A DNA stretch of 64,000 nt. Source: Candidatus Fibrimonadaceae bacterium. Lineage in GTDB: Bacteria > Fibrobacterota > Fibrobacteria > Fibrobacterales > Fibrobacteraceae. Below are positions 1 through 64,000 of the stretch, piece by piece; position 1 is the stretch's first letter, and each line of letters opens with the position of its first letter. The translations under genes were made by a program, and so were the position numbers. Below the pieces are notes generated by a model that saw only the letters and a list, made by a program, of their open reading frames with translations, was not told the origin of the DNA and made no database searches. The stretch spans positions 1 to 64,000 of the forward strand of contig JAITFP010000072.1 of the NCBI GenBank assembly GCA_031281275.1, given 5' to 3'.

Positions 1-138
1 ATAGTAAATGCTGATTAACTCGCTAGGCTAGTGGGGAATGGCTAGTGGCTAGTGGGAAAGCCATAAAAACCAGTATTTCTAGGACGACTACTAGCTACTT
101 ACCACTAGCTACTCCCAAATTTCCATACTCAATCATTC
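1..138 (-). repeat. Dispersed intergenic element, copy 1 (TGGCTAGTGG family)
   Basis: One of four related intergenic elements in the window (others at 875..1043, 20249..20402 and 41271..41403). It has a left end ATAGTAAATGCTGATTA, short tandem units of GGCTAGTGG, a middle block ending in AACCAGTATTT, and a right block of CTAGCTAC units ending CTCCCAAA. Read on the minus strand, it begins at the stop codon of the zinc peptidase gene and ends with a promoter-like GCATTTACTAT. Its left edge is at the window border, so the downstream gene is not visible. Confidence 0.85.
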
Positions 139-854
139 CTCCTACCGCCAATCAAACCGGCTTTATAAGCCCAGTACAAAAGCATCAAAATAGAATTTAT
201 AGCCGCAGCCACATAAGTTAGCCCTGCTGCGGTTAAAACAGAAGAAACCGTATTTGCCTCTGTTCCGGGCTTAACAATGCTCAAATTCTCCAACTGCCGC
301 TTTGCCCTAGCAGAAGCATCGAACTCAACGGGAACGGTGACCAAGGTAAAAGCTGTTGCCATAGCAAACAGAGCAACCCCCAAAACAGCGAGATAATGCC
401 CCAGCCCAGAGTTAATCTCTGCCCCAGCCCCAAGCATAATGCCTATAATAATAATCCAAGGACCCAAATTGCTGCCTATATTTGCCACAGGCACAATAGT
501 TGAGCGAACCCACATGGGAAAATAATTCTGCGAATGTTGAATAGCATGTCCAACCTCATGCGCCGCAACGCCAGCTGCCGAAGCAGACCGCCCATTATAA
601 ACCTCCGGGCTTAAATTAAGCGTTTTGTTGAGCGGATTATAATGGTCAGAAAGAAACCCCTTATGTTCATGAACACTAACATCGCTAATCCCGCAGCTCT
701 GCAAAATAGCCTTAGCCACCTGCGCCCCAGTATAACCGCTGGAAATAGCTATTTTTTCCCCACTCTTAAACCGAAGTTTAACCATAAAAGCCGCCCCGCC
801 CGACAAAACAAGAGCAAAGAGCATAAGGATCATATACATAGGGTCAAAAAGCAT
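129..854 (-). CDS. Membrane zinc metallopeptidase (Zn_peptidase_2 / YugP family)
   Basis: The 241-residue protein has the zinc-metalloprotease signature HEVGHAIQHS near residue 100, where two His and the Glu would form the metal and catalytic site. It has one hydrophobic N-terminal helix (residues 5-25) and three more hydrophobic segments after residue 120, so it is an integral inner-membrane protein. Length and layout match the neutral zinc metallopeptidase family related to YugP, whose substrates are poorly known. The start ATG follows GGAGGC at a good distance. The gene is flanked by two copies of the TGGCTAGTGG element, the one at its 3' end beginning at the TGA. Assignment to the family is firm; the physiological role is unknown. 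Confidence 0.9.
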   Translation of the reverse strand: MLFDPMYMILMLFALVLSGGAAFMVKLRFKSGEKIAISSGYTGAQVAKAILQSCGISDVSVHEHKGFLSDHYNPLNKTLNLSPEVYNGRSASAAGVAAHEVGHAIQHSQNYFPMWVRSTIVPVANIGSNLGPWIIIIGIMLGAGAEINSGLGHYLAVLGVALFAMATAFTLVTVPVEFDASARAKRQLENLSIVKPGTEANTVSSVLTAAGLTYVAAAINSILMLLYWAYKAGLIGGRRND

Positions 855-874
855 TTTAGCCTCCGAATTAATCT

Positions 875-1043
875 AAAGTAAATGCTGATTAATTCAAACT
901 TCATTGCTTGGCTAGTGGCTAGTAGGGAGTGGCTAGTGGTAAAAACACTTAAATTTACCTGAATTTAGTGCTTTTATTTCTTGTAACCACTAACTACTAG
1001 CCACTAGCCACTAGCCTAGCAACTTAATCAGCATTTATATTAC
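875..1043. repeat. Dispersed intergenic element, copy 2 (near-palindromic variant)
   Basis: This copy lies between the divergent zinc peptidase and coiled-coil genes. Both ends carry the same terminal motif in inverted orientation (AAGTAAATGCTGATTA on the left, TTAATCAGCATTTATATT on the right), with CTAGTGGCTAGT units inside each arm. It is therefore more symmetrical than the other three copies. The right end includes a TATATT-like box pointing toward the coiled-coil gene, and the left end points toward the peptidase start. The rest of the 855..1203 gap is AT-rich and otherwise holds only the promoter described below. Confidence 0.8.
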
Positions 1044-1144
1044 TTATTAAATTTAAATTTTTAAACCAAAAAAAACCAAAAATTAAAGGAAAATGGGGAT
1101 ATATTGCATATTTGGGGGTATTAAAAAATTTTTTTCATTTTTTA

Positions 1145-1173
1145 GGATTTTTTTTCCCTTTTTTTACGTCTAA
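1145..1173 (+). promoter_or_regulatory. ECF-sigma-like promoter, copy A
   Basis: GGATTT is followed by exactly 16 bases and then CGTCTAA. The T-rich spacer and downstream GGTAAC and GGAGG blocks are shared almost base for base with the leaders at 12864 (plus) and 15885 (minus). A CGTC -10 with a GAA/GGA-type -35 at 16 bp is typical of extracytoplasmic-function sigma factors. The sigma factor is not in the window, so this is an inference from pattern and conservation. Confidence 0.55.
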
Positions 1174-1203
1174 TAGGTAACAAACAAAAAAATGGAGGTT
1201 TTT

Positions 1204-1250
1204 ATGAAAAAAAACGGCTATAATTTTCTATCTTTGAAGGAGGTACAGCC

Positions 1251-1266
<16 letters not shown>
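1204..1266 (+). CDS. 20-residue leader ORF overlapping the coiled-coil gene
   Basis: This short ORF starts with ATG five bases after a strong GGAGG and ends WKAF-stop, overlapping the first 16 bases of the next gene in another frame. The Shine-Dalgarno sequence of the downstream gene (AAGGAGG) lies inside it and encodes Leu-Lys-Glu. The same arrangement, ending WKAF-stop, occurs before the paralogue on the minus strand (15742..15825). The shared ending partly follows from conservation of the downstream start. The likely role is translational coupling. Too short for the ORF track; actual translation is unproven. Confidence 0.5.
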
Positions 1267-2731
<1,465 letters not shown>

Positions 2732-2744
2732 AATTGGAGATTAT

Positions 2745-3254
2745 ATGGCTATAGAATTCAAATTGAACGAGCGAAAAGCGGTGGAAGCCGTTCTGTGGTT
2801 CATTGAGGAAAAGAAAGTCAGCGATATGTACGCCATCTTCAAAATGTTATTCGCCGCTGAAAAATACCATCTGAACAAATACGGAAGACCTATAACCGGT
2901 GGCATATACATGGCCATGGAGCACGGCACGGTTCCGAAATGGCTTTATTTCGATGCTTGCAATATGCTCAATGTAGGATTCGCCAAGGTTGGAACGGATT
3001 TTGTGGCGGAAAAACCTTGCGTAAAAGACTTTTTCTCCGAGACCGACATCGAGGGATTGGATCACGGATACGAGGAATACAAAGGAATGGGGTTCCATGC
3101 CATAAGGGACAAAAACCACAAAGAACCCGCATGGGAAAAATATTGGAAACTCAGGGGAGCATTCAATTACAAGGAAATACCGTTTGAAGAGTTCATAGAA
3201 GAAAATTGGCTTAGAGAAGAACTGTCATGGAAATCGCATTTCATGGTGATTTAG
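2745..3254 (+). CDS. Panacea-domain (DUF4065 / SocA-like) putative antitoxin
   Basis: The 169-residue protein matches the Panacea fold pattern: an N-terminal helix-rich region with KMLFAAEKYHLNKYGRPITGG and MEHGTVP, the hallmark of SocA/GepA-like proteins. Panacea domains are known as promiscuous antitoxin modules, usually encoded just upstream of a toxin. Here the stop codon is separated by a single base from the ATG of the next gene, the usual layout for a type II pair. The C-terminal 60 residues are specific to this protein. It follows tgt by 13 bases, so it may be co-transcribed from upstream. Family assignment is good; toxin neutralisation is inferred from the family. Confidence 0.75.
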   Translation: MAIEFKLNERKAVEAVLWFIEEKKVSDMYAIFKMLFAAEKYHLNKYGRPITGGIYMAMEHGTVPKWLYFDACNMLNVGFAKVGTDFVAEKPCVKDFFSETDIEGLDHGYEEYKGMGFHAIRDKNHKEPAWEKYWKLRGAFNYKEIPFEEFIEENWLREELSWKSHFMVI

Positions 3255-3255
3255 C

Positions 3256-3669
3256 ATGGACACAATCGCAATTCCGCAAATATCCGAAGTTTACGTCATG
3301 GATGTGTCTGAAAAACTGGAGCATAGAACAACCAAGCATTGCGTTTGCATTTCGGCAGGAAACGGCAGATATGTTTTGATAAATTCCGAGCATCGCGAAA
3401 TGTACGATGACTTTGAAATCAAAGTTTCTGATTATGATTTTTTGAAACAAGATAGCTATGTCGGATGCGCCGAAGTCATTGTACTGAAACAAGAACGCAT
3501 AATTAGAAAAGTGGGAAGCATGAAATACGAAGATATGCTCAAAATATTGGAGAAAATACGAAAGCCCAAGCACATAGCGAAACCCAATCGCGCGGAAATG
3601 GTTCTTGAGCTTGAAACATGGATTGACAACTATCAAGAAAATAAATTAAGGGTATTCAATAATAGATAA
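3256..3669 (+). CDS. Putative toxin partner of the Panacea antitoxin
   Basis: This 137-residue protein is encoded one base after the Panacea gene. Its first 80 residues are rich in beta-strand pattern (KHCVCISAGNGRYVLINSEH, then SDYDFLKQDSYVGCAEVIVL), which loosely resembles PemK/MazF-type or SH3-like barrel proteins. The C-terminal part is helical and basic. I cannot place it in a named toxin family from sequence alone. Position and spacing argue for a toxin role, because Panacea antitoxins pair with many unrelated toxins. Alternative: an uncharacterised accessory protein. Downstream lies an AT-rich stretch and half of a GTCTGAACC element. Confidence 0.5.
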   Translation: MDTIAIPQISEVYVMDVSEKLEHRTTKHCVCISAGNGRYVLINSEHREMYDDFEIKVSDYDFLKQDSYVGCAEVIVLKQERIIRKVGSMKYEDMLKILEKIRKPKHIAKPNRAEMVLELETWIDNYQENKLRVFNNR

Positions 3670-3749
3670 ATATGCCTAATATATAATATATATATTACAA
3701 ATACTATATCCACCCCCTGAAAAATCCCAAAAATCCTGAAAATCGGGTG

Positions 3750-3764
3750 AATCGGGGTTCAGAC
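3750..3764 (-). repeat. Solo terminal repeat of the GTCTGAACC element family
   Basis: AATCGGGGTTCAGAC is identical to the right terminal inverted repeat of the complete element at 22292..22423. The preceding bases (AATCCTGAAAATCGGGTGA) also match the body of that element. No matching left terminus is visible, so this is a decayed or partial copy. It occupies the gap between the toxin candidate and the promoter of the first large lipoprotein. Confidence 0.75.
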
Positions 3765-3784
3765 AAAAAAAATTCCCCACCCCC

Positions 3785-3813
3785 TTGACAAATTTCCAAC
3801 ATTTTTCTATATT
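3785..3813 (+). promoter_or_regulatory. Consensus-like sigma-70 promoter of large lipoprotein gene 1
   Basis: TTGACA, a 17-base spacer and TATATT, about 100 bases before the chosen ATG. The same promoter and following leader (ending in GGGAGAGATAT before ATG) recur almost unchanged at 6610 and 15961 before the two paralogues. Confidence 0.85.
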
Positions 3814-3912
3814 TATACCTGTCGGAAAAAAATAACCTTTTTTTTGGGCAAGCGAATAAGCCGAAAATCGCGCAAAAAGCAAAGAGTAGGCATAGGAAGA
3901 AGGGAGAGATAT

Positions 3913-6537
3913 ATGAGGTTAAACAGAGTTCTTCTATTGGCGGCAACAATCACCACGATGATGTTTGCCTTGGTATTCACAATTTCTTGTTCTGGCGAAG
4001 ACGGCAAAAACGGCGCAAATGGCAAAGGTTGCACGATGGAGCAAGACGATAACGACTGGAATATTATTTGCGACGGCGAAGAAGTAGGCACAATACACGG
4101 CGGTGATGGCAAAGACGGCACCGATGGTCAACCCGGCAAAGACGGCGACAACTGCTGGCTCAACAGAGTAGGCAGCAGCTACGAAGTTCGTTGCGGCGCT
4201 GGCAATGGTCAATTGAAAGGCAACCTCGATGGATGCTCCCTTACTGCCGACATAGAGGAAAATCCTTACCAAGTTACTCTCATCTGCGGAAAAAACGAAG
4301 TCAACTTGTGCAACAACAAGATATATGATGCCACAGAAGACGCTTGCGGTACCAATGGCGTTATTCAGTCTGGCGGCGCAATATCTTGGGAGTTCTGCCC
4401 AAGCCTCACCGTTAGCTCAAAAGGCATAAAATACAACTCAAAGAAGCAATACTGCGGCTTTGGCGAAGGCGATGATGAAAAATACAACGGTCAGCCCGGA
4501 ACAGTGTACGACTTTTGCGGACCAACATCAAACGACCAGCCCAACAAAACAGAATACAATGCTGAAGAATATTGCAGATATCTCGGTATAAATTCAAAAT
4601 ACGCAAAATTGGCAGGCACAGAAACTGGCGACTACTGCAACGGCAAACCAATCAACAAAGATGCTTGGAAAGGCGAATATTGCGGATATGCTAGCAACGA
4701 TGTGAAAATCAAAAGCATTATCACAGGTATATGCGACAGCACCGCCGAAGCCAATGGACCTCAGGGACCAAACGAATTGGCTTTTGGTCAAGGATACTGC
4801 GAAGTTAAATTCTCAAACAGAAAAAATGGCAGAACCACCTATTCTGAAAACCTATGCGGCACCAGCGAAAACAACAAACCAAACAATGGAGTATGGAAAA
4901 ATGAATATTGCGGCTTTGCTGCCGAAAATTCAGCTGCTCCAACCAAAGTTTACGCCGGTCTTTGCGATGACTCAAAGAGCAACGATGAATTATACGGACC
5001 TCATATGCTAGGCTATAACCAAGGCTACTGCAGAGCAAATAGGCTTGACTCAACAACCTACACAGAAACTGATTTCTGCGGTGAAGACCCAACCCAAAGA
5101 CCCAATGATGGACAATGGAAAGGCGAATATTGCGGATATAGCAGCGCAACAGATACCGGTCCAGTGAAAGCACTCTCTGGCATTTGCGATAACGACGAAG
5201 GTCCCAGCCAAGACTCTTGGAACCCAAATGAATATTGCGAATACGACAACAATGAGAAGAAAACATTCAAAACAGAAAATGTTTGCGATAATGGCGATAA
5301 AATCAATGAAAACGAATGGAAAACCGAATATTGCGGTTATGCCAGAGGCGAAACAAAAACCTCCAGACAAACTGGCGTTTGCGATAATGGCGACGGTCCC
5401 AACTCTGTGGAATTCGGTGGTGGATATTGCCAAGTACCCGTAGAAAACAGACTCACCGGCAAAACAGTGTACACCGATGATTTCTGCGGACAAAGCGGCA
5501 AAGTGAACGAAGGCAAATGGAAAGGCGAATATTGCGGCTATGCCAACAAAAACTCCGAAGACGATGACAAAGTATGGACTGGCGTTTGCGACGACGGAAG
5601 CGGAAAGCACAAAGGTGGCTACGACCAACCGGGCTATTGCTACTCACCTAGCGAAGGCGCTCCAACAGTGTTCGGCGCAAGATTCTGCGGCACAAACGGC
5701 AAATACAATGAAAACGGCTGGAAAGGCGAATATTGCTACTCCGTTGACCAAAAAGTAGGAAAATGCGCAGCTGGCTTGTTGCCAGACCTTAACGTTGCAT
5801 CCACAAGCGCAGCAAGATGCGTTTTGCCCGCCACAATGGACAGATGCACACGCGACAGCTTATTTACCGCAACCCCGCAGGTAAAAGGGAAATATCAGAA
5901 CAATCTGTGCTACCTTGACCCAGCTCCAGTTGCCACGCCCAATCCATTTAGCTCCACTAAAGACCTTGACCAATGGAGATGTGAAATCCAGAAGGGTGGT
6001 GCTGACACGGATAATAGAAGTACTGTTAACTCATCAGGTAAGACAACTAGTAGAGATAATGCTTATGTTGAAAAAACTTGCATAATAAAGAAGTTCAACA
6101 CAAACCCAACTTTCAATGCTACCAACCCCGCCACTTTAGTTGACGAAACAAATCTTGCTAAGATTGATACCATATCCAAGTGCATAGCACCCAGCACCTC
6201 CAAATACGGCTCTAACTGCGCCGAAGGTGCCGAAAAAATTGCCCATCAAGCCGCAGGCTTCACCCCGTGGCCCTCAGGCAACCTAAGCACTCCTGTAAGC
6301 GTAGATAGCATTCAAATAAGGGCAACTTTGAAAGTGGAATGCACCTGGGCTCCCAGCACCAGCCTCAGAGCCGGCAAATGCCAGATCAAAGTAACACAGG
6401 CTAATCCTTATGATTATAATTTAGTAGGTAAAATGACATCAAGCACTTGCTCGTATGGTGCCACTGCTGCCACTGGTGGAGTAATTTCTGGAAACGATTC
6501 CACGAGCTTTACTGCAAGATGCTACTTTACCCCATAA
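3913..6537 (+). CDS. Large cysteine-rich collagen-like lipoprotein 1
   Basis: The predicted start is the ATG after AGGGAGAGAT rather than the upstream TTG of the ORF track. It gives a lipoprotein signal peptide (MRLNRVLLLAATITTMMFAL) with lipobox TISC, shared with the two paralogues. Next come short Gly-X-Y runs (GKDGTDGQPGKDG), then at least six modules of about 60-70 residues with the pattern N-x-G-x-W-K-G-E-Y-C-G-Y, a CDDG/GPN segment, GYC and FCG. The modules end at EYCYS. A unique C-terminal 240 residues is also Cys-containing. About 874 residues. It is likely anchored to a membrane and exposed outside the cytoplasm, with many disulfides. No family function is known to me; adhesion or surface structure is a guess. 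Confidence 0.85.
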   Translation: MRLNRVLLLAATITTMMFALVFTISCSGEDGKNGANGKGCTMEQDDNDWNIICDGEEVGTIHGGDGKDGTDGQPGKDGDNCWLNRVGSSYEVRCGAGNGQLKGNLDGCSLTADIEENPYQVTLICGKNEVNLCNNKIYDATEDACGTNGVIQSGGAISWEFCPSLTVSSKGIKYNSKKQYCGFGEGDDEKYNGQPGTVYDFCGPTSNDQPNKTEYNAEEYCRYLGINSKYAKLAGTETGDYCNGKPINKDAWKGEYCGYASNDVKIKSIITGICDSTAEANGPQGPNELAFGQGYCEVKFSNRKNGRTTYSENLCGTSENNKPNNGVWKNEYCGFAAENSAAPTKVYAGLCDDSKSNDELYGPHMLGYNQGYCRANRLDSTTYTETDFCGEDPTQRPNDGQWKGEYCGYSSATDTGPVKALSGICDNDEGPSQDSWNPNEYCEYDNNEKKTFKTENVCDNGDKINENEWKTEYCGYARGETKTSRQTGVCDNGDGPNSVEFGGGYCQVPVENRLTGKTVYTDDFCGQSGKVNEGKWKGEYCGYANKNSEDDDKVWTGVCDDGSGKHKGGYDQPGYCYSPSEGAPTVFGARFCGTNGKYNENGWKGEYCYSVDQKVGKCAAGLLPDLNVASTSAARCVLPATMDRCTRDSLFTATPQVKGKYQNNLCYLDPAPVATPNPFSSTKDLDQWRCEIQKGGADTDNRSTVNSSGKTTSRDNAYVEKTCIIKKFNTNPTFNATNPATLVDETNLAKIDTISKCIAPSTSKYGSNCAEGAEKIAHQAAGFTPWPSGNLSTPVSVDSIQIRATLKVECTWAPSTSLRAGKCQIKVTQANPYDYNLVGKMTSSTCSYGATAATGGVISGNDSTSFTARCYFTP

Positions 6538-6558
6538 AAAGGTAAACTGAGCTTATCT

Positions 6559-6590
6559 GCTCCCTTGGTCCCCACCAAGGGGGCTTTTTT
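6559..6590 (+). terminator. Rho-independent terminator after large lipoprotein 1
   Basis: CCCTTGGT and ACCAAGGG form a stem around a four-C loop, followed by GGC and a T run. It lies 22 bases past the stop codon. Confidence 0.9.
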
Positions 6591-6609
6591 ATTTTTTTGT
6601 GTTTAACCC

Positions 6610-6638
6610 TTGACAAATTCCCAAGATTTTTCTATATT
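6610..6638 (+). promoter_or_regulatory. Consensus-like sigma-70 promoter of large lipoprotein gene 2
   Basis: TTGACA-N17-TATATT, only 20 bases after the preceding terminator. Promoter and about 100 bases of leader are nearly identical to those of the paralogues. Confidence 0.85.
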
Positions 6639-6737
6639 TATACCTGTCGGAAAAAAATAACCTTTTTTTTAGGCAAGCGAATAAGCCGAAAATCGCGCAA
6701 AAAGCAAAGAGTAGGCATAGGAAGAAGGGAGAGATAT

Positions 6738-9700
6738 ATGAGGTTAAACAGAGTTCTTCTATTGGCGGCAACGGTCAACATAATGATTTTTGCCTTGGTA
6801 TTCACAATTTCTTGCTCCAACGGCGATGATGGCAAAGATGGGAGACCTGGTTCAGCTTGCGTTGTTGACGGCGACTGGAATATTGTTTGCAACAATGTAG
6901 AAATAGGTAAGCTAGAAGGCAAAGCTGGCAAAGATGGTCAACCTGGCAGAAATGGCACAGATGGCACAGGCTGCTGGATAGGTTCCAAAACAGACGAAGG
7001 TGGCTATGAAATTTTCTGCGGTGCTGCCGATGCTGGCGAACTCAAAGGCATAATAAACGGCTGCGTATCCAAAGATTTGGGCAAATACGAAGTGGGAATC
7101 ACTTGCGGCACAGTGAAAATCAATATGTGCTTAGGCAAGCTGTTTGACTCAGAGGAAAACTACTGCGACGAAGTTTCCAAGAGCATAAAGCCGCTCCCGT
7201 CCTCCTACACAAAAAAATGCGGCAAGGTGGAATACGATACTCGCAAACAGTATTGCGGATTCTCGGAAACAGACGATCCTTCTTCCTCGTCGGGTACAAC
7301 CATATATGACCTTTGCGGCGGCACAGAAAACAAAACCGTGCTCGTCAAGCAACCCAATGAAGACTCATGGGACGATGAATATTGCAGATGGACCTCAGAC
7401 ACAACCGCCATAGTCGGAAAACCAGCCACTGTAGCTGCCGACACTTGCGATGGCTTGCCACTCAACAAAGATAGCTGGAAAGGCGAATATTGCGGTTACA
7501 AAAGCAACACTGCTGTCAAGAAAACTGTTGTAACAGGTATATGCGACAGAATGGGCAAAACCGCAGCTGGCACCCTCCCTGTAGCATGGTATCAGGGACC
7601 AAACGAAAGAGCCTTTGGTCAAGGATACTGCGAAGTAAAATATGACGACAGAAAAAGCGGCAAAACAACATATTCAGAAGATTTATGCGGCACCTCTTCC
7701 AATAACAAGCCGAACAACGGCAAGTGGAATGCAGAATATTGCGGATACACATCAGTCAAATCAGCAGTTTGGGACAAAATATACAAACCTATTTGCGATG
7801 ATGGCTATGGACCAAGCAGACTAAAAGTTGTAAGCTCTCTCAGCGGTGGCGTTGTTGATTCCATTATCAGAAAGGATTACTGCGCTTACACACCCGATGG
7901 CACAACAGAGTTAGACTTATTCTGTGGCGACAATGGCAAACCCAATGCTTCCAAATGGAACAGGGACTATTGCGGTTTATCCAAAGACAATCCAGATCCA
8001 GCCAACGACAAAGTGCTATACACCAACGGTCTTTGCGATAGTGGTCCTTTCAGCTACTACAAAGAGAATGGTCCAAATACCGCCGCGGCATTCGCCACAA
8101 AAACAACCGCAGCTGGTTCTGATCCAGGTCCCACAAAGAGCAACTTCTGGAATGGTTATTGCAAATGGAATACCATAACCGAGAAAACAGAATTAACCTT
8201 GTACGCAGATACCTGCGGCGTTGAAGGCACCGGCTCCAAGAGACCGAACAGCGGCAAATGGAACAAGGAATATTGCGGCTATGCCAGCCAAGATGCATTA
8301 GGAATCAAAGGAGCTGGAGTCGCACTTTATGATGGCACAACCGACCCGACCTCAGTTCTTTACAACCGTACCGTTTATATTAACCAAGTCTTGAAAAATG
8401 ATGCCTGCGAAGATGGCACCGGACCAAGCGACGGCGAAGAAAACAAAATTTTGCCCATTAAGGCAGACGGATCATTAGACGCCGCTGTCACAATAAAAGG
8501 ACAAACAATCAACTCCAATAACTATTGCGCAATTGTGAATCTCGCAAAGCAAGGCGTTAAAGTTATTCCCAGCAAAAAAACAACTGCTGTTGGACCTTGC
8601 GGCAACTCCGACAAACCCAATAGCGGCAGCTGGAAAAACGAATATTGCGGATATAACTCCATGACTTCCGGTCTGTCCATACAAAAAGGACTTTGCGGTG
8701 ATGGTAACGGTCCAAACCAAGCTCAAGATGCCACCTATGGCGGCTACTGCCAGTGGAAATCCGCTGACGCTACCTACACAACATTCGTTCCTAAAAACGA
8801 TTTAACAGGCGGTTACTGCGGCGACGGCAGTACAATGGCGAAGTTCAATGAGTTAGTCTGGAAAAACGAATACTGCTTCTCCGACAAAAAAGTGGCTACC
8901 TGCCCTGGCGGCAGAGTAGGTCTCATCTACACCATGAAGTCCACCGACCCAGTGAACGACCGTTGCCCAACCAAAGCCTCAGCTTGCAGCTGGGACAAAG
9001 CCAGCCAATGCGCAAGTGATGCGGGCTGCACCAACATAAATGGTCCTGGTCTCTGCTCCAGCGGCGGTTGCTATGCATGGGATGCAGCCGAAGTCGGCAG
9101 CGTAAAGTGCAAGCCAACAAACAAATTCAGATGCAACACCTACAACGGCTTCACCGATAACAGCGGCACCTACCAAGGCGTATGGACCCCCGGCGCCGTC
9201 GGCACTAGCGGCAACGCATTCAACGACAACCCAAATAACACAGGTACTTGCACCGACCCAACCTTGACAACTACCCTATTGTGCACAGCCACTGGCGACG
9301 GTCCCACAGACGCGCTCAACGGACTTGGCGGCTGGAAATACGACCGCGTCTTTGCGGAAACCCGTGAATGCACAAAAACAGGCGTTAGTGGCGTTGGCAT
9401 TGGTTCTTGCCCCACCACAACAGGTGCTGCTAGCGGCGATCCTAACGAAGCAGATGAATGGACAACAACCGCAGGTCAATGCACTTGGCCCGGTGCATGT
9501 AGCGCAGTAACTGGAATCACTGGCGGCACAGACGTGACAATCGGTACCTGCAAAGACGAAAATGCCGCCTACGCAACTTCCTGCCCTGAAATTGCTAGTA
9601 AAGAAGGTGCCCGTCATATCACCGAAGGCACTTGCAACTGGACTAACGTGTCTGGTGCGGCTTTAACCGCTTGCCCCGCCACAGTAACCAGCGGCTCAGG

Positions 9701-10943
9701 CTCCAGAAATTTTGTAACGACCACAGGTACTTGTAATTATACCGCTGTAGCTCCTAATGCGTGCACCACTGCTCAAGGCTCAGTCGGAGCAACCGTCTCT
9801 GGCACGTGCGAAAAAGCTGCTCCGACACCTGGCGGAGCAACTATTGACGCAAAATGCGGAGGCGTCGCCGGCACCTTTACCGACTTCTCACCCACCGCAG
9901 GCACCTGCACAGTAGCAGCTCCAACACCGGCTGCTGCTGGCGAAGAATGTAACGGTCTTGTCCTTACTGGCAACGAAAACCCCAGCTTTGCCTTCGAAGC
10001 AACCGCAGGTCAATGCACATATGCAGATACGGGTGATGATGATGATCCATGCTCTATTACCACTGGTGATCTAGCTGGCACAATTCAAGACAACAAGTGC
10101 ATCACTACTTCCACTGCTGTATCAAAAACAGACTGCGATAGCAAATCTGGCGAACTAACAACTGTCACCGCAGGCACCTGCACAGTAGCCTCTGTGGCAG
10201 CCACTGCAGCAACCGATGCTCTTAGATGCGCTGGTCTTACTACTCCTACCTTCACTGCCACCGCAGGCACCTGTTCAGTCTTATCTACTGATCCAACTGA
10301 TGCTAGTGGTGATGGTGAATGCGATGGCACTGATTTAGTTGGCACCACTTTCCACATAGCCACAGCTGTTTGCACAAAAACACTTTCTTCATCATCAACT
10401 GGTACTGGCATTACCTCCGCCAATTGCGAGACTATTGGTGGCAGCGCGGCGGCAAGCTTAACATCCACCATAATCAGATGCACGGAAACAGGTGTTGATG
10501 CTAGCGCAGTGACCCAGCAGTCTTCAACCAATCTGAATGCACTTTGCTCCACAAATCCTGCTACAGTTGCTCCTGGACAACAAAGTGTCAAATCCCTTGT
10601 GCCAACCAAATCCGAATGCACTTGGGTTGGCGTAACAGGAACCCAATGCAATAATGGCACAGCAACAGCAAGCGTGACCGACATAGAAGCAGATGGTACA
10701 GACACTCCAAGAACAGCTGCCTGCCAGAAGACAGATGCAACATATCTCAGCCTGAGCGTTTGCGACGGACTCAAATCCGGCTCCAACAGCTGGACACCCA
10801 CAGCAGGCACATGCACATGGAACGACAAAATCCAGTCTATTTGCGAAGGCACAGGTCCAACTGGTCTTACCGGAACATGGGACGCAACAACTGCCTCAAG
10901 CAAAACAACCTGCACAGTGAGAAACTGGACATTGGTACCATAA
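6738..10943 (+). CDS. Large cysteine-rich collagen-like lipoprotein 2
   Basis: With the start at the ATG after GGGAGAGATAT, this is a 1401-residue protein with the same signal peptide and lipobox (TISC) as its paralogues. It has Gly-X-Y runs near residues 35-75 and at least six Y-C-G-Y modules ending in LVWKNEYCFSDKK. A second, unrelated repeat region follows over the last 700 residues. It is Thr/Ala/Gly-rich and built of units of about 30-45 residues closing with a motif like TATAGTCT. The last 2 kb including the terminator is duplicated in inverted, promoterless form at 13329..15439. It is probably exported and extracytoplasmic; biochemical role unknown. The gene stays open on both strands over long stretches because of its composition. 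Confidence 0.85.
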   Translation: MRLNRVLLLAATVNIMIFALVFTISCSNGDDGKDGRPGSACVVDGDWNIVCNNVEIGKLEGKAGKDGQPGRNGTDGTGCWIGSKTDEGGYEIFCGAADAGELKGIINGCVSKDLGKYEVGITCGTVKINMCLGKLFDSEENYCDEVSKSIKPLPSSYTKKCGKVEYDTRKQYCGFSETDDPSSSSGTTIYDLCGGTENKTVLVKQPNEDSWDDEYCRWTSDTTAIVGKPATVAADTCDGLPLNKDSWKGEYCGYKSNTAVKKTVVTGICDRMGKTAAGTLPVAWYQGPNERAFGQGYCEVKYDDRKSGKTTYSEDLCGTSSNNKPNNGKWNAEYCGYTSVKSAVWDKIYKPICDDGYGPSRLKVVSSLSGGVVDSIIRKDYCAYTPDGTTELDLFCGDNGKPNASKWNRDYCGLSKDNPDPANDKVLYTNGLCDSGPFSYYKENGPNTAAAFATKTTAAGSDPGPTKSNFWNGYCKWNTITEKTELTLYADTCGVEGTGSKRPNSGKWNKEYCGYASQDALGIKGAGVALYDGTTDPTSVLYNRTVYINQVLKNDACEDGTGPSDGEENKILPIKADGSLDAAVTIKGQTINSNNYCAIVNLAKQGVKVIPSKKTTAVGPCGNSDKPNSGSWKNEYCGYNSMTSGLSIQKGLCGDGNGPNQAQDATYGGYCQWKSADATYTTFVPKNDLTGGYCGDGSTMAKFNELVWKNEYCFSDKKVATCPGGRVGLIYTMKSTDPVNDRCPTKASACSWDKASQCASDAGCTNINGPGLCSSGGCYAWDAAEVGSVKCKPTNKFRCNTYNGFTDNSGTYQGVWTPGAVGTSGNAFNDNPNNTGTCTDPTLTTTLLCTATGDGPTDALNGLGGWKYDRVFAETRECTKTGVSGVGIGSCPTTTGAASGDPNEADEWTTTAGQCTWPGACSAVTGITGGTDVTIGTCKDENAAYATSCPEIASKEGARHITEGTCNWTNVSGAALTACPATVTSGSGSRNFVTTTGTCNYTAVAPNACTTAQGSVGATVSGTCEKAAPTPGGATIDAKCGGVAGTFTDFSPTAGTCTVAAPTPAAAGEECNGLVLTGNENPSFAFEATAGQCTYADTGDDDDPCSITTGDLAGTIQDNKCITTSTAVSKTDCDSKSGELTTVTAGTCTVASVAATAATDALRCAGLTTPTFTATAGTCSVLSTDPTDASGDGECDGTDLVGTTFHIATAVCTKTLSSSSTGTGITSANCETIGGSAAASLTSTIIRCTETGVDASAVTQQSSTNLNALCSTNPATVAPGQQSVKSLVPTKSECTWVGVTGTQCNNGTATASVTDIEADGTDTPRTAACQKTDATYLSLSVCDGLKSGSNSWTPTAGTCTWNDKIQSICEGTGPTGLTGTWDATTASSKTTCTVRNWTLVP

Positions 10944-10973
10944 ACTTAACTGACGATATATAAACCTCCCTGC

Positions 10974-11009
10974 CTCCCCCGTCGCAAATGCGGCGGGGGA
11001 GCTTTTTTT
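10974..11009 (+). terminator. Rho-independent terminator after large lipoprotein 2
   Basis: A stem of CTCCCCCGTCGC with GCGGCGGGGGAG around AAAT, followed by seven T. The same terminator with compensatory-looking changes appears inverted at 13329..13367. Confidence 0.95.
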
Positions 11010-11022
11010 GTATATTATAAAT

Positions 11023-11259
11023 ATGCTGGACAAAGAATTTTCTTATTATCTTGCGAACCAGAACGAGTTATTGAAGAAATACAATAACCGTTTTATCGTC
11101 ATTATGGGCGAAAATGTCGTGGACGACTATGATACTTACGAGCAGGCTTTATTTCAATCCTCCCAAAAGCACGAATTGGGCACTTTCTTGATACAGGAGT
11201 GCACGGAAGGCGAAGGCGCTTATACTCAAACCTTCCATTCTCGCGTTGCTTTTAGGTAA
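11023..11259 (+). CDS. Small DUF5678-like protein
   Basis: The start chosen is the ATG 15 bases inside the ORF-track entry (which uses a TTG within the terminator tail), giving 78 residues. A TATATT box ends six bases before this ATG and there is no Shine-Dalgarno sequence, so the mRNA may be leaderless. The sequence NELLKKYNNRFIVIMGENVV followed by DTYEQAL resembles DUF5678 proteins, a short family of unknown function. It ends four bases before an aspartic-protease-like gene. From memory such pairs occur elsewhere, but this needs a search. Function unknown. Confidence 0.6.
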   Translation: MLDKEFSYYLANQNELLKKYNNRFIVIMGENVVDDYDTYEQALFQSSQKHELGTFLIQECTEGEGAYTQTFHSRVAFR

Positions 11260-11263
11260 ACTT

Positions 11264-11731
11264 ATGGATCAAATACAACTTAAATCATTTACGGTTGACT
11301 ACAACGGGATAATTCCGTATTTAGAAACTTCCTGCTGGATTTGTGCTGCGTTTGACCCAGTTTTTTTGCCATCGGGAGCTACGCCTCCACCCTTGGTGGA
11401 ATTTAAGGCTTTATGGGATACTGGGGCTACAGGATCTGTTATATCTGAAAATGTGGCTCGCAATTTGGGATTAAAATCATCCAGCAAGACAAAGGTATAC
11501 CATGCTAACGGCGAATCTTATGCGGAAGTTTACAGCATAAATATTTTGCTTCCGAATGAAGTAAGCTTTCGGGCTTTGCGGGTAACACAAGGCATTCTGA
11601 AAGACATAGATGTTCTTATAGGCATGGATATTATTTCAAAAGGGGATTTTGCGGTTACTACGTCTTTGGGCAAAACTAAATTTTCTTTCCAAATTCCATC
11701 TACGCACGATATTGACTTTTCAAGAGATTAG
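11264..11731 (+). CDS. Retropepsin-like aspartic protease family protein
   Basis: The 155-residue protein (ATG six codons inside the ORF-track entry) has the single-domain aspartyl protease signature ALWDTGATGSVIS, with the catalytic Asp in DTGA, and a later hydrophobic LIGMDIISKG that matches the ILG-type motif near the end of retropepsin-like domains. Bacterial members of this clan usually act as homodimers; substrates are mostly unknown. It is encoded four bases after the DUF5678-like gene and probably shares its transcript. It lies inside the loop between the inverted arms of the cysteine-rich lipoprotein duplication. Family call is fairly firm; role unknown. Confidence 0.75.
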   Translation: MDQIQLKSFTVDYNGIIPYLETSCWICAAFDPVFLPSGATPPPLVEFKALWDTGATGSVISENVARNLGLKSSSKTKVYHANGESYAEVYSINILLPNEVSFRALRVTQGILKDIDVLIGMDIISKGDFAVTTSLGKTKFSFQIPSTHDIDFSRD

Positions 11732-11733
11732 AA

Positions 11734-11755
11734 AACTGCTCCTTGGGGTGGGTTT
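11734..11755 (+). repeat. 22-bp direct repeat, left of the rpn gene
   Basis: AACTGCTCCTTGGGGTGGGT plus two T is repeated exactly at 12667..12688. The two copies bracket the Rpn-family gene on both sides in the same orientation. They could mark insertion of the gene as a unit or a duplicated flank. Confidence 0.9.
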
Positions 11756-11785
11756 GTCCAAAGATGTTTTTCGCTTGGATTGATA

Positions 11786-12643
11786 TCATCGTACGGCATA
11801 ATTCCTAGAAAGCCCAAGCCTTCGTTTAGCCTCCGACAAAGGAATACCCCTTTCCAAAAGGGCAAGCAATTTTTTCATGCCTTTTATTTCGCCTCTAGCT
11901 TCGCCTCTAGCTTCGCCTTCCTCTATGCCTTCTTCATACCTAACGGCAAGGGCATCTTTCAAATTGAACTCTGTGCTCAACATATTCACTACCTCCGATG
12001 AATTTTGCTTCAAATAATCACGCAATATCCCTTTGTCTATGCAATAAACGACAGCCTTCTCTATCGCTTCCTTCAAGGAAGTGCCACTGGACTGAAATTC
12101 TCTAACCTTTGCTACAAAAGCAGAATAACCTGCCAAATTCTTGCTCCTCTGTTCCAGCTTTGGATTATGACCCTTGTTTATATTCAGCACTCGAACTGAC
12201 AATTCCAGCTCAGGTGCTTTCTTTATGCCGATTTGCTCAAAAGCTTCTGAAAGTTTCAATATTTTTTCTTTCGGATATTTGTCCACTCCGTTGTATAGAA
12301 CTATGAATTCGGGTCTTGGGATTTTTATCAAATTCTGTTTGTAAATGCTTTTGGGGTCTATTATCTTTTCATATACCTTAGAAACATATATCAGAAAACG
12401 CAAAGGCATATTTTCATTTATGCTAGATTGATGCTCGATGAGTACAACCAATTTGCCGCCTATCGTGAAAGATATATCGTTCTGCCTATTTGGGAACAGA
12501 ACGCCATCCAAGGTGTTGATGTTTATCATATTAGGGTCTTTGTAGGAAGTTCCCTCTATCGCGTTGTACAATTCCAGCAGACGCTTCTTGTCTTTGAACA
12601 AGGAAGTGAAAACCGAATCTTTGTATTTGCGTTTAGCCGGCAT
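11786..12643 (-). CDS. Rpn-family recombination-promoting nuclease / putative transposase
   Basis: The 285-residue protein has the N-terminal pattern of Rpn (YhgA-like) proteins: KYKDSVFTSLF, then NDISFTIGGKLVVLIEHQSS, which holds the Asp and Glu-x-Gln residues of a PD-(D/E)XK nuclease core. The middle region has PRPEFIVLYNGV. The C-terminus has Gly/Glu-rich EARGEARGE repeats and a short helix-turn-helix-like end, typical for the family. E. coli Rpn proteins are reported to stimulate RecA-independent recombination and cut DNA. Here the gene sits between 22-bp direct repeats and between inverted copies of a 2-kb lipoprotein segment. It may be active, since the frame is intact. Confidence 0.88.
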   Translation of the reverse strand: MPAKRKYKDSVFTSLFKDKKRLLELYNAIEGTSYKDPNMININTLDGVLFPNRQNDISFTIGGKLVVLIEHQSSINENMPLRFLIYVSKVYEKIIDPKSIYKQNLIKIPRPEFIVLYNGVDKYPKEKILKLSEAFEQIGIKKAPELELSVRVLNINKGHNPKLEQRSKNLAGYSAFVAKVREFQSSGTSLKEAIEKAVVYCIDKGILRDYLKQNSSEVVNMLSTEFNLKDALAVRYEEGIEEGEARGEARGEIKGMKKLLALLERGIPLSEAKRRLGLSRNYAVR

Positions 12644-12666
12644 AAAGATAATATAGAAAAAGGAAT

Positions 12667-12688
12667 AACTGCTCCTTGGGGTGGGTTT
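12667..12688 (+). repeat. 22-bp direct repeat, right of the rpn gene
   Basis: Exact copy of 11734..11755, located 24 bases upstream of the rpn start codon (rpn reads leftward). The following 12689..12863 has no gene. It is AT-rich and contains a perfect inverted repeat TTTGCAAAC-ACTT-GTTTGCAAA at 12830..12851. Confidence 0.9.
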
Positions 12689-12863
12689 TATCTATAAAAC
12701 ACTTTTCCTATTCTCTCAATGTGTTCTATTAAATTCTCGTTTTTTATGTTTGAAAATAATGAAATATCCACCAAATCAGTAAGTTAGTAAATTTTGGAAA
12801 TTTAAAGGTGTTTAAGAAAAATGCACATTTTTGCAAACACTTGTTTGCAAAATTCACTTTTCT

Positions 12864-12892
12864 GAATTTTTTTCCCGTTTTTTTCCGTCTAA
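12864..12892 (+). promoter_or_regulatory. ECF-sigma-like promoter, copy C
   Basis: GAATTT-N16-CGTCTAA with the same T-rich spacer and downstream AATAGGTAAC and GGAGGT as copies A and B. It sits directly before the transposase remnant, with ATG at 12921. Confidence 0.55.
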
Positions 12893-12920
12893 TAGGTAAC
12901 GAATGAAAATGGAGGTATAT

Positions 12921-13315
12921 ATGAAATATAATCCTGATCGGCATGGCAGGCATTCTATACGTTTACGTGGCTATGATTATGCGACCACTGGGGCGTATTT
13001 TGTTACGATATGTTTGAATCGGCGGATTTCACGTGGGCAACGTGGGTATGGGCAATATGGGTATGGGCAACCACGTTGGGTTGCCCAAATACACGTGATT
13101 GCACCAACCGCAATTTGCCATATTTAATTGACCGTTTCAAAACCGGAACAACGAACAAATATATAGACGGGGTTAAAACAGCCAAATGGAAACCATTTCA
13201 TAAAAAACTATGGCAACGTAATTATTATGAATATATAATCCGTGATGAGGCGGCATACGCAAGAATTGCAGAATACATCCGTAATAACCCTATTTTATGG
13301 GAAAAGAAACATTAA
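12921..13315 (+). pseudogene. Broken REP-associated tyrosine transposase (RAYT)
   Basis: The first frame encodes the family's N-terminus (RHSIRLRGYDYATTGAYFVTICLNRR). The C-terminus (KLWQRNYYEYIIRDE and IAEYIRNNP) is in a different frame downstream (ORF 13010..13315). The central part with the catalytic His-x-His and Tyr region is missing, so this is a deleted and frameshifted remnant. At the junction there are tandem GGGTATGGGCAA units inside an imperfect inverted repeat (CACGTGGGCAAC with GTTGCCC and CACGTG), resembling a REP hairpin. The 5' leader is the same ECF-like leader as the coiled-coil genes. Not functional as a transposase. Confidence 0.85.
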
Positions 13316-13328
13316 AAACCACCCCCCC

Positions 13329-13367
13329 AAAAAAAAAAGCTCCCCCACCGCAATTGCGATGGGGGAG
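13329..13367 (-). terminator. Rho-independent terminator of the inverted lipoprotein fragment
   Basis: Read on the minus strand: a stem of CTCCCCCATCGC with GCGGTGGGGGAG around AATT, then a run of T. It is the inverted duplicate of the terminator at 10974..11009, including the flanking GCCTCCC and the preceding TGACGATAT block. Confidence 0.9.
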
Positions 13368-13393
13368 GCAGGGAGGTTTATATCGTCAGTTCT

Positions 13394-15439
13394 TTATGGT
13401 GCCCAGCCAGCCACTGTGCAGGTTGTTTTGCTGGAGGCAGTTGTTGCGTCCCATGTTCCAGTAAGAGTGCTTGTGCAAAGAGTCTGTTGTTTGTCAGCCC
13501 ATGTGCATGTGCCTTCTGTGGCTTTCCAACCACCTTTGGCACCGACACTGCCGCAGGCAGCTATGTTGACATACGCTACATCTTCTTTCGTGCAAGCATC
13601 TGAAGTTTCAGCGCTAGCTGTTACGTTTCCAGCAGTGACGCACTGGGTATTAGTCACGTCAGACCATACGCAGGTGGCTTGGGTGGAAGTATAGCCGGCG
13701 GTGGTGGCAGGTATTGTTACCGTTCCGCCGCAGGCAGTGACTGCCGCCGTAGTGAGATTACCACCAGGCGCAACCGGAGTAGATATAGCTACTCCGGTTT
13801 GTGTGCAGGTGCCTTTGGTGTATTTGCCAGCCGCAAGTGTGCCGCTAATATTGCCTGCGCCTGTACCGCATTGGGTAGCAGTTTTCGTGCCGTAATCGCA
13901 GGTGCCCGCTGTGGCTTTGAAAGTGAATGTGCCGCCAGCAAGACCACCGCATTCATTGTCTGTATCAGTTGCGTCTGTTGCTGTTGCTGTGCAGGTGCCT
14001 GCAGTGCCATCTAATGTGCCATTGCCCAAATCGTCGTCTTCGCAATCCGTGTCGTCTGCTGCAACAATAGTAGCAGTGTGCACGCAGGTGCCTTTGCCTT
14101 GTTGTGCTGTTGTGCCACCCCAAGTACCAGTAACAACGCTCTTGCATTGAGCAAAAGTAGTTCCTGTTGCAGTGCATGTGCCTGTGCCTGTGCCTGGGAT
14201 GCCTGGGATGCCTGGGATATCAGTGGCGCAAGCATCATTTTCAGTCCAAGAGCATGTGTTCGTGTTTTCAGTCCAGCCGGTGCCGCAATCAGTATCTTCC
14301 GTATCGGTCCAAGTGCATGTGCCCGCTGTGGCTTTGTATCCGAAGCTACCGCCGCTTAAGCTGCTGCAATCATCGGCAGTCACATTGGCACTGCAAGTGC
14401 CTGCTGTGGGTGCGAAGGCTGTGGCTGTGTGTGTGCCAGCAGTGCATTCGCTGGGGATAGCTGTTGTGCTGGTGATTCCTGTGATTGTCTTTTCGCATAC
14501 GCCTTCGGTTGCAGACCATGAGCCGGAGCCTGTCTTGTTGGTAGCGCAGCCATCGGCACCGCTGTTTGCGGGCACGTCAATCCATCTGCAGGTGACTTGT
14601 GATACTAGCATGGAGGAAGCACTTTTGCCGTCTCTTTCAGCGCAAGCGCCACTAACGAGAGTAGCACTAGTTTCTGTGCAGGCATCTACTAGAGTTGCTG
14701 AGGTGCCGCCGGCAATGCTGTTGGCTGCGCAAGTGCCAGTCCATTTGCATTCGCCTTTGGTTGTTTCCCATTCATCTGCGTCATCAGCGCCGCTGTTGTT
14801 GGGGCAAGATTCAACGCCAACGCCACTAACGCCTGTTTTTTTGCATTCGCGGGTTTCAGCAAAGGTGCGGTCGTATGACCAGCCGCCAAGTCCGTTGAGC
14901 ATGTCTGTGGGACCGGCGCCAATGGCTGTGCACAATAGGGTAGTTGTCAAGGTTGGGTCGGTGCAAGTACCTGTGTTATTTGGGTTGTTGGCGAATGTGG
15001 GAGCGGTGCCACCAGCTAGAGCAGGACCGTTTTTCCAGTCGCCTTGGTAGGTGCCGTTGTTATCGGTGAAGCCATTGTAGGTGTTGCATCTGAATTTGTT
15101 TGTTGGCAAGCAGTGCGTGCCGCTTGTGGCTGTAGTGCCGGGATTATCCCATGCGTAGCAACCGCCGTTTGAGCAGAGACCAGGACCAACTATGTTGCTG
15201 CAGCCAGCTTCGTTCAAGCATTCGCTGGCTTTGCCCCAGCTGCAAGCTAAGGCTTTGGTTGGGCAGCGGTCGTTCACTGGGTCGGTGGACTTCATGGTGT
15301 AGATGTTGCCTACTCTACCGCCTGGGCAGGTTGCAACTTTCTTATCGGAGAAGCAGTATTCGTTTTTCCAGACTAACTCATTGAATTTAGCCATTGAACT
15401 GCCGTCGCCGCAGTACTCTCTGCCTTGTGCCTTAATTGT
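13394..15439 (-). pseudogene. Promoterless 3' copy of large lipoprotein 2, inverted (possible silent cassette)
   Basis: The 666-residue ORF from 15394 begins in the middle of a module (MAKFNELVWKNEYCFSDKK) and follows lipoprotein 2 to its C-terminus (TASSKTTCTV) and terminator, on the opposite strand. Homology starts slightly upstream at EYCGDGS. The frame remains open back to the TGA that ends the coiled-coil gene at 15440. There is no signal peptide, lipobox or promoter of its own. Ends are nearly identical to lipoprotein 2, while the repeat-rich middle is different in sequence and length. It could be a truncated pseudogene, or a donor for recombination with lipoprotein 2. Confidence 0.8.
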
Positions 15440-15757
15440 TCAAATAGTGAGCCTGCTATCCACGAACTCCTTGTCTTCTTTTGACAAAGAACCATTTTTC
15501 TCAAGAGTAAACGTCAGTGCCTCTATGGTATTCTTTAATGCATCCATAGTACTGTTCAAATGAGCAAAATCGTTGTATTTCAGTTCGTCTATCCGCTTGT
15601 CAACTTCGTCTATCCGTTTGCCTAAGGAAGCTGTAGCTCCGTCTATTTTCTTTTCTAGAGACGTTTTAAGCAATATAAAACCGCTAAAGCCGAATACTAG
15701 CATTAATAGCATTCGCGCATTTTCTGCGTTAATTATGAGATTTAAAATGCTTTCCAT
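15440..15757 (-). CDS. Small membrane-anchored coiled-coil protein (paralogue 2)
   Basis: 105 residues, paralogous to 1251..1610: the same MESIL start, a transmembrane helix at about residues 14-32, then a heptad-like region (LGKRIDEVDKRIDELKYNDF) and the shared LSKEDKEFVDSRL end. The start ATG is preceded by AAGGAGG inside a leader ORF. Its TGA is in the same frame as the truncated lipoprotein copy that follows, with no gap, so a rearrangement joined the two. Downstream sequence of the other paralogue (tgt) is absent here. Function unknown. Confidence 0.7.
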   Translation of the reverse strand: MESILNLIINAENARMLLMLVFGFSGFILLKTSLEKKIDGATASLGKRIDEVDKRIDELKYNDFAHLNSTMDALKNTIEALTFTLEKNGSLSKEDKEFVDSRLTI

Positions 15758-15825
15758 AGCAGTCCCTCCTTTGAATATACAAAATTCTTGCCACCAATGC
15801 AGGGTTTAACCCTTTCTTTTTTCAT
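15742..15825 (-). CDS. 27-residue leader ORF overlapping coiled-coil paralogue 2
   Basis: Starts with ATGAAAAAA after CGGAGG and ends WKAF-stop inside the first codons of the coiled-coil gene, exactly as at 1204..1266. The interior sequence differs from the first copy (it has KPCIGGK), while both ends are conserved. It carries the downstream Shine-Dalgarno sequence (AAGGAGG). Translational coupling is the simplest reading. Confidence 0.5.
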   Translation of the reverse strand: MKKERVKPCIGGKNFVYSKEGLLWKAF

Positions 15826-15856
15826 AAAAAACCTCCGTTTTTATTCTGTTACTATG

Positions 15857-15885
15857 TTAGACGTAAAAAAAGGGGAAAAAAATTC
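15857..15885 (-). promoter_or_regulatory. ECF-sigma-like promoter, copy B
   Basis: Read on the minus strand: GAATTT, a 16-base T/C spacer, CGTCTAA, then AGTAAC and CGGAGG before the leader ATG. Same architecture as copies A and C. The gap from 15886 to 15957 is AT-rich, with repeated TTCTGCAAA-type words and no gene. Confidence 0.55.
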
Positions 15886-15960
15886 TAAAAAGTGAAAATT
15901 CTGCAAAAATTCTTTAAATTCTGCAAATTCTGGTCAAAAACACTTTTTTTAACTTTACCC

Positions 15961-15989
15961 TTGACAAATTTCCAAGAATTTTCTATATT
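15961..15989 (+). promoter_or_regulatory. Consensus-like sigma-70 promoter of large lipoprotein gene 3
   Basis: TTGACA-N17-TATATT with the same 100-base leader as the paralogous genes, including GCAAGCGAA and GGGAGAGATAT before the ATG. Confidence 0.85.
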
Positions 15990-16088
15990 TATACCTGTCG
16001 GAAAAAAATAACCTTTTTTTTAGGCAAGCGAACAAGCCGAAAATCGCGCAAAAAGCAAAGAGTAGGCACAAGAAGAAGGGAGAGATAT

Positions 16089-18590
16089 ATGAGGTTAAAC
16101 AGAGTTCTTCTATTGGCGGCAACAGTCAACATACTGATATTTGCCTTACTATTCACAATTTCTTGCTCCGGCGAAGATGGAAAACCCGGCAAAAATGGCA
16201 CTGATTGCACTGTAGAAGCAGACGGCGACGCCTTCAAGGTATTATGCGGCGGCGAAGAAATCGGCGTCCTCCAAGGCACTGCCGATAGAGACGGCAAAAA
16301 TGGTCCAAATGGCACCGATGGCAAAGATGGTAGTTACTGCGTAGTTGGAACTTCATTAACAGCTGCCGGCGGCTTTGAAATTAAGTGCAATGGAGAAGTA
16401 AAAGGTACTCTGGATGCATGCGATATCAAAGACTTGAGCAACAGAGAACTGCAAGTTTCTTGCGGCAAAACAAAGCTCAGCACCTGCGATGGCATAGTAT
16501 TTGACCCAACAAAAAAATTCTGCCCCACCCTTGCTGGCGCTCCTCTCTCAGATGTGAAGAACAATTTGGGCACATGCCAAGGCGATGCAAAACCCAATAC
16601 TCGCAACAAAACAACCGAATATTGCGGCTATGCAAGCGAAAAAGCCACCAAAAGAACCAAGCTCCCCAAATGCCACTATGCTATACCTGACGAACTTCAA
16701 CCCAATGCAGGTACAGATTTCATTGATGTCTACTCTACCGAAAAAGAATGCGTTGATGCTGGCGGTGATACTGTCATAACCCACGTTTATTACGGTGATG
16801 TTTGTACAGTAAGAGGAAATACTTCTGATTTAGCCAGTGGTTATGTTGACTGTTTGACTACTGATCCTGCTGATAAAATTGTTGCTGGTACTATAACCAC
16901 TGTGCAAGGTTACAACGTTGGTAAAGAAAAACGTAGGCTTTATTCTGCATGTATTTTAAATCTGAAAGATTTAACAAGAAAACTTGGTACTACAGTTGAT
17001 GATATTGCGGTTTCCGACGATGCCCAAGGTTGCAAAATGCTCGGCGGAGAAATAATTCCGAAGGGTGCTGATCCTAATACCTTGACAAGTAGCTCATATA
17101 ACATCCGTTGCGTATCCACATTCCAAAATCAATACTGCAGATACTTAAGCCAAAAGCCCACAGTGTTCCCAACAGTATCAGATGAGCTTTGCGGTGGTGC
17201 TAAACTCAACGAAGGCAAATGGAAAGGCGAATATTGCGGATATCTTGAAAAAGTCAACGGCAAAGGATTTATCAAAGGCGTACAAACCGGTCTCTGCGAT
17301 GATTATGAAGAAAATATGACATTATCACCTACCGTTGTCACTCCTTCCGCTTCTAATCCTACAGGTCAAACTTTCACTTGTAAAGCTGGTGCACAGTGCT
17401 TGGGTCCAAATCAGAAAAATTTTGGCGCTGGATATTGCGAAGTTCTGTACAAAGACAAACTATCAAACAAAACCTCATATTCAGAAAACTTGTGCGGAAC
17501 CACTTCCAAAAACAAACCCAATAACGGCAAGTGGGCTAAAGAATATTGCGGTGGATCAGTTGTAACCGTCAATTCTTCTTCTAGCGTAGTTCCTCGTTCA
17601 AAGGTATATAACGATATCTGCGATGATGGCAACGGTCCTATGGAAAACTACAATAAAACCAACTATTGCGAAGTGACATTCAAAAATAGGCTTACCGGTT
17701 TCACCACAGTTCAAACCAGCACTTGCGGCGCAAGTGGCCAGCCCAACAAAGGCACATGGCAGGGTCAATACTGCGGATACAAAAACGACAAATCCAATGG
17801 TCCCGACAAAGTGTACTCTGGTATATGCGATGATGGTTCCGGACCAAATGAAAACGGATATAATAAAGATGAGTATTGCCAATCTCAGAAAAACGGTAAA
17901 ACATTCCTTTCAACATTTGCTTGCGATGATGGCAACAAAATCAATGAAAAGGATTGGAAAACCGAATACTGCGGAGTTCCAGATAAAGATTCCACATCAA
18001 CAACCAGGCAAACTGGCGGTTGCGGTGATGACAGAGGTCCAAATTCAGAATCATTCGGTGGCGGATATTGCCAAGCCATCAATAAAAAAGGTGATTTGGA
18101 ATACACCTCTATATTCTGCGGCGAAGAAGGCAAACCAAATGATGGCGAGTGGAAAGGCGAATATTGCGGATATGCAAGCGCAACCTCCGCTGGTCCAGAC
18201 AAAATCTACTCCGGTGCTTGCGATAACGGCGGTGGTCCCAATGCAGGTGGCTTTGAATCTGGATATTGCCGCTGGACAACCGAATCCTCCACAGGAACAG
18301 AGTTCACAGATGCTCTCTGCGGTGGTGCAAAAATAAATGAAGGCGAATGGAAAGGCGAATACTGCTACTCAGACGACAAAGTGGCTGTATGCACAGGTGG
18401 AAGAATACCTAATGTTGACAAAAAGTCCACTGACCCATTCACTGTCAGATGCTCCTTCACAAGCAATGACCTTGTTTGCTCAGACTCCAACCTCAAGTTC
18501 TGCGACAAAGACGGTTGCGATGATCTCGGCTCAAGCTACAAATGGGACGAAGAAGCCTTTGAATGCAGAGCATTAGAATCAGCAGAATAA
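16089..18590 (+). CDS. Large cysteine-rich collagen-like lipoprotein 3
   Basis: 833 residues with the family signal peptide, lipobox TISC and Gly-X-Y segments (GEDGKPGKNGTD, GKNGPNGTDGKDG). About seven Y-C-G-Y modules follow, the last ending GEWKGEYCYSDDK, then a short Cys-rich tail (about 60 residues) instead of the long repeat tail of paralogue 2. An insertion of roughly 130 residues (around residues 210-350) interrupts the module pattern and has more AT-rich codons, suggesting later acquisition or divergence. Modules such as KPNNGKW are close to those of paralogues 1 and 2, consistent with exchange among copies. Likely membrane-anchored outside the cytoplasm; function unknown. Confidence 0.85.
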   Translation: MRLNRVLLLAATVNILIFALLFTISCSGEDGKPGKNGTDCTVEADGDAFKVLCGGEEIGVLQGTADRDGKNGPNGTDGKDGSYCVVGTSLTAAGGFEIKCNGEVKGTLDACDIKDLSNRELQVSCGKTKLSTCDGIVFDPTKKFCPTLAGAPLSDVKNNLGTCQGDAKPNTRNKTTEYCGYASEKATKRTKLPKCHYAIPDELQPNAGTDFIDVYSTEKECVDAGGDTVITHVYYGDVCTVRGNTSDLASGYVDCLTTDPADKIVAGTITTVQGYNVGKEKRRLYSACILNLKDLTRKLGTTVDDIAVSDDAQGCKMLGGEIIPKGADPNTLTSSSYNIRCVSTFQNQYCRYLSQKPTVFPTVSDELCGGAKLNEGKWKGEYCGYLEKVNGKGFIKGVQTGLCDDYEENMTLSPTVVTPSASNPTGQTFTCKAGAQCLGPNQKNFGAGYCEVLYKDKLSNKTSYSENLCGTTSKNKPNNGKWAKEYCGGSVVTVNSSSSVVPRSKVYNDICDDGNGPMENYNKTNYCEVTFKNRLTGFTTVQTSTCGASGQPNKGTWQGQYCGYKNDKSNGPDKVYSGICDDGSGPNENGYNKDEYCQSQKNGKTFLSTFACDDGNKINEKDWKTEYCGVPDKDSTSTTRQTGGCGDDRGPNSESFGGGYCQAINKKGDLEYTSIFCGEEGKPNDGEWKGEYCGYASATSAGPDKIYSGACDNGGGPNAGGFESGYCRWTTESSTGTEFTDALCGGAKINEGEWKGEYCYSDDKVAVCTGGRIPNVDKKSTDPFTVRCSFTSNDLVCSDSNLKFCDKDGCDDLGSSYKWDEEAFECRALESAE

Positions 18591-18618
18591 AACCCGAACG
18601 ATAGATAACTCTCCCCCT

Positions 18619-18655
18619 GCCTCCCTCAGAGCTCCCGCTGAGGGGGCTTTTTTTA
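18619..18655 (+). terminator. Rho-independent terminator after large lipoprotein 3
   Basis: CCCTCAG and CTGAGGG form a stem around AGCTCCCG, followed by GGC and seven T. Confidence 0.9.
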
Positions 18656-18675
18656 TTTCTATTTTACATATAACA

Positions 18676-20244
18676 ATGCGCGAATTCAACGTAACTGGCA
18701 TTTGCCTTCCCAAAGAACATTATATGGTTGACATCACCAACAAAGTCAACCAAATTGCCGCTATGGTAGAAAAAGGCAAATACTTCACCATAAATAGAGC
18801 CAGGCAATATGGAAAAACAACAACCATAAGGCAATTGGAAAAATTTTTGCTGGGAAAGGGCTATCAGGTAGCTCGCATAAGCTTTGAGGGAATAGGGGAC
18901 GAACCTTTTGAAAATGAGAAAAATTTTTGCCAAACCTTGCTGAGACAAATATCTGATGCGTTGAAATACAAAGAGGTGGAAGACTACAATACGTGGATAA
19001 ATGAATCTGTTTTCACTTTTGAAAATTTGAAGTTGTATTTAAATAATGTTTGCCAAAAGAAAAGAGTAGTTTTGATTATAGACGAAACGGATAAAACCTC
19101 CAACAACCTTGTGTTCCTGCGATTTCTAGGAATGCTTAGGGATAAATATCTTGAAAGAGAAAACCCATCAAAAGCCACATTCCAAAGCGTTATTTTAGCA
19201 GGAGTTTATGACATAAAAAATCTCAAGCTCAAAATGATTCAAGCTGGTACCCATCAGCTTCAAGATGGCGAAAAACGCATGAATTCTCCTTGGAATATAG
19301 CTGTTAATTTTGAAGTGGATATGTCTTTTTCAGCTTCCGAAATAGCCACTATGTTAAACGAATACGAAAAAGACCACAAAACTGGAATGGATATAGAGGC
19401 TGTATCAAAGGAAATTAGAGCTTATACCAGTGGCTATCCATACTTGGTTTCTAGAATTTGCCAAATTATAGACGAAAAGCTGGGCAAAACTTGGACGGAG
19501 AAAGGCGTGCAAGAGGCGGTGAAACTTATTCTGTGCGAAAACAGCACGCTTTTTGACGATATAAACCAAAATCTGGAAAACAATGAAAATCTGAGAAATT
19601 TAGTTTACAACATAATAATTCAAGGGGAAAAATATCCGTTTAAAATTGCTTCCCCAGAAGTAAATTTAGGAGTTATGTTTGGGGTACTGTCCAATAAAAA
19701 CAATATAATTGCCATAGATAATGAGATATTTGAAAACCATATATGCGACTATTTCATATCTCAGAGTTATAGCATAAAAGGCGGTTTAAGTTCTCGCGTG
19801 GGAATAGCCCCCGATGTGGTTGAAAACGGCAAATTCAATATGGAACTCGCAATCAAGAAATTCGCACAACATTATTATGAAATATACAATGGGAAAAATG
19901 CCAAATTTTTGGAAAATGAATGTCGTTTGCTATTCTTAACTTATTTGCGCCCATTGATAAATGGAGCCGGATTTTTTCACATAGAATCGGAAACAAGGGA
20001 TAACAAGCGAACCGACCTTATTGTTGACTACAGTTCGGAGCAATTCATAATTGAGCTAAAGCTCTGGCATGGCGAGCAAAAGCATGAGCAGGCGCACAAA
20101 CAGCTAATAGAATACCTAAATTCCAAAAATAAAAGCATAGGCTACCTCCTCACCTTTGATTTCCGAAAAAATCGAGCAAAAAAGCCGAGCGCAAAATGGG
20201 TTAAAAAAGGCAAAAAGAAATTTTTGGATTGTTTGGCGGTGTAG
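18676..20244 (+). CDS. AAA-like ATPase with C-terminal PD-(D/E)XK nuclease domain (1)
   Basis: The 522-residue protein starts with a P-loop region (RARQYGKTTT, an atypical Walker A with Gln-Tyr-Gly-Lys-Thr) and Walker B (VVLIIDETDK), then a long helical middle. The C-terminus has RTDLIVDY and FIIELKLW, the Asp and Glu-x-Lys of a PD-(D/E)XK fold. This layout is common in multi-copy AAA-like proteins of gut Bacteroidetes and Fibrobacter; their role is unknown, with defence or mobile-element functions proposed. A paralogue lies at 58975..60561. Its stop codon is followed at once by copy 3 of the TGGCTAGTGG element. Confidence 0.8.
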   Translation: MREFNVTGICLPKEHYMVDITNKVNQIAAMVEKGKYFTINRARQYGKTTTIRQLEKFLLGKGYQVARISFEGIGDEPFENEKNFCQTLLRQISDALKYKEVEDYNTWINESVFTFENLKLYLNNVCQKKRVVLIIDETDKTSNNLVFLRFLGMLRDKYLERENPSKATFQSVILAGVYDIKNLKLKMIQAGTHQLQDGEKRMNSPWNIAVNFEVDMSFSASEIATMLNEYEKDHKTGMDIEAVSKEIRAYTSGYPYLVSRICQIIDEKLGKTWTEKGVQEAVKLILCENSTLFDDINQNLENNENLRNLVYNIIIQGEKYPFKIASPEVNLGVMFGVLSNKNNIIAIDNEIFENHICDYFISQSYSIKGGLSSRVGIAPDVVENGKFNMELAIKKFAQHYYEIYNGKNAKFLENECRLLFLTYLRPLINGAGFFHIESETRDNKRTDLIVDYSSEQFIIELKLWHGEQKHEQAHKQLIEYLNSKNKSIGYLLTFDFRKNRAKKPSAKWVKKGKKKFLDCLAV

Positions 20245-20248
20245 TAAT

Positions 20249-20402
20249 TAATGATTAATTCAATGTTTGGGAGTGGCTAGTGGTTAGTGGCTAGTGGTTA
20301 GTGGCTAGTGGTCGTCTCAGAAATACTGGTTTTTGTGGTTTTCCCACTAGCCACTAGCCATTCCCCACTAGCCTAGCGAGTTAATAAGCATTTTCTATAT
20401 TA
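20249..20402 (+). repeat. Dispersed intergenic element, copy 3
   Basis: Begins ATTAATGATTAATTCAATG directly after the AAA-ATPase stop codon, runs through tandem GTGGCTAGTGGTTA units, and ends GTTAATAAGCATTTTCTATAT. It is the reverse orientation of copies 1 and 4 relative to the window but the same relative to its flanking genes. The terminal CTATATT forms a -10-like box for the lipoprotein gene at 20434. Confidence 0.85.
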
Positions 20403-20433
20403 TACATAACCGTACCAAATAGAGGATAAAAAT

Positions 20434-20988
20434 ATGTTCCGATTGCTGATGTTGTTTGCTATTTTTTCCATCTTAGCTTGTGCAGGTGGCAAGCTTAGTA
20501 GGTATAATGCCGATCCGGATAAAACTACCGAGGTTATGATTACTTTTGTTCAAAGAGCGCAAGCTGGCTTTTGGAAAGAAGCCATGGAAAACGTGTCTTT
20601 GCAAGAAAGGTCAGAAATGATGGATGGCGTTAATGTGATGCAGGAATATAAAGATGCAGTGAACCGCATTCGCCTTAGCACCATCAAGAATATGGACCTC
20701 AGCTTAGACAGCCGTGGGCGCTTGGTGGGTCTCAAAGATATTCTGGACGAATCAAATGAACGCAATGTATCCTCAGACGAAAAGGTGGTTATTGACCCCA
20801 GCAAGCTGGAAGACCGCGCGGCGCTCCGCCAAAAGCAAGAAGAAGAAGCCGCCAAGAAAGCCGAATTAGAGCCTGTTAAAGAAGAGAAAAGCACTTGGCT
20901 AGATGTTTATTACGGCAACACAAAATCTGGCGGCGGTGGCAGGGTAGTTAAGAATAAGAAAGCCGAAGAAGAAGAGGAAGAGGACTAG
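20434..20988 (+). CDS. Lipoprotein with acidic charged C-terminus
   Basis: The 184-residue protein has a signal peptide with lipobox ILAC at residues 13-16. A helical region includes TFVQRAQAGFWKEAMENVS, and the C-terminus is highly charged and low-complexity (a run of Glu ending in Asp). I recognise no characterised family. The start is ATG after GAGGATAAAAAT. It lies downstream of repeat copy 3, which may supply its promoter, and ends five bases before the homoserine dehydrogenase start, so the two are likely co-transcribed. Function unknown. Confidence 0.7.
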   Translation: MFRLLMLFAIFSILACAGGKLSRYNADPDKTTEVMITFVQRAQAGFWKEAMENVSLQERSEMMDGVNVMQEYKDAVNRIRLSTIKNMDLSLDSRGRLVGLKDILDESNERNVSSDEKVVIDPSKLEDRAALRQKQEEEAAKKAELEPVKEEKSTWLDVYYGNTKSGGGGRVVKNKKAEEEEEED

Positions 20989-20992
20989 CAGC

Positions 20993-22282
20993 TTGCGTAT
21001 AGGAATAATTGGAGTTGGCACTGTTGGCAGTGGCGTTATTGAAATTATAGAACAAAAAAGAAATGAGTTTCACGCAAAACTTGGAATTCTTTTGGAAATT
21101 GCCGGAATTGCGGCAAAAACAGAAGATGAGCTTGCTCCCTTTATAGCAAAAGGCTACAAAGGTTTTACAGATGCAAACTCCCTTTTAGAAGACGATTCCA
21201 TATCCGTTATTTGCGAACTTGCTGGCGGCTACGACTTGCCATTTAAATGGATTACCAGAGCTATTGAGCATGGAAAAAGCGTTGTCACTGCTAACAAGGC
21301 GTTGCTCGCAAAGTACGGCAGCGAAATTTTTCCGCTTGCGGGGCAAAAAAGATGCCATGTTCTTTTTGAGGCAGCCGTTGGCGGAGGCATTCCCATTATC
21401 CGCACTTTGCAAGAGGCTTTGGTGGGCAACAAAATAAATTCCCTGAGCTGCATAATAAACGGAACTTGTAATTATATCTTAACAAGAATGACAGTTGAGG
21501 GTCTCTCTTTTGAAGAAGTTTTAAAAGATGCCCAAAAACTCGGCTTTGCAGAGGCAAACCCTTCTTTTGACATAGACGGAATAGATGCCGCCCACAAAAC
21601 CGCAATACTTGCGAGCTTGTGCAGCGGGCGTTTTATTGATTTTGAAAAAATTCACATAACCGGAATAAGCGGCATAACTGCCCAAGATATTAAATTTGTT
21701 GATGAGCTTGGAGGCGTTGTGCGGCTGCTGGGTTTGTACAACAGGGTTGGCGATGGCGTTGATGTGCGCGTTCATCCTTGCATTGTTCCAAATGAGCATT
21801 TGCTGGCTGGCGTTAAATACGTGCTGAACGCGGTTTATTTGCAGTGCGATAATCTAGGTCCAACTTTACAAACAGGTGCGGGCGCAGGCAAGCTGCCAAC
21901 CGCAAGCGCAGTGGTGGCAGACCTTGTATCTCTGGCTCGTTCCACAGAAACAGGTCATATGGAGCCTTTGCCTATGGGTTGGTTTCAAAAAGAAAATTCC
22001 GCCACCTTGGTTCCCATAGGCGAAACCTCCACCCGCTATTATTTCCGTTTTGTTACAAAAGACAACTACGGCGTTCTCTCAAAAATCACAGGAATTTTAG
22101 GCGAGAATCAAATATCCATAGAATCCATTTTGCAAAAAAACACCAAGAACAGAGAAAAAGTTGATATAGTTGTAACAACAGAAAAAGCAAAAGAAAGCAA
22201 CGTTGAAGCCGCCCTAGCAAAGATTGATTCATTGCCGGAGATTAGCGAGAAGAGCCGGATGTTGCGGTTTTTGGACTGCTAA
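20993..22282 (+). CDS. hom: Homoserine dehydrogenase
   Basis: Catalyses NAD(P)H-dependent reduction of aspartate semialdehyde to homoserine in threonine and methionine synthesis. The 429 residues include the Rossmann motif GIIGVGTVGSG at the N-terminus, the ANKALLAKYG block, the catalytic-domain motif INGTCNYILTRM, and a C-terminal ACT domain (YGVLSKITGILGE) for feedback control. The start is a TTG (LRIGIIG) four bases after the upstream lipoprotein stop. The ACT domain suggests threonine regulation as in other monofunctional enzymes. Identification is secure. Confidence 0.95.
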   Translation: MRIGIIGVGTVGSGVIEIIEQKRNEFHAKLGILLEIAGIAAKTEDELAPFIAKGYKGFTDANSLLEDDSISVICELAGGYDLPFKWITRAIEHGKSVVTANKALLAKYGSEIFPLAGQKRCHVLFEAAVGGGIPIIRTLQEALVGNKINSLSCIINGTCNYILTRMTVEGLSFEEVLKDAQKLGFAEANPSFDIDGIDAAHKTAILASLCSGRFIDFEKIHITGISGITAQDIKFVDELGGVVRLLGLYNRVGDGVDVRVHPCIVPNEHLLAGVKYVLNAVYLQCDNLGPTLQTGAGAGKLPTASAVVADLVSLARSTETGHMEPLPMGWFQKENSATLVPIGETSTRYYFRFVTKDNYGVLSKITGILGENQISIESILQKNTKNREKVDIVVTTEKAKESNVEAALAKIDSLPEISEKSRMLRFLDC

Positions 22283-22291
22283 TTTCCTTTT

Positions 22292-22423
22292 GTCTGAACC
22301 CCGATTCCCCCGATACCTAACTCACAGGATTTACAGGATTGCAGATATATACGCATTATATATTATAGCCAATAAATGTGAAATCGGGTAAATCGGGTGA
22401 ATCCTGAGAATCGGGGTTCAGAC
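22292..22423. repeat. MITE-like element with 15-bp terminal inverted repeats (copy a)
   Basis: GTCTGAACCCCGATT at the left and its exact reverse complement AATCGGGGTTCAGAC at the right bound 132 bases. The interior has CAGGATTTACAGGATT and AATCGGGTGAATCC, words typical of this kind of intergenic repeat. An extra GGTTCAGAC follows at 22427. It starts 10 bases after the hom stop codon and ends 15 bases before a Pho box. Confidence 0.85.
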
Positions 22424-22437
22424 AAAGGTTCAGACAA

Positions 22438-22496
22438 TTAACCAAATTTTCACAACTGCTTAATGAAAATTTAACACCCCGATTCTAACTTATATT
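22438..22496 (+). promoter_or_regulatory. Pho box and -10 region of the porin gene
   Basis: Four direct units spaced by exactly 11 bases: TTAACC (22438), a degenerate TTCACA (22449), TTAATG (22460) and TTAACA (22471). A TATATT box follows at 22491. Eleven-base periodic repeats of this kind are the PhoB/PhoP-binding architecture. phoB is the next gene but one, so PhoB activation during phosphate limitation is likely. Confidence 0.75.
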
Positions 22497-22521
22497 CATG
22501 TGTATTTAATGGGAGATTTTT

Positions 22522-23913
22522 ATGATGAAAATTAAGAAAGCTTCAAAGCTTGCAAGATTATCTGTTGCTGCTTTGTTGTTAAGTGCTTCAATTGTGGCTG
22601 CGCAGGAGGTTCCTGAAAACGCTGCGGAAAGTGCGCCGGTGGTAGTTCCTGAAACGCCAGCGCCTGTGTTTGTACCTGCTCCTGCTCCGGTGGCGGTGGC
22701 AGTAGCGGAAGTTGCGCCTGCAAAACCGGCGGAGACAGTGTCTGCTACTGTGGCTGGAACTAAAATTTCTTTGTATGGGCGTTTGGAATTGAATTCCGCT
22801 TATGAAACTGATGTAACAGATGGTTTGTGGTCGTGGCGCGCTCCCTCTGGAGCTAAAGGCGATGCGCAAGGTAGAACCTCGCTCAGCGTGGCTCGCACTA
22901 GGTTTGGTTTTAATTTGGAAGGTCCTTCAAAAGAAGGCGAGCCGAGCTTGAAAGGAAAATTTGAAGCAGATTTTGCTGGCAGCGACAGCTACAGCAATTT
23001 TAACGGTTCTTCTGGGTTCCGCATACGCCAGTCTTGGGGTTCGGTAACTTTCAAAGATATAGGCTTAACTCTTTTATTCGGTCAAACAGATGATGTGGTG
23101 AACGCGATTGATCCACCTTCAATAAATCCGAGCAGTTTAAACGGTTCAGGCAATTTTGGCACTCGCCGTCCTCAAATTCGCTTAACCCAAGTGATTGGAC
23201 CTGTTGATATAGCCGTTGCCGCAACACACGATCGCACTTATGGCTATACAGCTAGGGTAAATAAAGAAGAGGTTGGTGCCGGTGGTCGTGCAGATTCAGC
23301 CGTTTCCGATGCTGTTGCTCCTTCATCTCCAGCTGTACAGGGTCGCTTGGGCTTGAAAGTTCCAGCATCTTGGGCTGGCGAAAAAGCAAACCTAGCACTT
23401 GGCATTGGTGGTCTTTATGGCAAAAACGAAGGTGCGAATTTAGATGATAAAAATCGCTTTGATAGACCAGAACCTTCTTATGTGTTCGGCTTGGATTTAT
23501 CGCTTCCCATAATAGATATTTTAACCCTTACAGGTGAATTCTTTTCTGGACAAAACCTAAGCCGTTATGGCGATGGAAGCATGAAACAGTCCCGTGCTTA
23601 CAGCGATGATGGTGGCATACAATCTATTGGCTGGTGGGGAGGTCTCTCAGCTAAATTACCTTCCGACATCTCTGCCGGAGCCGGTATTGGCTCAGAAAGC
23701 CTTGACAAGAAAAGCAAAAGAAATGGACAGCCAGAGAGCAATATGTTTATATTCGCAAACCTAGCTTATAACTTCACTTCTGCCGCGAAAGTAACTTTTG
23801 AATACTTAACCTATTCAACAGACTACGCGGTTTTCAACGGTAGCGATTACGATACCAGCGACAATAGGTCTTTAAATCGTTTTGAATTGAACTTCAGGTA
23901 CGATTTCAAATAA
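22522..23913 (+). CDS. Outer-membrane porin, probably phosphate-starvation induced
   Basis: The 463-residue protein has a signal peptide ending near AAQE, then a Pro/Ala/Val-rich linker (PETPAPVFVPAPAPVAVAVA), then a beta-barrel-like region starting KISLYGRLELNSAYE and ending with a terminal aromatic strand (FELNFRYDFK). Motifs such as SWGSVTFKDIGLTLLFGQT resemble DcaP/OprO-OprP-type porins. Downstream are phoB, phoR and pst genes, and a Pho box sits upstream, so phosphate or anion uptake across the outer membrane is the likely role. Substrate is inferred from context. Confidence 0.8.
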   Translation: MMKIKKASKLARLSVAALLLSASIVAAQEVPENAAESAPVVVPETPAPVFVPAPAPVAVAVAEVAPAKPAETVSATVAGTKISLYGRLELNSAYETDVTDGLWSWRAPSGAKGDAQGRTSLSVARTRFGFNLEGPSKEGEPSLKGKFEADFAGSDSYSNFNGSSGFRIRQSWGSVTFKDIGLTLLFGQTDDVVNAIDPPSINPSSLNGSGNFGTRRPQIRLTQVIGPVDIAVAATHDRTYGYTARVNKEEVGAGGRADSAVSDAVAPSSPAVQGRLGLKVPASWAGEKANLALGIGGLYGKNEGANLDDKNRFDRPEPSYVFGLDLSLPIIDILTLTGEFFSGQNLSRYGDGSMKQSRAYSDDGGIQSIGWWGGLSAKLPSDISAGAGIGSESLDKKSKRNGQPESNMFIFANLAYNFTSAAKVTFEYLTYSTDYAVFNGSDYDTSDNRSLNRFELNFRYDFK

Positions 23914-23942
23914 TTCAGGGGAAAAATCTAAATTATATTTCA

Positions 23943-24635
23943 ATGGCACAGATTCAGAAAAAGAAAATTTTGGTTGTGGATGATGATCGTGATATTTGCG
24001 AGATATTATCCTTCAACCTCAAACACGAGGGCTACGAAGTGGATAGCGTACATTCTGCCGAAGAAGCTCTCAAAAAATTATCACCTGAGCATTGCTTGAT
24101 TTTATTGGATGTTATGATGGGCGGTATGTCTGGTTATCAGATGGCAGAGAAATTGCGGAGAGATGGCAATAATATAAACATTATATTTTTAACTGCAAAA
24201 GATACCGAAAACGATATGCTCACAGGATTTTCAGTTGGCGCAGACGATTATATTTCAAAACCATTTTCGCTAAAAGAAGTTTCTGCCCGCGTTAAAGCGG
24301 TTTTAAAGCGGCAGGTGGAAAATGCAAAAGAAGAAGAGCAAACTTTGCTCACCATTGATGATTTGCAAATAAATTTTCAGTCAAAAGAAGCGAAAATAAA
24401 AGATGAGGTAATTCCTCTAACAAAAACGGAATTTGAAATTCTCGCCCTGCTTGCGCAAAACCCAACGCGGGTATATTCCCGCCAAAATATTATAAGTCAG
24501 GTTTGGAAAGATACTATTTACATTACAGAGAGAACGGTTGATGTGCATATAACTCGCTTGCGCAAAAAGCTTGGCGCAAAAGGTTCACTGATATCCAGCC
24601 GTGCCGGATTTGGGTATAAGTTTAATGAATTTTGA
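23943..24635 (+). CDS. phoB: PhoB-like response regulator
   Basis: The 230 residues contain a receiver domain (VVDDDRDICE acidic pocket, phospho-acceptor Asp in LILLDVMMGGMSG, Lys in SKPFSLKE) and an OmpR/PhoB winged-helix domain (TERTVDVHITRLRKKLG, SRAGFGYKF). Context with phoR, pstS, pstC and pstA supports the phosphate regulator. An ATATTT box lies just upstream of the ATG with little or no leader. Its 3' end overlaps the kinase gene by 11 bases, so the two are co-translated. Binding to the 11-bp repeats upstream of the porin and pstS is expected. Confidence 0.92.
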   Translation: MAQIQKKKILVVDDDRDICEILSFNLKHEGYEVDSVHSAEEALKKLSPEHCLILLDVMMGGMSGYQMAEKLRRDGNNINIIFLTAKDTENDMLTGFSVGADDYISKPFSLKEVSARVKAVLKRQVENAKEEEQTLLTIDDLQINFQSKEAKIKDEVIPLTKTEFEILALLAQNPTRVYSRQNIISQVWKDTIYITERTVDVHITRLRKKLGAKGSLISSRAGFGYKFNEF

Positions 24636-25833
24636 AAATTACAGCACTTTAATTTCTGTACTGTCGGCGATAATACTAGCTTTTGTTGGGCTGCTTGTTC
24701 GCTATATCTATAATTCCAAGCAATTAAAAGAATTGAAAGAGGAACTTGGAGACATCAAAAATCGCCACGCGAAAATAATTCAGAGAATAAAAGACGATGA
24801 GTGGCGAATGGAGGGGGAAAAAGAAAAACTTTTGATGCACACCCAGGTTTCTGCCGAGGGTATATGTTTTTTTAAACCAGACCGCACAGTTGATTTTCAC
24901 AACGGACTTTTTTTGCAATACTTCAATATGATTGCTTACGATTCAATGAACATAGAGCGTGAAATGCTGCGCGATGATGTGTTTATTCCGGTGGTGAATT
25001 TTTTAGATAGCCACGTAAACGAGGGTTGTTTTGAAACTCGCGTTAGCAGGCAAGGCAACGAATTTTCCTTGCTTGTGAACACTTTTGCAGACAAAAGCTT
25101 TGAAATCATATTAACAGATATTACGACACGCGAAAAAACCAGGCGTTTAAAGCAAGAAATGACCGGAAACATAGCGCACGAGCTGCGAACACCTGTAACG
25201 AGCATACGAGGTTTTTTGGAAATAATTTTGAGCAATAGTCTTGATGAGGAAAAAAAACAGGAATATTTAAAACGCACATATAACCAAACTCAAATATTAT
25301 CCGAACTTATTGCAGATATGAGCCTTTTAACCAAAATGGATGAACACGCAGAAAGCCTTAAAAAGGGCAAAGTGAATATAAATGAATTACTCCAAAATAT
25401 AAAAACCGCCTCTGCCATTGCGCTTTCAGAAAAAAATATTCAGTTCAATGCAAACATTTCAGAAGATTTATTCATATTTGGCAACGAAAGCCTGCTATAT
25501 TCCATTTTCAGGAATTTAACCGATAATGTTATACGCCACGCGGGCGAAAATGTGAGCATAAATATAAGAACTCTGCCAGATTTAAACGATGGAAAGGTTT
25601 ATTTTGTGTTTTCCGACACGGGAAAGGGTGTGGGGGAAAACGTTATATTGGAACGCTTATTTGAGCGTTTTTACCGAGTGGAAGAGGGGCGTTCCCGCGA
25701 TACGGGGGGTTCGGGGCTTGGGCTTTCCATTGTGAAAAACGCGGTTCTTTTCCACGGCGGCACCATCACGGTGCGCACCGGAGGGGAAAATACGGGGTTG
25801 GAGTTCCTGTTCTCACTCAAGAAAAATGTCTGA
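24625..25833 (+). CDS. phoR: PhoR-like sensor histidine kinase
   Basis: I prefer the ATG at 24625 (MNFENYSTL) over the upstream GTG, giving 402 residues. One transmembrane helix at about residues 8-28 is followed by a coiled segment, a PAS-like region, the HisKA motif NIAHELRTPVTS with the phospho-accepting His, and HATPase motifs (DTGKGVGE, GSGLGLSIVK). A single N-terminal helix with no large periplasmic domain matches PhoR proteins that sense through the Pst complex. The TGA stop lies inside the left terminal repeat of a MITE-like element, so the last residues come from that insertion. Confidence 0.9.
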   Translation: MNFENYSTLISVLSAIILAFVGLLVRYIYNSKQLKELKEELGDIKNRHAKIIQRIKDDEWRMEGEKEKLLMHTQVSAEGICFFKPDRTVDFHNGLFLQYFNMIAYDSMNIEREMLRDDVFIPVVNFLDSHVNEGCFETRVSRQGNEFSLLVNTFADKSFEIILTDITTREKTRRLKQEMTGNIAHELRTPVTSIRGFLEIILSNSLDEEKKQEYLKRTYNQTQILSELIADMSLLTKMDEHAESLKKGKVNINELLQNIKTASAIALSEKNIQFNANISEDLFIFGNESLLYSIFRNLTDNVIRHAGENVSINIRTLPDLNDGKVYFVFSDTGKGVGENVILERLFERFYRVEEGRSRDTGGSGLGLSIVKNAVLFHGGTITVRTGGENTGLEFLFSLKKNV

Positions 25834-25961
25834 ACCAGAATTATCAGAATTTTCAGTATTTCCAGAATTAACCACATATATTGGCTTTTTTGCTTTTAAT
25901 AAAACCAGTAAGGGTGACTCATTCTGTTTAATTCATTAATTCTGTGAATTCTGGTTCAGAC
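25828..25961. repeat. MITE-like element with 15-bp terminal inverted repeats (copy b)
   Basis: GTCTGAACCAGAATT and its exact reverse complement AATTCTGGTTCAGAC bound 134 bases. The interior differs from copy a, but the outer nine bases are the same. The TGA in its left terminus is the stop codon of phoR. Its right end lies 11 bases before the pstS Pho box. Confidence 0.85.
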
Positions 25962-25972
25962 AAAAGAATTTC

Positions 25973-26016
25973 TTAACCAAATCTTAATACGAACTCATCC
26001 CCTTCGTAACCTTCAA
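25973..26016 (+). promoter_or_regulatory. Pho box upstream of pstS
   Basis: Four units at 11-base spacing: TTAACC (25973), TTAATA (25984), TCATCC (25995) and GTAACC (26006), followed by an AT-rich -10 region (AATTTATAGT) before the pstS ATG. It parallels the box upstream of the porin and fits PhoB-dependent activation. Confidence 0.7.
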
Positions 26017-26053
26017 AATTTAAATTTATAGTGTTTAACAAGGAGATTAGAGT

Positions 26054-26872
26054 ATGAGAAAATTCTTGCTCGCTACGCTTGCCATATTGATGGCTGTTTC
26101 TGCACTTTATGCACAGAAAGTCAAAGGTTCGGACACTGTGCTTCCTCTTTCGCAACAAGAGGCTGAGAGTTTCACAAAAGCGAATAAAAATGCTAACGTC
26201 ACGGTAACTGGGGGGGGAAGTGGCGTTGGCATTTCTGCATTACTAGAAGGCACCACCGATATTGCCCAGTCTTCCCGCAAAATAAAATTTGAAGAAAAAC
26301 AAAAACTACAGGAAAAAGGTGATAAAGTAGTTGAAAAAATAATAGCCTACGATGCCCTTGCGGTTATTGTGCATCCTTCAAATCCGGTGAGCAAACTCAC
26401 CCGCGAACAGATGGAAGATATTTTCACAGGCAAAACCACCAACTGGAAAGAAGTGGGCGGTCCAGATATGAAAATAATTCCTTATTCCCGCGAAACATCT
26501 TCTGGCACCTATGAGTTTTTCAAAGAACACGTTTTGAAAAACAAAAACTATGTGAATGGCATAATGAGCATGCCCGCCACAGGCGCAATAGTCCAATCCA
26601 TAAGCCAAACAAAAGGCGCAATTGGATATATTGGTCTCGCTTATTTAGACAAGAAAATAAAAGCCGTTGAAGTTTCTTTTGACCAGGGAAAAACCTACAC
26701 AGCACCTTCCGTGAAAAGCGCTATGGACGAAACTTATCCCATTGTTCGCCCGCTTATATACTACTACGTAGAAAAATCCGAAAGCACGGTGAAACCCTTT
26801 GTTGACTATGTGTTTTCTGCGGCTGGGCAAAAAATTGTGAAGGATATTGGGTTTATTCCAATTAGTAAATAA
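26054..26872 (+). CDS. pstS: Phosphate ABC transporter substrate-binding protein
   Basis: Periplasmic phosphate receptor of 272 residues with a cleavable signal peptide (ends near ALYAQ). Phosphate-loop motifs are visible: KGSDTVLPL, GGGSGVGISALLEGTTDIAQSSR and YSRETSSGTYEFF. The body includes LTREQMEDIFTGKTTNWKEVGG. The start has AGGAG at a good distance. It is followed directly by pstC and pstA. A Pho box lies upstream, so expression should rise in low phosphate. Confidence 0.95.
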   Translation: MRKFLLATLAILMAVSALYAQKVKGSDTVLPLSQQEAESFTKANKNANVTVTGGGSGVGISALLEGTTDIAQSSRKIKFEEKQKLQEKGDKVVEKIIAYDALAVIVHPSNPVSKLTREQMEDIFTGKTTNWKEVGGPDMKIIPYSRETSSGTYEFFKEHVLKNKNYVNGIMSMPATGAIVQSISQTKGAIGYIGLAYLDKKIKAVEVSFDQGKTYTAPSVKSAMDETYPIVRPLIYYYVEKSESTVKPFVDYVFSAAGQKIVKDIGFIPISK

Positions 26873-26874
26873 AT

Positions 26875-28074
26875 ATGAGACGGTTTATTGAGAAAATCGT
26901 AGAGAATATACTGAGGCTTAGTGGCGCAGTGACCACCATCATCATTTTGTTGATGGTAGTCTTTTTGTTTAAAGAAGGTTTTGGGCTTTTCAACAACCCT
27001 GTTGTTGAAAGGGGGCACGTTTTGTGCGTTAATGCCTCTAATAAAATTGCTTATTTGAATTCCAAAGAAATAAAATTGATATTTGATGGAGAAATAGAAA
27101 ATTGGAATAAATTGGGCGGCGAAGACATGGCAATTGAAATATTTAGATTCAATGAGATATTTAGCCGTTATTCAGAAGAAGAATTTGGAAATGATTACGA
27201 AAAATTGCCGGAGAAATTGGGGGAGGTTATATCTTCCACGCCCGGAATAATAGCTTTTATACCGGGGCAATATATGCCTTCTTCCATGCCCAAAGTGAAA
27301 GCGCTTGCAGATGAAAAAATAGGCGGGGCAGATTTTTTTGGCGGCAAAGAGTGGATTCCAACATCTGTGCCATCTCCGCAATTCGGAGTGCTGCCTTTGG
27401 TGCTTGGAACATTGCTCGTTAGTTTTATAGCGATTTTAATTGCCCTGCCACTTGGGCTTGGAGTTGCTGTTTATCTTTCTGAACTTGCAAAGGATAGAGT
27501 ACGCAAAATTTTAAAACCAGCTGTGGAATTGCTTGCGGGAATACCATCTGTTGTTTACGGTTTTTTTGGCTTGGTGGTTTTGGTTCCTCTTGTGCAAAGA
27601 GCACTTAATTTGCCAGTTGGCGAAACCGCATTCACAGGCAGCTTGGTGTTAGCCATTATGGCACTCCCAACTATTATCACGGTTGCAGAAGATGCTATGC
27701 GAAGCACGCCTAGCGCAATGCGCGAGGCAAGCCTCGCTTTGGGCGCAACACACTGGCAAACTATATACAGGGTGATTATCCCTTATGCTTCTTCGGGAAT
27801 TTCCGCTGCGGTTATTTTGGGCATTGGCAGGGCAGTTGGAGAAACAATGGCTGTGCTTATGGTAACGGGAAATGCTGCTGTGATGCCAACATCTCTGTTT
27901 GCCCCGATTCGCACAATTCCGGCAGCCATCGCTGCCGAACTCGGCGAGGCGCCGGTGGGCGGAGCGCATTATCAGGCTTTGTTCATGCTGGGTTGCATTT
28001 TGTTTATTATAACGCTTGTGATGAGCATTGCATCTGAACTTATTTCTAAACGAGATCCGGGGAAGGGGGTGTAA
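26875..28074 (+). CDS. pstC: Phosphate ABC transporter permease PstC with PstS-like insertion
   Basis: 399 residues, longer than a typical PstC. After the first transmembrane helix there is a periplasmic stretch (about residues 45-150) whose sequence parallels PstS: LNSKEIKLIFDGEIENWNKLGG mirrors the PstS segment with TNWKEVGG, and a later TPGIIAFI mirrors TKGAIGYI. The membrane part carries the permease motif (EASLALGATHWQT) and the remaining helices (LVLAIMALPTIITVAEDA). The ATG lies two bases after the pstS stop. Permease identity is firm; the origin of the loop from a substrate-binding domain is my inference. Confidence 0.9.
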   Translation: MRRFIEKIVENILRLSGAVTTIIILLMVVFLFKEGFGLFNNPVVERGHVLCVNASNKIAYLNSKEIKLIFDGEIENWNKLGGEDMAIEIFRFNEIFSRYSEEEFGNDYEKLPEKLGEVISSTPGIIAFIPGQYMPSSMPKVKALADEKIGGADFFGGKEWIPTSVPSPQFGVLPLVLGTLLVSFIAILIALPLGLGVAVYLSELAKDRVRKILKPAVELLAGIPSVVYGFFGLVVLVPLVQRALNLPVGETAFTGSLVLAIMALPTIITVAEDAMRSTPSAMREASLALGATHWQTIYRVIIPYASSGISAAVILGIGRAVGETMAVLMVTGNAAVMPTSLFAPIRTIPAAIAAELGEAPVGGAHYQALFMLGCILFIITLVMSIASELISKRDPGKGV

Positions 28075-28917
28075 ATGAACAAGAAACTCGCTCAAAGCAT
28101 AGCATTTTGGATTTTCCGTATTCTGGGAATATTGGTGGTTGGAATTTTGCTGTGGATTTTAGGTTTTATAATTTACAACGGCATTGGAGCAATTAGCTTT
28201 GAGTTTCTTTTTTCTGAGCCTAAAGAGGGAATGACAAAGGGCGGTATTTTTCCCGCCATTGTTGGAACGTGCTGTCTTATTGCTGGCAGCATGCTGGTTG
28301 CTTTTCCCATTGGGGTTATGTCTGCCATATATTTGAACGAATACACCGTAAATGGGAAAATCGCAAAATTCATACGCACAATGACAAATAATTTGGGTGG
28401 TGTTCCTTCTGTTATTTTTGGATTATTTGGAATGGCTCTGTTTGTGAATGCAATGAAATGGGGCGATTCAATAATAGCTGGTTCATTCACCCTTGGGCTT
28501 TTGGTGTTGCCTTTGGTGATTCGCACCACGGAAGAGGCACTCAAAATGGTACCGGATTCATTCCGCACAGGGAGCTATGCTTTGGGAGCAAACAAATTGC
28601 AAACCATTAGGCGCGTTGTGCTGCCCACTGCATTCCCGAATATTTTGACAGGTTTAATACTTGCGGTTGGAAGAGTTTCGGGCGAGACGGCACCAATTTT
28701 ATTTACGGTGGCTGCTTACTTTTTGCCAAAACTGCCAACAGGCATTTTTGACCAAGTTATGGCGCTCCCATATCATCTCTATGTTATATCCACCAGCGGC
28801 ACAAATTTGGAAGCAACGCGCCCAATGGCGTATGGTACTGCGCTTGTGCTTATCACTTTGGTTTTGTGCATAAATTTGTTGGCTGCTTTTTTGAGGCGGA
28901 AATTTGGGAAGATGTGA
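28075..28917 (+). CDS. pstA: Phosphate ABC transporter permease PstA
   Basis: 280 residues with about six transmembrane segments and the permease cytoplasmic motif (RTGSYALGANKLQTIRRVVL). The ATG directly follows the pstC stop codon, so the two are co-translated. The expected next genes pstB (ATPase) and phoU are not found. Instead the last 65 bases overlap a convergent DNA methylase gene. A functional importer needs PstB encoded elsewhere. Confidence 0.93.
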   Translation: MNKKLAQSIAFWIFRILGILVVGILLWILGFIIYNGIGAISFEFLFSEPKEGMTKGGIFPAIVGTCCLIAGSMLVAFPIGVMSAIYLNEYTVNGKIAKFIRTMTNNLGGVPSVIFGLFGMALFVNAMKWGDSIIAGSFTLGLLVLPLVIRTTEEALKMVPDSFRTGSYALGANKLQTIRRVVLPTAFPNILTGLILAVGRVSGETAPILFTVAAYFLPKLPTGIFDQVMALPYHLYVISTSGTNLEATRPMAYGTALVLITLVLCINLLAAFLRRKFGKM

Positions 28918-30028
28918 AATACAAATAACTGACCAAATTATAGGCAAACCAAAACGAAATTCGTTTTCTCCCTTTATCCCTATAATTTGTCATAAATAAG
29001 GAATGGTAGCGATTTCTATTGTATTCCATTTCTTTATTGAATAGCTTTATTATTTTTTCTTGCTCCCGCACACTAACCGTTTTTGGGAATAACAGCTGAA
29101 TTTGGTGCCTTGATGTTTTTATGCTTATCAAAGCATCTAAATTATATTTCCTAATATCTTCCAAACAAATTTTCCCCTGTTCGGAACCAGAATCTATTGC
29201 TTTTAGTATAACGATATTCTTTTTGATTTTTGATAAGAATTCACGGCTCACATAAAATTTTCGCACTTGGTTTAAATTATTGTATGCGGCTTTAATGGCA
29301 TGAGTTCCAGATTGTATATGTTTTTCTTCTAAACGGCGAATGCGAAGTTTTTTGGGACAAGCATTTATTTTTGCCAAAAATTCACCGCCTATTTGCCAGT
29401 TGTATTTTTGCTCTAGAATTATTTTTGAACATTTGTTCTGAGGATATATGTTAAAATCTATTGCCATTTTATTTGCTTCCTTTTTCTTTTTTTTGTAGTA
29501 AAAAGCAATTACGTTATATGTTGTGTCTTTAAAAACCTGTTCGGAAAAATAATTTGCTTTTTTTATTTCAAATTTTGCCAAAAATAATTCTCTTATATAT
29601 TTTGAATTTTCTGCGGACAAAAAATTCACAGGAACTATTGCTATTCCTTCATTGCTGTTCATAATTTTTTCAAGAGAGAGCTGGTAAAGGTCGGTATGTT
29701 TGCTGTTTGCGAGCAAACTTTTGTTTTTCATTTTATTTTGATAGAGGTATGGCGGGTTTGTTAGAACAAATTTGTATGCTTGTGGGTTTTGCAAACTATC
29801 GCGCAAAAAAATCAATTTATTATCCGTTTTTGTTTTGTCTATATCGTAGCCAATAAGTGAGCTTGCTCCGTTATTTTTAGCCCACTTCAATAAATCTCCC
29901 GCTCCAGCAAAAGGGTCTGTTATGTTTTTATTTTTGACAAATTTGGCAAAACCTTGCAATATATAAGTGGTGTTTTTTGTGTAGAATTGACCGAGTTGCT
30001 GTTTGCTGGTTTTGTGGGTTATGGGCAT
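28853..30028 (-). CDS. Orphan N6-adenine DNA methyltransferase
   Basis: The 391-residue protein has the S-adenosylmethionine-binding motif region DPFAGAGDLLKWA (motif I) and the catalytic motif IV NPPY in TNPPYLYQNK, the order expected for gamma/Eco57I-like N6-adenine methylases. The C-terminal half probably recognises DNA; target unknown. No restriction endonuclease gene is adjacent, so it may be solitary. It converges on pstA and overlaps it by 65 bases, so the last 20 or so residues are encoded antisense to pstA. Upstream is a toxin-antitoxin remnant. Lysine-rich composition suggests recent acquisition. Confidence 0.85.
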   Translation of the reverse strand: MPITHKTSKQQLGQFYTKNTTYILQGFAKFVKNKNITDPFAGAGDLLKWAKNNGASSLIGYDIDKTKTDNKLIFLRDSLQNPQAYKFVLTNPPYLYQNKMKNKSLLANSKHTDLYQLSLEKIMNSNEGIAIVPVNFLSAENSKYIRELFLAKFEIKKANYFSEQVFKDTTYNVIAFYYKKKKKEANKMAIDFNIYPQNKCSKIILEQKYNWQIGGEFLAKINACPKKLRIRRLEEKHIQSGTHAIKAAYNNLNQVRKFYVSREFLSKIKKNIVILKAIDSGSEQGKICLEDIRKYNLDALISIKTSRHQIQLLFPKTVSVREQEKIIKLFNKEMEYNRNRYHSLFMTNYRDKGRKRISFWFAYNLVSYLYFTSSQISASKKQPTNLCTKPK

Positions 30029-30091
30029 GGGGGTAAGGTAGAAATTTTACTATATTTATACATATATTCGATTAAAACAAGGAGTTTTTGC

Positions 30092-30265
30092 ATGGCTACT
30101 TTAGTACAAACAAGAATAGACAACAAAATCAAGGTTGGAGCAGAACGGATTTTGAAAGAACCAAACGAAGAGACTATGAAAGCAATTAAAAGAGTCGATA
30201 GAGGAGAAGGTTTAATAAAAATGACATTACAAGAATTTGAAGAAATGTTGGATAAATATAAATGA
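30092..30265 (+). CDS. Short RelB/DinJ-like antitoxin, internally deleted
   Basis: The ATG after AAGGAG gives 57 residues. The N-terminus (VQTRIDNKIKVGAERIL) matches the DNA-binding strand and first helix of DinJ-type antitoxins. The C-terminus (EPNEETMKAIKRVDRGEG) matches the toxin-wrapping tail. The segment of about 30 residues that normally lies between them (second helix and IPF-type linker) is missing. The stop overlaps the toxin gene by four bases. The ORF-track start 46 codons upstream is not supported. It may bind toxin but may dimerise poorly. Confidence 0.75.
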   Translation: MATLVQTRIDNKIKVGAERILKEPNEETMKAIKRVDRGEGLIKMTLQEFEEMLDKYK

Positions 30266-30531
30266 AAAATTTATCAATTGATCCAGAATATGAAAAATGT
30301 ATAAAAAGACTTAAAAAGAAGCATTACAATATAGAGCTTCTTAAAGAGCCTATAAGACTTTTGGTAGGAAATATTCCATTGCCACAAAAATATCATGACC
30401 ATGCTTTATCGGGAAATTTAAAAGGAAACAGAGAATTACATATTGAACCTAATTGGCTTTTGATGTATAAAAGCACGGATACTGAAATAATATTGATTAG
30501 AACAGGCTCTCATGATGATTTGTATAAATAG
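30262..30531 (+). CDS. YafQ-family mRNA interferase toxin
   Basis: The 89 residues align with YafQ: DHALSGNLKG and RELHIEPNWLLMY, ending RTGSHDDLY. In E. coli YafQ the equivalent of EPNW is EPDW with a catalytic Asp; here it is Asn, which could weaken cleavage. The other catalytic His positions (DH, LH, SH) are present. The gene overlaps its short antitoxin by ATGA. The pair would form a type II module if still active. Confidence 0.85.
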   Translation: MKNLSIDPEYEKCIKRLKKKHYNIELLKEPIRLLVGNIPLPQKYHDHALSGNLKGNRELHIEPNWLLMYKSTDTEIILIRTGSHDDLYK

Positions 30532-30579
30532 CTTAGCTCCTGTTCCGTTATATAGAAAAATTTTTCTACCTTACCCATA

Positions 30580-33228
30580 ATGTCTAATACACCAAAAACC
30601 TCTGCGGAAATCCGCAATTCTTTTATAAAATTCTTTGAAAGCAAAGAACACTTATTCGTACGCTCTTCACCCGTGGTTCCTCAAGATGACCCAACCTTAA
30701 TGTTTATAAATGCCGGCATGAATCAGTTCAAAGCCTGCTTTTTGGGAGATAACCCGAACAACTACAAAAGGGTGGCAAATTCGCAAAAGTGCATTCGCGT
30801 TTCGGGCAAGCACAACGATTTAGACGAAGTGGGGCGCGATACTTACCACCACACGTTTTTTGAAATGCTCGGAAACTGGAGCTTTGGAGACTATTATAAA
30901 AAAGAAGCCATTGAATGGGCTTGGGAACTTTTGACTGAGGTTTGGAAACTTCCCAAAGAGAGATTATTTGTAACCGTTTATCAAGACGATGACGAGGCTT
31001 GGCAAATTTGGAAAAATGTAAGCGGCTTGCCCGATGCTCGCATAATGCGGTTTGGGGAAAAATCGAACTTTTGGGAAATGGGAGATACAGGTCCTTGCGG
31101 TCCTTGCTCCGAAATACACTACGACAAAGGCGACCTTGCAACGCAAGAAGCAACTTTTGCAGACCCTGTGCAAGGCGTGAATGGGGCGAATGCACGCTAT
31201 ATTGAAATTTGGAATAATGTGTTTATGCAATTTGAACGCATAAAAAGCGGCGAGTTGCTTCCTCTGAAAAATAAAAATGTCGATACGGGAATGGGTTTTG
31301 AGCGAGTGTGCGCAATTTTGCAAGGCAAGGATTCTAATTACGAAACAGATGTGTTTTCTCCAATCATAAACAAAATAGCCGAGCTTTCCGGTGTGCCATA
31401 CAATGCAGACCAAAGCGGAATGCCTCACCGAGTTGTTGCAGACCACCTTCGCTCACTCAGTTTCGCAATAGCAGACGGCGCACTCCCAAGCAATGATGGG
31501 CGCGGCTATGTGCTTCGCAGAATTTTGCGCAGAGCGAGCCGCTACGCCCGTCTTTTAAACCAAAAAGAACCATTCATAAACCGCCTAGTGCCAACCTTGG
31601 CTCAAACAATGGGCAAAGCCTTCCCCGAAATACGCGAGCGCGCAGATTTTGTAGCAGAGGTAATCCGCTCCGAAGAGGAGAGATTTATAAGAACCCTAGA
31701 TGCTGGCTTGGAAAGGTTTGAGAAAATAGCCACTAGCCACTCCCTAATCCCAGGCACCCAAGTATTTTTGCTCTACGACACTTACGGTTTTCCACCAGAC
31801 CTAACACGCATTTTAGCAGAAGAAAAAAATTTGCAAATAGATGAGGCGGGTTTTGAAACAGAGATGGAAAAGCAAAAGGAACGTGCTAGAGCTTCGCAAA
31901 AACAGGGACTTTCTGCCATAGGCTCCGAAGGCTGGACTGTTTTTGGAGAAGGTTCAACCGAATTTTTGGGTTATGAGGCAAGCACGGTACAGGTGAAAAT
32001 TTTACGCTATAAAGAAGATAAGGGTTCTTATTCAATTGTTTTAGATCGCACACCTTTTTATGCGGAAATGGGCGGAGAAATAGGCGAAAGGGGAACTCTT
32101 GAAAATTCTGGTGCAACGCTCAAAGTTTTTGATACCGTAAAAGTAAATGATATTTGGATTCACCGCGCAAAACTTTTGAGCGGAGAAGTGAATGGGCAGG
32201 AATATACAGCAAGCGTAAATTTGGAAGAAAGGGCAGCAACGCGAAAAAACCATTCGGCTACGCATTTGCTCCAAGCAGCTTTGCGCAAGGTTGTGGGTGA
32301 GCATGTTACCCAGCAAGGCTCAAGGGTTGCTCCCGAAAATTTGCGTTTTGACTTTACCGCCTTTGCCGCATTAACAGCAGAGCAAATAAAAACAATAGAA
32401 AATCTGGTGAATGAGAAAATTCAAATGTGCCTGCCCATATCCACAGAGGTGATGCCTGTGGAAAAAGCAAAAGAGAGCGGAGCTATGGCGCTTTTCGGTG
32501 AAAAATATGGTGCAGAAGTCAGAGTTGTTTCAATGGAAAATTTTTCCAAAGAGTTTTGCGGAGGCTTGCACGCAAAAAACACCGGCGAAATAGGAGTATT
32601 CCGCATTTTGAGCGAAAGCAGCGTTAGCGCAGGGGTTCGCAGGATAGAAGCGACAACGGCATTCGGTGCGTTAGATAGTTTTAGGGAAGAGGCGAAAGTT
32701 GTATCTTCGCTCAGGGAGCAGTTCAAGGCAAAAACGGAAAATATTTTAGAAAGGGTGTCTTTGCTAACTGAGCAATTAAAAGCGAGCGAAAAACTTGCAG
32801 CAGATTTGCGGGCAAAAATCGCGGAAAGCCAGAGCGCGGATTTGTTCAAAAATTCCATTCAAGTAAAAAACATTCCCCTTTGGGTTTCAAAAGTGAGCAT
32901 GGAATCCAGCGAATTTGCCGCTCTTTTGGAAGGTGCGCAAAAAACAATGCCTTTGCAGGGCATAGCGGTTGTGGCAAATGTTAGTAGGGACACGATTAAT
33001 CGTGTCCCTACTGGCACAATAGCGGTGGTTGTTCATGCGGAGTTGGTTAAGAAAAAAATTAGCGCAGGAGATATAGTTAAAAAATTAGCCGAGCTTGCCG
33101 GAGGCAAAGGTGGAGGCAGACCAAATTTGGCGCAAGCTGGGACAAAAAATCCAGATAAGATAGATGAGGCTTTGGGAGCGGCGGAAAGGATTATTGTAGA
33201 ATTGATCAATGGAGGTAAAAATGGATAA
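30580..33228 (+). CDS. alaS: Alanyl-tRNA synthetase
   Basis: 882 residues of normal length, charging tRNA-Ala. The N-terminal motif FFESKEHLFVRSSPVVP and MFINAGMNQFK form the class II catalytic core. The editing domain has zinc ligands in HSATHLL and CGGLHAKN. The C-terminal C-Ala domain ends GGKGGGRPNLAQAG. A 30-bp perfect palindrome lies within the C-Ala coding region without breaking the frame. The final codons overlap the sulfate-binding protein gene by eight bases. Confidence 0.97.
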   Translation: MSNTPKTSAEIRNSFIKFFESKEHLFVRSSPVVPQDDPTLMFINAGMNQFKACFLGDNPNNYKRVANSQKCIRVSGKHNDLDEVGRDTYHHTFFEMLGNWSFGDYYKKEAIEWAWELLTEVWKLPKERLFVTVYQDDDEAWQIWKNVSGLPDARIMRFGEKSNFWEMGDTGPCGPCSEIHYDKGDLATQEATFADPVQGVNGANARYIEIWNNVFMQFERIKSGELLPLKNKNVDTGMGFERVCAILQGKDSNYETDVFSPIINKIAELSGVPYNADQSGMPHRVVADHLRSLSFAIADGALPSNDGRGYVLRRILRRASRYARLLNQKEPFINRLVPTLAQTMGKAFPEIRERADFVAEVIRSEEERFIRTLDAGLERFEKIATSHSLIPGTQVFLLYDTYGFPPDLTRILAEEKNLQIDEAGFETEMEKQKERARASQKQGLSAIGSEGWTVFGEGSTEFLGYEASTVQVKILRYKEDKGSYSIVLDRTPFYAEMGGEIGERGTLENSGATLKVFDTVKVNDIWIHRAKLLSGEVNGQEYTASVNLEERAATRKNHSATHLLQAALRKVVGEHVTQQGSRVAPENLRFDFTAFAALTAEQIKTIENLVNEKIQMCLPISTEVMPVEKAKESGAMALFGEKYGAEVRVVSMENFSKEFCGGLHAKNTGEIGVFRILSESSVSAGVRRIEATTAFGALDSFREEAKVVSSLREQFKAKTENILERVSLLTEQLKASEKLAADLRAKIAESQSADLFKNSIQVKNIPLWVSKVSMESSEFAALLEGAQKTMPLQGIAVVANVSRDTINRVPTGTIAVVVHAELVKKKISAGDIVKKLAELAGGKGGGRPNLAQAGTKNPDKIDEALGAAERIIVELINGGKNG
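32983..33012. repeat. REP-like 30-bp perfect palindrome inside alaS
   Basis: AGTAGGGACACGATT followed by its exact reverse complement. It encodes the residues SRDTINRVPT in AlaRS, between strands that in relatives are usually joined by a shorter turn. It resembles REP palindromes that RAYT transposases mobilise, and a RAYT remnant exists at 12921. The in-frame tolerance suggests insertion in a surface loop. Confidence 0.8.
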
Positions 33229-34228
33229 AATTAAATTGACGGCTCTGTTGTTGTTCATTTTAGTTTCTTCTGCATACTCTCAAAGCAAAAAGGTCACGCT
33301 CCTCAATGTTTCTTATGACCCTACTAGGGAACTGTATAAAGAATACAACAAGGCTTTTAGCGAATATTACAAGGGAAAATCGGGAGTTGAGGTAACCGTG
33401 AACCAGTCTCACGGCGGTTCTGGTGGACAGGCGAGAAGCGTTATTGAGGGGAATCAAGCCGATGTTGTGACTTTAGCTATGGCTTATGACATAGATGATA
33501 TTTGTGAAAAGCGCAATGGTCTTATAGCCGAGAGTTGGATAACACGTTTCCCGCAAAACAGTTCGCCTTATACTTCTACCATTGTTTTTCTTGTTCGGAG
33601 TGGCAACCCCAAGGGCATAAAGGACTGGGGCGACCTTGTGAAATCAGGTGTTAATATTATAACCCCCGATCCCAAAACCTCTGGCGGGGCGCGTTGGAAT
33701 TATTTGGCGGCGTGGGCTTACGCCCGTGCCAAATACGGAAGCGAAGATAAAGCTCGCGATTTTGTCAAGAAACTATATGGCAACGTGTCGGTTTTGGATC
33801 CAGGGGCACGTGGTGCCTCTAATACATTTGAGCACGGCACGGGCGATGTGCTGCTGGCGTGGGAGAACGAGGCTTTTTTGATTAAAAAAGAGGCTGGCGG
33901 CGGCAAGTTTGAGATAATTACCCCTAGCCTCAGCATACTCGCGGAACCCTCCGTTACTTATGTTGATGGCATAGTGAACAAGCGTGGCACAAAAGACATT
34001 GCCATTGCTTATTTGGAATACTTATATTCAGATGCCGCGCAGCGGATTATAGGCAAGAATCATTACCGTCCTTCCAATCTGGCAATTGCCAAAGAATTTC
34101 CATATTTTGCAAACCTTAAATTGGTGACAATAGATAATGATTTCGGGGGATGGAAGGCGGCGCATAAATTGCATTTTTCCGAAAATGGGATATTTGACCA
34201 GATAATGATGGAGTTGAAAAAGAAATGA
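33221..34228 (+). CDS. Sulfate/thiosulfate ABC transporter substrate-binding protein
   Basis: With the start at MDKIK after GGAGGTAAAA, this is 335 residues with a signal peptide. Family motifs of the Sbp/CysP group are clear: LLNVSYDPTRELYKEYN, VNQSHGGSGGQARSV and DPKTSGGARWNYLAAW. It would bind sulfate or thiosulfate in the periplasm. No cys permease genes are in the window. It is translationally coupled to alaS upstream and to a FISUMP lipoprotein downstream (four-base overlaps or less). Confidence 0.92.
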   Translation: MDKIKLTALLLFILVSSAYSQSKKVTLLNVSYDPTRELYKEYNKAFSEYYKGKSGVEVTVNQSHGGSGGQARSVIEGNQADVVTLAMAYDIDDICEKRNGLIAESWITRFPQNSSPYTSTIVFLVRSGNPKGIKDWGDLVKSGVNIITPDPKTSGGARWNYLAAWAYARAKYGSEDKARDFVKKLYGNVSVLDPGARGASNTFEHGTGDVLLAWENEAFLIKKEAGGGKFEIITPSLSILAEPSVTYVDGIVNKRGTKDIAIAYLEYLYSDAAQRIIGKNHYRPSNLAIAKEFPYFANLKLVTIDNDFGGWKAAHKLHFSENGIFDQIMMELKKK

Positions 34229-34749
34229 TAAAAATCGCTATCCTTGTTTGTGTATTGTTTTGTGTTGCTTGTGAGCTGCAAGAAGGCACATTCACAGATA
34301 TACGAGACAGCAAAGTCTATAAAACCATAAAAATCGGCGAGCAGGTTTGGTTTGCGGAGAATTTGAATTACGAAGCAGACGGCAGCAAATGTTATGAAAA
34401 CAAACCCGCCAACTGCGATAAATACGGGAGATTATATAGTTGGAAAACGGCTATGAAGTCTTGCCCAGACGGTTGGCATTTGCCGAGTAAGGCGGAGTGG
34501 GAAGTATTGATGGAATCGGTTGTCGGTGAAAAAACAGAAAATCAGTTCGACTTTTTCGCCTTGTCGGGAGGCTATGGCTATTCGAGTGGTTTTTTCTACG
34601 ATTTAGGCAATCTCAGCTACTGGTGGAGCGCTAATGAGTACGGTAGCTACAGTGCTTCCCGTAAGAACATATATTATATAAACGAGTATGCAGACGACGA
34701 CAGCTACGTTAAAAACATTTTGCGAAGTGTTCGTTGCGTGAAAAAATGA
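34225..34749 (+). CDS. FISUMP-domain lipoprotein
   Basis: 174 residues with a lipoprotein signal peptide (lipobox CVAC). The FISUMP domain (Fibrobacter succinogenes major paralogous domain) is visible as WFAENLNY, KCYENKPANC, KYGRLYSW and CPDGWHLPSKAEW, ending SVRCVK. The function of this domain is not established; it is secreted and cysteine-containing. It starts on the stop codon of the sulfate-binding protein gene (ATGA). A second FISUMP gene is at 49869..50729. Confidence 0.9.
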   Translation: MIKIAILVCVLFCVACELQEGTFTDIRDSKVYKTIKIGEQVWFAENLNYEADGSKCYENKPANCDKYGRLYSWKTAMKSCPDGWHLPSKAEWEVLMESVVGEKTENQFDFFALSGGYGYSSGFFYDLGNLSYWWSANEYGSYSASRKNIYYINEYADDDSYVKNILRSVRCVKK

Positions 34750-34779
34750 TGAAAAATAAAATTACTATATTATTCTCAA

Positions 34780-35124
34780 ATGGATAGTTGCCTATTTTGT
34801 AGAATTGCAAATCACGAAGTCCCCTCGGATATTCTTTACGAAGACGATTCTATTGTGGCTTTTAGGGATATTTCTCCGCAAGCACCCGTTCATTTTCTTG
34901 TTATACCCAAAAAACACATAGATAACATAATGGAAATTCAAGAAAACGACAAGGAATTGCTTGGGAATATGCTTTTTCACGCCCAAAAAATTGCAAAAGC
35001 CGAAGGCTGTGAAGAAAAAGGCGCAAGATTTGTTTTAAATTGCAAAACAGATGGCGGTCAAACCGTTAATCACCTGCATTTGCACGTGTTAGGAAAAAGA
35101 ATGCTATACTGGCCTCCGGGATAA
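34780..35124 (+). CDS. HIT-family nucleotide-binding protein (HinT-like)
   Basis: 114 residues with the histidine triad HLHLHVLG near the C-terminus, CLFCRI at the N-terminus and HFLVIPKKH in the middle, as in HinT-type purine nucleoside phosphoramidases. TATATT ends eight bases before the ATG with no Shine-Dalgarno sequence, pointing to a leaderless mRNA. The stop lies one base before the recO ATG. Confidence 0.95.
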   Translation: MDSCLFCRIANHEVPSDILYEDDSIVAFRDISPQAPVHFLVIPKKHIDNIMEIQENDKELLGNMLFHAQKIAKAEGCEEKGARFVLNCKTDGGQTVNHLHLHVLGKRMLYWPPG

Positions 35125-35125
35125 T

Positions 35126-35872
35126 ATGCGTACCCAAATAATAGTTCTTCACCGCTACGCTTATGGCGATAGTTCCTGGATAGTCAAGGCACTTAGCCCA
35201 GACCTTGGCGTTCTTTCTCTTTTGGTGAAGGGGGCAAAATCCAAAAATTCCAGATTTAAAGCCAGCATAGACCCCCTTGCGCACAGCGAAATAGAAATTC
35301 GCTATAACCGCTGCAAGGGAAATTCATCTTTGATAATTCCCAAAGAGGCATTTTTGCAAAATTATTTTCAAAAAATGCGCACAAATTTGCAAAGTTTGGC
35401 AGCCGCCCAACTTATGGCAGAAATTTTGCTTAGGCTCGGAAATAATTTTAGCCATGCGGCAGAAGAGTTCAAATGGTTGCTTAACAACTTGGAATACTTA
35501 GAGTTAAATGAGGCAAACGAAAATTCGCTCTCTCTTTGGTTGCATAAATTGTGTGATATTCTAGGTTATGCGCCAATGCTTTTGAACTGTGGGTTATGCG
35601 GGCAAAAAATTTTGCAAGCTCCGGCAGATTTATGGCACAGCGCTGGCGGAGCGGTGTGCGAGAGTTGCCTTGGAGAGAAAAAACCGAGCTACGACCAGTT
35701 TTTTTTGCAAGAACTTGGGAATTTTGCAAATGGAAAGAGCAATTCCAGGCAAAATTCCTGCCAACGCATAGAGAATTTTTTCTTGGGGCACTTGAAAGTT
35801 CATGCAGGTGCCTTGGATAATTTGCGCTCTTATGAATGGTTAATTGAAACAAGAAAGTTGGTAAGTGGCTGA
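35126..35872 (+). CDS. recO: DNA repair protein RecO
   Basis: 248 residues. RecO loads RecA on SSB-coated DNA with RecR in gap repair and recombination. The N-terminal OB-fold has YGDSSWIVKALSPDLGVLSLLVKGAK. The C-terminal zinc site is formed by CGLCG and CESC. It is packed between the HIT protein (one-base gap) and panB (overlap of eight bases), so they probably form one operon. Confidence 0.92.
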   Translation: MRTQIIVLHRYAYGDSSWIVKALSPDLGVLSLLVKGAKSKNSRFKASIDPLAHSEIEIRYNRCKGNSSLIIPKEAFLQNYFQKMRTNLQSLAAAQLMAEILLRLGNNFSHAAEEFKWLLNNLEYLELNEANENSLSLWLHKLCDILGYAPMLLNCGLCGQKILQAPADLWHSAGGAVCESCLGEKKPSYDQFFLQELGNFANGKSNSRQNSCQRIENFFLGHLKVHAGALDNLRSYEWLIETRKLVSG

Positions 35873-36626
35873 AATGCTTAGCAAAAGCGATTTTTATTCC
35901 ATGAAAAAGAACGGGCAAGCCATTTCTATGGTCACCGTTTATGATGCGGCATTCGCCAGAATGGCGGAGGCAGCAAAAATAGATATGCTTTTGGTTGGGG
36001 ACTCTGCTGCCAACGTGATGCTTGGAATGGATAGAACCGCTGGTATTTCCATGGAAGCGATGTGCATATTCACTAATGCCGTAAAACGTGGTGCGCCAAA
36101 TAGTTACATCGTTAGCGATATGCCTTATGGTTCGGATGCGGAACCAAAACTCGCGTTGCAAAATGCAACAAAATTATTAGAAGCAGGAGCACACGCGGTT
36201 AAAATAGAAGGACTCCCACTTGAATCTCTTAAAGCACTCAGAGAAAAAAAGATAGAGATAGTAGGGCATCTTGGTTTGCTCCCTCAAACCGCAAAAAGTT
36301 TTAAGCAAGTTGGCAAAAATGAGGAAGAAGCGGAAAAAATTATTAAGCAAGCAAAAATTTTAGACAGCTTTGAGCCTTGCGCAGTAGTTTTGGAACATAT
36401 CCCAGAACAGCTTGGAGAAAAAATCTCGCGGGCTATAAATACGCCTACAATCGGCATTGGTGCGGGACAGCAAACCGATGGGCAGGTACTTGTTATGCAC
36501 GATATTTTGCTTATGCATCCATTTAAGATCCCACCTTTCGCCAAAAGTTTTGCAAACTTTTGGGAAGCAGGAGTGAATGCTTTTTGTGATTATAAAAATT
36601 GGGTTTGCAAAAAAAAGTTATTTTAG
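35865..36626 (+). CDS. panB: 3-methyl-2-oxobutanoate hydroxymethyltransferase
   Basis: Converts 2-oxoisovalerate to ketopantoate in pantothenate synthesis. The 253 residues carry MVTVYDAAFARMAE, LLVGDSAANVMLG with a metal-binding Asp, and SDMPYGS. The ORF starts at GTG inside recO; an ATG at 35874 (MLSKSDF) is an equally possible start. panD lies at 40898..41257 on the other strand, so pantothenate genes are split here. Identification is secure. Confidence 0.94.
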   Translation: MAEMLSKSDFYSMKKNGQAISMVTVYDAAFARMAEAAKIDMLLVGDSAANVMLGMDRTAGISMEAMCIFTNAVKRGAPNSYIVSDMPYGSDAEPKLALQNATKLLEAGAHAVKIEGLPLESLKALREKKIEIVGHLGLLPQTAKSFKQVGKNEEEAEKIIKQAKILDSFEPCAVVLEHIPEQLGEKISRAINTPTIGIGAGQQTDGQVLVMHDILLMHPFKIPPFAKSFANFWEAGVNAFCDYKNWVCKKKLF

Positions 36627-36628
36627 TC

Positions 36629-36657
36629 TTGCCAACTTGAAAAAAAAATTCTATATT
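36629..36657 (+). promoter_or_regulatory. Sigma-70 promoter of the histone-H1-like gene
   Basis: TTGCCA, a 17-base spacer and TATATT, about 36 bases before the ATG, which has AAAGGAG upstream. Confidence 0.65.
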
Positions 36658-36693
36658 TATTCTTGACATTCACAAACAAAAGGAGTATTCCTC

Positions 36694-36846
36694 ATGGCTA
36701 CAAAAACCGTTATTAAAAAACCTGCAGCTCCCGCTAAAAAGGCAGCTGCAAAAAAAGCAGCACCTAAAAAGGCTGTAAAAAAAGCAGCTCCTAAAAAAGC
36801 AGCTCCTAAAAAAGCCGCTCATAAAAAAGCTGCTCCAAAAAAATAA
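36694..36846 (+). CDS. Histone H1-like Lys/Ala/Pro-repeat protein
   Basis: This 50-residue ORF is below the ORF-track cutoff but has a Shine-Dalgarno sequence (AAAGGAG), its own promoter and a strong terminator. The product is made of KKAAPKKA-type repeats with almost only Lys, Ala and Pro after the first nine residues. Such proteins resemble the eukaryotic H1 tail and bacterial H1 homologues and bind DNA nonspecifically in nucleoids. It lies between panB and the convergent lnt. Copy-number variation of the repeats between strains is likely. Role inferred from composition. Confidence 0.8.
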   Translation: MATKTVIKKPAAPAKKAAAKKAAPKKAVKKAAPKKAAPKKAAHKKAAPKK

Positions 36847-36862
36847 CGTAACATTGTACACG

Positions 36863-36895
36863 GGCCTCCAATCTTTTAGGTTGGAGGCTCTTTTT
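36863..36895 (+). terminator. Rho-independent terminator of the histone-H1-like gene
   Basis: GCCTCCAA and TTGGAGGC form the stem, followed by TCTTTTT. The T run reaches the stop codon of the convergent lnt gene. Confidence 0.9.
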
Positions 36896-38381
36896 ATTTT
36901 GGAATCTTTTTTATTAGAGCAATAAGAACTATGAGTAGCGAAAAATAAAACAAAACAAGTTCAGCATAATCACCAATCGCAGAATAAAACGTAAAACGAG
37001 TTTCCAAAGGAATGTTTTGAACTATTATCCTCTGCTCAAACAGCTTTGTTTTCTCCAGAATTCTCCCATTTGGCAATATAAAAGCGCTAATTCCCGTATT
37101 TGCCGCCCTAACAACCCCTATTCCGTTCTCCACAGCGTGGGAACGCACCAAATTAAAGTGCTGGTATGGGGCAATGCTTTTGTAAAACCAGCCATCATTT
37201 GTGATGTTGGCAATGAAATTAGCCCCTTTTCGCTTTGCATCCCTCAAAATATTGCCATAAATTGCCTCGTAACATATAAGAGGGCTAAAATTCCCCGGTT
37301 GCCATATTGAAAGGCTATCACCTGGCGAAAAAGTGCCTCCACCCAAGTCCACATAGTTTACTATTGGAAAAATATTGTCAAAGGGGACTTTTTCACTGAA
37401 AGGCACAAGATGTATTTTTCTGTATTCTGGCAGTGGTTCGCCAAAGCCGAACAAAAAAGCCGAATTATATATATCGTATTTCCTTTTTTTATTCTTTGTA
37501 TCTGAGGTCCAAAATCTATTCAATGCCCCAATGACAATGGCAGAGTTACTCTCTTGAGTATAGTTATCCAAAAAATCGATTTCTCTATATCGCGAATTTA
37601 TATAGTCTGGAATTGCTGTTTCGGGAAATAAAATTAGGTCAACGCTATCTGGTTCCAGAGTTTCAAACAAATCCCAAGTTTGAGTCATAACAGAATCATA
37701 GTATTCCCTGCTCCATTTTTTTGTTTGGTGAATGCTAGGTTGCACAATTGCGACTGTCAAAGAATCGGAATCTGCGTTTTTTTCATTTGCCAAAATTCCA
37801 TAACCTCCAATATAAAAGATTATGGCTAGACCTAGCGGTGCAAGCCCTAGCTTTTTTTTCTTTTTCAAAATAGCAGTTGCTAAACACATATTTGAAGCGA
37901 TGATTATCGCAGAGCAACCAAACACTCCAAAGAAAGCATAAGACTGCATAAGCTCTAAGTTATTCCCAAACACAAGCCCAAGCGAGAGCCACGGAAAGCT
38001 CATATCGCCTTTTGCTCGCAACACTTCAATGCCTGCCCAAAAAAACGGAAAAATAAAAATGTATGGGAGTTTAATAAAAACATAAGCACACAAAAGCGTA
38101 AATAAACTTAAAAAGGCAATGCTCAAAAAAAGTCCAGAAAAAATTAGAGCCGGTGGTGCAACATCTCCAACATGATAAAGCCAATATATGCTAATGGCAT
38201 TGAACACAATAGCACCGAGGTAGCTTGAGGTCAAGGCTACCCTTTTGCTCGCTGTTTTTAAAACATAAAACCACGGAGCCAAAGATACTAGAGCTACAGG
38301 ACCAAGCGGGAAGGGGGGAAAGCAAAGCGCTAGTAGTATCCAAGAGGCGAGCGAAAGCAAAATGGCTTTTTTTGTGTTCAT
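36894..38381 (-). CDS. lnt: Apolipoprotein N-acyltransferase
   Basis: 495 residues. Lnt adds the third acyl chain to lipoproteins in the inner membrane. Several N-terminal transmembrane helices (from LLSLASWILLALCFPPFPLG) are followed by a nitrilase-like domain with the catalytic Glu in LFPETAIP and Cys in LICYEAIYG, and a last transmembrane helix. The start is three bases after the TPR gene stop, so they are co-transcribed. It fits a genome rich in lipoproteins. Confidence 0.95.
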   Translation of the reverse strand: MNTKKAILLSLASWILLALCFPPFPLGPVALVSLAPWFYVLKTASKRVALTSSYLGAIVFNAISIYWLYHVGDVAPPALIFSGLFLSIAFLSLFTLLCAYVFIKLPYIFIFPFFWAGIEVLRAKGDMSFPWLSLGLVFGNNLELMQSYAFFGVFGCSAIIIASNMCLATAILKKKKKLGLAPLGLAIIFYIGGYGILANEKNADSDSLTVAIVQPSIHQTKKWSREYYDSVMTQTWDLFETLEPDSVDLILFPETAIPDYINSRYREIDFLDNYTQESNSAIVIGALNRFWTSDTKNKKRKYDIYNSAFLFGFGEPLPEYRKIHLVPFSEKVPFDNIFPIVNYVDLGGGTFSPGDSLSIWQPGNFSPLICYEAIYGNILRDAKRKGANFIANITNDGWFYKSIAPYQHFNLVRSHAVENGIGVVRAANTGISAFILPNGRILEKTKLFEQRIIVQNIPLETRFTFYSAIGDYAELVLFYFSLLIVLIALIKKIPK

Positions 38382-38384
38382 CTT

Positions 38385-40865
38385 TTAACTTTCCGAAAGT
38401 TGCCAATCTGAATTATTCTTTATTTTATCCGTAGCTGCTTGCATAATTCTTTCTGTGGCAAGAGAGTTTCCACCCAAGGCTTGTTCCAAATTTTCTTTGC
38501 AAGCATATAATTCTTCTGGAATCTTGTGAGTGTTGCTGTCGTCTAAAAATTTTTTCAAAATGCCATTGCAAGCATCCAAAGCTTCTTTGAAAAAATTTTG
38601 CAGAATAAGACAATTCACATAAGTTTTCCAAGTTATGAAATAATAGGGACCTTGCATAGCAACCTCGTATATTTTGCAAGCCTTGGCATATTCGCCTTTG
38701 CGTGCATATAGCTCTGCCATAAGGGAATCTATTCTAGCGCAATGCTTGGGATTATCCTTTTCTTTTTCTTTTATGGTTTCGTAAAGTTTCAAAGCTTTTG
38801 TAAAATAGCTAATGCCTCGCCTAGCAGGTCCTGTTGCAGATTTTTGTTTATCTGCAAGAGAGGCATAGCAAAGAGCCACATTTCTCCAAGTGGAAAAGAA
38901 GTAATCCGCTTCCCAATTTATTTCATTGTAAACATCAAGAGCTTTTGCGTAATCTTGCTTGAGCCTGTATATGAAGGCTATGGATTTTTTTGCAGAGATG
39001 GCATAAGAATTGTCTTTTTCCATTTCTGTTATTTTTTGGTAATAAATCAAAGATTCGTCGAGCCTCCTCATCTGGCATATACAATCTGCGAGACCTTCGT
39101 AAACTTCTCTGTTATAGTTCTTGGTGCATTTTTTATAATAGCCTTCTGCATTGCTGAATTTTTTATGAAAGCGCAAAATATTTGCCATAGTTAAGTTCAA
39201 AGAAAATGAAAGCGGATTTTTGTTCAAATAAGATTTTGTGAAACTAACTGCTTGCTTTAAATTTCCTGCCTTGCTGTAGTTTGTGGCTATGGATATTATT
39301 GCGCGTTCATTTTCGGGTTCTTTTGCAAGCAACTGAACAAAGCAATCGTGAGCTTTTACAAAATCTCCTTTCTCTTGCCAAACTCTTCCCATAGATATAA
39401 GAGAGTAAGAATCTCTGGGTTCTTTTTCTAGCAGCTCTGTTAAGCACTGGGCAGAATCGTTGTATTTGCCGAGCTTGCCCAAAATAACGGCGCGCATTTT
39501 TTTTGCTGGTTGAGAATCCGGTTGTATTTCCAGCAATTTGTCTGTTATGCCAAGAGCTTTTTCGTATTCGTTATTTCTTGCAAGTGAAGAAGCGAGATTG
39601 TGCAAAACACCAATTGAATTATTTGATTTTTCCATAGCATATTCAAAACAAGGAATGGCTGCGGAATAATTTCGCATTTTGTGATATATGCGACCGATGG
39701 CATTTTCTATTTCCCAAATTTTGTCTGCACCCTCGGCTTCTTTTGCTTTTTGGAGCATATCGAAAGCCTGTTCCAAATTGCCAGCATCCAAAACTTTTGA
39801 AGCTTGTTCAAAAGCCTCATAAGCAGGCAGTTTATATCTGGAATCATCTTTTGGAGTTGCATTTTCTTTGCTTTCAAAAAGTTTGCGAGATGCCATGCTC
39901 TCAAAGAAATTTATGGATTTCATCGCAGAGTTTCTATGCGCAGGATTTTGGTCTATGGATAAAATATATTGATATACTTTTAATGCCAAAGGAAATTTTT
40001 GCAATTTTGAAAGAATGGTTGCTATTGAATTATAAAGCGTGAAGCTGTACATCCGCCCTATTTTCCTAGCTTTGTTGTAATGCAAAAAAGCTTTGCGATA
40101 ATTTTTTTCAGAAAAAGCAAGCCCGCCCGCGAGTAAATGAGCCTCCGAGGAATTTGGCGAAAATGAAAAAAGCAAATCGCAGCTTTCCCAAGCCTCTTTA
40201 TAATTTCCTTGAGCGTGGTAAATTGTTCCTTTTAACTTCAAGGCTTTTTCGCTTTTGCTATTTACCTGTTGCAAAATTTTATCTGCACATTCCATTGCTT
40301 CGCTTAAATTTTTTGAATGGAAAAGTGTGTAGCCAAGCGATATGAAAACTTTTTCAATATCTGAATTTTGCGGGTTTTCATATTTTAACACATCGCAAAG
40401 AATTTCATAAGATTTTTTGAAATCGCGTTGCATTTGCTTAACCACTGCCATAGAGGTAAAGCATTTTATATTGTGCGGTCTGAGCGCAAGCGAAGACTGA
40501 AAACAGTTATAGGCTTCGTCGAACAGATTCAGTTCCATATTTGCAATGCCCATGTTGTACCAAACGCCTGCAACATCATTGCTCGAATTACCCTGCGCAA
40601 TTTTCAGCGAAAGCAAAAATTCGTCAATAGCCGCTTTTTGCTGCTCGGTTCTCAAAAGCATAAGTCCCAAAAGCGAATGAAGTTCAAAAACCTCATTTTC
40701 AGGATCTTGCTTTTTTAATTCTAAAATTTCGTTCAAGAGCTTTTGATATTCTCTTGTACGCTTTTCACCAAACAAACGAGAGGCTTCCGTAATATCCAAA
40801 GATATACGTGCACATTCATTCTTTATTTCAGAATAAAAACCATCTTCGTAATTTGCATTATTCAT
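38385..40865 (-). CDS. Large tetratricopeptide-repeat protein
   Basis: 826 residues made of many TPR-like helix pairs (for example AGVWYNMGIANMELNLFDEA and YNSIATILSKLQKFPLAL), with no signal peptide and no visible catalytic domain. It is likely a cytoplasmic scaffold for protein interactions. The start follows AGGGGGAAAA. It is located 33 bases after panD and three before lnt on the same strand. The partner is unknown. Confidence 0.85.
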   Translation of the reverse strand: MNNANYEDGFYSEIKNECARISLDITEASRLFGEKRTREYQKLLNEILELKKQDPENEVFELHSLLGLMLLRTEQQKAAIDEFLLSLKIAQGNSSNDVAGVWYNMGIANMELNLFDEAYNCFQSSLALRPHNIKCFTSMAVVKQMQRDFKKSYEILCDVLKYENPQNSDIEKVFISLGYTLFHSKNLSEAMECADKILQQVNSKSEKALKLKGTIYHAQGNYKEAWESCDLLFSFSPNSSEAHLLAGGLAFSEKNYRKAFLHYNKARKIGRMYSFTLYNSIATILSKLQKFPLALKVYQYILSIDQNPAHRNSAMKSINFFESMASRKLFESKENATPKDDSRYKLPAYEAFEQASKVLDAGNLEQAFDMLQKAKEAEGADKIWEIENAIGRIYHKMRNYSAAIPCFEYAMEKSNNSIGVLHNLASSLARNNEYEKALGITDKLLEIQPDSQPAKKMRAVILGKLGKYNDSAQCLTELLEKEPRDSYSLISMGRVWQEKGDFVKAHDCFVQLLAKEPENERAIISIATNYSKAGNLKQAVSFTKSYLNKNPLSFSLNLTMANILRFHKKFSNAEGYYKKCTKNYNREVYEGLADCICQMRRLDESLIYYQKITEMEKDNSYAISAKKSIAFIYRLKQDYAKALDVYNEINWEADYFFSTWRNVALCYASLADKQKSATGPARRGISYFTKALKLYETIKEKEKDNPKHCARIDSLMAELYARKGEYAKACKIYEVAMQGPYYFITWKTYVNCLILQNFFKEALDACNGILKKFLDDSNTHKIPEELYACKENLEQALGGNSLATERIMQAATDKIKNNSDWQLSES

Positions 40866-40897
40866 TTTTCCCCCTACTAGTTATAACCTTCAAACTT

Positions 40898-41257
40898 TTA
40901 TTTTTTATTATCCATAATTCTATTATTTTTGTTAACTTTTACAACCTTGGGTTGCCAGCTCTTTGCTTCTTCTGGTGTTAAAGAAATGTAAGCAGCGATT
41001 ATCACCAAATCATTTTTTTGCACAAGTCGTGCTGCCGCTCCATTTAAGCATACTGTGCCGGATTTTTTTTTACCCTCTATTACATAAGTTTCAAAACGTT
41101 CTCCATTGTTTAAATTAAGCACGTGAACTTTTTCGTGCGGAAAAAGCCCAGCAGCTTGCATAAGCTCCTTGTCTATTGTTATTGACCCCTCATAATCCAA
41201 ACAAGCATCGGTTACTGTAGCTCTATGGATTTTGCTTTTTAACAATTCTATTAACAT
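40898..41257 (-). CDS. panD: Aspartate 1-decarboxylase
   Basis: Makes beta-alanine for pantothenate. The 119-residue proenzyme shows [12 protein letters not shown] and the self-cleavage site Gly-Ser in DYEGSIT, which generates the pyruvoyl cofactor. The upstream -10-like TATATTATAAT lies at the edge of repeat copy 4 with about 10 bases to the ATG. Identification is secure. Confidence 0.96.
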
Positions 41258-41270
41258 ATCTGATTATAAT

Positions 41271-41403
41271 ATAGTAAATGCTGATAATTAGTTAGGCTAG
41301 TGGGGAATGGCTAGTGGCTAGTGGGAAAACCACAAAAACCAGTATTTTCAAGACGACTACTAGCTACTTACCATTAGCTACTCCCAAACATTTAGTTAAT
41401 CAT
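41271..41403 (-). repeat. Dispersed intergenic element, copy 4
   Basis: Close to copy 1 in sequence and orientation (ATAGTAAATGCTGAT, GGCTAGTGGGGAATGGC, AACCAGTATTT, CTACTCCCAAACATTTAG). Read on the minus strand, it begins in the last codons of rpe, supplying its TAA, and ends in GCATTTACTATATT, the -10 region of panD. It fills the whole rpe-panD gap. Confidence 0.88.
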
Positions 41404-42030
41404 AGTAAGAAACTTCCTAGTTTCTTCTTCGATGTTCTTTGCGCTGAATATGGCGGAGCCTATAACAAAAATATTTGCACCAGCATCACGGGCAAGAGGC
41501 AAGGTTTCCAAATTCACTCCGCCGTCTATCTCTATTTGCAAATTTGGTTTCATTGCGCGCAAATTGTGAATTTTTTCCAAACAATATGGAATTAACGATT
41601 GCCCGCCAAAACCTGGGTTTACGCTCATAATCAAAACCATATCTGCTAGGTCTAAAACTTCTTCAATGGATGCAAGCGGCGTGGCAGGATTTATTGCAAC
41701 TCCAGCTTTGCATCCCAATTCCTTTATTTGATTCAGCAATCTATCCAAATGTTTTGTTGCTTCTGCGTGAACGGTTATGTATTGAACTCCGGCACGTGCG
41801 AATGCCTCTATGTGTAGCTCTGGGTTGTTTATCATCAAATGGCAATCCAACGGAAGTTTTGTGCAATTACGAATTTGCTGCGCGATGCCGGGACCAAAGG
41901 AAATATTGGGAACAAAACTTCCATCCATTATATCCAAATGAATCCAGTTTGCGCCACCTTTTTCGGTGGCTTTTATGTCTGCTTCCAAATTCAGGAAATT
42001 GGCATTTAAAACACTGGGAGCTATTATCAT
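41392..42030 (-). CDS. rpe: Ribulose-phosphate 3-epimerase
   Basis: 212 residues, interconverting ribulose 5-phosphate and xylulose 5-phosphate. Barrel motifs are clear: IAPSVLNANFLNLE, HLDIMDGSFVPNISFGP, MSVNPGFGGQ and IEIDGGVN. The C-terminal residues and stop codon overlap the start of repeat copy 4. It lies five bases after pdxB on the same strand. Confidence 0.97.
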   Translation of the reverse strand: MIIAPSVLNANFLNLEADIKATEKGGANWIHLDIMDGSFVPNISFGPGIAQQIRNCTKLPLDCHLMINNPELHIEAFARAGVQYITVHAEATKHLDRLLNQIKELGCKAGVAINPATPLASIEEVLDLADMVLIMSVNPGFGGQSLIPYCLEKIHNLRAMKPNLQIEIDGGVNLETLPLARDAGANIFVIGSAIFSAKNIEEETRKFLTMIN

Positions 42031-42035
42031 ATAGG

Positions 42036-42977
42036 TTAATTTACATAAATTCTTTCATATCCATTTCTTATTTCCGTGAAATTCTCTGGATTTTTTCTGA
42101 AAGCCAAATCGTCTGTGCGAATTGAATAAGTGCCAGTTTTATTTTGGGAAATATCAAAGCGAATATCGCACTCCACTCCGAAAAATTTGCACAATGAGTC
42201 TATTATCATTTTATTTGCATTTATTTTTGCTTGTGCGCTGTGACCTGCTATGTGCGGAGTTGCTATTTCAACCAAGGGCAAAAGCGAGGTATCTATGTTA
42301 GGCTCGTTTTCCCAAGTGTCTATAACCGCGCCACCCAAATGCTTTGTTTGCAAAGCCTCGCACAAATCCGTGCTGTTGCACACTGCTCCACGGGCTGCAT
42401 TTATAAGCCATGCCCCTTTTTTTGTTTTGCTGAAAAATTCTCTGTTTGCAAGATATTTGGTTGGATATTTTCCTCCTATTTCAAGAGGAGTGTGGAGTGT
42501 TATTATGTCTGCGGCAAAAATATCATCATTTAAATTTTTTGGCGGGTCGCATAACAAAAGCCTCATTCCAAAACTCTCCGCATTTCTTTTTACGCAAGAG
42601 CCAACTGCACCAACTCCAACAATTCCGAGTGCAAGTTCGTTTAAGGGTTTGCTTATTTTTTTTGAAATTTCAATCAAAACGGCAGATATATAATCTGCAA
42701 CAGACTCTGCATTGCTGCCATGTGCCGTTGCAAAAAAAATCCCGTTCTGTTTGCAAAACTCGGTATCTATATGCTCATAACCAGAAGTAACCGTTCCTAT
42801 AAATTTCACCTTTGTACCTAGCAATATTTCTGCCCCATATTTTCTGGTTGAGCGAATAATCAAAGCATCGGAATTTTTAAGCGTTTCTTTTGAAATATTT
42901 TCAGAGTTTAAATATTGTACAGTGAACCAAGGTTCCAAAACACCATGCAAAGAGTGGATAGTTGAGTCTATGGACAA
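42036..42977 (-). CDS. pdxB: Erythronate-4-phosphate dehydrogenase-like protein
   Basis: A D-2-hydroxyacid dehydrogenase with PdxB-type features: SGYEHIDTEFC, NAD-binding GIVGVGAVGS, INAARGAVC, and ATPHIAGHSAQAK, the last characteristic of PdxB. It would act in pyridoxal phosphate synthesis. The ORF-track start lies upstream in tRNA sequence and is wrong. In-frame there is no ATG before the conserved N-terminus. The best start is the TTG at 42977 (LSIDSTIHSLHG), which overlaps the acceptor stem of tRNA-Val. About 313 residues, somewhat shorter than E. coli PdxB. Confidence 0.8.
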   Translation of the reverse strand: MSIDSTIHSLHGVLEPWFTVQYLNSENISKETLKNSDALIIRSTRKYGAEILLGTKVKFIGTVTSGYEHIDTEFCKQNGIFFATAHGSNAESVADYISAVLIEISKKISKPLNELALGIVGVGAVGSCVKRNAESFGMRLLLCDPPKNLNDDIFAADIITLHTPLEIGGKYPTKYLANREFFSKTKKGAWLINAARGAVCNSTDLCEALQTKHLGGAVIDTWENEPNIDTSLLPLVEIATPHIAGHSAQAKINANKMIIDSLCKFFGVECDIRFDISQNKTGTYSIRTDDLAFRKNPENFTEIRNGYERIYVN

Positions 42978-43045
42978 TACAAGATTTGAACTTGTGACCT
43001 CTGCCGTGTGAAGGCAGCGCTCTAAACCAACTGAGCTAATTGTCC
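42971..43045 (-). tRNA. tRNA-Val (anticodon CAC)
   Basis: The 75-base gene folds as a complete cloverleaf: acceptor GGACAAT with ATTGTCC, D arm GCTC/GAGC, anticodon stem CTGCC/GGCAG with loop TTCACAC (anticodon CAC, reading GTG), and T arm ACAAG/CTTGT with TTCAAAT. Discriminator base A; CCA is not encoded. It lies 13 bases after cheR and its 3' end overlaps the probable start of pdxB, so it may be processed from a longer transcript. Confidence 0.95.
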
Positions 43046-43058
43046 CTTTCAAACTTCT

Positions 43059-44012
43059 TTAGATTGTATATTTGCTGGGTGATAAATCAAAAGTCGCACC
43101 AAAAGGAGAAGCTGTAGCAGTTGTATTTGTATTTGGACTTGCAGACGGCTTTCTGTAAATAGTAGTAGCTCCATACCTTTCGGTAGTGAATTCATCGTTG
43201 AGGTTATACATATTTTCAGCTGAACCTAAAAGCAAATAACCGTTTGGAGCAAGCGTTTGATATAATTGCGCGAGGATTTTGCGTTTTGCATCGTCTGTGA
43301 AGTAAATTAAGATGTTGCGGCAAAATATAACATCAAAAGAACCTATTTGCGTGAATGGGTCTTGAATGTTGAATGCCTTAAACTCTATAACGTTACGGAT
43401 GGTATTGTTTATGATATAATTGTCACCCTCTTGCAAAAAATATTTTTTGCGCATTTCAGGCGATAATCCGCGAGCAACTTCCAAAGGACCGTATTTGCCT
43501 TCCATAGCTTTTGCTAAAACTTTTGAAGAAATATCCGTGCCCAGAATGCCAAAATCTTCCATAGTGGTTAAGCCCATGCCCCTAGTGCTAACTACATCTG
43601 CAATGATCATAGCCATGGAATAAGGTTCCTGCCCTGTGCTTGCTGCCACGCTCCACATCCTAACTTTTGGTCCTCTGCGTTGCCAAGACCGCTCTTTGCG
43701 CTGTACAACAGTTTCCATCATAGCAGGCATAATTTTTTCTCTGAATGTCACATAAGGATGATCGTCTCTAAACCACGAAGTTTCGTTAGTGGTCATGGCA
43801 TTCAGCATTTTTTCGCGAGTTAAGAAGGTTGTGGCTCCAGAGCTTAGTTTTTGTGCCAACTGTGAAAAATTTTCACAGCCAAATTCGTCCAAAATAGGAG
43901 ATAAGCGTTGCTCAATCAAATATTGTTTATCATCGCCTAAAACAATTCCACAGATATCAAAAACATATTTGATAATTATATTGTAATCATCATGACTCAT
44001 TAATACGCTCAT
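43059..44012 (-). CDS. cheR: Chemotaxis protein methyltransferase CheR
   Basis: 317 residues. It methylates glutamates of chemoreceptors using S-adenosylmethionine. Visible are the N-terminal helical domain, NETSWFRDDHPYVTFRE, the SAM motif region SVAASTGQEPYSMAM, and FDVIFCRNILIYFTD. It lacks an obvious receptor-docking C-terminal beta-subdomain extension. It follows cheB by 13 bases. Other che genes are not in the window. Confidence 0.94.
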   Translation of the reverse strand: MSVLMSHDDYNIIIKYVFDICGIVLGDDKQYLIEQRLSPILDEFGCENFSQLAQKLSSGATTFLTREKMLNAMTTNETSWFRDDHPYVTFREKIMPAMMETVVQRKERSWQRRGPKVRMWSVAASTGQEPYSMAMIIADVVSTRGMGLTTMEDFGILGTDISSKVLAKAMEGKYGPLEVARGLSPEMRKKYFLQEGDNYIINNTIRNVIEFKAFNIQDPFTQIGSFDVIFCRNILIYFTDDAKRKILAQLYQTLAPNGYLLLGSAENMYNLNDEFTTERYGATTIYRKPSASPNTNTTATASPFGATFDLSPSKYTI

Positions 44013-44025
44013 AAAAACCCTCCCT

Positions 44026-45150
44026 TTATTTTCTGCCTAGGTTAATACGTTCAACTATAGCTTCAGGGATACGAATTAAAGTTGCAACTTTATCTAATAA
44101 ACCTGTTGCTGCCGCTGCACGAGGCATTCCGAACACTACAGAAGATTCTTCGTCTTGAGCTATTAAATAGGCATTTTTGTTTTTCAAATATTGCAAAGAG
44201 GGCGTACCATCATTGCCCATGCCTGTTAAAATAACTCCAACAAGAGTGTCTGCGGGGTAAGCTTGAGCCGCAGAGCGGAACAAAACGTCCACGCTTGGAC
44301 GGCAGCCGTTCTCTGGCGGATTGTTGTTATTGTCCAAAACATAATGTGCTCCTCTGGAGTTCACAACCATGTGGCAACCACCGGGAGCAATATAAACGGT
44401 TTTATCTTCAACCACGGTACCCGGCAAGCCTTCTACCACGGTATGGTTGCATTTTGCGTTAAGGCTATCTGCCAAAGATTTTGTGAAATTTGGTGGCATG
44501 TGCTGCACAAGCAAGATTGGCAGGTCTGTCATTGAACAGAGTTTTGGAAGCATATCTGCCAAAGATTTTGGACCTCCAGTGGAGACTCCTATTACTATTG
44601 CTTGTATGGGCTTTGTATGTACAGATGGTTTTGCCAAAGTATAGGTAAAACCCGCTGCCGCCCCTGCTCCTGCGGCTGTAGCTGCGGCAGGATGAACGCT
44701 GGTGCGAGTAGGAGCGGTTCCGCCTCTGTTTTTGCGAGAAACCCATGCAGATATGGTGGTATTGAGCATTCTGTTAAGGCTTTCTTGCGAATTGGGAATT
44801 TCTGGAGCTGGCTTTGCTATAAAATCAAAGGCACCGCATTCAAGTGCTTTCAGTGTAATGTCAGAACCCGTGCGAGTTAAGGAACTTACCATCAACACGT
44901 CGGGCGAGGATTTAAGCTCGCCTTTGCTGGCAAGCATCTTTTTGAGCGTTGCAAGCCCATCCATTCCTGGCATTTCAACATCCAGAGTCATTAAATCTAC
45001 TGGGCGTATTTTCAAAAACTCCAAAGCAGCCAAGCCACTATCTACGGTACCGACAACCTGAACCCCAGGTATGTTGGCAATCATTTTTTCCAATATGCTC
45101 CGAAACACTCTGGAGTCATCGACTATTAAAATTTTCGCTGATTCACTCAT
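44026..45150 (-). CDS. cheB: Chemotaxis response regulator protein-glutamate methylesterase CheB
   Basis: 374 residues: a receiver domain (VDDSRVFRSILEKM, Asp in LMTLDVEMPGMDG, Lys in AKPAPE), a Pro/Ala-rich linker (TAAGAGAAAG) and the CheB esterase domain with catalytic Ser in IGVSTGGPKSL, His in LVQHMPPNFT and Asp in GVILTGMGNDG. It demethylates or deamidates receptors. It is upstream of cheR in the same operon. Confidence 0.96.
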   Translation of the reverse strand: MSESAKILIVDDSRVFRSILEKMIANIPGVQVVGTVDSGLAALEFLKIRPVDLMTLDVEMPGMDGLATLKKMLASKGELKSSPDVLMVSSLTRTGSDITLKALECGAFDFIAKPAPEIPNSQESLNRMLNTTISAWVSRKNRGGTAPTRTSVHPAAATAAGAGAAAGFTYTLAKPSVHTKPIQAIVIGVSTGGPKSLADMLPKLCSMTDLPILLVQHMPPNFTKSLADSLNAKCNHTVVEGLPGTVVEDKTVYIAPGGCHMVVNSRGAHYVLDNNNNPPENGCRPSVDVLFRSAAQAYPADTLVGVILTGMGNDGTPSLQYLKNKNAYLIAQDEESSVVFGMPRAAAATGLLDKVATLIRIPEAIVERINLGRK

Positions 45151-45181
45151 TTTTTTTCCTCAAGTAAGGTTAATATAGTAA

Positions 45182-46609
45182 TTACCACAGGACCATTGCT
45201 CTTGAACAAAACGCATTTTTGTCAAAAAACGTGTATTCTGCGCTAATGGCATAGCGGTTACTCATGTAAGATAGCGCCGGAGTTAATGAATAATTCATTT
45301 TTGCCCCGTCTAAAAACCTTTTGGCGGTTGAAAAATGGTCATTTTCGGGCGTTAAAGAGTCAATACTGCCACCATCATGACCCTTCCATGACCAGCTCTG
45401 CCTTAACTGCATTTGAAAATGTTTTGCATGTTTTGCATAAACAAGCCAGTCAATATTTAGGCTATTGGGTCCGGCTTGGTTGCCTATGGGGTAGTTCAAG
45501 TGCGCCATTTGGGCGGTATAAGGCTTAAAATGGGTATATACATAAGGCTCAATCCTTGCATATTCCGCTATGCTCCCAGCTTTCCACCCTAAAAAATCTG
45601 TTGCATATTCCAAGCCTGCCATCCAAGCCCATTTTGCCTCTATATTATCGTTTCTAACAAGGCTAGACGGGCTTTCCATATCGTCAAGGAAAAATTCCGA
45701 ATAAATGCGAAACCCTAGTGGGAATCTGTAGCTAAAATCAAAGGCTATTGCGCCGTTGTTGCGGTCTTCATTGTAATTTCCTTTTTCTGCAAAGAGCGGT
45801 ACTATGGGAACAAATAGCCAATAGGGGTTTATATCGTAAATAACGGTGATTTCGCTTATGCCAAGCATAAGGTTGCCAAAATCAAATTCATAGCGATGCC
45901 CATATAAATTGCGGCTGAATTTTTTATCCATGCTGCTACCTCCAGGGTCTAGGTCGCCATACAAGCTTATAACGGAGAGAGGTCCTATTTTTGTTGAGAG
46001 CGAAACTTGATTGTAAGGCACGGAGGCTTGGTTCAATGTTATGTTGTTGTAATAGCCAGGTCCCCAGTGTCTGGCATCTCGCGCAAAATCCAGCCCAGCC
46101 CAGCCGAGGCGCAGTGCAAAATGCCCTCGATACCTAGCATAGCTAGAGTACTTAGTTTCACCCTCTATATCTTTATTCCCCTGTGTTTCCAAAAATTCCC
46201 TGTCCCAAGATTTCCATTCTGCCGGATTATCATTTGAGTGCAACTCGCTGAAAATTCTCGCATCAAGCCAAAATTCCGCGGAGTCAATGTAGCCACTTAA
46301 AAACACTCCGCCGTCGAAACTTTTTATAGTATCTGCAAAAGTTTTCCCGCCGCGAACATCAAAGGCGAAGAGAGGCCTTATGTTCAAGGCAAAAGGCTTG
46401 CCGCTTTGCCTGAAAGAGGAATCTATTTGCGGGTAAAAAAAAGTTTGAGGAACCTCTCCTGCGGTAATGGCATGGTAGCGGTCCAGCAGTGGAGAGTATT
46501 CCAATGTGCGAAGCGTATATGGTCGGTCTAGGTTGTAAGTTGGATATGTTTGAGCAGCCACGGCTGCGAAACACAGAACAGTTGCCAATGACATATTTAC
46601 GAATTTCAT
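45182..46609 (-). CDS. Wzi-like outer-membrane beta-barrel protein
   Basis: 475 residues with a signal peptide (ends AVAAQ). The motif RHWGPGYYNNITLNQ and a beta-barrel pattern to the C-terminal aromatic end fit the capsule assembly Wzi family, in which the outer-membrane protein tethers surface polysaccharide. No capsule polymerisation genes are adjacent, but a Wzz-like gene lies at 47047 on the other strand. It precedes cheB in direction with a 31-base gap. Polysaccharide role is inferred from family. Confidence 0.75.
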   Translation of the reverse strand: MKFVNMSLATVLCFAAVAAQTYPTYNLDRPYTLRTLEYSPLLDRYHAITAGEVPQTFFYPQIDSSFRQSGKPFALNIRPLFAFDVRGGKTFADTIKSFDGGVFLSGYIDSAEFWLDARIFSELHSNDNPAEWKSWDREFLETQGNKDIEGETKYSSYARYRGHFALRLGWAGLDFARDARHWGPGYYNNITLNQASVPYNQVSLSTKIGPLSVISLYGDLDPGGSSMDKKFSRNLYGHRYEFDFGNLMLGISEITVIYDINPYWLFVPIVPLFAEKGNYNEDRNNGAIAFDFSYRFPLGFRIYSEFFLDDMESPSSLVRNDNIEAKWAWMAGLEYATDFLGWKAGSIAEYARIEPYVYTHFKPYTAQMAHLNYPIGNQAGPNSLNIDWLVYAKHAKHFQMQLRQSWSWKGHDGGSIDSLTPENDHFSTAKRFLDGAKMNYSLTPALSYMSNRYAISAEYTFFDKNAFCSRAMVLW

Positions 46610-46637
46610 AGGAGAAATCCAACCTTAGGGTAGAGGC

Positions 46638-47003
46638 TTAGGCAGCGGTTTTCTTTTTCTGCATTCTCAAATAATTGTTCCGTTTGAAATCGTTCCTATG
46701 TTCCAAGCAAAAGCGTGGATAAATGAACTGTTTCGGGAACATTTTGACTGTGAAAACATTGTCACAGCCAGAGAGGCAGCACTTGAATTGAACATCAACG
46801 GTTTCGCCATATCCGTGCTTGAAAACCATATTGCGCATTTCAAGACTGTCTGGAGTCTTTTTAGGTTTTTGCCTAGCTTTTATATCTCTGTGAAGCTCAC
46901 AGTATTTCGCTATTGGATGACCCCAAAACTCACGCCCGCAACCAGGCTCTTGGCACTTCTTGAGTTTTACCCTCTTCTTCTTTTTATATTTTGGTAGCTG
47001 CAT
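46638..47003 (-). CDS. Small basic protein with two zinc-finger-like motifs
   Basis: 121 residues with two similar cysteine/histidine sets: CQEPGCGREF with CELHRD, and CLSGCDNVF with CLEHRND, each C-x4-C or C-x3-C then C-x2-H. Lys-rich ends suggest nucleic-acid binding. TATATT ends six bases before the ATG with no Shine-Dalgarno sequence. I do not recognise a named family; the conserved fingers and promoter support it as real. It is divergent from the Wzz-like gene. Confidence 0.65.
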   Translation of the reverse strand: MQLPKYKKKKRVKLKKCQEPGCGREFWGHPIAKYCELHRDIKARQKPKKTPDSLEMRNMVFKHGYGETVDVQFKCCLSGCDNVFTVKMFPKQFIYPRFCLEHRNDFKRNNYLRMQKKKTAA

Positions 47004-47046
47004 GGTGGTAATATAGAAAATTTGGGGTTTTACTATATTCTCTCCT

Positions 47047-48054
47047 ATGCAAACTCAAAGCGAAGATGAAATTGACCTGCTGGAACTTGTGCTTTCAATA
47101 ATAAAACGGACTTTGAAGCATAAGGTTTTGGCGGTTTTGGTGTTTGTGCTTGTTGTGGGGATGGCTTTTGCATTTGCGTTTTTGTCCACGCCTTTTTATC
47201 ACACAGAAGCAAAAATCATTTACCAAACCACTGGAGGTCCTCAAAGCAGTGGGCTTGGGGCACTTGCAATGCTCGCTGGAGTTTCCACTTCCAAAGGGGA
47301 CGACCCTTCTGCTTATTTGCAAGATATAATTTTATCCAACAATATGCTTCAATCCATTTTGGCAGAAAAATGGAAAGTTTCTGATGCCCTGCCAGATACT
47401 TCAACTCAAGTTGATTTACAGACACTTTGGAAAATAAAGCCAGATACCACAAAGGAAAAATGGCAAACACTGCTGGAATATAGCATGCTGAAAGCTCTTA
47501 AAAAAGGCAGGTATATAGTTTTTTCGCAAGACAAAAAAAGCGGAGTAATAACGCTTTCCACGGAATTTGAAGACCCCCAGGTTTCTTTTGATGTGAATAA
47601 TTTTATATATAATCAGTTAAATTATATTTTGAAAAATAAAATGCACTTCAAGGCATCGGAAAATCGAAAATTCACGGAAGAGCGGCTTTTAGAGGTAAAA
47701 AACAACCTTAAAGAAGCAGAAGAAAATCTTCGCAGGTTTAGGCAGCGAAATAGGCTTCGCGTTGACCCTGCAGATGAGTTGGAAGATGCGCGGTTGCAAA
47801 GAGATGTTCTTATGAATCAGGAAATTATGATACAATTGCAAAAGCAATATGAGATTGCAAAAATTGACGAAGCTCGCGATATACCTGTTTTAGATGTTAT
47901 AGATTTGCCTATGAAACCAATTGAAAAATCCAAGCCAAAAAGAAAAATGATTATTTTAGGCGGGGGAGTGGCGGCTATATTTCTTGCCATTTTGTTTGCT
48001 GTTTTTTACGATGTATTTTTAGAGAAAAAAGCTACTTGGAGAAAAGATGTCTAG
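47047..48054 (+). CDS. Wzz-type chain-length determinant / polysaccharide co-polymerase
   Basis: 335 residues with a transmembrane helix at about 27-47, a long periplasmic helical region including coiled coil (ERLLEVKNNLKEAEENLRRF), and a second transmembrane helix near the C-terminus preceded by the Pro-rich motif DLPMKPIEKSKPKRK, typical of Wzz proteins. It controls surface polysaccharide length. TATATT ends seven bases before the ATG, with no leader. It overlaps the next gene by eight bases. Confidence 0.9.
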   Translation: MQTQSEDEIDLLELVLSIIKRTLKHKVLAVLVFVLVVGMAFAFAFLSTPFYHTEAKIIYQTTGGPQSSGLGALAMLAGVSTSKGDDPSAYLQDIILSNNMLQSILAEKWKVSDALPDTSTQVDLQTLWKIKPDTTKEKWQTLLEYSMLKALKKGRYIVFSQDKKSGVITLSTEFEDPQVSFDVNNFIYNQLNYILKNKMHFKASENRKFTEERLLEVKNNLKEAEENLRRFRQRNRLRVDPADELEDARLQRDVLMNQEIMIQLQKQYEIAKIDEARDIPVLDVIDLPMKPIEKSKPKRKMIILGGGVAAIFLAILFAVFYDVFLEKKATWRKDV

Positions 48055-49861
48055 CGGTGACTTGTGGGTTGGCGTTGATGTTGGTTCAACCACAGTTAAA
48101 ATTGCTATTGTAAAACCAGAAACAGGGCGGCTTTTGCACAGCCGCTACCAAAGGCATAATGCTATGCAGGCAAAAACTGTTCGCGAGCTTTTGATAGAAG
48201 CCCATAATTTATTTGAGAACAATTTTGTGGTTTCTTTTTGCGGTTCTGGTGGGCAGCCCTTTGCAGAAAAAACGGGTTCTTTCTTTGTTCAAGAAGTTGT
48301 TGCAAATGCTTTGGCAGTGCGCGAAATGTATCCCGAAACCAGAGTTGCGATAGAGCTTGGCGGGCAAGATGCAAAGGTTATATTTTTTGAAAAAGACAAA
48401 ACAACGGGCAAACTGCTCGCAAGCGATATGCGAATGAACGGAGTGTGCGCTGGCGGAACCGGAGCTTTTATAGACCAAATTGCGGAACTTTTGAAAATAA
48501 AAACAGAGGAATTTGAAAACTATGCCTCCAGAGGCGAAAAGGTGTACGAAATTTCCGGTAGGTGCGGTGTTTTTGCAAAAACAGATATTCAGCCTCTTTT
48601 GAATCAGGGAGTTGCAAAAGAAGATATTGCGCTTTCCAGTTTTCACGCCATTGCAAAACAGACAATAGGCGGGCTTGCGCAGGGAATGGAAATTAAACCG
48701 CCTGTGCTTTTTGAAGGTGGTCCTTTGACTTTCAATCCATCTCTTGTTGGGGTATTTCAGCAACGCCTTGGAATTTTGAGTTCGCAGGTTTTGGTGCCAG
48801 AGCATTCAGAAATTCTGGTTGCCTGGGGTGCTGCTCTTTCTGCCGGAGCAATATATAAGGGAAAAAAATGCAATTATAACAAAGAAAAAAGTTTGCACGC
48901 ACTTGAACATTTTTCTGCAAACAGCAAAAGCAAAAGCGATAACGAAGCAACTCCGCCATTTTTTAAAAGCGAAAAGGAAAAAAGCGAGTTTATACGCAAA
49001 CATCCACTATTTGATGGGAATTATCCTGCGCCAGAAAAAGGCGAAACTGTGCGGGCATATCTCGGCATAGATGCCGGTAGCACAACAACAAAGTTCGTGC
49101 TGTTGAATGAAAATGAAGAGATTATAGACAGTTTTTATTCCGGCAATCAGGGCGATCCCCTTGTTGTGCTTAAAAGCGCACTTATTCAATTGAATGAACG
49201 CTATAAAGAGGCTGGAGCAACACTTGAAATTTTGGGTGTTGGAACAACGGGATATGGCGAATTGCTTTTTTATCGTGCGCTTCACGCCGATTATCACACC
49301 GTTGAAACGGTGGCTCATGCGAAGGCTGCAAAAAAAGTTTGCGATGATGTTAGTTTTATATTGGATATAGGCGGTCAAGATATGAAAGCCATTTCTGTGG
49401 CTGGCGGAGTTGTGACGGGCATAATTTTGAATGAAGCCTGTTCTAGCGGTTGTGGTTCATTTATAGAAACTTATGCTCGCAGCCTTGGAATTAAAATGGA
49501 GCAAATAGCGGAAATGGCTTTTCACTCAAAAAACCCCTCAAAGCTCGGTAGCCGTTGCACGGTGTTTATGAACAGTTCCATTATAACGGAGCAAAGAGAT
49601 GGCAAAAAACCAGAAGATATAATAGCTGGGATTTGCCGCTCCATTATAGACAATGTTTTCACAAAAGTAGTTCGCTTGCGCAATTTAGATTCTTTGGGCA
49701 AAAAAGTTGTGGTTCAGGGCGGCACATTCAAAAACGATGCCGTGCTGCGCGCATTTGAGCAATACACGGGCTTAACGCCAATTCGCCCCATTCATCCGGG
49801 AGAAATGGGAGCCATTGGCATTGCGCTTTTAACTAAGGAGTATATGAAAAAGGAAAAATGA
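48047..49861 (+). CDS. Double-domain acyl-CoA dehydratase/reductase activase (BadF/BadG/HgdC family)
   Basis: 604 residues containing two ASKHA ATPase domains in tandem, each starting with a phosphate-1 motif (VGVDVGSTTVK and LGIDAGSTTTK). Cysteines for the bridging iron-sulfur cluster appear in CAGGTGAFIDQI and GRCGVF, then CSSGCGSFIETY and SRCTVFMN. Such activases pass electrons to 2-hydroxyacyl-CoA dehydratases or benzoyl-CoA reductases with ATP hydrolysis. In many genomes this is the first half of a protein of about 1400 residues; here it ends early and the partner is not adjacent. Electron acceptor unknown. Confidence 0.88.
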   Translation: MSSGDLWVGVDVGSTTVKIAIVKPETGRLLHSRYQRHNAMQAKTVRELLIEAHNLFENNFVVSFCGSGGQPFAEKTGSFFVQEVVANALAVREMYPETRVAIELGGQDAKVIFFEKDKTTGKLLASDMRMNGVCAGGTGAFIDQIAELLKIKTEEFENYASRGEKVYEISGRCGVFAKTDIQPLLNQGVAKEDIALSSFHAIAKQTIGGLAQGMEIKPPVLFEGGPLTFNPSLVGVFQQRLGILSSQVLVPEHSEILVAWGAALSAGAIYKGKKCNYNKEKSLHALEHFSANSKSKSDNEATPPFFKSEKEKSEFIRKHPLFDGNYPAPEKGETVRAYLGIDAGSTTTKFVLLNENEEIIDSFYSGNQGDPLVVLKSALIQLNERYKEAGATLEILGVGTTGYGELLFYRALHADYHTVETVAHAKAAKKVCDDVSFILDIGGQDMKAISVAGGVVTGIILNEACSSGCGSFIETYARSLGIKMEQIAEMAFHSKNPSKLGSRCTVFMNSSIITEQRDGKKPEDIIAGICRSIIDNVFTKVVRLRNLDSLGKKVVVQGGTFKNDAVLRAFEQYTGLTPIRPIHPGEMGAIGIALLTKEYMKKEK

Positions 49862-49868
49862 GGGATAT

Positions 49869-50729
49869 ATGGATTATGAATTCGCAGAAATATTAAAAAA
49901 ACTTGTTTCTACTTATGGAATTGATATTTTAAAAGATGTAAACAAATGTGAATCTTTGCTTTCGGAACATTCTGACAAATACAAACGCGATATTGAATTA
50001 TTTATAGAAATATTGAAAAGCAATGTTCAAACCAAACCATTGCCAGCAAAAAAAGAAAACACGGTTTTGGCTATTGGAGTTTTGATTGCTTTTTTGATTA
50101 TGGCATTAATTTTCACTTTTATTTTGAGTAGCCTTTCTAACCCTATTGAGGAACATAATCCATTTTTGGGCATTGCAAGCAGCAAACCCGAAGAAAAAGC
50201 CATTGAATACGTTTCTTTTATAGACAATCGAGATAACAAAACATATAAAACCATTGTTATAGGTTCTATAACTTGGTTTGCAGAAAATTTGAATTACAAA
50301 ACAGGAAACTCCTGGTGCTATGAAAATGATGAGTATAATTGCAAAAAATATGGTCGCTTATATGATTGGAACACAGCACGGATGGCTTGCCCCAGCGGTT
50401 GGCATTTGCCAAGCCGGGCAGAATGGGACGATATGATTTACTCTGTTGGCGACAATTCCGTGGGCAGAAAATTGAAATCCAAAAATGGCTGGAATAAAAT
50501 TGGCAGAATAGGAACGGACGAATATGGATTTGGCGCTTTGCCTGGCGGCAGGCGTTTTGCAAATGGCAATTTTCGTCTTATTGGTGAGGCGGGAAATTGG
50601 TGGACATCCACGGAGTGCAGCCATTTGGAAGCTTATTACAGATATATGAACGCAAGCATAAACGAAGTGGGCGAGAGCAACTATTACCGCAAAATCATGG
50701 GCTTTTCCGTGCGCTGCGTAAAGAATTAA
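49869..50729 (+). CDS. FISUMP-domain membrane-anchored protein
   Basis: 286 residues. The N-terminal 55 are helical, then one transmembrane helix (about residues 63-83), then a FISUMP domain: WFAENLNY, WCYENDEYNC, KYGRLYDWN, CPSGWHLPSRAEW and a final SVRCVK. This differs from the lipoprotein FISUMP at 34225. It lies seven bases after the activase gene and two bases before the methylthiotransferase, so it is probably in the same operon. Function of the domain unknown. Confidence 0.88.
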   Translation: MDYEFAEILKKLVSTYGIDILKDVNKCESLLSEHSDKYKRDIELFIEILKSNVQTKPLPAKKENTVLAIGVLIAFLIMALIFTFILSSLSNPIEEHNPFLGIASSKPEEKAIEYVSFIDNRDNKTYKTIVIGSITWFAENLNYKTGNSWCYENDEYNCKKYGRLYDWNTARMACPSGWHLPSRAEWDDMIYSVGDNSVGRKLKSKNGWNKIGRIGTDEYGFGALPGGRRFANGNFRLIGEAGNWWTSTECSHLEAYYRYMNASINEVGESNYYRKIMGFSVRCVKN

Positions 50730-50730
50730 A

Positions 50731-51996
50731 ATGATACAAATAATATCACAAGGTTGTAGTGCGAATTTAAGTGAAAGCGAACAGATCGCTGGCTTGCTTT
50801 CAAAAAACGGTTATGATGAAGAAAATGCCATAGTTTTGAATTTATGCACAGTTAAAGGCGATAGTTCCGCATTGAAGGCGGTGAGAAACGCAAAAGAAAA
50901 TTACCCAAGCCTCCCAATGCTGGTAACGGGTTGTACAACGCCTGAGCTAATTGCATTGCTAAAAAAAATTGACCCAAAAATTTCCATAGCCAGCACACAT
51001 GCCCTTGAAAGAATTCCAGCAATAATAAAAAAAATGATTGCAGGCGAAACGGTTTTGGATTTGCAAAAAGAACATTCCCCGAAACTTGGAATTCCAAAAA
51101 TCCGCAAAAATCCCATTGTGGGAATTGTGAGCATTGCCGAAGGCTGCATGGATGCCTGCTCATTTTGTTCCACAAGAATGGTGAAAGGAAGGTTGAAAAG
51201 CTATGTGCCAGAGCAAATTGTAGAAGAAACAAAAACTTTGGTAGAGGGGGGATGCAAGGAAATTTGGCTAACAGCGCAAGATGCCGCTTGCTATGGTTTT
51301 GATATTGGAACAGACTTAGCCGAGCTTGTTATGCAAATTTTAAAAAAAACAAAGGGGGACTACCGCATAAGAATGGGAATGGGAAACCCAAGGCACACTT
51401 TGAGCTATGCGGAAAAACTCGTGGAGGTTTACAGGGATGAAAGGGTATTTAAATTTTTGCATTTGCCCGTGCAAAGCGGAAGCGATGAAATTTTGCGGGC
51501 AATGAAACGCAAACACACAGTTGACGATTACAAAAAACTGGTGGATTTTTTTTACACCGAATACAACGACTTTGCCATTTCCACTGATATAATAGTTGGC
51601 TTTCCTGGGGAGACCGAAGAAGATTTTCAAAAAAGTTTGGATTTAATAAAATGGAGCAAGCCAACGGGTTGCAACAGAACCCGTTTTGTTCCTCGCAAGG
51701 GAACTCTGGCAGCGAAAGAGCCAAACCAAATTCCGAGCCTTGAAAAATATAGGAGAAGCGCAGAGCTAACAAAAGTTTTCACCGAGGTTGCCTTGCAAAA
51801 TAATTTGAAATACGTAGGCACAGAGCATAGTATTTTGATAGATGAACTCGGCAAAAGGAATTCCCTCATTGGCAGAGCAGGCAATTACAAACCGGTTGCC
51901 GTACGCGGTGATTATAAGATTGGCGATAGAATAAGTGTGAGAATTAAGGATGCAGAGGCATTTGCATTGATTGGGGAAGAGAGCCTCTATCAGTAG
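50731..51996 (+). CDS. MiaB-family tRNA methylthiotransferase, archaeal/eukaryotic (CDKAL1-like) type
   Basis: 421 residues. An N-terminal UPF0004-type domain with Cys in QGCSANLSESE and NLCTVKGDSS, Cys in TGCTTPE, a radical-SAM core (CMDACSFCSTRMVKG, i.e. C-x3-C-x2-C) and a C-terminal TRAM domain. The CTVK motif and SxNLSESE resemble the archaeal and CDKAL1 branch, which makes ms2t6A37 in tRNA, rather than bacterial MiaB or RimO. The specific substrate is inferred from motif similarity. Confidence 0.8.
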   Translation: MIQIISQGCSANLSESEQIAGLLSKNGYDEENAIVLNLCTVKGDSSALKAVRNAKENYPSLPMLVTGCTTPELIALLKKIDPKISIASTHALERIPAIIKKMIAGETVLDLQKEHSPKLGIPKIRKNPIVGIVSIAEGCMDACSFCSTRMVKGRLKSYVPEQIVEETKTLVEGGCKEIWLTAQDAACYGFDIGTDLAELVMQILKKTKGDYRIRMGMGNPRHTLSYAEKLVEVYRDERVFKFLHLPVQSGSDEILRAMKRKHTVDDYKKLVDFFYTEYNDFAISTDIIVGFPGETEEDFQKSLDLIKWSKPTGCNRTRFVPRKGTLAAKEPNQIPSLEKYRRSAELTKVFTEVALQNNLKYVGTEHSILIDELGKRNSLIGRAGNYKPVAVRGDYKIGDRISVRIKDAEAFALIGEESLYQ

Positions 51997-52021
51997 ATTG
52001 AATTTTTCTATATTATATAGA

Positions 52022-53098
52022 ATGCCATCTTCGGTTTTTGCTAAAAATATTCGCTGGTTTTTTATGCGTTTCTTCTCGGAACGGTATGTTAGGCTCTGGT
52101 TTGAGAAAAAAAGCGGCGGCGAGCCTGAAATGTTTCAATATAAGGCAGATATTTCCACTTGCGAAAAAATTGTTATATTTTTGCCCTCAGAACTGGATAG
52201 GTTTTTTGTTCTTTTGCCTTTTGCGCTGTCTCTTTCCATAAAGCGAATGCCAGACAATTTTTTAATCATTGTAGATGAGAACAACCGTCACATTTTAAGA
52301 GCTATGGATTTGGAAAGGGCATCTTTGTTTTACAACGACAAAACTATGCTTTACGGTAGCTCAGATTTTTTTGACATAGAAAAAAGAATTCAGGAAAGAA
52401 GATGGGATTTGTGCCTTTTTTTGCAAGAAAATGCCAACCTTCCCTTTCTTTATTTGGCACGTGCAACAGGTGCTTCTTACCGCATGGGTGTAAAACAAGA
52501 TTTTCCTTTTTTAAACATAACCCTTAAAAATGCTTCGTTTAGCGATGATATTTATGCAAACCGTAATTTTCTCTATAAAACATTTTTGATAGATACCCAA
52601 AAAGCAGAACAAGATAGCATTCGCGCTACGCAAAAAAACGAAAAATTGAATTCAATTTCAAAACTCTCCACTGCGAATACTGTGTTGGTGAATTTGGAAC
52701 CACCAATACAAGGGGAGCCTTGGTCAGAAAGCGAAGTTATAGCTTTGTGCAAAGCGTTTCAACCCGGCTGGCGCTTAATAGCCATAGCCGCAACAACTGC
52801 ACAGCTAGATATGTATTCAAAAGTTATGGAAGAATTGGATATGCGCAGCAATCACGTTCTTTTGCATTCGGAATCCGTATTTAGCTTGCTCAGGCAGTAT
52901 CCTGGCATAATAACCCTTAATTCCGTGCACTGCCATTTATTTTTGAATTTGAGCAATATAAAAGTTCTTATGCTTGAACATGATGGCGACCAGAGTTATA
53001 TGGTGCCAAACAATCAAAGAATGATAAAATTCTCAAGGAATGGAAATTTTTATTCCCTTTCCAAATTAGCCTCGGATTTTTTAAAGGAACCCAAGTGA
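52022..53098 (+). CDS. GT9-like (heptosyltransferase-fold) protein
   Basis: The ATG chosen (MPSSVF) follows TATATTATATAGA, so the mRNA is likely leaderless; the ORF-track start overlaps the previous gene. 358 residues with two Rossmann-like halves: FLPSELDRFFVLLPFALSL and a second with VLVNLEPPIQGEPWSE and LIAIAATTAQLDMYSK, resembling ADP-heptose:LPS transferases. Canonical catalytic residues are not obvious, so activity is uncertain. It overlaps ispH by four bases. Confidence 0.55.
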   Translation: MPSSVFAKNIRWFFMRFFSERYVRLWFEKKSGGEPEMFQYKADISTCEKIVIFLPSELDRFFVLLPFALSLSIKRMPDNFLIIVDENNRHILRAMDLERASLFYNDKTMLYGSSDFFDIEKRIQERRWDLCLFLQENANLPFLYLARATGASYRMGVKQDFPFLNITLKNASFSDDIYANRNFLYKTFLIDTQKAEQDSIRATQKNEKLNSISKLSTANTVLVNLEPPIQGEPWSESEVIALCKAFQPGWRLIAIAATTAQLDMYSKVMEELDMRSNHVLLHSESVFSLLRQYPGIITLNSVHCHLFLNLSNIKVLMLEHDGDQSYMVPNNQRMIKFSRNGNFYSLSKLASDFLKEPK

Positions 53099-54021
53099 AA
53101 TGTATTTTGGCAAAGCCAAGAGGTTTTTGCGCAGGCGTTGAGCGCGCTATTTTAATGGTTGAAAAATCCGTGGAGAAATTCAGGGAACCGGTTTATGTTA
53201 GGCACGAAATTGTACACAACCGCTTTGTGGTTGATAGCCTGAGAAAAATAGGCGTTGTATTTGTTGAAGATTTATCAAAAGTACCTTGTGGCTCGGTTGT
53301 GATATTTTCTGCGCATGGGGTGAGCAGAGATATTTACGAAAGTGCAAAAAACAGGCAACTTAAAGTTATAGATGCAACTTGCCCCATTGTGAGAGCTGTA
53401 CACAGAAACGCAATTAAATATGCAAATTCAGGTTGCTCCATAGTTTTGATAGGTCACCCAGGGCACGCAGAAATTGACGGGACTCTTGGGCAATTGCCAG
53501 CCGGAAAAATGCACCTTGTAAGCTCGGTGGAAGATGTTCAAAATTTACCAACAGTAGATGGAGATATTGCCTATTTAACGCAAACAACGCTTTCTACCGA
53601 AGAAACGGCAGACATAATATTTGCTTTGAAAAAAAAGTACCCTGACATACAAGGTTCAAAAACTGGAAATGTGTGCTATGCCACCACCAATAGGCAAAAC
53701 GCGGTTCGCTCAATATGCAGAGAAATAGATATGCTCTTGATAGTTGGGTCTCAGAACTCCAGTAATTCAAACCGTTTAAGAGAACTAGGCGAAGAGTACG
53801 GGGTTAAAAGCATTTTGATAGATTCCGTGAAAGATTTGAGCAAAGATATGTTCCTCAAAATAAATTCAGTGGGAATATCAAGCGGAGCCAGCGCGCCGGA
53901 ATATTTGGTTTTGGAAATAGTGGAATGGCTAAAAGAACATTTTAGCATTGAAGAAATTGTAGAAGAGCGGGTTGTAAAGGAAATAACAAAATTCCCCTTG
54001 CCTCTGGAGTTAGAAGAATGA
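53095..54021 (+). CDS. ispH: 4-hydroxy-3-methylbut-2-enyl diphosphate reductase
   Basis: 308 residues. Last step of the MEP isoprenoid pathway using a [4Fe-4S] cluster. Cluster cysteines occur in FCAGVERA, DATCPIV and GNVCYATTNRQ. Catalytic motifs SAHGVS and IGHPGHAEIDGTLGQ are present. The start is GTG overlapping the upstream stop. Identification is secure. Confidence 0.96.
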   Translation: MKCILAKPRGFCAGVERAILMVEKSVEKFREPVYVRHEIVHNRFVVDSLRKIGVVFVEDLSKVPCGSVVIFSAHGVSRDIYESAKNRQLKVIDATCPIVRAVHRNAIKYANSGCSIVLIGHPGHAEIDGTLGQLPAGKMHLVSSVEDVQNLPTVDGDIAYLTQTTLSTEETADIIFALKKKYPDIQGSKTGNVCYATTNRQNAVRSICREIDMLLIVGSQNSSNSNRLRELGEEYGVKSILIDSVKDLSKDMFLKINSVGISSGASAPEYLVLEIVEWLKEHFSIEEIVEERVVKEITKFPLPLELEE

Positions 54022-54022
54022 A

Positions 54023-54496
54023 CTAGTTATTGCCTTGCCAAGTATATACTTCTATGCTGCCCGGTACACCGCATTGTAAAAAGCTACTGTGGCTTTTGGT
54101 GTTGGATATTCTCAATTCTGCTCCTGAGCGAAGAACCTCAACTGTGGCATCAATGGGGTATATTCCTTCTATGCAATCTCCAGATTCGCAATCTATTTTC
54201 ATTCCTGTTTCGTTTAGTTCCCAATCTCCATTTGTCTCCAAAATCAAATTCTGATAACCGCCTTTAAAGGAAAAATTACCCTTTTTTGTAAACTTTAAAT
54301 AGTTCTCAGTTTCTTTATTTGGATCGCATAGTGAGTTTGCTTTTTCTACCCTGTCAAGATACCATCTACCTACAAGGCATTTCTTGACGACTGGTATTGT
54401 GGCACAAAGTTCGGAATGTGTGGATTCTGGTTTATCTTCTGAGCAGGCAACCAGCGCAAAAATTGCAAAAGCGAGAAAAGGAAGGAGTTTGTTCAT
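54023..54496 (-). CDS. Lipocalin-like lipoprotein
   Basis: 157 residues with a lipoprotein signal peptide (lipobox LVAC). The sequence LVGRWYLDRVE followed by FTKKGNFSFKGG resembles lipocalin-like or copper resistance/META-type beta-barrel lipoproteins, with six Cys after the lipid anchor. The 3' end abuts ispH (one base between stops). No specific function recognised. Confidence 0.7.
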   Translation of the reverse strand: MNKLLPFLAFAIFALVACSEDKPESTHSELCATIPVVKKCLVGRWYLDRVEKANSLCDPNKETENYLKFTKKGNFSFKGGYQNLILETNGDWELNETGMKIDCESGDCIEGIYPIDATVEVLRSGAELRISNTKSHSSFLQCGVPGSIEVYTWQGNN

Positions 54497-54545
54497 ATAT
54501 GTTGTAATATAGTAAGTGCAAGGAGTAGCTTTCTATATTACCCTT

Positions 54546-55304
54546 ATGAAAAAATCCTACATTCTTTCCGCAGTTGCCGGTTTGGCAATTATTTTTTGCT
54601 TTTCTTTCGCGTCTTGTGATTTGAACGCGAATAGCAAAGCCGTTTCAAACAAAGCCGCGCTTGAAACCCCGCGTGGCAAGTATAGCTATGCTGTTGGCTC
54701 AGATTGGGGCAGGGCAATAAGGCAAGCTATAAATCAGGTGGAGGCAGATTTAGATTATTCTTTGATTTTGCAAGGAATAAAAGACCAATTTGACACCACG
54801 CAATCTGTTCTTATGAACGATAGTGAGGTAACAGCCGCTCTGCAAGAATTTATGGCTGAAATACAAAGATCCCGTACGGCAAAAGATTCCATTGCTAGGG
54901 AAGAGAGAAAACAAAAAGCTAATGCCTTTCTTGAAAAAAACAAGAGTGAAGTTGGCGTTGTTGTCACCGAAAGCGGTTTGCAATACATAATTTTAAAAGA
55001 AGGCGAAGGCAAGATTGCAAAAGATGGCGATACCATAACAGTCCATTACACGGGCACTTTTATGGACGGCAATAAATTTGATAGTTCCCTGGACCGCAAT
55101 CAGCCTCTATCCATAGCACTAGGCGAAGGTCAGCTCATCTCGGGCTGGGTGGAAATGCTTCGCTTGATGAATAAAGGCGAAAAGGTAAAAATCTGGGTTC
55201 CAAGCCATTTGGGATATGGAGAAGTTGGCAATAGAGCAATACCAGGCAATTCAATGCTTATTTTTGAAATGGAATTACTGGACATCAAGCCGGCTAAAAA
55301 ATAA
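54546..55304 (+). CDS. FKBP-type peptidyl-prolyl isomerase lipoprotein (FkpA/Mip-like)
   Basis: 252 residues starting at MKKSYIL (six bases after TATATT; no Shine-Dalgarno). Lipobox FASC, an N-terminal dimerisation helix region (YAVGSDWGRAI to KANAFLEKNK), then the FKBP domain: GLQYIILKEGEG, VHYTGTFMDGNKFDSS, and GYGEVGNRAIPGNSMLIFEMELL. It catalyses proline isomerisation in the envelope. It abuts meaB directly. Confidence 0.93.
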   Translation: MKKSYILSAVAGLAIIFCFSFASCDLNANSKAVSNKAALETPRGKYSYAVGSDWGRAIRQAINQVEADLDYSLILQGIKDQFDTTQSVLMNDSEVTAALQEFMAEIQRSRTAKDSIAREERKQKANAFLEKNKSEVGVVVTESGLQYIILKEGEGKIAKDGDTITVHYTGTFMDGNKFDSSLDRNQPLSIALGEGQLISGWVEMLRLMNKGEKVKIWVPSHLGYGEVGNRAIPGNSMLIFEMELLDIKPAKK

Positions 55305-56372
55305 TTGAGTGCGCTCTCTATTTCGCAAGGAGTGGCAGAGAAATCTGTTGTGAACCCTGATATGGAGGCTGTGCTTGCAAAGCGCCGCCGAAGGGAGCCT
55401 AGTGTAGATGAGCTTTTCAAAGGCATTTTAAAAGGCGACCGCTCTGTGCTTGCCAAAGGCATAACACTTGTGGAAAGCAACTTGCCCGAACATCAGAACA
55501 AGGCACAGGAGTTAATTCAAAAATGCCTACCTCATTCCGGGAATTCTTTGAGAATAGGAATAACTGGAAGCCCAGGTGCTGGCAAAAGTTCATTCATAGA
55601 AACCTTTGGCGTTTATTTAATAGAAGAGCATAAAAAAAAATTAGCCGTTTTAGCAATAGACCCAACGAGCCAGCGCACAAAGGGCAGCATTTTAGGTGAT
55701 AAAACCAGAATGAATTGCCTCTCTGCAAAAGATGAGGCTTTTATACGACCTTCACCATCTGGCTCTTCTTTGGGCGGAGTAGCGCAAAAAACGCGCGAAT
55801 CCATACTCCTTTGCGAAGCGGCAGGTTATACCACAATATTGATAGAAACAGTGGGAGTTGGTCAAAGTGAAACTGCCGTGCACGGAATGACAGATTTCTT
55901 TTTGCTTTTGATGCTTGCGGGCGCAGGCGATGAACTACAGGGCATAAAGCGCGGAATAATGGAAATGTGCGATGGCATGGCTATAACAAAATGCGATGGG
56001 CAAAATATCACAAAAGCCCTCGCTGCCCGAAGCGAATACCAAAACGCACTGCATCTATTTCCTGCAACTCAAAACGGCTGGTCACCAAAAGTGATAGCCA
56101 CATCTTCTGTTACAAAAGAAGGACTCTTGGAAGTTTGGCAAATGATAACTGAATTTGAAAACACAGTTAAGCAAAACAACTGGTTTTATCAAAACAGAAA
56201 AGAACAGCAAAAAAACTGGATGGAAAGCACAATCCACGATAGCTTAATGTTTAATTTTTACAATCACCCCGATGTGCAAAAAGAACTTCCTTTGGCAGAG
56301 CAAGCCGTTTTGGAAGGAAAGGAGAGCCCATTCAAGGCGGCAAACAGATTGCTCAGTTATTTTTCTCGTTAA
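55305..56372 (+). CDS. meaB: Methylmalonyl-CoA mutase-associated GTPase MeaB
   Basis: 355 residues. G3E/SIMIBI GTPase with Walker [20 protein letters not shown] and base-specificity motif TKCDGQN. MeaB protects or reloads the B12-dependent methylmalonyl-CoA mutase. The start is TTG immediately after the FKBP stop. Its presence with a biotin-type carboxyltransferase (57235..58791) points to a succinate-propionate route. The mutase itself is not in the window. Its 3' end overlaps rfbA (convergent) by 20 bases. Confidence 0.93.
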
Positions 56373-57231
56373 ATCTTTTGAAAATATAATCCCTATATGG
56401 GCATTTGGGCATATTGCTTTCTAAATATGCTTTCATTTTTTCCCAAGTAACAAAGCCTCGGTCAACGGCTATTTCTTCTAAGCAGGCTATTTTAAGACCT
56501 TGCCTTGATTCCAAGGTATAAACAAAATTGCTCGCTTCCAAAAGAGATGCGTGGGTGCCTGTATCTAGCCATGCAACTCCGCGCCCTATTTTTTTCACAA
56601 ACAAGGTTCCTTCTTGCAAATACATTTTGTTTATATCTGTTATTTCTAGCTCGCCTCTTGCGCTGGGTTTTAGAGATTTGGCTTTTTCCAAAATGCTTTT
56701 ATCGTAAGCATATAAACCAGGCACTGCGTAATTGCTCTTTGGTTTTGCCGGTTTTTCTTCCAAAGAAAGTGCTTTGCCTTTTGCATCAAACTCAACAACT
56801 CCATAACGCTCAGGGTCATTAACCGCATAGCCCAATATGCGCGCTCCTGTGAAATTTTTTGCATCTGCCATTATGCCATATAAATCAAAAGCTCCGTAAA
56901 AAATATTATCGCCTAAAATCAATGTGCAGGGCTGGTCTTTAATAAAATCTTCTGCTATCAAAAAAGCCTGAGCTATGCCCTCAGGACGCGGTTGAGCGGC
57001 ATATTGAATGTTTAGCCCCCATTGACTTCCATTGCCGAGCAAATTTTCAAAACGTGGCAAATCCACAGGTGTACTTATCAGCAAAATATCCCTTATTCCG
57101 CCGAGCATCAGCGTGGAAAGAGGATAATAAACAATTGGCTTGTCGTACACGGGTTGAAGCTGTTTGCTTGCAACTGCGCTTAAAGGGTAAAGCCTAGAAC
57201 CCGCACCTCCAGCTAAAAGAATGCCTTTCAA
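56353..57231 (-). CDS. rfbA: Glucose-1-phosphate thymidylyltransferase
   Basis: 292 residues. Makes dTDP-glucose for rhamnose and other surface sugars. N-terminal [42 protein letters not shown] and [12 protein letters not shown] are the family motifs. The start codon is TTG three bases after the stop of the preceding carboxyltransferase gene. No other rfb genes are in the window. Confidence 0.95.
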
Positions 57232-57234
57232 TCT

Positions 57235-58791
57235 TTACCCGCTAACCTGCACATTAAATGTTTTTCCGCCAACGGTAACGCCATAATTGACGGTTCCGCT
57301 AATGGGTGCAAAAACCAGTGGAGATGCTACTGGTGCAGCCTGCGTAGCTGGCGCAGCAACGGGTGTAGCGGCAGCCGGAGCAGCAGGTTTCTTTTTGGGA
57401 ACGCTAACTCTTGCCTTGCCCTGCAAGAAATCCAAACCTTTGTTGCCGCCCTTTGTTGCCATTGCGCCAATTATGAAAATATTTTCATCGGTTACAGGCA
57501 AATGGTTATCTTCCAAAACTTTTTTCGCTTTTGGAATGCCGGGTTCCAAAACATCCAATGGATTTCCAGTGAACACAGGTTTTTTCATTTGCTCGCTTGC
57601 AATTTTAACTATTTCTGGATCTGGCTCTCTGGGTGTTTTGCCAAGGTAGCCAAGAACCATATTGCCATAGCCATCGGTTATTTTTTTCCAAGGTCCTTGA
57701 ACTGTGTTTGCATAAGCCTGCTGGAAATAAAATTGAGAAACAGGGGTAACGCTTGAGCCAAATCCACCGCGAGCCACGCACTCTGCCATATTTTTAATCA
57801 CTTGTGGGTAAAGATGGAATGTTTTGGTTTCGCGCATCATCAATGTGTTTGCGGTTAAGGCACCGCCTGGCATTGGGCTAAAAATAACTTCGGGTTCAAT
57901 TGCCAGAGCCTCTGGTGGAAAGTCATATTCTTTGAAACATTCCTTGCTCACCTGGTTTGCTTCCATAATTTTTTCAACATCAATATCCAAAGTGTAATCT
58001 GTGCCTTTTAAAGCGTGCCAAAGAGAAAGCAAATCGGGTTGAGCTGTTCCACCGCTGAGAGGTGATCTGCCACAACAAACACCGTCTGCGCCACCTTCAA
58101 TAGCAGCCACATATTGGGCAATGCCTGTTCCGCAGGTATCGTGAGAGTGTATGCGAAGCTCCACTTTGTCGCCAAGAAGTTTGCGCGCTTGTTTAAAGGT
58201 TTCGTGAACTTTGCGTGGATTTGCCGTGCCGCTTGCATCTTTAAAGCATACACTTACAAAAGGAACGCCGGAATCCAAAATCTTTTTTAAGGTTTCAAGG
58301 TAAAATGCAGGTTCGTGCGCACCTTCGCCCTTGCAGTGGCGGGGCAATTCCATCATGGTCACCACAACCTCATGTTCCAAGCCAGCATCAGTTATGCACT
58401 TTCCTGAATATATGAGGTTATTCACATCGTTCAAGGCATCAAAATTGCGAATGCGTGTCATGCCGTGCTTTTTAAACATTTTGGCGTGTAAATCTATCAT
58501 ATCTCTGGGCTGGGGTTCCAAGGCAACCACATTTATGCCACGAGCGAGCGTTTGCAGGCGAATTTTAGGACCCACAGTTTTGCGGAAAGTGTCCATCATA
58601 TTAAAAGCATCTTCGTTGCAATATAGGTAAGGTGCTTGGTATCTTGCGCCGCCACCAGCTTCAAAATGCTCAATTCCCGCATGAACCCCCGCTTCCAAAG
58701 CAGGGAGAAAATCTTTTGTCAAAACGCGAGCGCCAAAAACCGACTGAAAGCCATCGCGAAAGCTAGTATCTTGGAATAGTATCTTTTTCAT
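57235..58791 (-). CDS. Carboxyltransferase subunit of biotin-dependent (oxaloacetate/methylmalonyl/transcarboxylase-type) enzyme
   Basis: With the start at MKKILFQD this is 518 residues. HMGL-type barrel motifs are FQDTSFRDGFQSVFG, SVCFKDASGTANPR with the catalytic Lys, and RIHSHDTCGTG with metal His residues; the conserved carboxylase domain follows. After an Ala/Pro linker (KKKPAAPAAATPVAAP) only a short YGVTVGGKTFNVQV remains, and the biotinyl domain with its AMKM lysine is absent. It therefore resembles the 5S transcarboxylase subunit or a split decarboxylase whose biotin carrier is encoded elsewhere. The -10 TATATT is six bases before the ATG. Confidence 0.85.
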   Translation of the reverse strand: MKKILFQDTSFRDGFQSVFGARVLTKDFLPALEAGVHAGIEHFEAGGGARYQAPYLYCNEDAFNMMDTFRKTVGPKIRLQTLARGINVVALEPQPRDMIDLHAKMFKKHGMTRIRNFDALNDVNNLIYSGKCITDAGLEHEVVVTMMELPRHCKGEGAHEPAFYLETLKKILDSGVPFVSVCFKDASGTANPRKVHETFKQARKLLGDKVELRIHSHDTCGTGIAQYVAAIEGGADGVCCGRSPLSGGTAQPDLLSLWHALKGTDYTLDIDVEKIMEANQVSKECFKEYDFPPEALAIEPEVIFSPMPGGALTANTLMMRETKTFHLYPQVIKNMAECVARGGFGSSVTPVSQFYFQQAYANTVQGPWKKITDGYGNMVLGYLGKTPREPDPEIVKIASEQMKKPVFTGNPLDVLEPGIPKAKKVLEDNHLPVTDENIFIIGAMATKGGNKGLDFLQGKARVSVPKKKPAAPAAATPVAAPATQAAPVASPLVFAPISGTVNYGVTVGGKTFNVQVSG

Positions 58792-58974
58792 AGGGTAAAT
58801 ATAGAAAATTAATATCTCCCTTTCCAACGAGCTTCACCCAGAGGTTTGCTATGATTTTATGCGTTTTGAACGGTTCGGCTTTGGGGCTTGGAATGGATTG
58901 CACAAGGCGCAAGATGCCTTTGGCGAGTTTGGGTTAATTTGGTTCACCGTGTGAAAAGGTGCTAAGGAATTTTC
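58792..58974 (+). other. Intergenic stretch with a possible 3' gene remnant
   Basis: A plus-strand frame runs from about 58822 to a TGA at 58953, with an internal ATG giving about 31 residues (MRFERFGFGAWNG...). It is Phe/Gly-rich and ends WFTV. There is no Shine-Dalgarno sequence. It might be the tail of a lost gene or chance. The left end of the gap holds the carboxyltransferase promoter. Confidence 0.25.
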
Positions 58975-60561
58975 TTAGCACCCAAAAATTGTTATCTTCT
59001 TTCCTGCCGATTGCTTGACCTCTTTCACGTAAAGTTTTTTGCTCCAGCTTTTTTTGGGAGTGCGGTCAAAAATCACTACCCAGCCTTCTTTTGAGCCTAC
59101 TTTATCCATATATTTCAAAATTTGTTCTGTGGAATCTTTTATTGTTTTAACTCCCTTGTAAATTTTAAGCTCAATAGGGTATTTATGATTCTCCCACTCA
59201 ACGCAAATATCAGCACGGTTTGTGCCTAAAGCCATTTCTCGGCTAATATGACCGCCGCCATTTATCACACGCTGCAAAAATGCCTGAATCACCAAATGAG
59301 GGGCGGCTTCGTCATATTGGTAAAAATTCTCTTTGTAGCGTTGTATCCATATCTCGCTGTTCTCTCGCCAAAAAACTTGAAAATCTTTCAGCAAAGCATT
59401 GACGTTTATTTTCCCACCCTTCAAATAATGTGGAACATCATAATCTTTGTATTTGGTTTTTAGTATATCTTGAACATTCCAATTAAGTGACCTAACTATC
59501 AATTCGGCATAAATGGGATTGGCTGGCTCTATTTGGTCACAGCTGTCTCTGATTATTCCCAAATCCCTAGTGTAAAGATAGTCATCCGATGATTTGTCCA
59601 TTGTATAATCTTCGCCAAGAATCAAAGGCTGTATTACTTTGCGGACACGTTCCTCCTTTAGCCTCTCCATAAGCGAATCAAAGTGCGTTCCCCTTGCAAG
59701 AACTATATTTTGGATAGCCTGCTTTGCAATATCTTGTGTTATGACGGTGGAGTAATCAGATTTGCAAATTTTTTCAACCGCTTCCCTAGCTATGGCGTTC
59801 ACAAGCCAAGGCTGCCCCTGCGTTTGTTCAAAGATAAACTGGGTAGCATCTTTTTCAAATACCTGTTCTGTTGCTGTGGTATGCTGATTGTAAAGTTCTG
59901 TCACATCGTCTTTCGTGAAATTTTCTAAAGTCATAGCTTCGGTCACTATGTTGAATGGGCTTGCACTGCCGAGCGTTTCGCGGTCTGGGCGAATATGGGC
60001 TTTGTAGTCCCTTATGTTGCGCATTCCTACCAAAGCTATGCTATGAACAAATGGACTTCTCGCTCTGGACACAAAACCTTCTCGCAACTGCCTTAAAAAT
60101 GTGATTAAAGTTCCGTTGCTAAGGCAATCGGCTTCGTCAAAAAATATGACCAAAGGCTTGTCTAAAATTTTGCTAATTTTTGAAAGTTCAAATTGCAGCA
60201 AGGAGGCAAAACCTATATTGCTAGGTTCTTTTGCAAACATATCTCCTTTAGGAAAATTTGAGCGATAAAAAGCAATTTTTAAAGCATCTATTATCTCCGG
60301 CATTGCTTCTTTTGCTTCTGTAATTCCTTGTATCTTTTCCAAAGAGCAATATAAAGCATAATACTTACCCTCTGCATTTATTTTATCTACGAGTTCCAGT
60401 AAAAGAGTTGTCTTTCCGCTTTGCCGAGCGGCGTGAAGGACAAAATAATCTTTTTGCTCTATTAAATTTATCAGTTCTTTGCCTATATTACGCAAAGGGT
60501 CAAGCATATAATGCTCATTTGAATTGCAGGGACCAGCTATATTGAAGCGTTTTTGAGACAT
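58975..60561 (-). CDS. AAA-like ATPase with C-terminal PD-(D/E)XK nuclease domain (2)
   Basis: I use the ATG at MSQKRFNIAG (528 residues) rather than the ORF-track start. Walker A is AARQSGKTTL, Walker B is LVIFFDEAD, and the C-terminal nuclease motif is NRADICVEW with YPIELKIYKG. Same architecture as 18676..20244 (both begin with a G-C-x-P or G-P-C-type motif and HYM), but they differ strongly. Such ATPases are multi-copy in related genomes; function unknown, possibly defence. It stands alone between the intergenic gap and the SH3b gene, which diverges. Confidence 0.8.
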   Translation of the reverse strand: MSQKRFNIAGPCNSNEHYMLDPLRNIGKELINLIEQKDYFVLHAARQSGKTTLLLELVDKINAEGKYYALYCSLEKIQGITEAKEAMPEIIDALKIAFYRSNFPKGDMFAKEPSNIGFASLLQFELSKISKILDKPLVIFFDEADCLSNGTLITFLRQLREGFVSRARSPFVHSIALVGMRNIRDYKAHIRPDRETLGSASPFNIVTEAMTLENFTKDDVTELYNQHTTATEQVFEKDATQFIFEQTQGQPWLVNAIAREAVEKICKSDYSTVITQDIAKQAIQNIVLARGTHFDSLMERLKEERVRKVIQPLILGEDYTMDKSSDDYLYTRDLGIIRDSCDQIEPANPIYAELIVRSLNWNVQDILKTKYKDYDVPHYLKGGKINVNALLKDFQVFWRENSEIWIQRYKENFYQYDEAAPHLVIQAFLQRVINGGGHISREMALGTNRADICVEWENHKYPIELKIYKGVKTIKDSTEQILKYMDKVGSKEGWVVIFDRTPKKSWSKKLYVKEVKQSAGKKITIFGC

Positions 60562-60721
60562 TAATGATAAAATAGAAAAACTATCACGCTTTAGGCAATC
60601 AACCCCGAAAAGCACCAATAAACGCCATTTTTATGCGAATTTAGCCGTTTTTGCAATGCAGCTTATGATAGAAAATTATTTTGTGACATATTCGTAAATT
60701 TTTACTATATTCACACATAAG

Positions 60722-61369
60722 ATGATTAACTTATTATGGATAATAATACTATTTATCGGGCTGGCTAACGCACAACCCATAACTTACACATATAAATACG
60801 CACTGGAAACTCCTGTGAATATCAGGTCTGGGCAGAGTTCCAAGCACGATATTGTGGGGCAGTTGAAAATGGATGAGCGTTTTGAAATGGATGCTGCCTG
60901 CAAGTCCGGTTGGTGCAGGGCAAGAGCTGGAAATATTGAGGGATGGGTGCATATCTCCCAAGCAAAGCAAGCACCAACACAAGCAAAAACAGCAGAGCCA
61001 GCAAAGGCGGCGACCAATACCGAAGAAGATTTAGAATGGTGGGCTATACCATTGACAATACTGGTATTAATAATAGGGCTATTTGTAATATGGAAACTCA
61101 AATGGATTATCATAAAAATTATTGGCGGAGTTTTCAAAATAATATTATATCTGATGCTGGGCTTGTTTAGAGATAGACCTTTGCCTATAATTTCTTATGC
61201 AAGTCAAGAAGGCGCGAATGTTGTAGTATATGGTGAGCAAAATAGATATCTTTTTAGTAAAAAGGGCCAGCTATATAGCTATACCGATACAACTGTTTCT
61301 ATAATTTTGAAAGATAATATCAGTACTTTTGATTCAAATGAGGTTCTTTTGGAGCAAAGGCGCATATAG
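60722..61369 (+). CDS. SH3b-domain membrane protein
   Basis: 215 residues with a signal peptide (IGLANAQ), an SH3b domain (ALETPVNIRSGQSSKHDIVGQL, then WCRARAGNIEGWVH), a linker, and two close transmembrane helices (LTILVLIIGLFVIWKL and following). The C-terminal about 60 residues have a beta pattern and would be cytoplasmic or periplasmic depending on topology. SH3b domains often bind peptidoglycan. TATATT lies 10 bases before the ATG. Confidence 0.75.
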   Translation: MINLLWIIILFIGLANAQPITYTYKYALETPVNIRSGQSSKHDIVGQLKMDERFEMDAACKSGWCRARAGNIEGWVHISQAKQAPTQAKTAEPAKAATNTEEDLEWWAIPLTILVLIIGLFVIWKLKWIIIKIIGGVFKIILYLMLGLFRDRPLPIISYASQEGANVVVYGEQNRYLFSKKGQLYSYTDTTVSIILKDNISTFDSNEVLLEQRRI

Positions 61370-61469
61370 AAGAATTTGCGTCGCGGACGGCGCAAACTAG
61401 CCAAATTCTGTGTTCTCAGGAATTTGGTGAATAAAAAAGAACGGGAAAACAAAAAACGGAGTTTGAAAA

Positions 61470-62063
61470 ATGAACAAAACTAAGTTCTCTCTATTAGCGG
61501 CAGGCATTTCGCTTGCCTTGGTATTAACCTCTTGCTTCGGCAAATCTGCGGTTACGGATTCTGCCTCTGGCTCAAAAAGTAAGCGGATTGCCGATGCACC
61601 AGAAATAGAGCTTGAAAATAAGCTTACAGAAAGTCAGCGTAAATCTATTCCTTGGGGCATAGGCACTGGCGTTTCCACCGACAGGCAAATGGCAAGAACA
61701 GAATCCATTGCTCAAGCACAGGCGGCAACAGCCCGAAATTCCAAACTCATAGTCACAGGGCTTTTGGATACTTACGCAAAGAACGTAAATGGCGAAGCCA
61801 AACGCATAACCGAAGACAAAATCAACAACTTCGTTGATACACAGATAGAGGGCAGTTATGTGTTTGAAACTATTATGGAATTCAACGAAGAAGACAAGAA
61901 ATACAGCGTTTACACTCTTGTTTTGCTCGATCCAGACAGAATCGCAGAAGCATTGAAAGCTGCGTTGGGTAACCAGGAAGAACAGGAATTGCGAGCAGCT
62001 TCTGAAAAGATGCAGGATAGACTGGAACAGATGAAAGCGGAATACCGTGGTTTGAAGAAATGA
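61470..62063 (+). CDS. LPP20-like lipoprotein
   Basis: 197 residues with a lipoprotein signal peptide (lipobox LTSC). The region from PWGIGTGVSTDRQMARTESIAQAQAA to YSVYTLVLLDP matches the LPP20 family, small surface or envelope lipoproteins of unclear function. The C-terminus is a helix (EEQELRAASEKMQDRLEQM). It overlaps the next lipoprotein gene by four bases, so they are co-translated. Confidence 0.8.
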   Translation: MNKTKFSLLAAGISLALVLTSCFGKSAVTDSASGSKSKRIADAPEIELENKLTESQRKSIPWGIGTGVSTDRQMARTESIAQAQAATARNSKLIVTGLLDTYAKNVNGEAKRITEDKINNFVDTQIEGSYVFETIMEFNEEDKKYSVYTLVLLDPDRIAEALKAALGNQEEQELRAASEKMQDRLEQMKAEYRGLKK

Positions 62064-63094
62064 GATTCATTATCCATACTATTTTTCTGTGTTTACTCAT
62101 CTCTTGCTTAGGTGTGACAAGCCCCAAACCCGTGAATTCAAATTCAGGGCAAGGGGGTTCAAGCACAGACTTAAATCAGGCATTGAATGATGTTTCTTGC
62201 CCGAATACAAATGATTTTCGCGGAACTGGCATAGGCGACAACGAAAACGAGGCACTTGCGCAAGCCCGCTCAAATATGGCTTTGGAACACTTTTCACAAA
62301 AATTGAAATCTAATGTCCAAATAATCGGGCAGAATATAAATCAAGTGGCTAGTACAAACACTAAAACGAGCATAGAGCAGGAAGTTGCCCTTGCAAACGC
62401 ACAAGATGCCAAATTGAGCTTCTCTGCACGAAGTGGCAATAAAACAGGAGTTATAGCCTGCATGAGCCGTGCCGATGCAGCAAAAGGCTTTTTGGAGCAG
62501 CAGCGGCTTGTGTTGGATTCCCTAGAGCTAGCTTCAAATACAGTATTAAACATAGAACACCCCAAGCATAAAAACGAAGCCTGGCAGGGAACTCAAATGT
62601 ATTATAACAATATTGTTGCAATACAGAATTTGCTGAATGACTGGGGAGTTGCAAAGACTGATTATTTTGATAAAGCTGGTGAAATTTATTCCAAAACAAG
62701 GGAAGATTATAAAAAATATTGCCAAACCACCAAGCTGCATTGGAACCCAGAAAAGAAAAACCCTTATTCTGAGATAGCTTTTTCCAAGCTCTCCAGCGGC
62801 ATAAAAATGGAAAATACTTCTTGCACAGGCAGGGGCATATCACTTGTTTACAAGGAAGCAAAACCCGAATGTGAATCTCATGGCGGTCTCTATGGCTGCT
62901 CGTATCAGCCATTTTTGGCGATAACTTCTTGCAATGGGGCAGAACTTCGGCTTTTGGAAAGCACAGCACCAATAAAAGGCTTTGGTCAAAAAGAGGAAAT
63001 TGCTGTGGAAAAACTGCAAGATAAATTGAAAAAAGAAAACTTTTTGAATCAATGGATACAGGAAATTAAACAATGGAGTCCGCAATGCGAATAA
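62060..63094 (+). CDS. Lipoprotein with LPP20-like N-terminal segment
   Basis: 344 residues with lipobox LISC. Residues about 50-140 (DFRGTGIGDNENEALAQARSN) parallel the LPP20 region of the upstream gene. The C-terminal half is a helical and Cys-containing region (CTGRGISLVYKEAKPEC) I do not recognise. Its stop overlaps the start of the thioredoxin-like gene by 10 bases. It probably belongs to an envelope complex with its neighbours. Confidence 0.7.
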   Translation: MRFIIHTIFLCLLISCLGVTSPKPVNSNSGQGGSSTDLNQALNDVSCPNTNDFRGTGIGDNENEALAQARSNMALEHFSQKLKSNVQIIGQNINQVASTNTKTSIEQEVALANAQDAKLSFSARSGNKTGVIACMSRADAAKGFLEQQRLVLDSLELASNTVLNIEHPKHKNEAWQGTQMYYNNIVAIQNLLNDWGVAKTDYFDKAGEIYSKTREDYKKYCQTTKLHWNPEKKNPYSEIAFSKLSSGIKMENTSCTGRGISLVYKEAKPECESHGGLYGCSYQPFLAITSCNGAELRLLESTAPIKGFGQKEEIAVEKLQDKLKKENFLNQWIQEIKQWSPQCE

Positions 63095-63636
63095 TAATTA
63101 TATTAACCGCCTTAATGTCCACACTTTGTTTTGGGCAATCACATAAACTAAATCCACTGCCCAAGCAATTGCAAGGCACAATTCCAAATTTCAAGGTGCT
63201 TGCAATAGACAACGAAACCGAACTAAATCAGAACGATTTAAAAACAAATGCTAAAAAAGCCGGAGCCAAACGCATAATTCTTTCCTTTTTCGCTACTTGG
63301 TGCGTTAATTGCATAGAAGAGCTTGTTCGCCTAAAAGAAAATGCAAACGAACTAAAAAAAAATGGGGTGCAGGTATATCTGATAAATGCTGGGGAAAGCA
63401 TCCACAATGATGGCGATAAAGTTAGCGATATGGTAAAAAAATATGCAGGAAATTCTTTCCCCCTTTGGTTTGACCCCAATGGTAATTTATTGAGGAAATC
63501 TGGCTTTATCCAAGAAAACAGCGGTAAATTTTCCTTGCCATTGATTATTATCTTGGATCCCGATTTGCGTGTTCTAGGCGTTTTATCGGCTATAAGCAAA
63601 GATGACTTTCCTAAAGTTTTGTGGGGTGAATTTTGA
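63085..63636 (+). CDS. TlpA/ResA-like thioredoxin-fold protein
   Basis: 183 residues using the second ATG (MRIIIILTAL), which gives a clean signal peptide ending CFGQ. The thioredoxin-like active site is FFATWCVNC (CxxC), and SLPLIIILDPD is the cis-Pro loop region. It should act as a periplasmic or extracytoplasmic disulfide reductase or oxidase. This is a plausible partner for the many cysteine-rich lipoproteins of this genome. It overlaps the next gene by four bases. Confidence 0.85.
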   Translation: MRIIIILTALMSTLCFGQSHKLNPLPKQLQGTIPNFKVLAIDNETELNQNDLKTNAKKAGAKRIILSFFATWCVNCIEELVRLKENANELKKNGVQVYLINAGESIHNDGDKVSDMVKKYAGNSFPLWFDPNGNLLRKSGFIQENSGKFSLPLIIILDPDLRVLGVLSAISKDDFPKVLWGEF

Positions 63637-64000
63637 AAAAAGTTTTGATTTTATGCTTATTTGCATTTTGCTTTGCCTCTGCTGCAAAGAAAAGCCTTGC
63701 TGTGATGCCCTGCGTGGGCGATTTTGATGCCAAAGGATTAGAACGTTTAAGAAATAAAATAGAAGAGGTTACAAGGGCTGTTTTGCCATCCGCTGATTTC
63801 AGAATGATACCTTACAAGAATGTACAGGAAGAGATAGGTGATGAAGCTCTTTTCAATGCGTGCAAGGAAGGGGGGGTATGTTTCGGAGACTTGGCAGGAA
63901 GAGTCAATGCGGATTACGGAGCGTGGTGCATGGTCAATAAGTATAGCAACAAATTTATATTCACGTTTCAACTGTATAGCGTAAGAGAAAAGGATCTTAT
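63633..64000 (+). CDS. Secreted protein, C-terminus cut by window end
   Basis: Not on the ORF track. TTG start overlapping the thioredoxin stop (TTGA). It encodes a signal peptide (KKVLILCLFAFCFASAA), then KSLAVMPCVGDFDAKG and FRMIPYKNVQEEIGDE, a pattern like CsgG/LpoB-type or TolB-N-like alpha/beta proteins that begin with an LAVMP strand. The reading frame is open to the end of the window. Function cannot be given from this part. Confidence 0.7.
   Translation, partial: MKKVLILCLFAFCFASAAKKSLAVMPCVGDFDAKGLERLRNKIEEVTRAVLPSADFRMIPYKNVQEEIGDEALFNACKEGGVCFGDLAGRVNADYGAWCMVNKYSNKFIFTFQLYSVREKDL

Follow-up and report, generated by a model that had tools for sequence, protein, structure and literature searches.

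The question raised by this locus is how a protein gene can begin inside an intact tRNA gene on the same strand, and what such a start means for the two products. We analyzed a window of 64,000 nucleotides (positions 1 to 64,000 of contig JAITFP010000072.1) from G000, a genome of the termite-gut Fibrobacterota genus Candidatus Fibrimonas. It was compared with relatives, of which the nearest named one is Candidatus Fibrimonadaceae bacterium isolate Nx346_bin40 (G006), a separate assembly (MAG). The features of the locus are as follows.

44026..45150, minus strand: cheB (NF001965, 357 bits, over the cut-off)
43059..44012, minus strand: cheR (PF01739, E 3.6e-50)
43063..43068, minus strand: putative tRNA -10 box TACAAT from a consensus scan, within the end of cheR, 17 nt before the tRNA
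43050..43052, minus strand: alternative in-frame TTG from the ORF list, kept in G006, adding 25 aa and reading through the whole tRNA
42971..43045, minus strand: tRNA-Val(CAC) (ARAGORN; Rfam RF00005, 71.9 bits), identical in G006 (75/75)
42036..42977, minus strand: pdxB-like gene (erythronate-4-phosphate dehydrogenase), 313 aa counted from TTG 42977
42975..42977, minus strand: proposed pdxB start TTG, in frame, within the 3' acceptor strand ATTGTCC, aligned with the ATG starts of relatives
42948..42950, minus strand: TTG at codon 10, by sequence the first standard in-frame start that would remain after tRNA 3' cleavage
41392..42030, minus strand: rpe (TIGR01163, 275 bits, over the cut-off)

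The minus-strand series cheB-cheR-tRNA-Val(CAC)-pdxB-rpe, which a sequence-only reading had proposed, is borne out by HMM matches for the protein genes and by ARAGORN and Rfam for the tRNA. The two tRNA predictions agree on the limits 43045-42971 on the minus strand. The acceptor stem is fully paired, CCA is not encoded, and the last base, 42971, is the discriminator base. The tRNA does not lie at the 3' end of an overlapping upstream frame; the cheR stop stands 13 bases before it, as had been read from the sequence and as the coordinates confirm (43059 and 43045). The overlap is instead with the start of the downstream gene, pdxB. The pdxB-like frame (stop at 42036) is open across the whole tRNA, back as far as a TAA immediately before TTG 43052, and if TTG 42977 is the start, the intact tRNA and the coding frame share two codons and one base on the same strand. 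At the other end of the gene, 5 nt separate the pdxB stop from rpe.

The PdxB model NF001309 was the best of all models for the encoded protein (291.7 bits, E 7.6e-87), with the next enzyme type at E 8.5e-33. The match is below the curated equivalog cut-off (291.7 vs 434 bits). PF02826 and PF00389 also match the protein, and the three closest solved structures (3oet, 5dt9, and 2o4c) are all PdxB. The C-terminal dimerisation domain DUF3410 (PF11890), which was matched in 5 of 19 homologues, is absent. Because the cut-off is missed and this domain is absent, PdxB-like is the best name for the protein, whose C-terminus is shortened. PdxB of the genus (here 42036-42977) is without DUF3410, and the other genera of the family have a longer one. 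The presence of pdxJ in all five genomes checked makes the PdxB pathway of vitamin B6 plausible. In the comparison of G000 with G006, the whole pdxB gene has 78 synonymous and 46 non-synonymous codon differences, 97 of the 154 base changes are at third positions, and there are no stops or frameshifts.

Several lines of evidence bear on the start codon. A start at the acceptor-stem TTG gives the predicted N-terminus (M)SIDSTIHSLHGVLEPWF, and its first residues M-S-I-D can be compared with, for example, M-L-I-T-L-D or M-I-T-I-D in relatives without the overlap. In ten other genus members an ATG sits 1-2 codons upstream of the TTG 42977 position, with no tRNA there. All 19 homologues, Bacteroidota sequences included, keep Asp4 and Ile7. 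The AlphaFold model of the PdxB-like protein places the first beta strand at residues 2-4; its mean pLDDT is 89 overall and 90 over residues 1-10. Between G000 and G006, 5 of the 6 differences in pdxB codons 3-9 are at third positions (p=0.018, from two sequences and few sites). The conserved N-terminus, the modelled strand, and the third-position changes indicate that coding extends back to the tRNA boundary, which makes a start at codon 10 unlikely. The proposal that pdxB starts at the TTG of the acceptor stem is thus supported by the conserved N-terminus, the coding-type substitutions, and the same overlap in G006. We regard this start as well supported by comparison, with its use in the cell inferred. 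The stronger claim that TTG 42977 is the only start keeping the N-terminus does not hold, since TTG 43052-43050 is also in frame; by alignment, TTG 42977 is the nearest predicted start that preserves the conserved PdxB N-terminus. UUG is a weak start codon. In the folded transcript UUG 42977 is base-paired, so low PdxB expression would be expected, and no Shine-Dalgarno sequence lies at normal spacing before it.

Relatives were checked for the overlap, as the sequence-only reading had advised. It is present in the sister species G006, whose PdxB is 85% identical, and ten other genus members are without it. Genus-wide conservation is thus ruled out by the presence of the overlap in 2 of 12 genomes, G000 and G006 only. 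Between these two the tRNA is unchanged while its flanks have diverged. The overlap is beyond chance: it is identical in G006 despite the diverged flanks, most changes in the first codons behind the tRNA are at third positions, and the invariant Asp4 and Ile7 would be lost with a downstream start.

The origin of the overlap can be read from gene order in the genus. In G002, G003, and G007, cheR and tRNA-Val(CAC) are found without pdxB behind them; the next genes, assigned by eye, are an HDOD/EAL-like frame, a convergent histidine-kinase-like gene, and a ligA-like gene. A ligA-like gene (by eye) also follows tRNA-Val(CAC) in G008. In G002, a pdxB-rpe-panD-TPR block (panD by eye) is located elsewhere, with its own ATG and no tRNA. 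Since cheR-tRNA without pdxB and tRNA-free pdxB both exist in the genus, the overlap is, on this comparison, derived: pdxB was fused to the 3' end of the tRNA and took over a UUG that was already there. We also considered that the tRNA had been altered to create the TTG, which is ruled out by the presence of TTGTCC in tRNA-Val(CAC) of genus members without pdxB at that site. As no other genus member has the overlap, the G000/G006 case looks like a fairly recent fusion and not a widely conserved regulatory device. With only two species showing it, the overlap may even be a tolerated accident without regulatory meaning.

The gene behind tRNA-Val(CAC) differs in almost every species, as seen in G002 (L035), G003 (L033), G007 (L037), G008 (L036), and G011 (L034). 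Because of this variation, the end of this tRNA looks like a rearrangement hotspot. In G011 (L034 and L053, contig C20, 192-27965), a tyrosine-integrase-like gene (by eye) stands directly behind tRNA-Val(CAC), and 45 bp of the tRNA 3' end are repeated at a distance of 27.7 kb. This is apparently an integrated element with tRNA-Val(CAC) as its attachment site. There are also 5' halves of tRNA-Val at L049 (G001, CAC), L059 (G002, GAC-type), and L060 (G010, GAC-type), each with a TATATT box upstream and unrelated sequence behind. They are possibly remnants of integration or rearrangement.

We consider it reasonably probable, as an overall account, that an ancestral tRNA-pdxB fusion recruited the UUG as a start and that the 3' cut makes the tRNA and PdxB alternatives. 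A rearrangement in the ancestor shared by G000 and G006 would have put the pdxB-rpe block at precisely the 3' end of tRNA-Val(CAC), a tRNA that would already have been behind cheR. The pdxB ATG would have been lost, and the UUG of the acceptor stem would have become the start codon. Transcription would run from the tRNA promoter into the gene; pdxB-rpe would probably be driven by this promoter, with or without read-through from cheBR. The tRNA would be released by RNase P and an RNase Z-type cut. The earlier suggestion that tRNA processing cuts the pdxB start agrees with the positions: a 3' cut after base 42971 would take off the start codon and part the UUG from the body of pdxB. The earlier interpretation is supported in part, and such a cut may couple tRNA maturation with pdxB expression. 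One primary transcript would then give either mature tRNA-Val or PdxB, the two being mutually exclusive because the start codon would be lost on 3' cleavage. Low-level PdxB would be made from uncut or misfolded transcripts, which may be enough for an enzyme of a cofactor pathway, and rpe would still be translatable from the trimmed RNA. A divergent RNase Z-like metallo-beta-lactamase gene is present in G000 (C7, L386:1471-2373). Its protein scores far below the family cut-off (57 vs 293 bits) and is a likely candidate for the tRNA 3' nuclease.

The proposed fusion can be set against the arrangement of other tRNA genes in the genus. We counted the tRNAs with an ATG within 8 nt of their end that begins a frame of 100 codons or more, and the statistics rest on this count alone, as the other start caller was crude and chose an internal ATG for pdxB. 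Such starts follow 7/32 tRNAs in G000 and 7/32, 5/29, and 2/34 in three other genus genomes, the seven cases of G000 being in common with G006 and so not independent. The count was 0/98 in three other genera of the family (p = 3e-5 for G000 vs these), and the rate at random positions was 4-6%. Terminator-like hairpins follow 4 of 127 tRNAs in the four genus genomes vs 69 of 98 in the three other genera (p = 3e-29). Across seven genomes, no scanned tRNA gene encodes CCA. Most terminators behind the tRNA genes of the genus have been lost, and the tRNAs lead directly into genes. Homology-anchored starts follow a tRNA end at +2 (dnaX), +4 (dnaB), +5 (pyrH), and +5 (rsmD), and in the sister species at +7 (dnaG), +6 (a gyrB/parE gene), and +2 (nuoA). 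At seven G000 loci (L144, L146, L153, L154, L159, L165, and L262), genes that include dnaX, dnaB, pyrH, and rsmD begin 2-5 nt behind a tRNA without an intervening terminator, an arrangement absent from the three other genera of the family. A PHP-domain gene has a TTG start after tRNA-Glu at +1 in G000 (L155) and G006 and at +0 in G010, so UUG starts at tRNA ends recur. Among these genes, pdxB is the extreme case of a genus habit of starting genes at tRNA ends.

A 3' cut at these tRNAs would yield near-leaderless mRNAs, with processing and near-leaderless translation inferred. We put forward tentatively, at slightly less than even confidence, that Candidatus Fibrimonas uses tRNA genes as mRNA punctuation in the manner of mitochondria, with pdxB as the limiting case in which tRNA and enzyme exclude each other. 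Loss of terminators together with tRNA 3' cleavage would give near-leaderless messages for dnaX, dnaB, pyrH, and rsmD, and in the sister species for dnaG, the gyrB/parE gene, and nuoA. If this is true, one RNA must choose between tRNA and message. A start codon in an intact tRNA would be a clean natural case of the speed of tRNA end cutting set against that of translation initiation. The genus pattern suggests that the mRNA 5' ends of essential genes can be set by tRNA excision in a bacterium as well as in an organelle, and gene starts at tRNA ends across the genus raise the interest of the locus beyond pdxB.

The placement of many genus genes where tRNA trimming would set the mRNA 5' end also favors a different reading of pdxB, that the processed RNA is the real mRNA. 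Translation would then begin at TTG 42950 or at a non-standard codon, giving a PdxB about 9 residues shorter, and tRNA 3' cleavage would leave a 20-nt leader before that TTG. We find this unlikely: a start there would cost the protein strand 1 and the invariant D4 and I7, codons 3-9 still have the look of coding sequence, and TTG 42950 has no Shine-Dalgarno sequence.

In another reading, a separate promoter within the tRNA would make a short-leader or leaderless pdxB mRNA that is unable to fold as tRNA, so that there would be no competition with tRNA maturation. Leaderless-type promoters, with a -10 box 6-9 nt before the ATG, occur often in the genus (in 33 of 272 genes sampled), and TATATT stands 6-7 nt before the pdxB ATG in several family members. 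The best box at that distance before TTG 42977 is only TCAAAT (4/6 by eye), and the consensus scan found no promoter inside the tRNA on the minus strand. An internal promoter was rejected, as there is no convincing -10 box and the scan result is not above the shuffle background; we judge this reading improbable. The TACAAT box at 43063..43068 in the same type of scan is likewise not above the shuffle background. In genus tRNAs a -10-like box is mostly 9-16 nt upstream. A special RNA fold over the pdxB start was also rejected, because the tRNA-pdxB junction folds with no better energy than shuffles do.

A start at TTG 43052 would have pdxB translated through the whole tRNA, with an N-terminal extension of 25 residues, nearly all tRNA-encoded. 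The frame is open, the TTG is conserved in G006, and AAAGAAG/AAAGAAA lies just upstream. This purine-rich stretch lies nearer the TTG than normal spacing would require, an extension of this kind is seen in no homologue, and ribosomes would need to unfold the tRNA. As the tRNA is identical in both species, the open frame there is no evidence of coding. TTG 43052 is the less likely start, and we hold this reading to be quite unlikely. Finally, an artefact or a decaying gene, by misassembly or loss of pdxB expression, is suggested by the MAG-only data and by the use of this tRNA as an integration site in one genus member, but it is very improbable because two assemblies with differing sequences have the same tRNA-pdxB junction and the mostly synonymous, third-position changes in pdxB include no stops or frameshifts.

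The fusion preferred here can be compared with known systems. Bacterial tRNA-mRNA operons such as E. coli tRNA-tufB are alike in carrying a tRNA and a protein gene on a common transcript, and in them the stretch from the tRNA to the start codon holds an ordinary leader and a ribosome-binding site. In mitochondrial tRNA punctuation, tRNAs stand directly against genes and their excision sets the mRNA 5' ends, giving leaderless or near-leaderless mRNAs. The likeness is that many G000 genes have start codons at or within a few bases of tRNA 3' ends. The case differs in that this is a 2.7-Mb bacterial genome, only a fraction of its tRNAs are so arranged, and Fibrimonas tRNAs appear to have their own promoters. 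No precedent for a bacterial start codon inside a tRNA was found in the open-licence literature beyond selB-selC, which is the closest published case found. There, the tRNA-Sec gene (selC) of Alphaproteobacteria, Gammaproteobacteria, and Nitrospirae lies within selB or overlaps it (Mukai 2021, PMC8124441). The same work cites a mitochondrial tRNA with an overlap (PMC8124441). In a termite-gut lineage, tRNA-Sec ends at position -2 of the selA start (PMC8124441), which agrees with the genus pattern found here. The tRNA and the protein were proposed to be alternative products of one selB-selC transcript (PMC8124441). Both cases thus have a tRNA gene and a protein frame sharing bases on one strand and the same either-or model, but the tRNA overlaps the end of the upstream gene in selB-selC, whereas in tRNA-Val-pdxB it holds the proposed start of the downstream gene.
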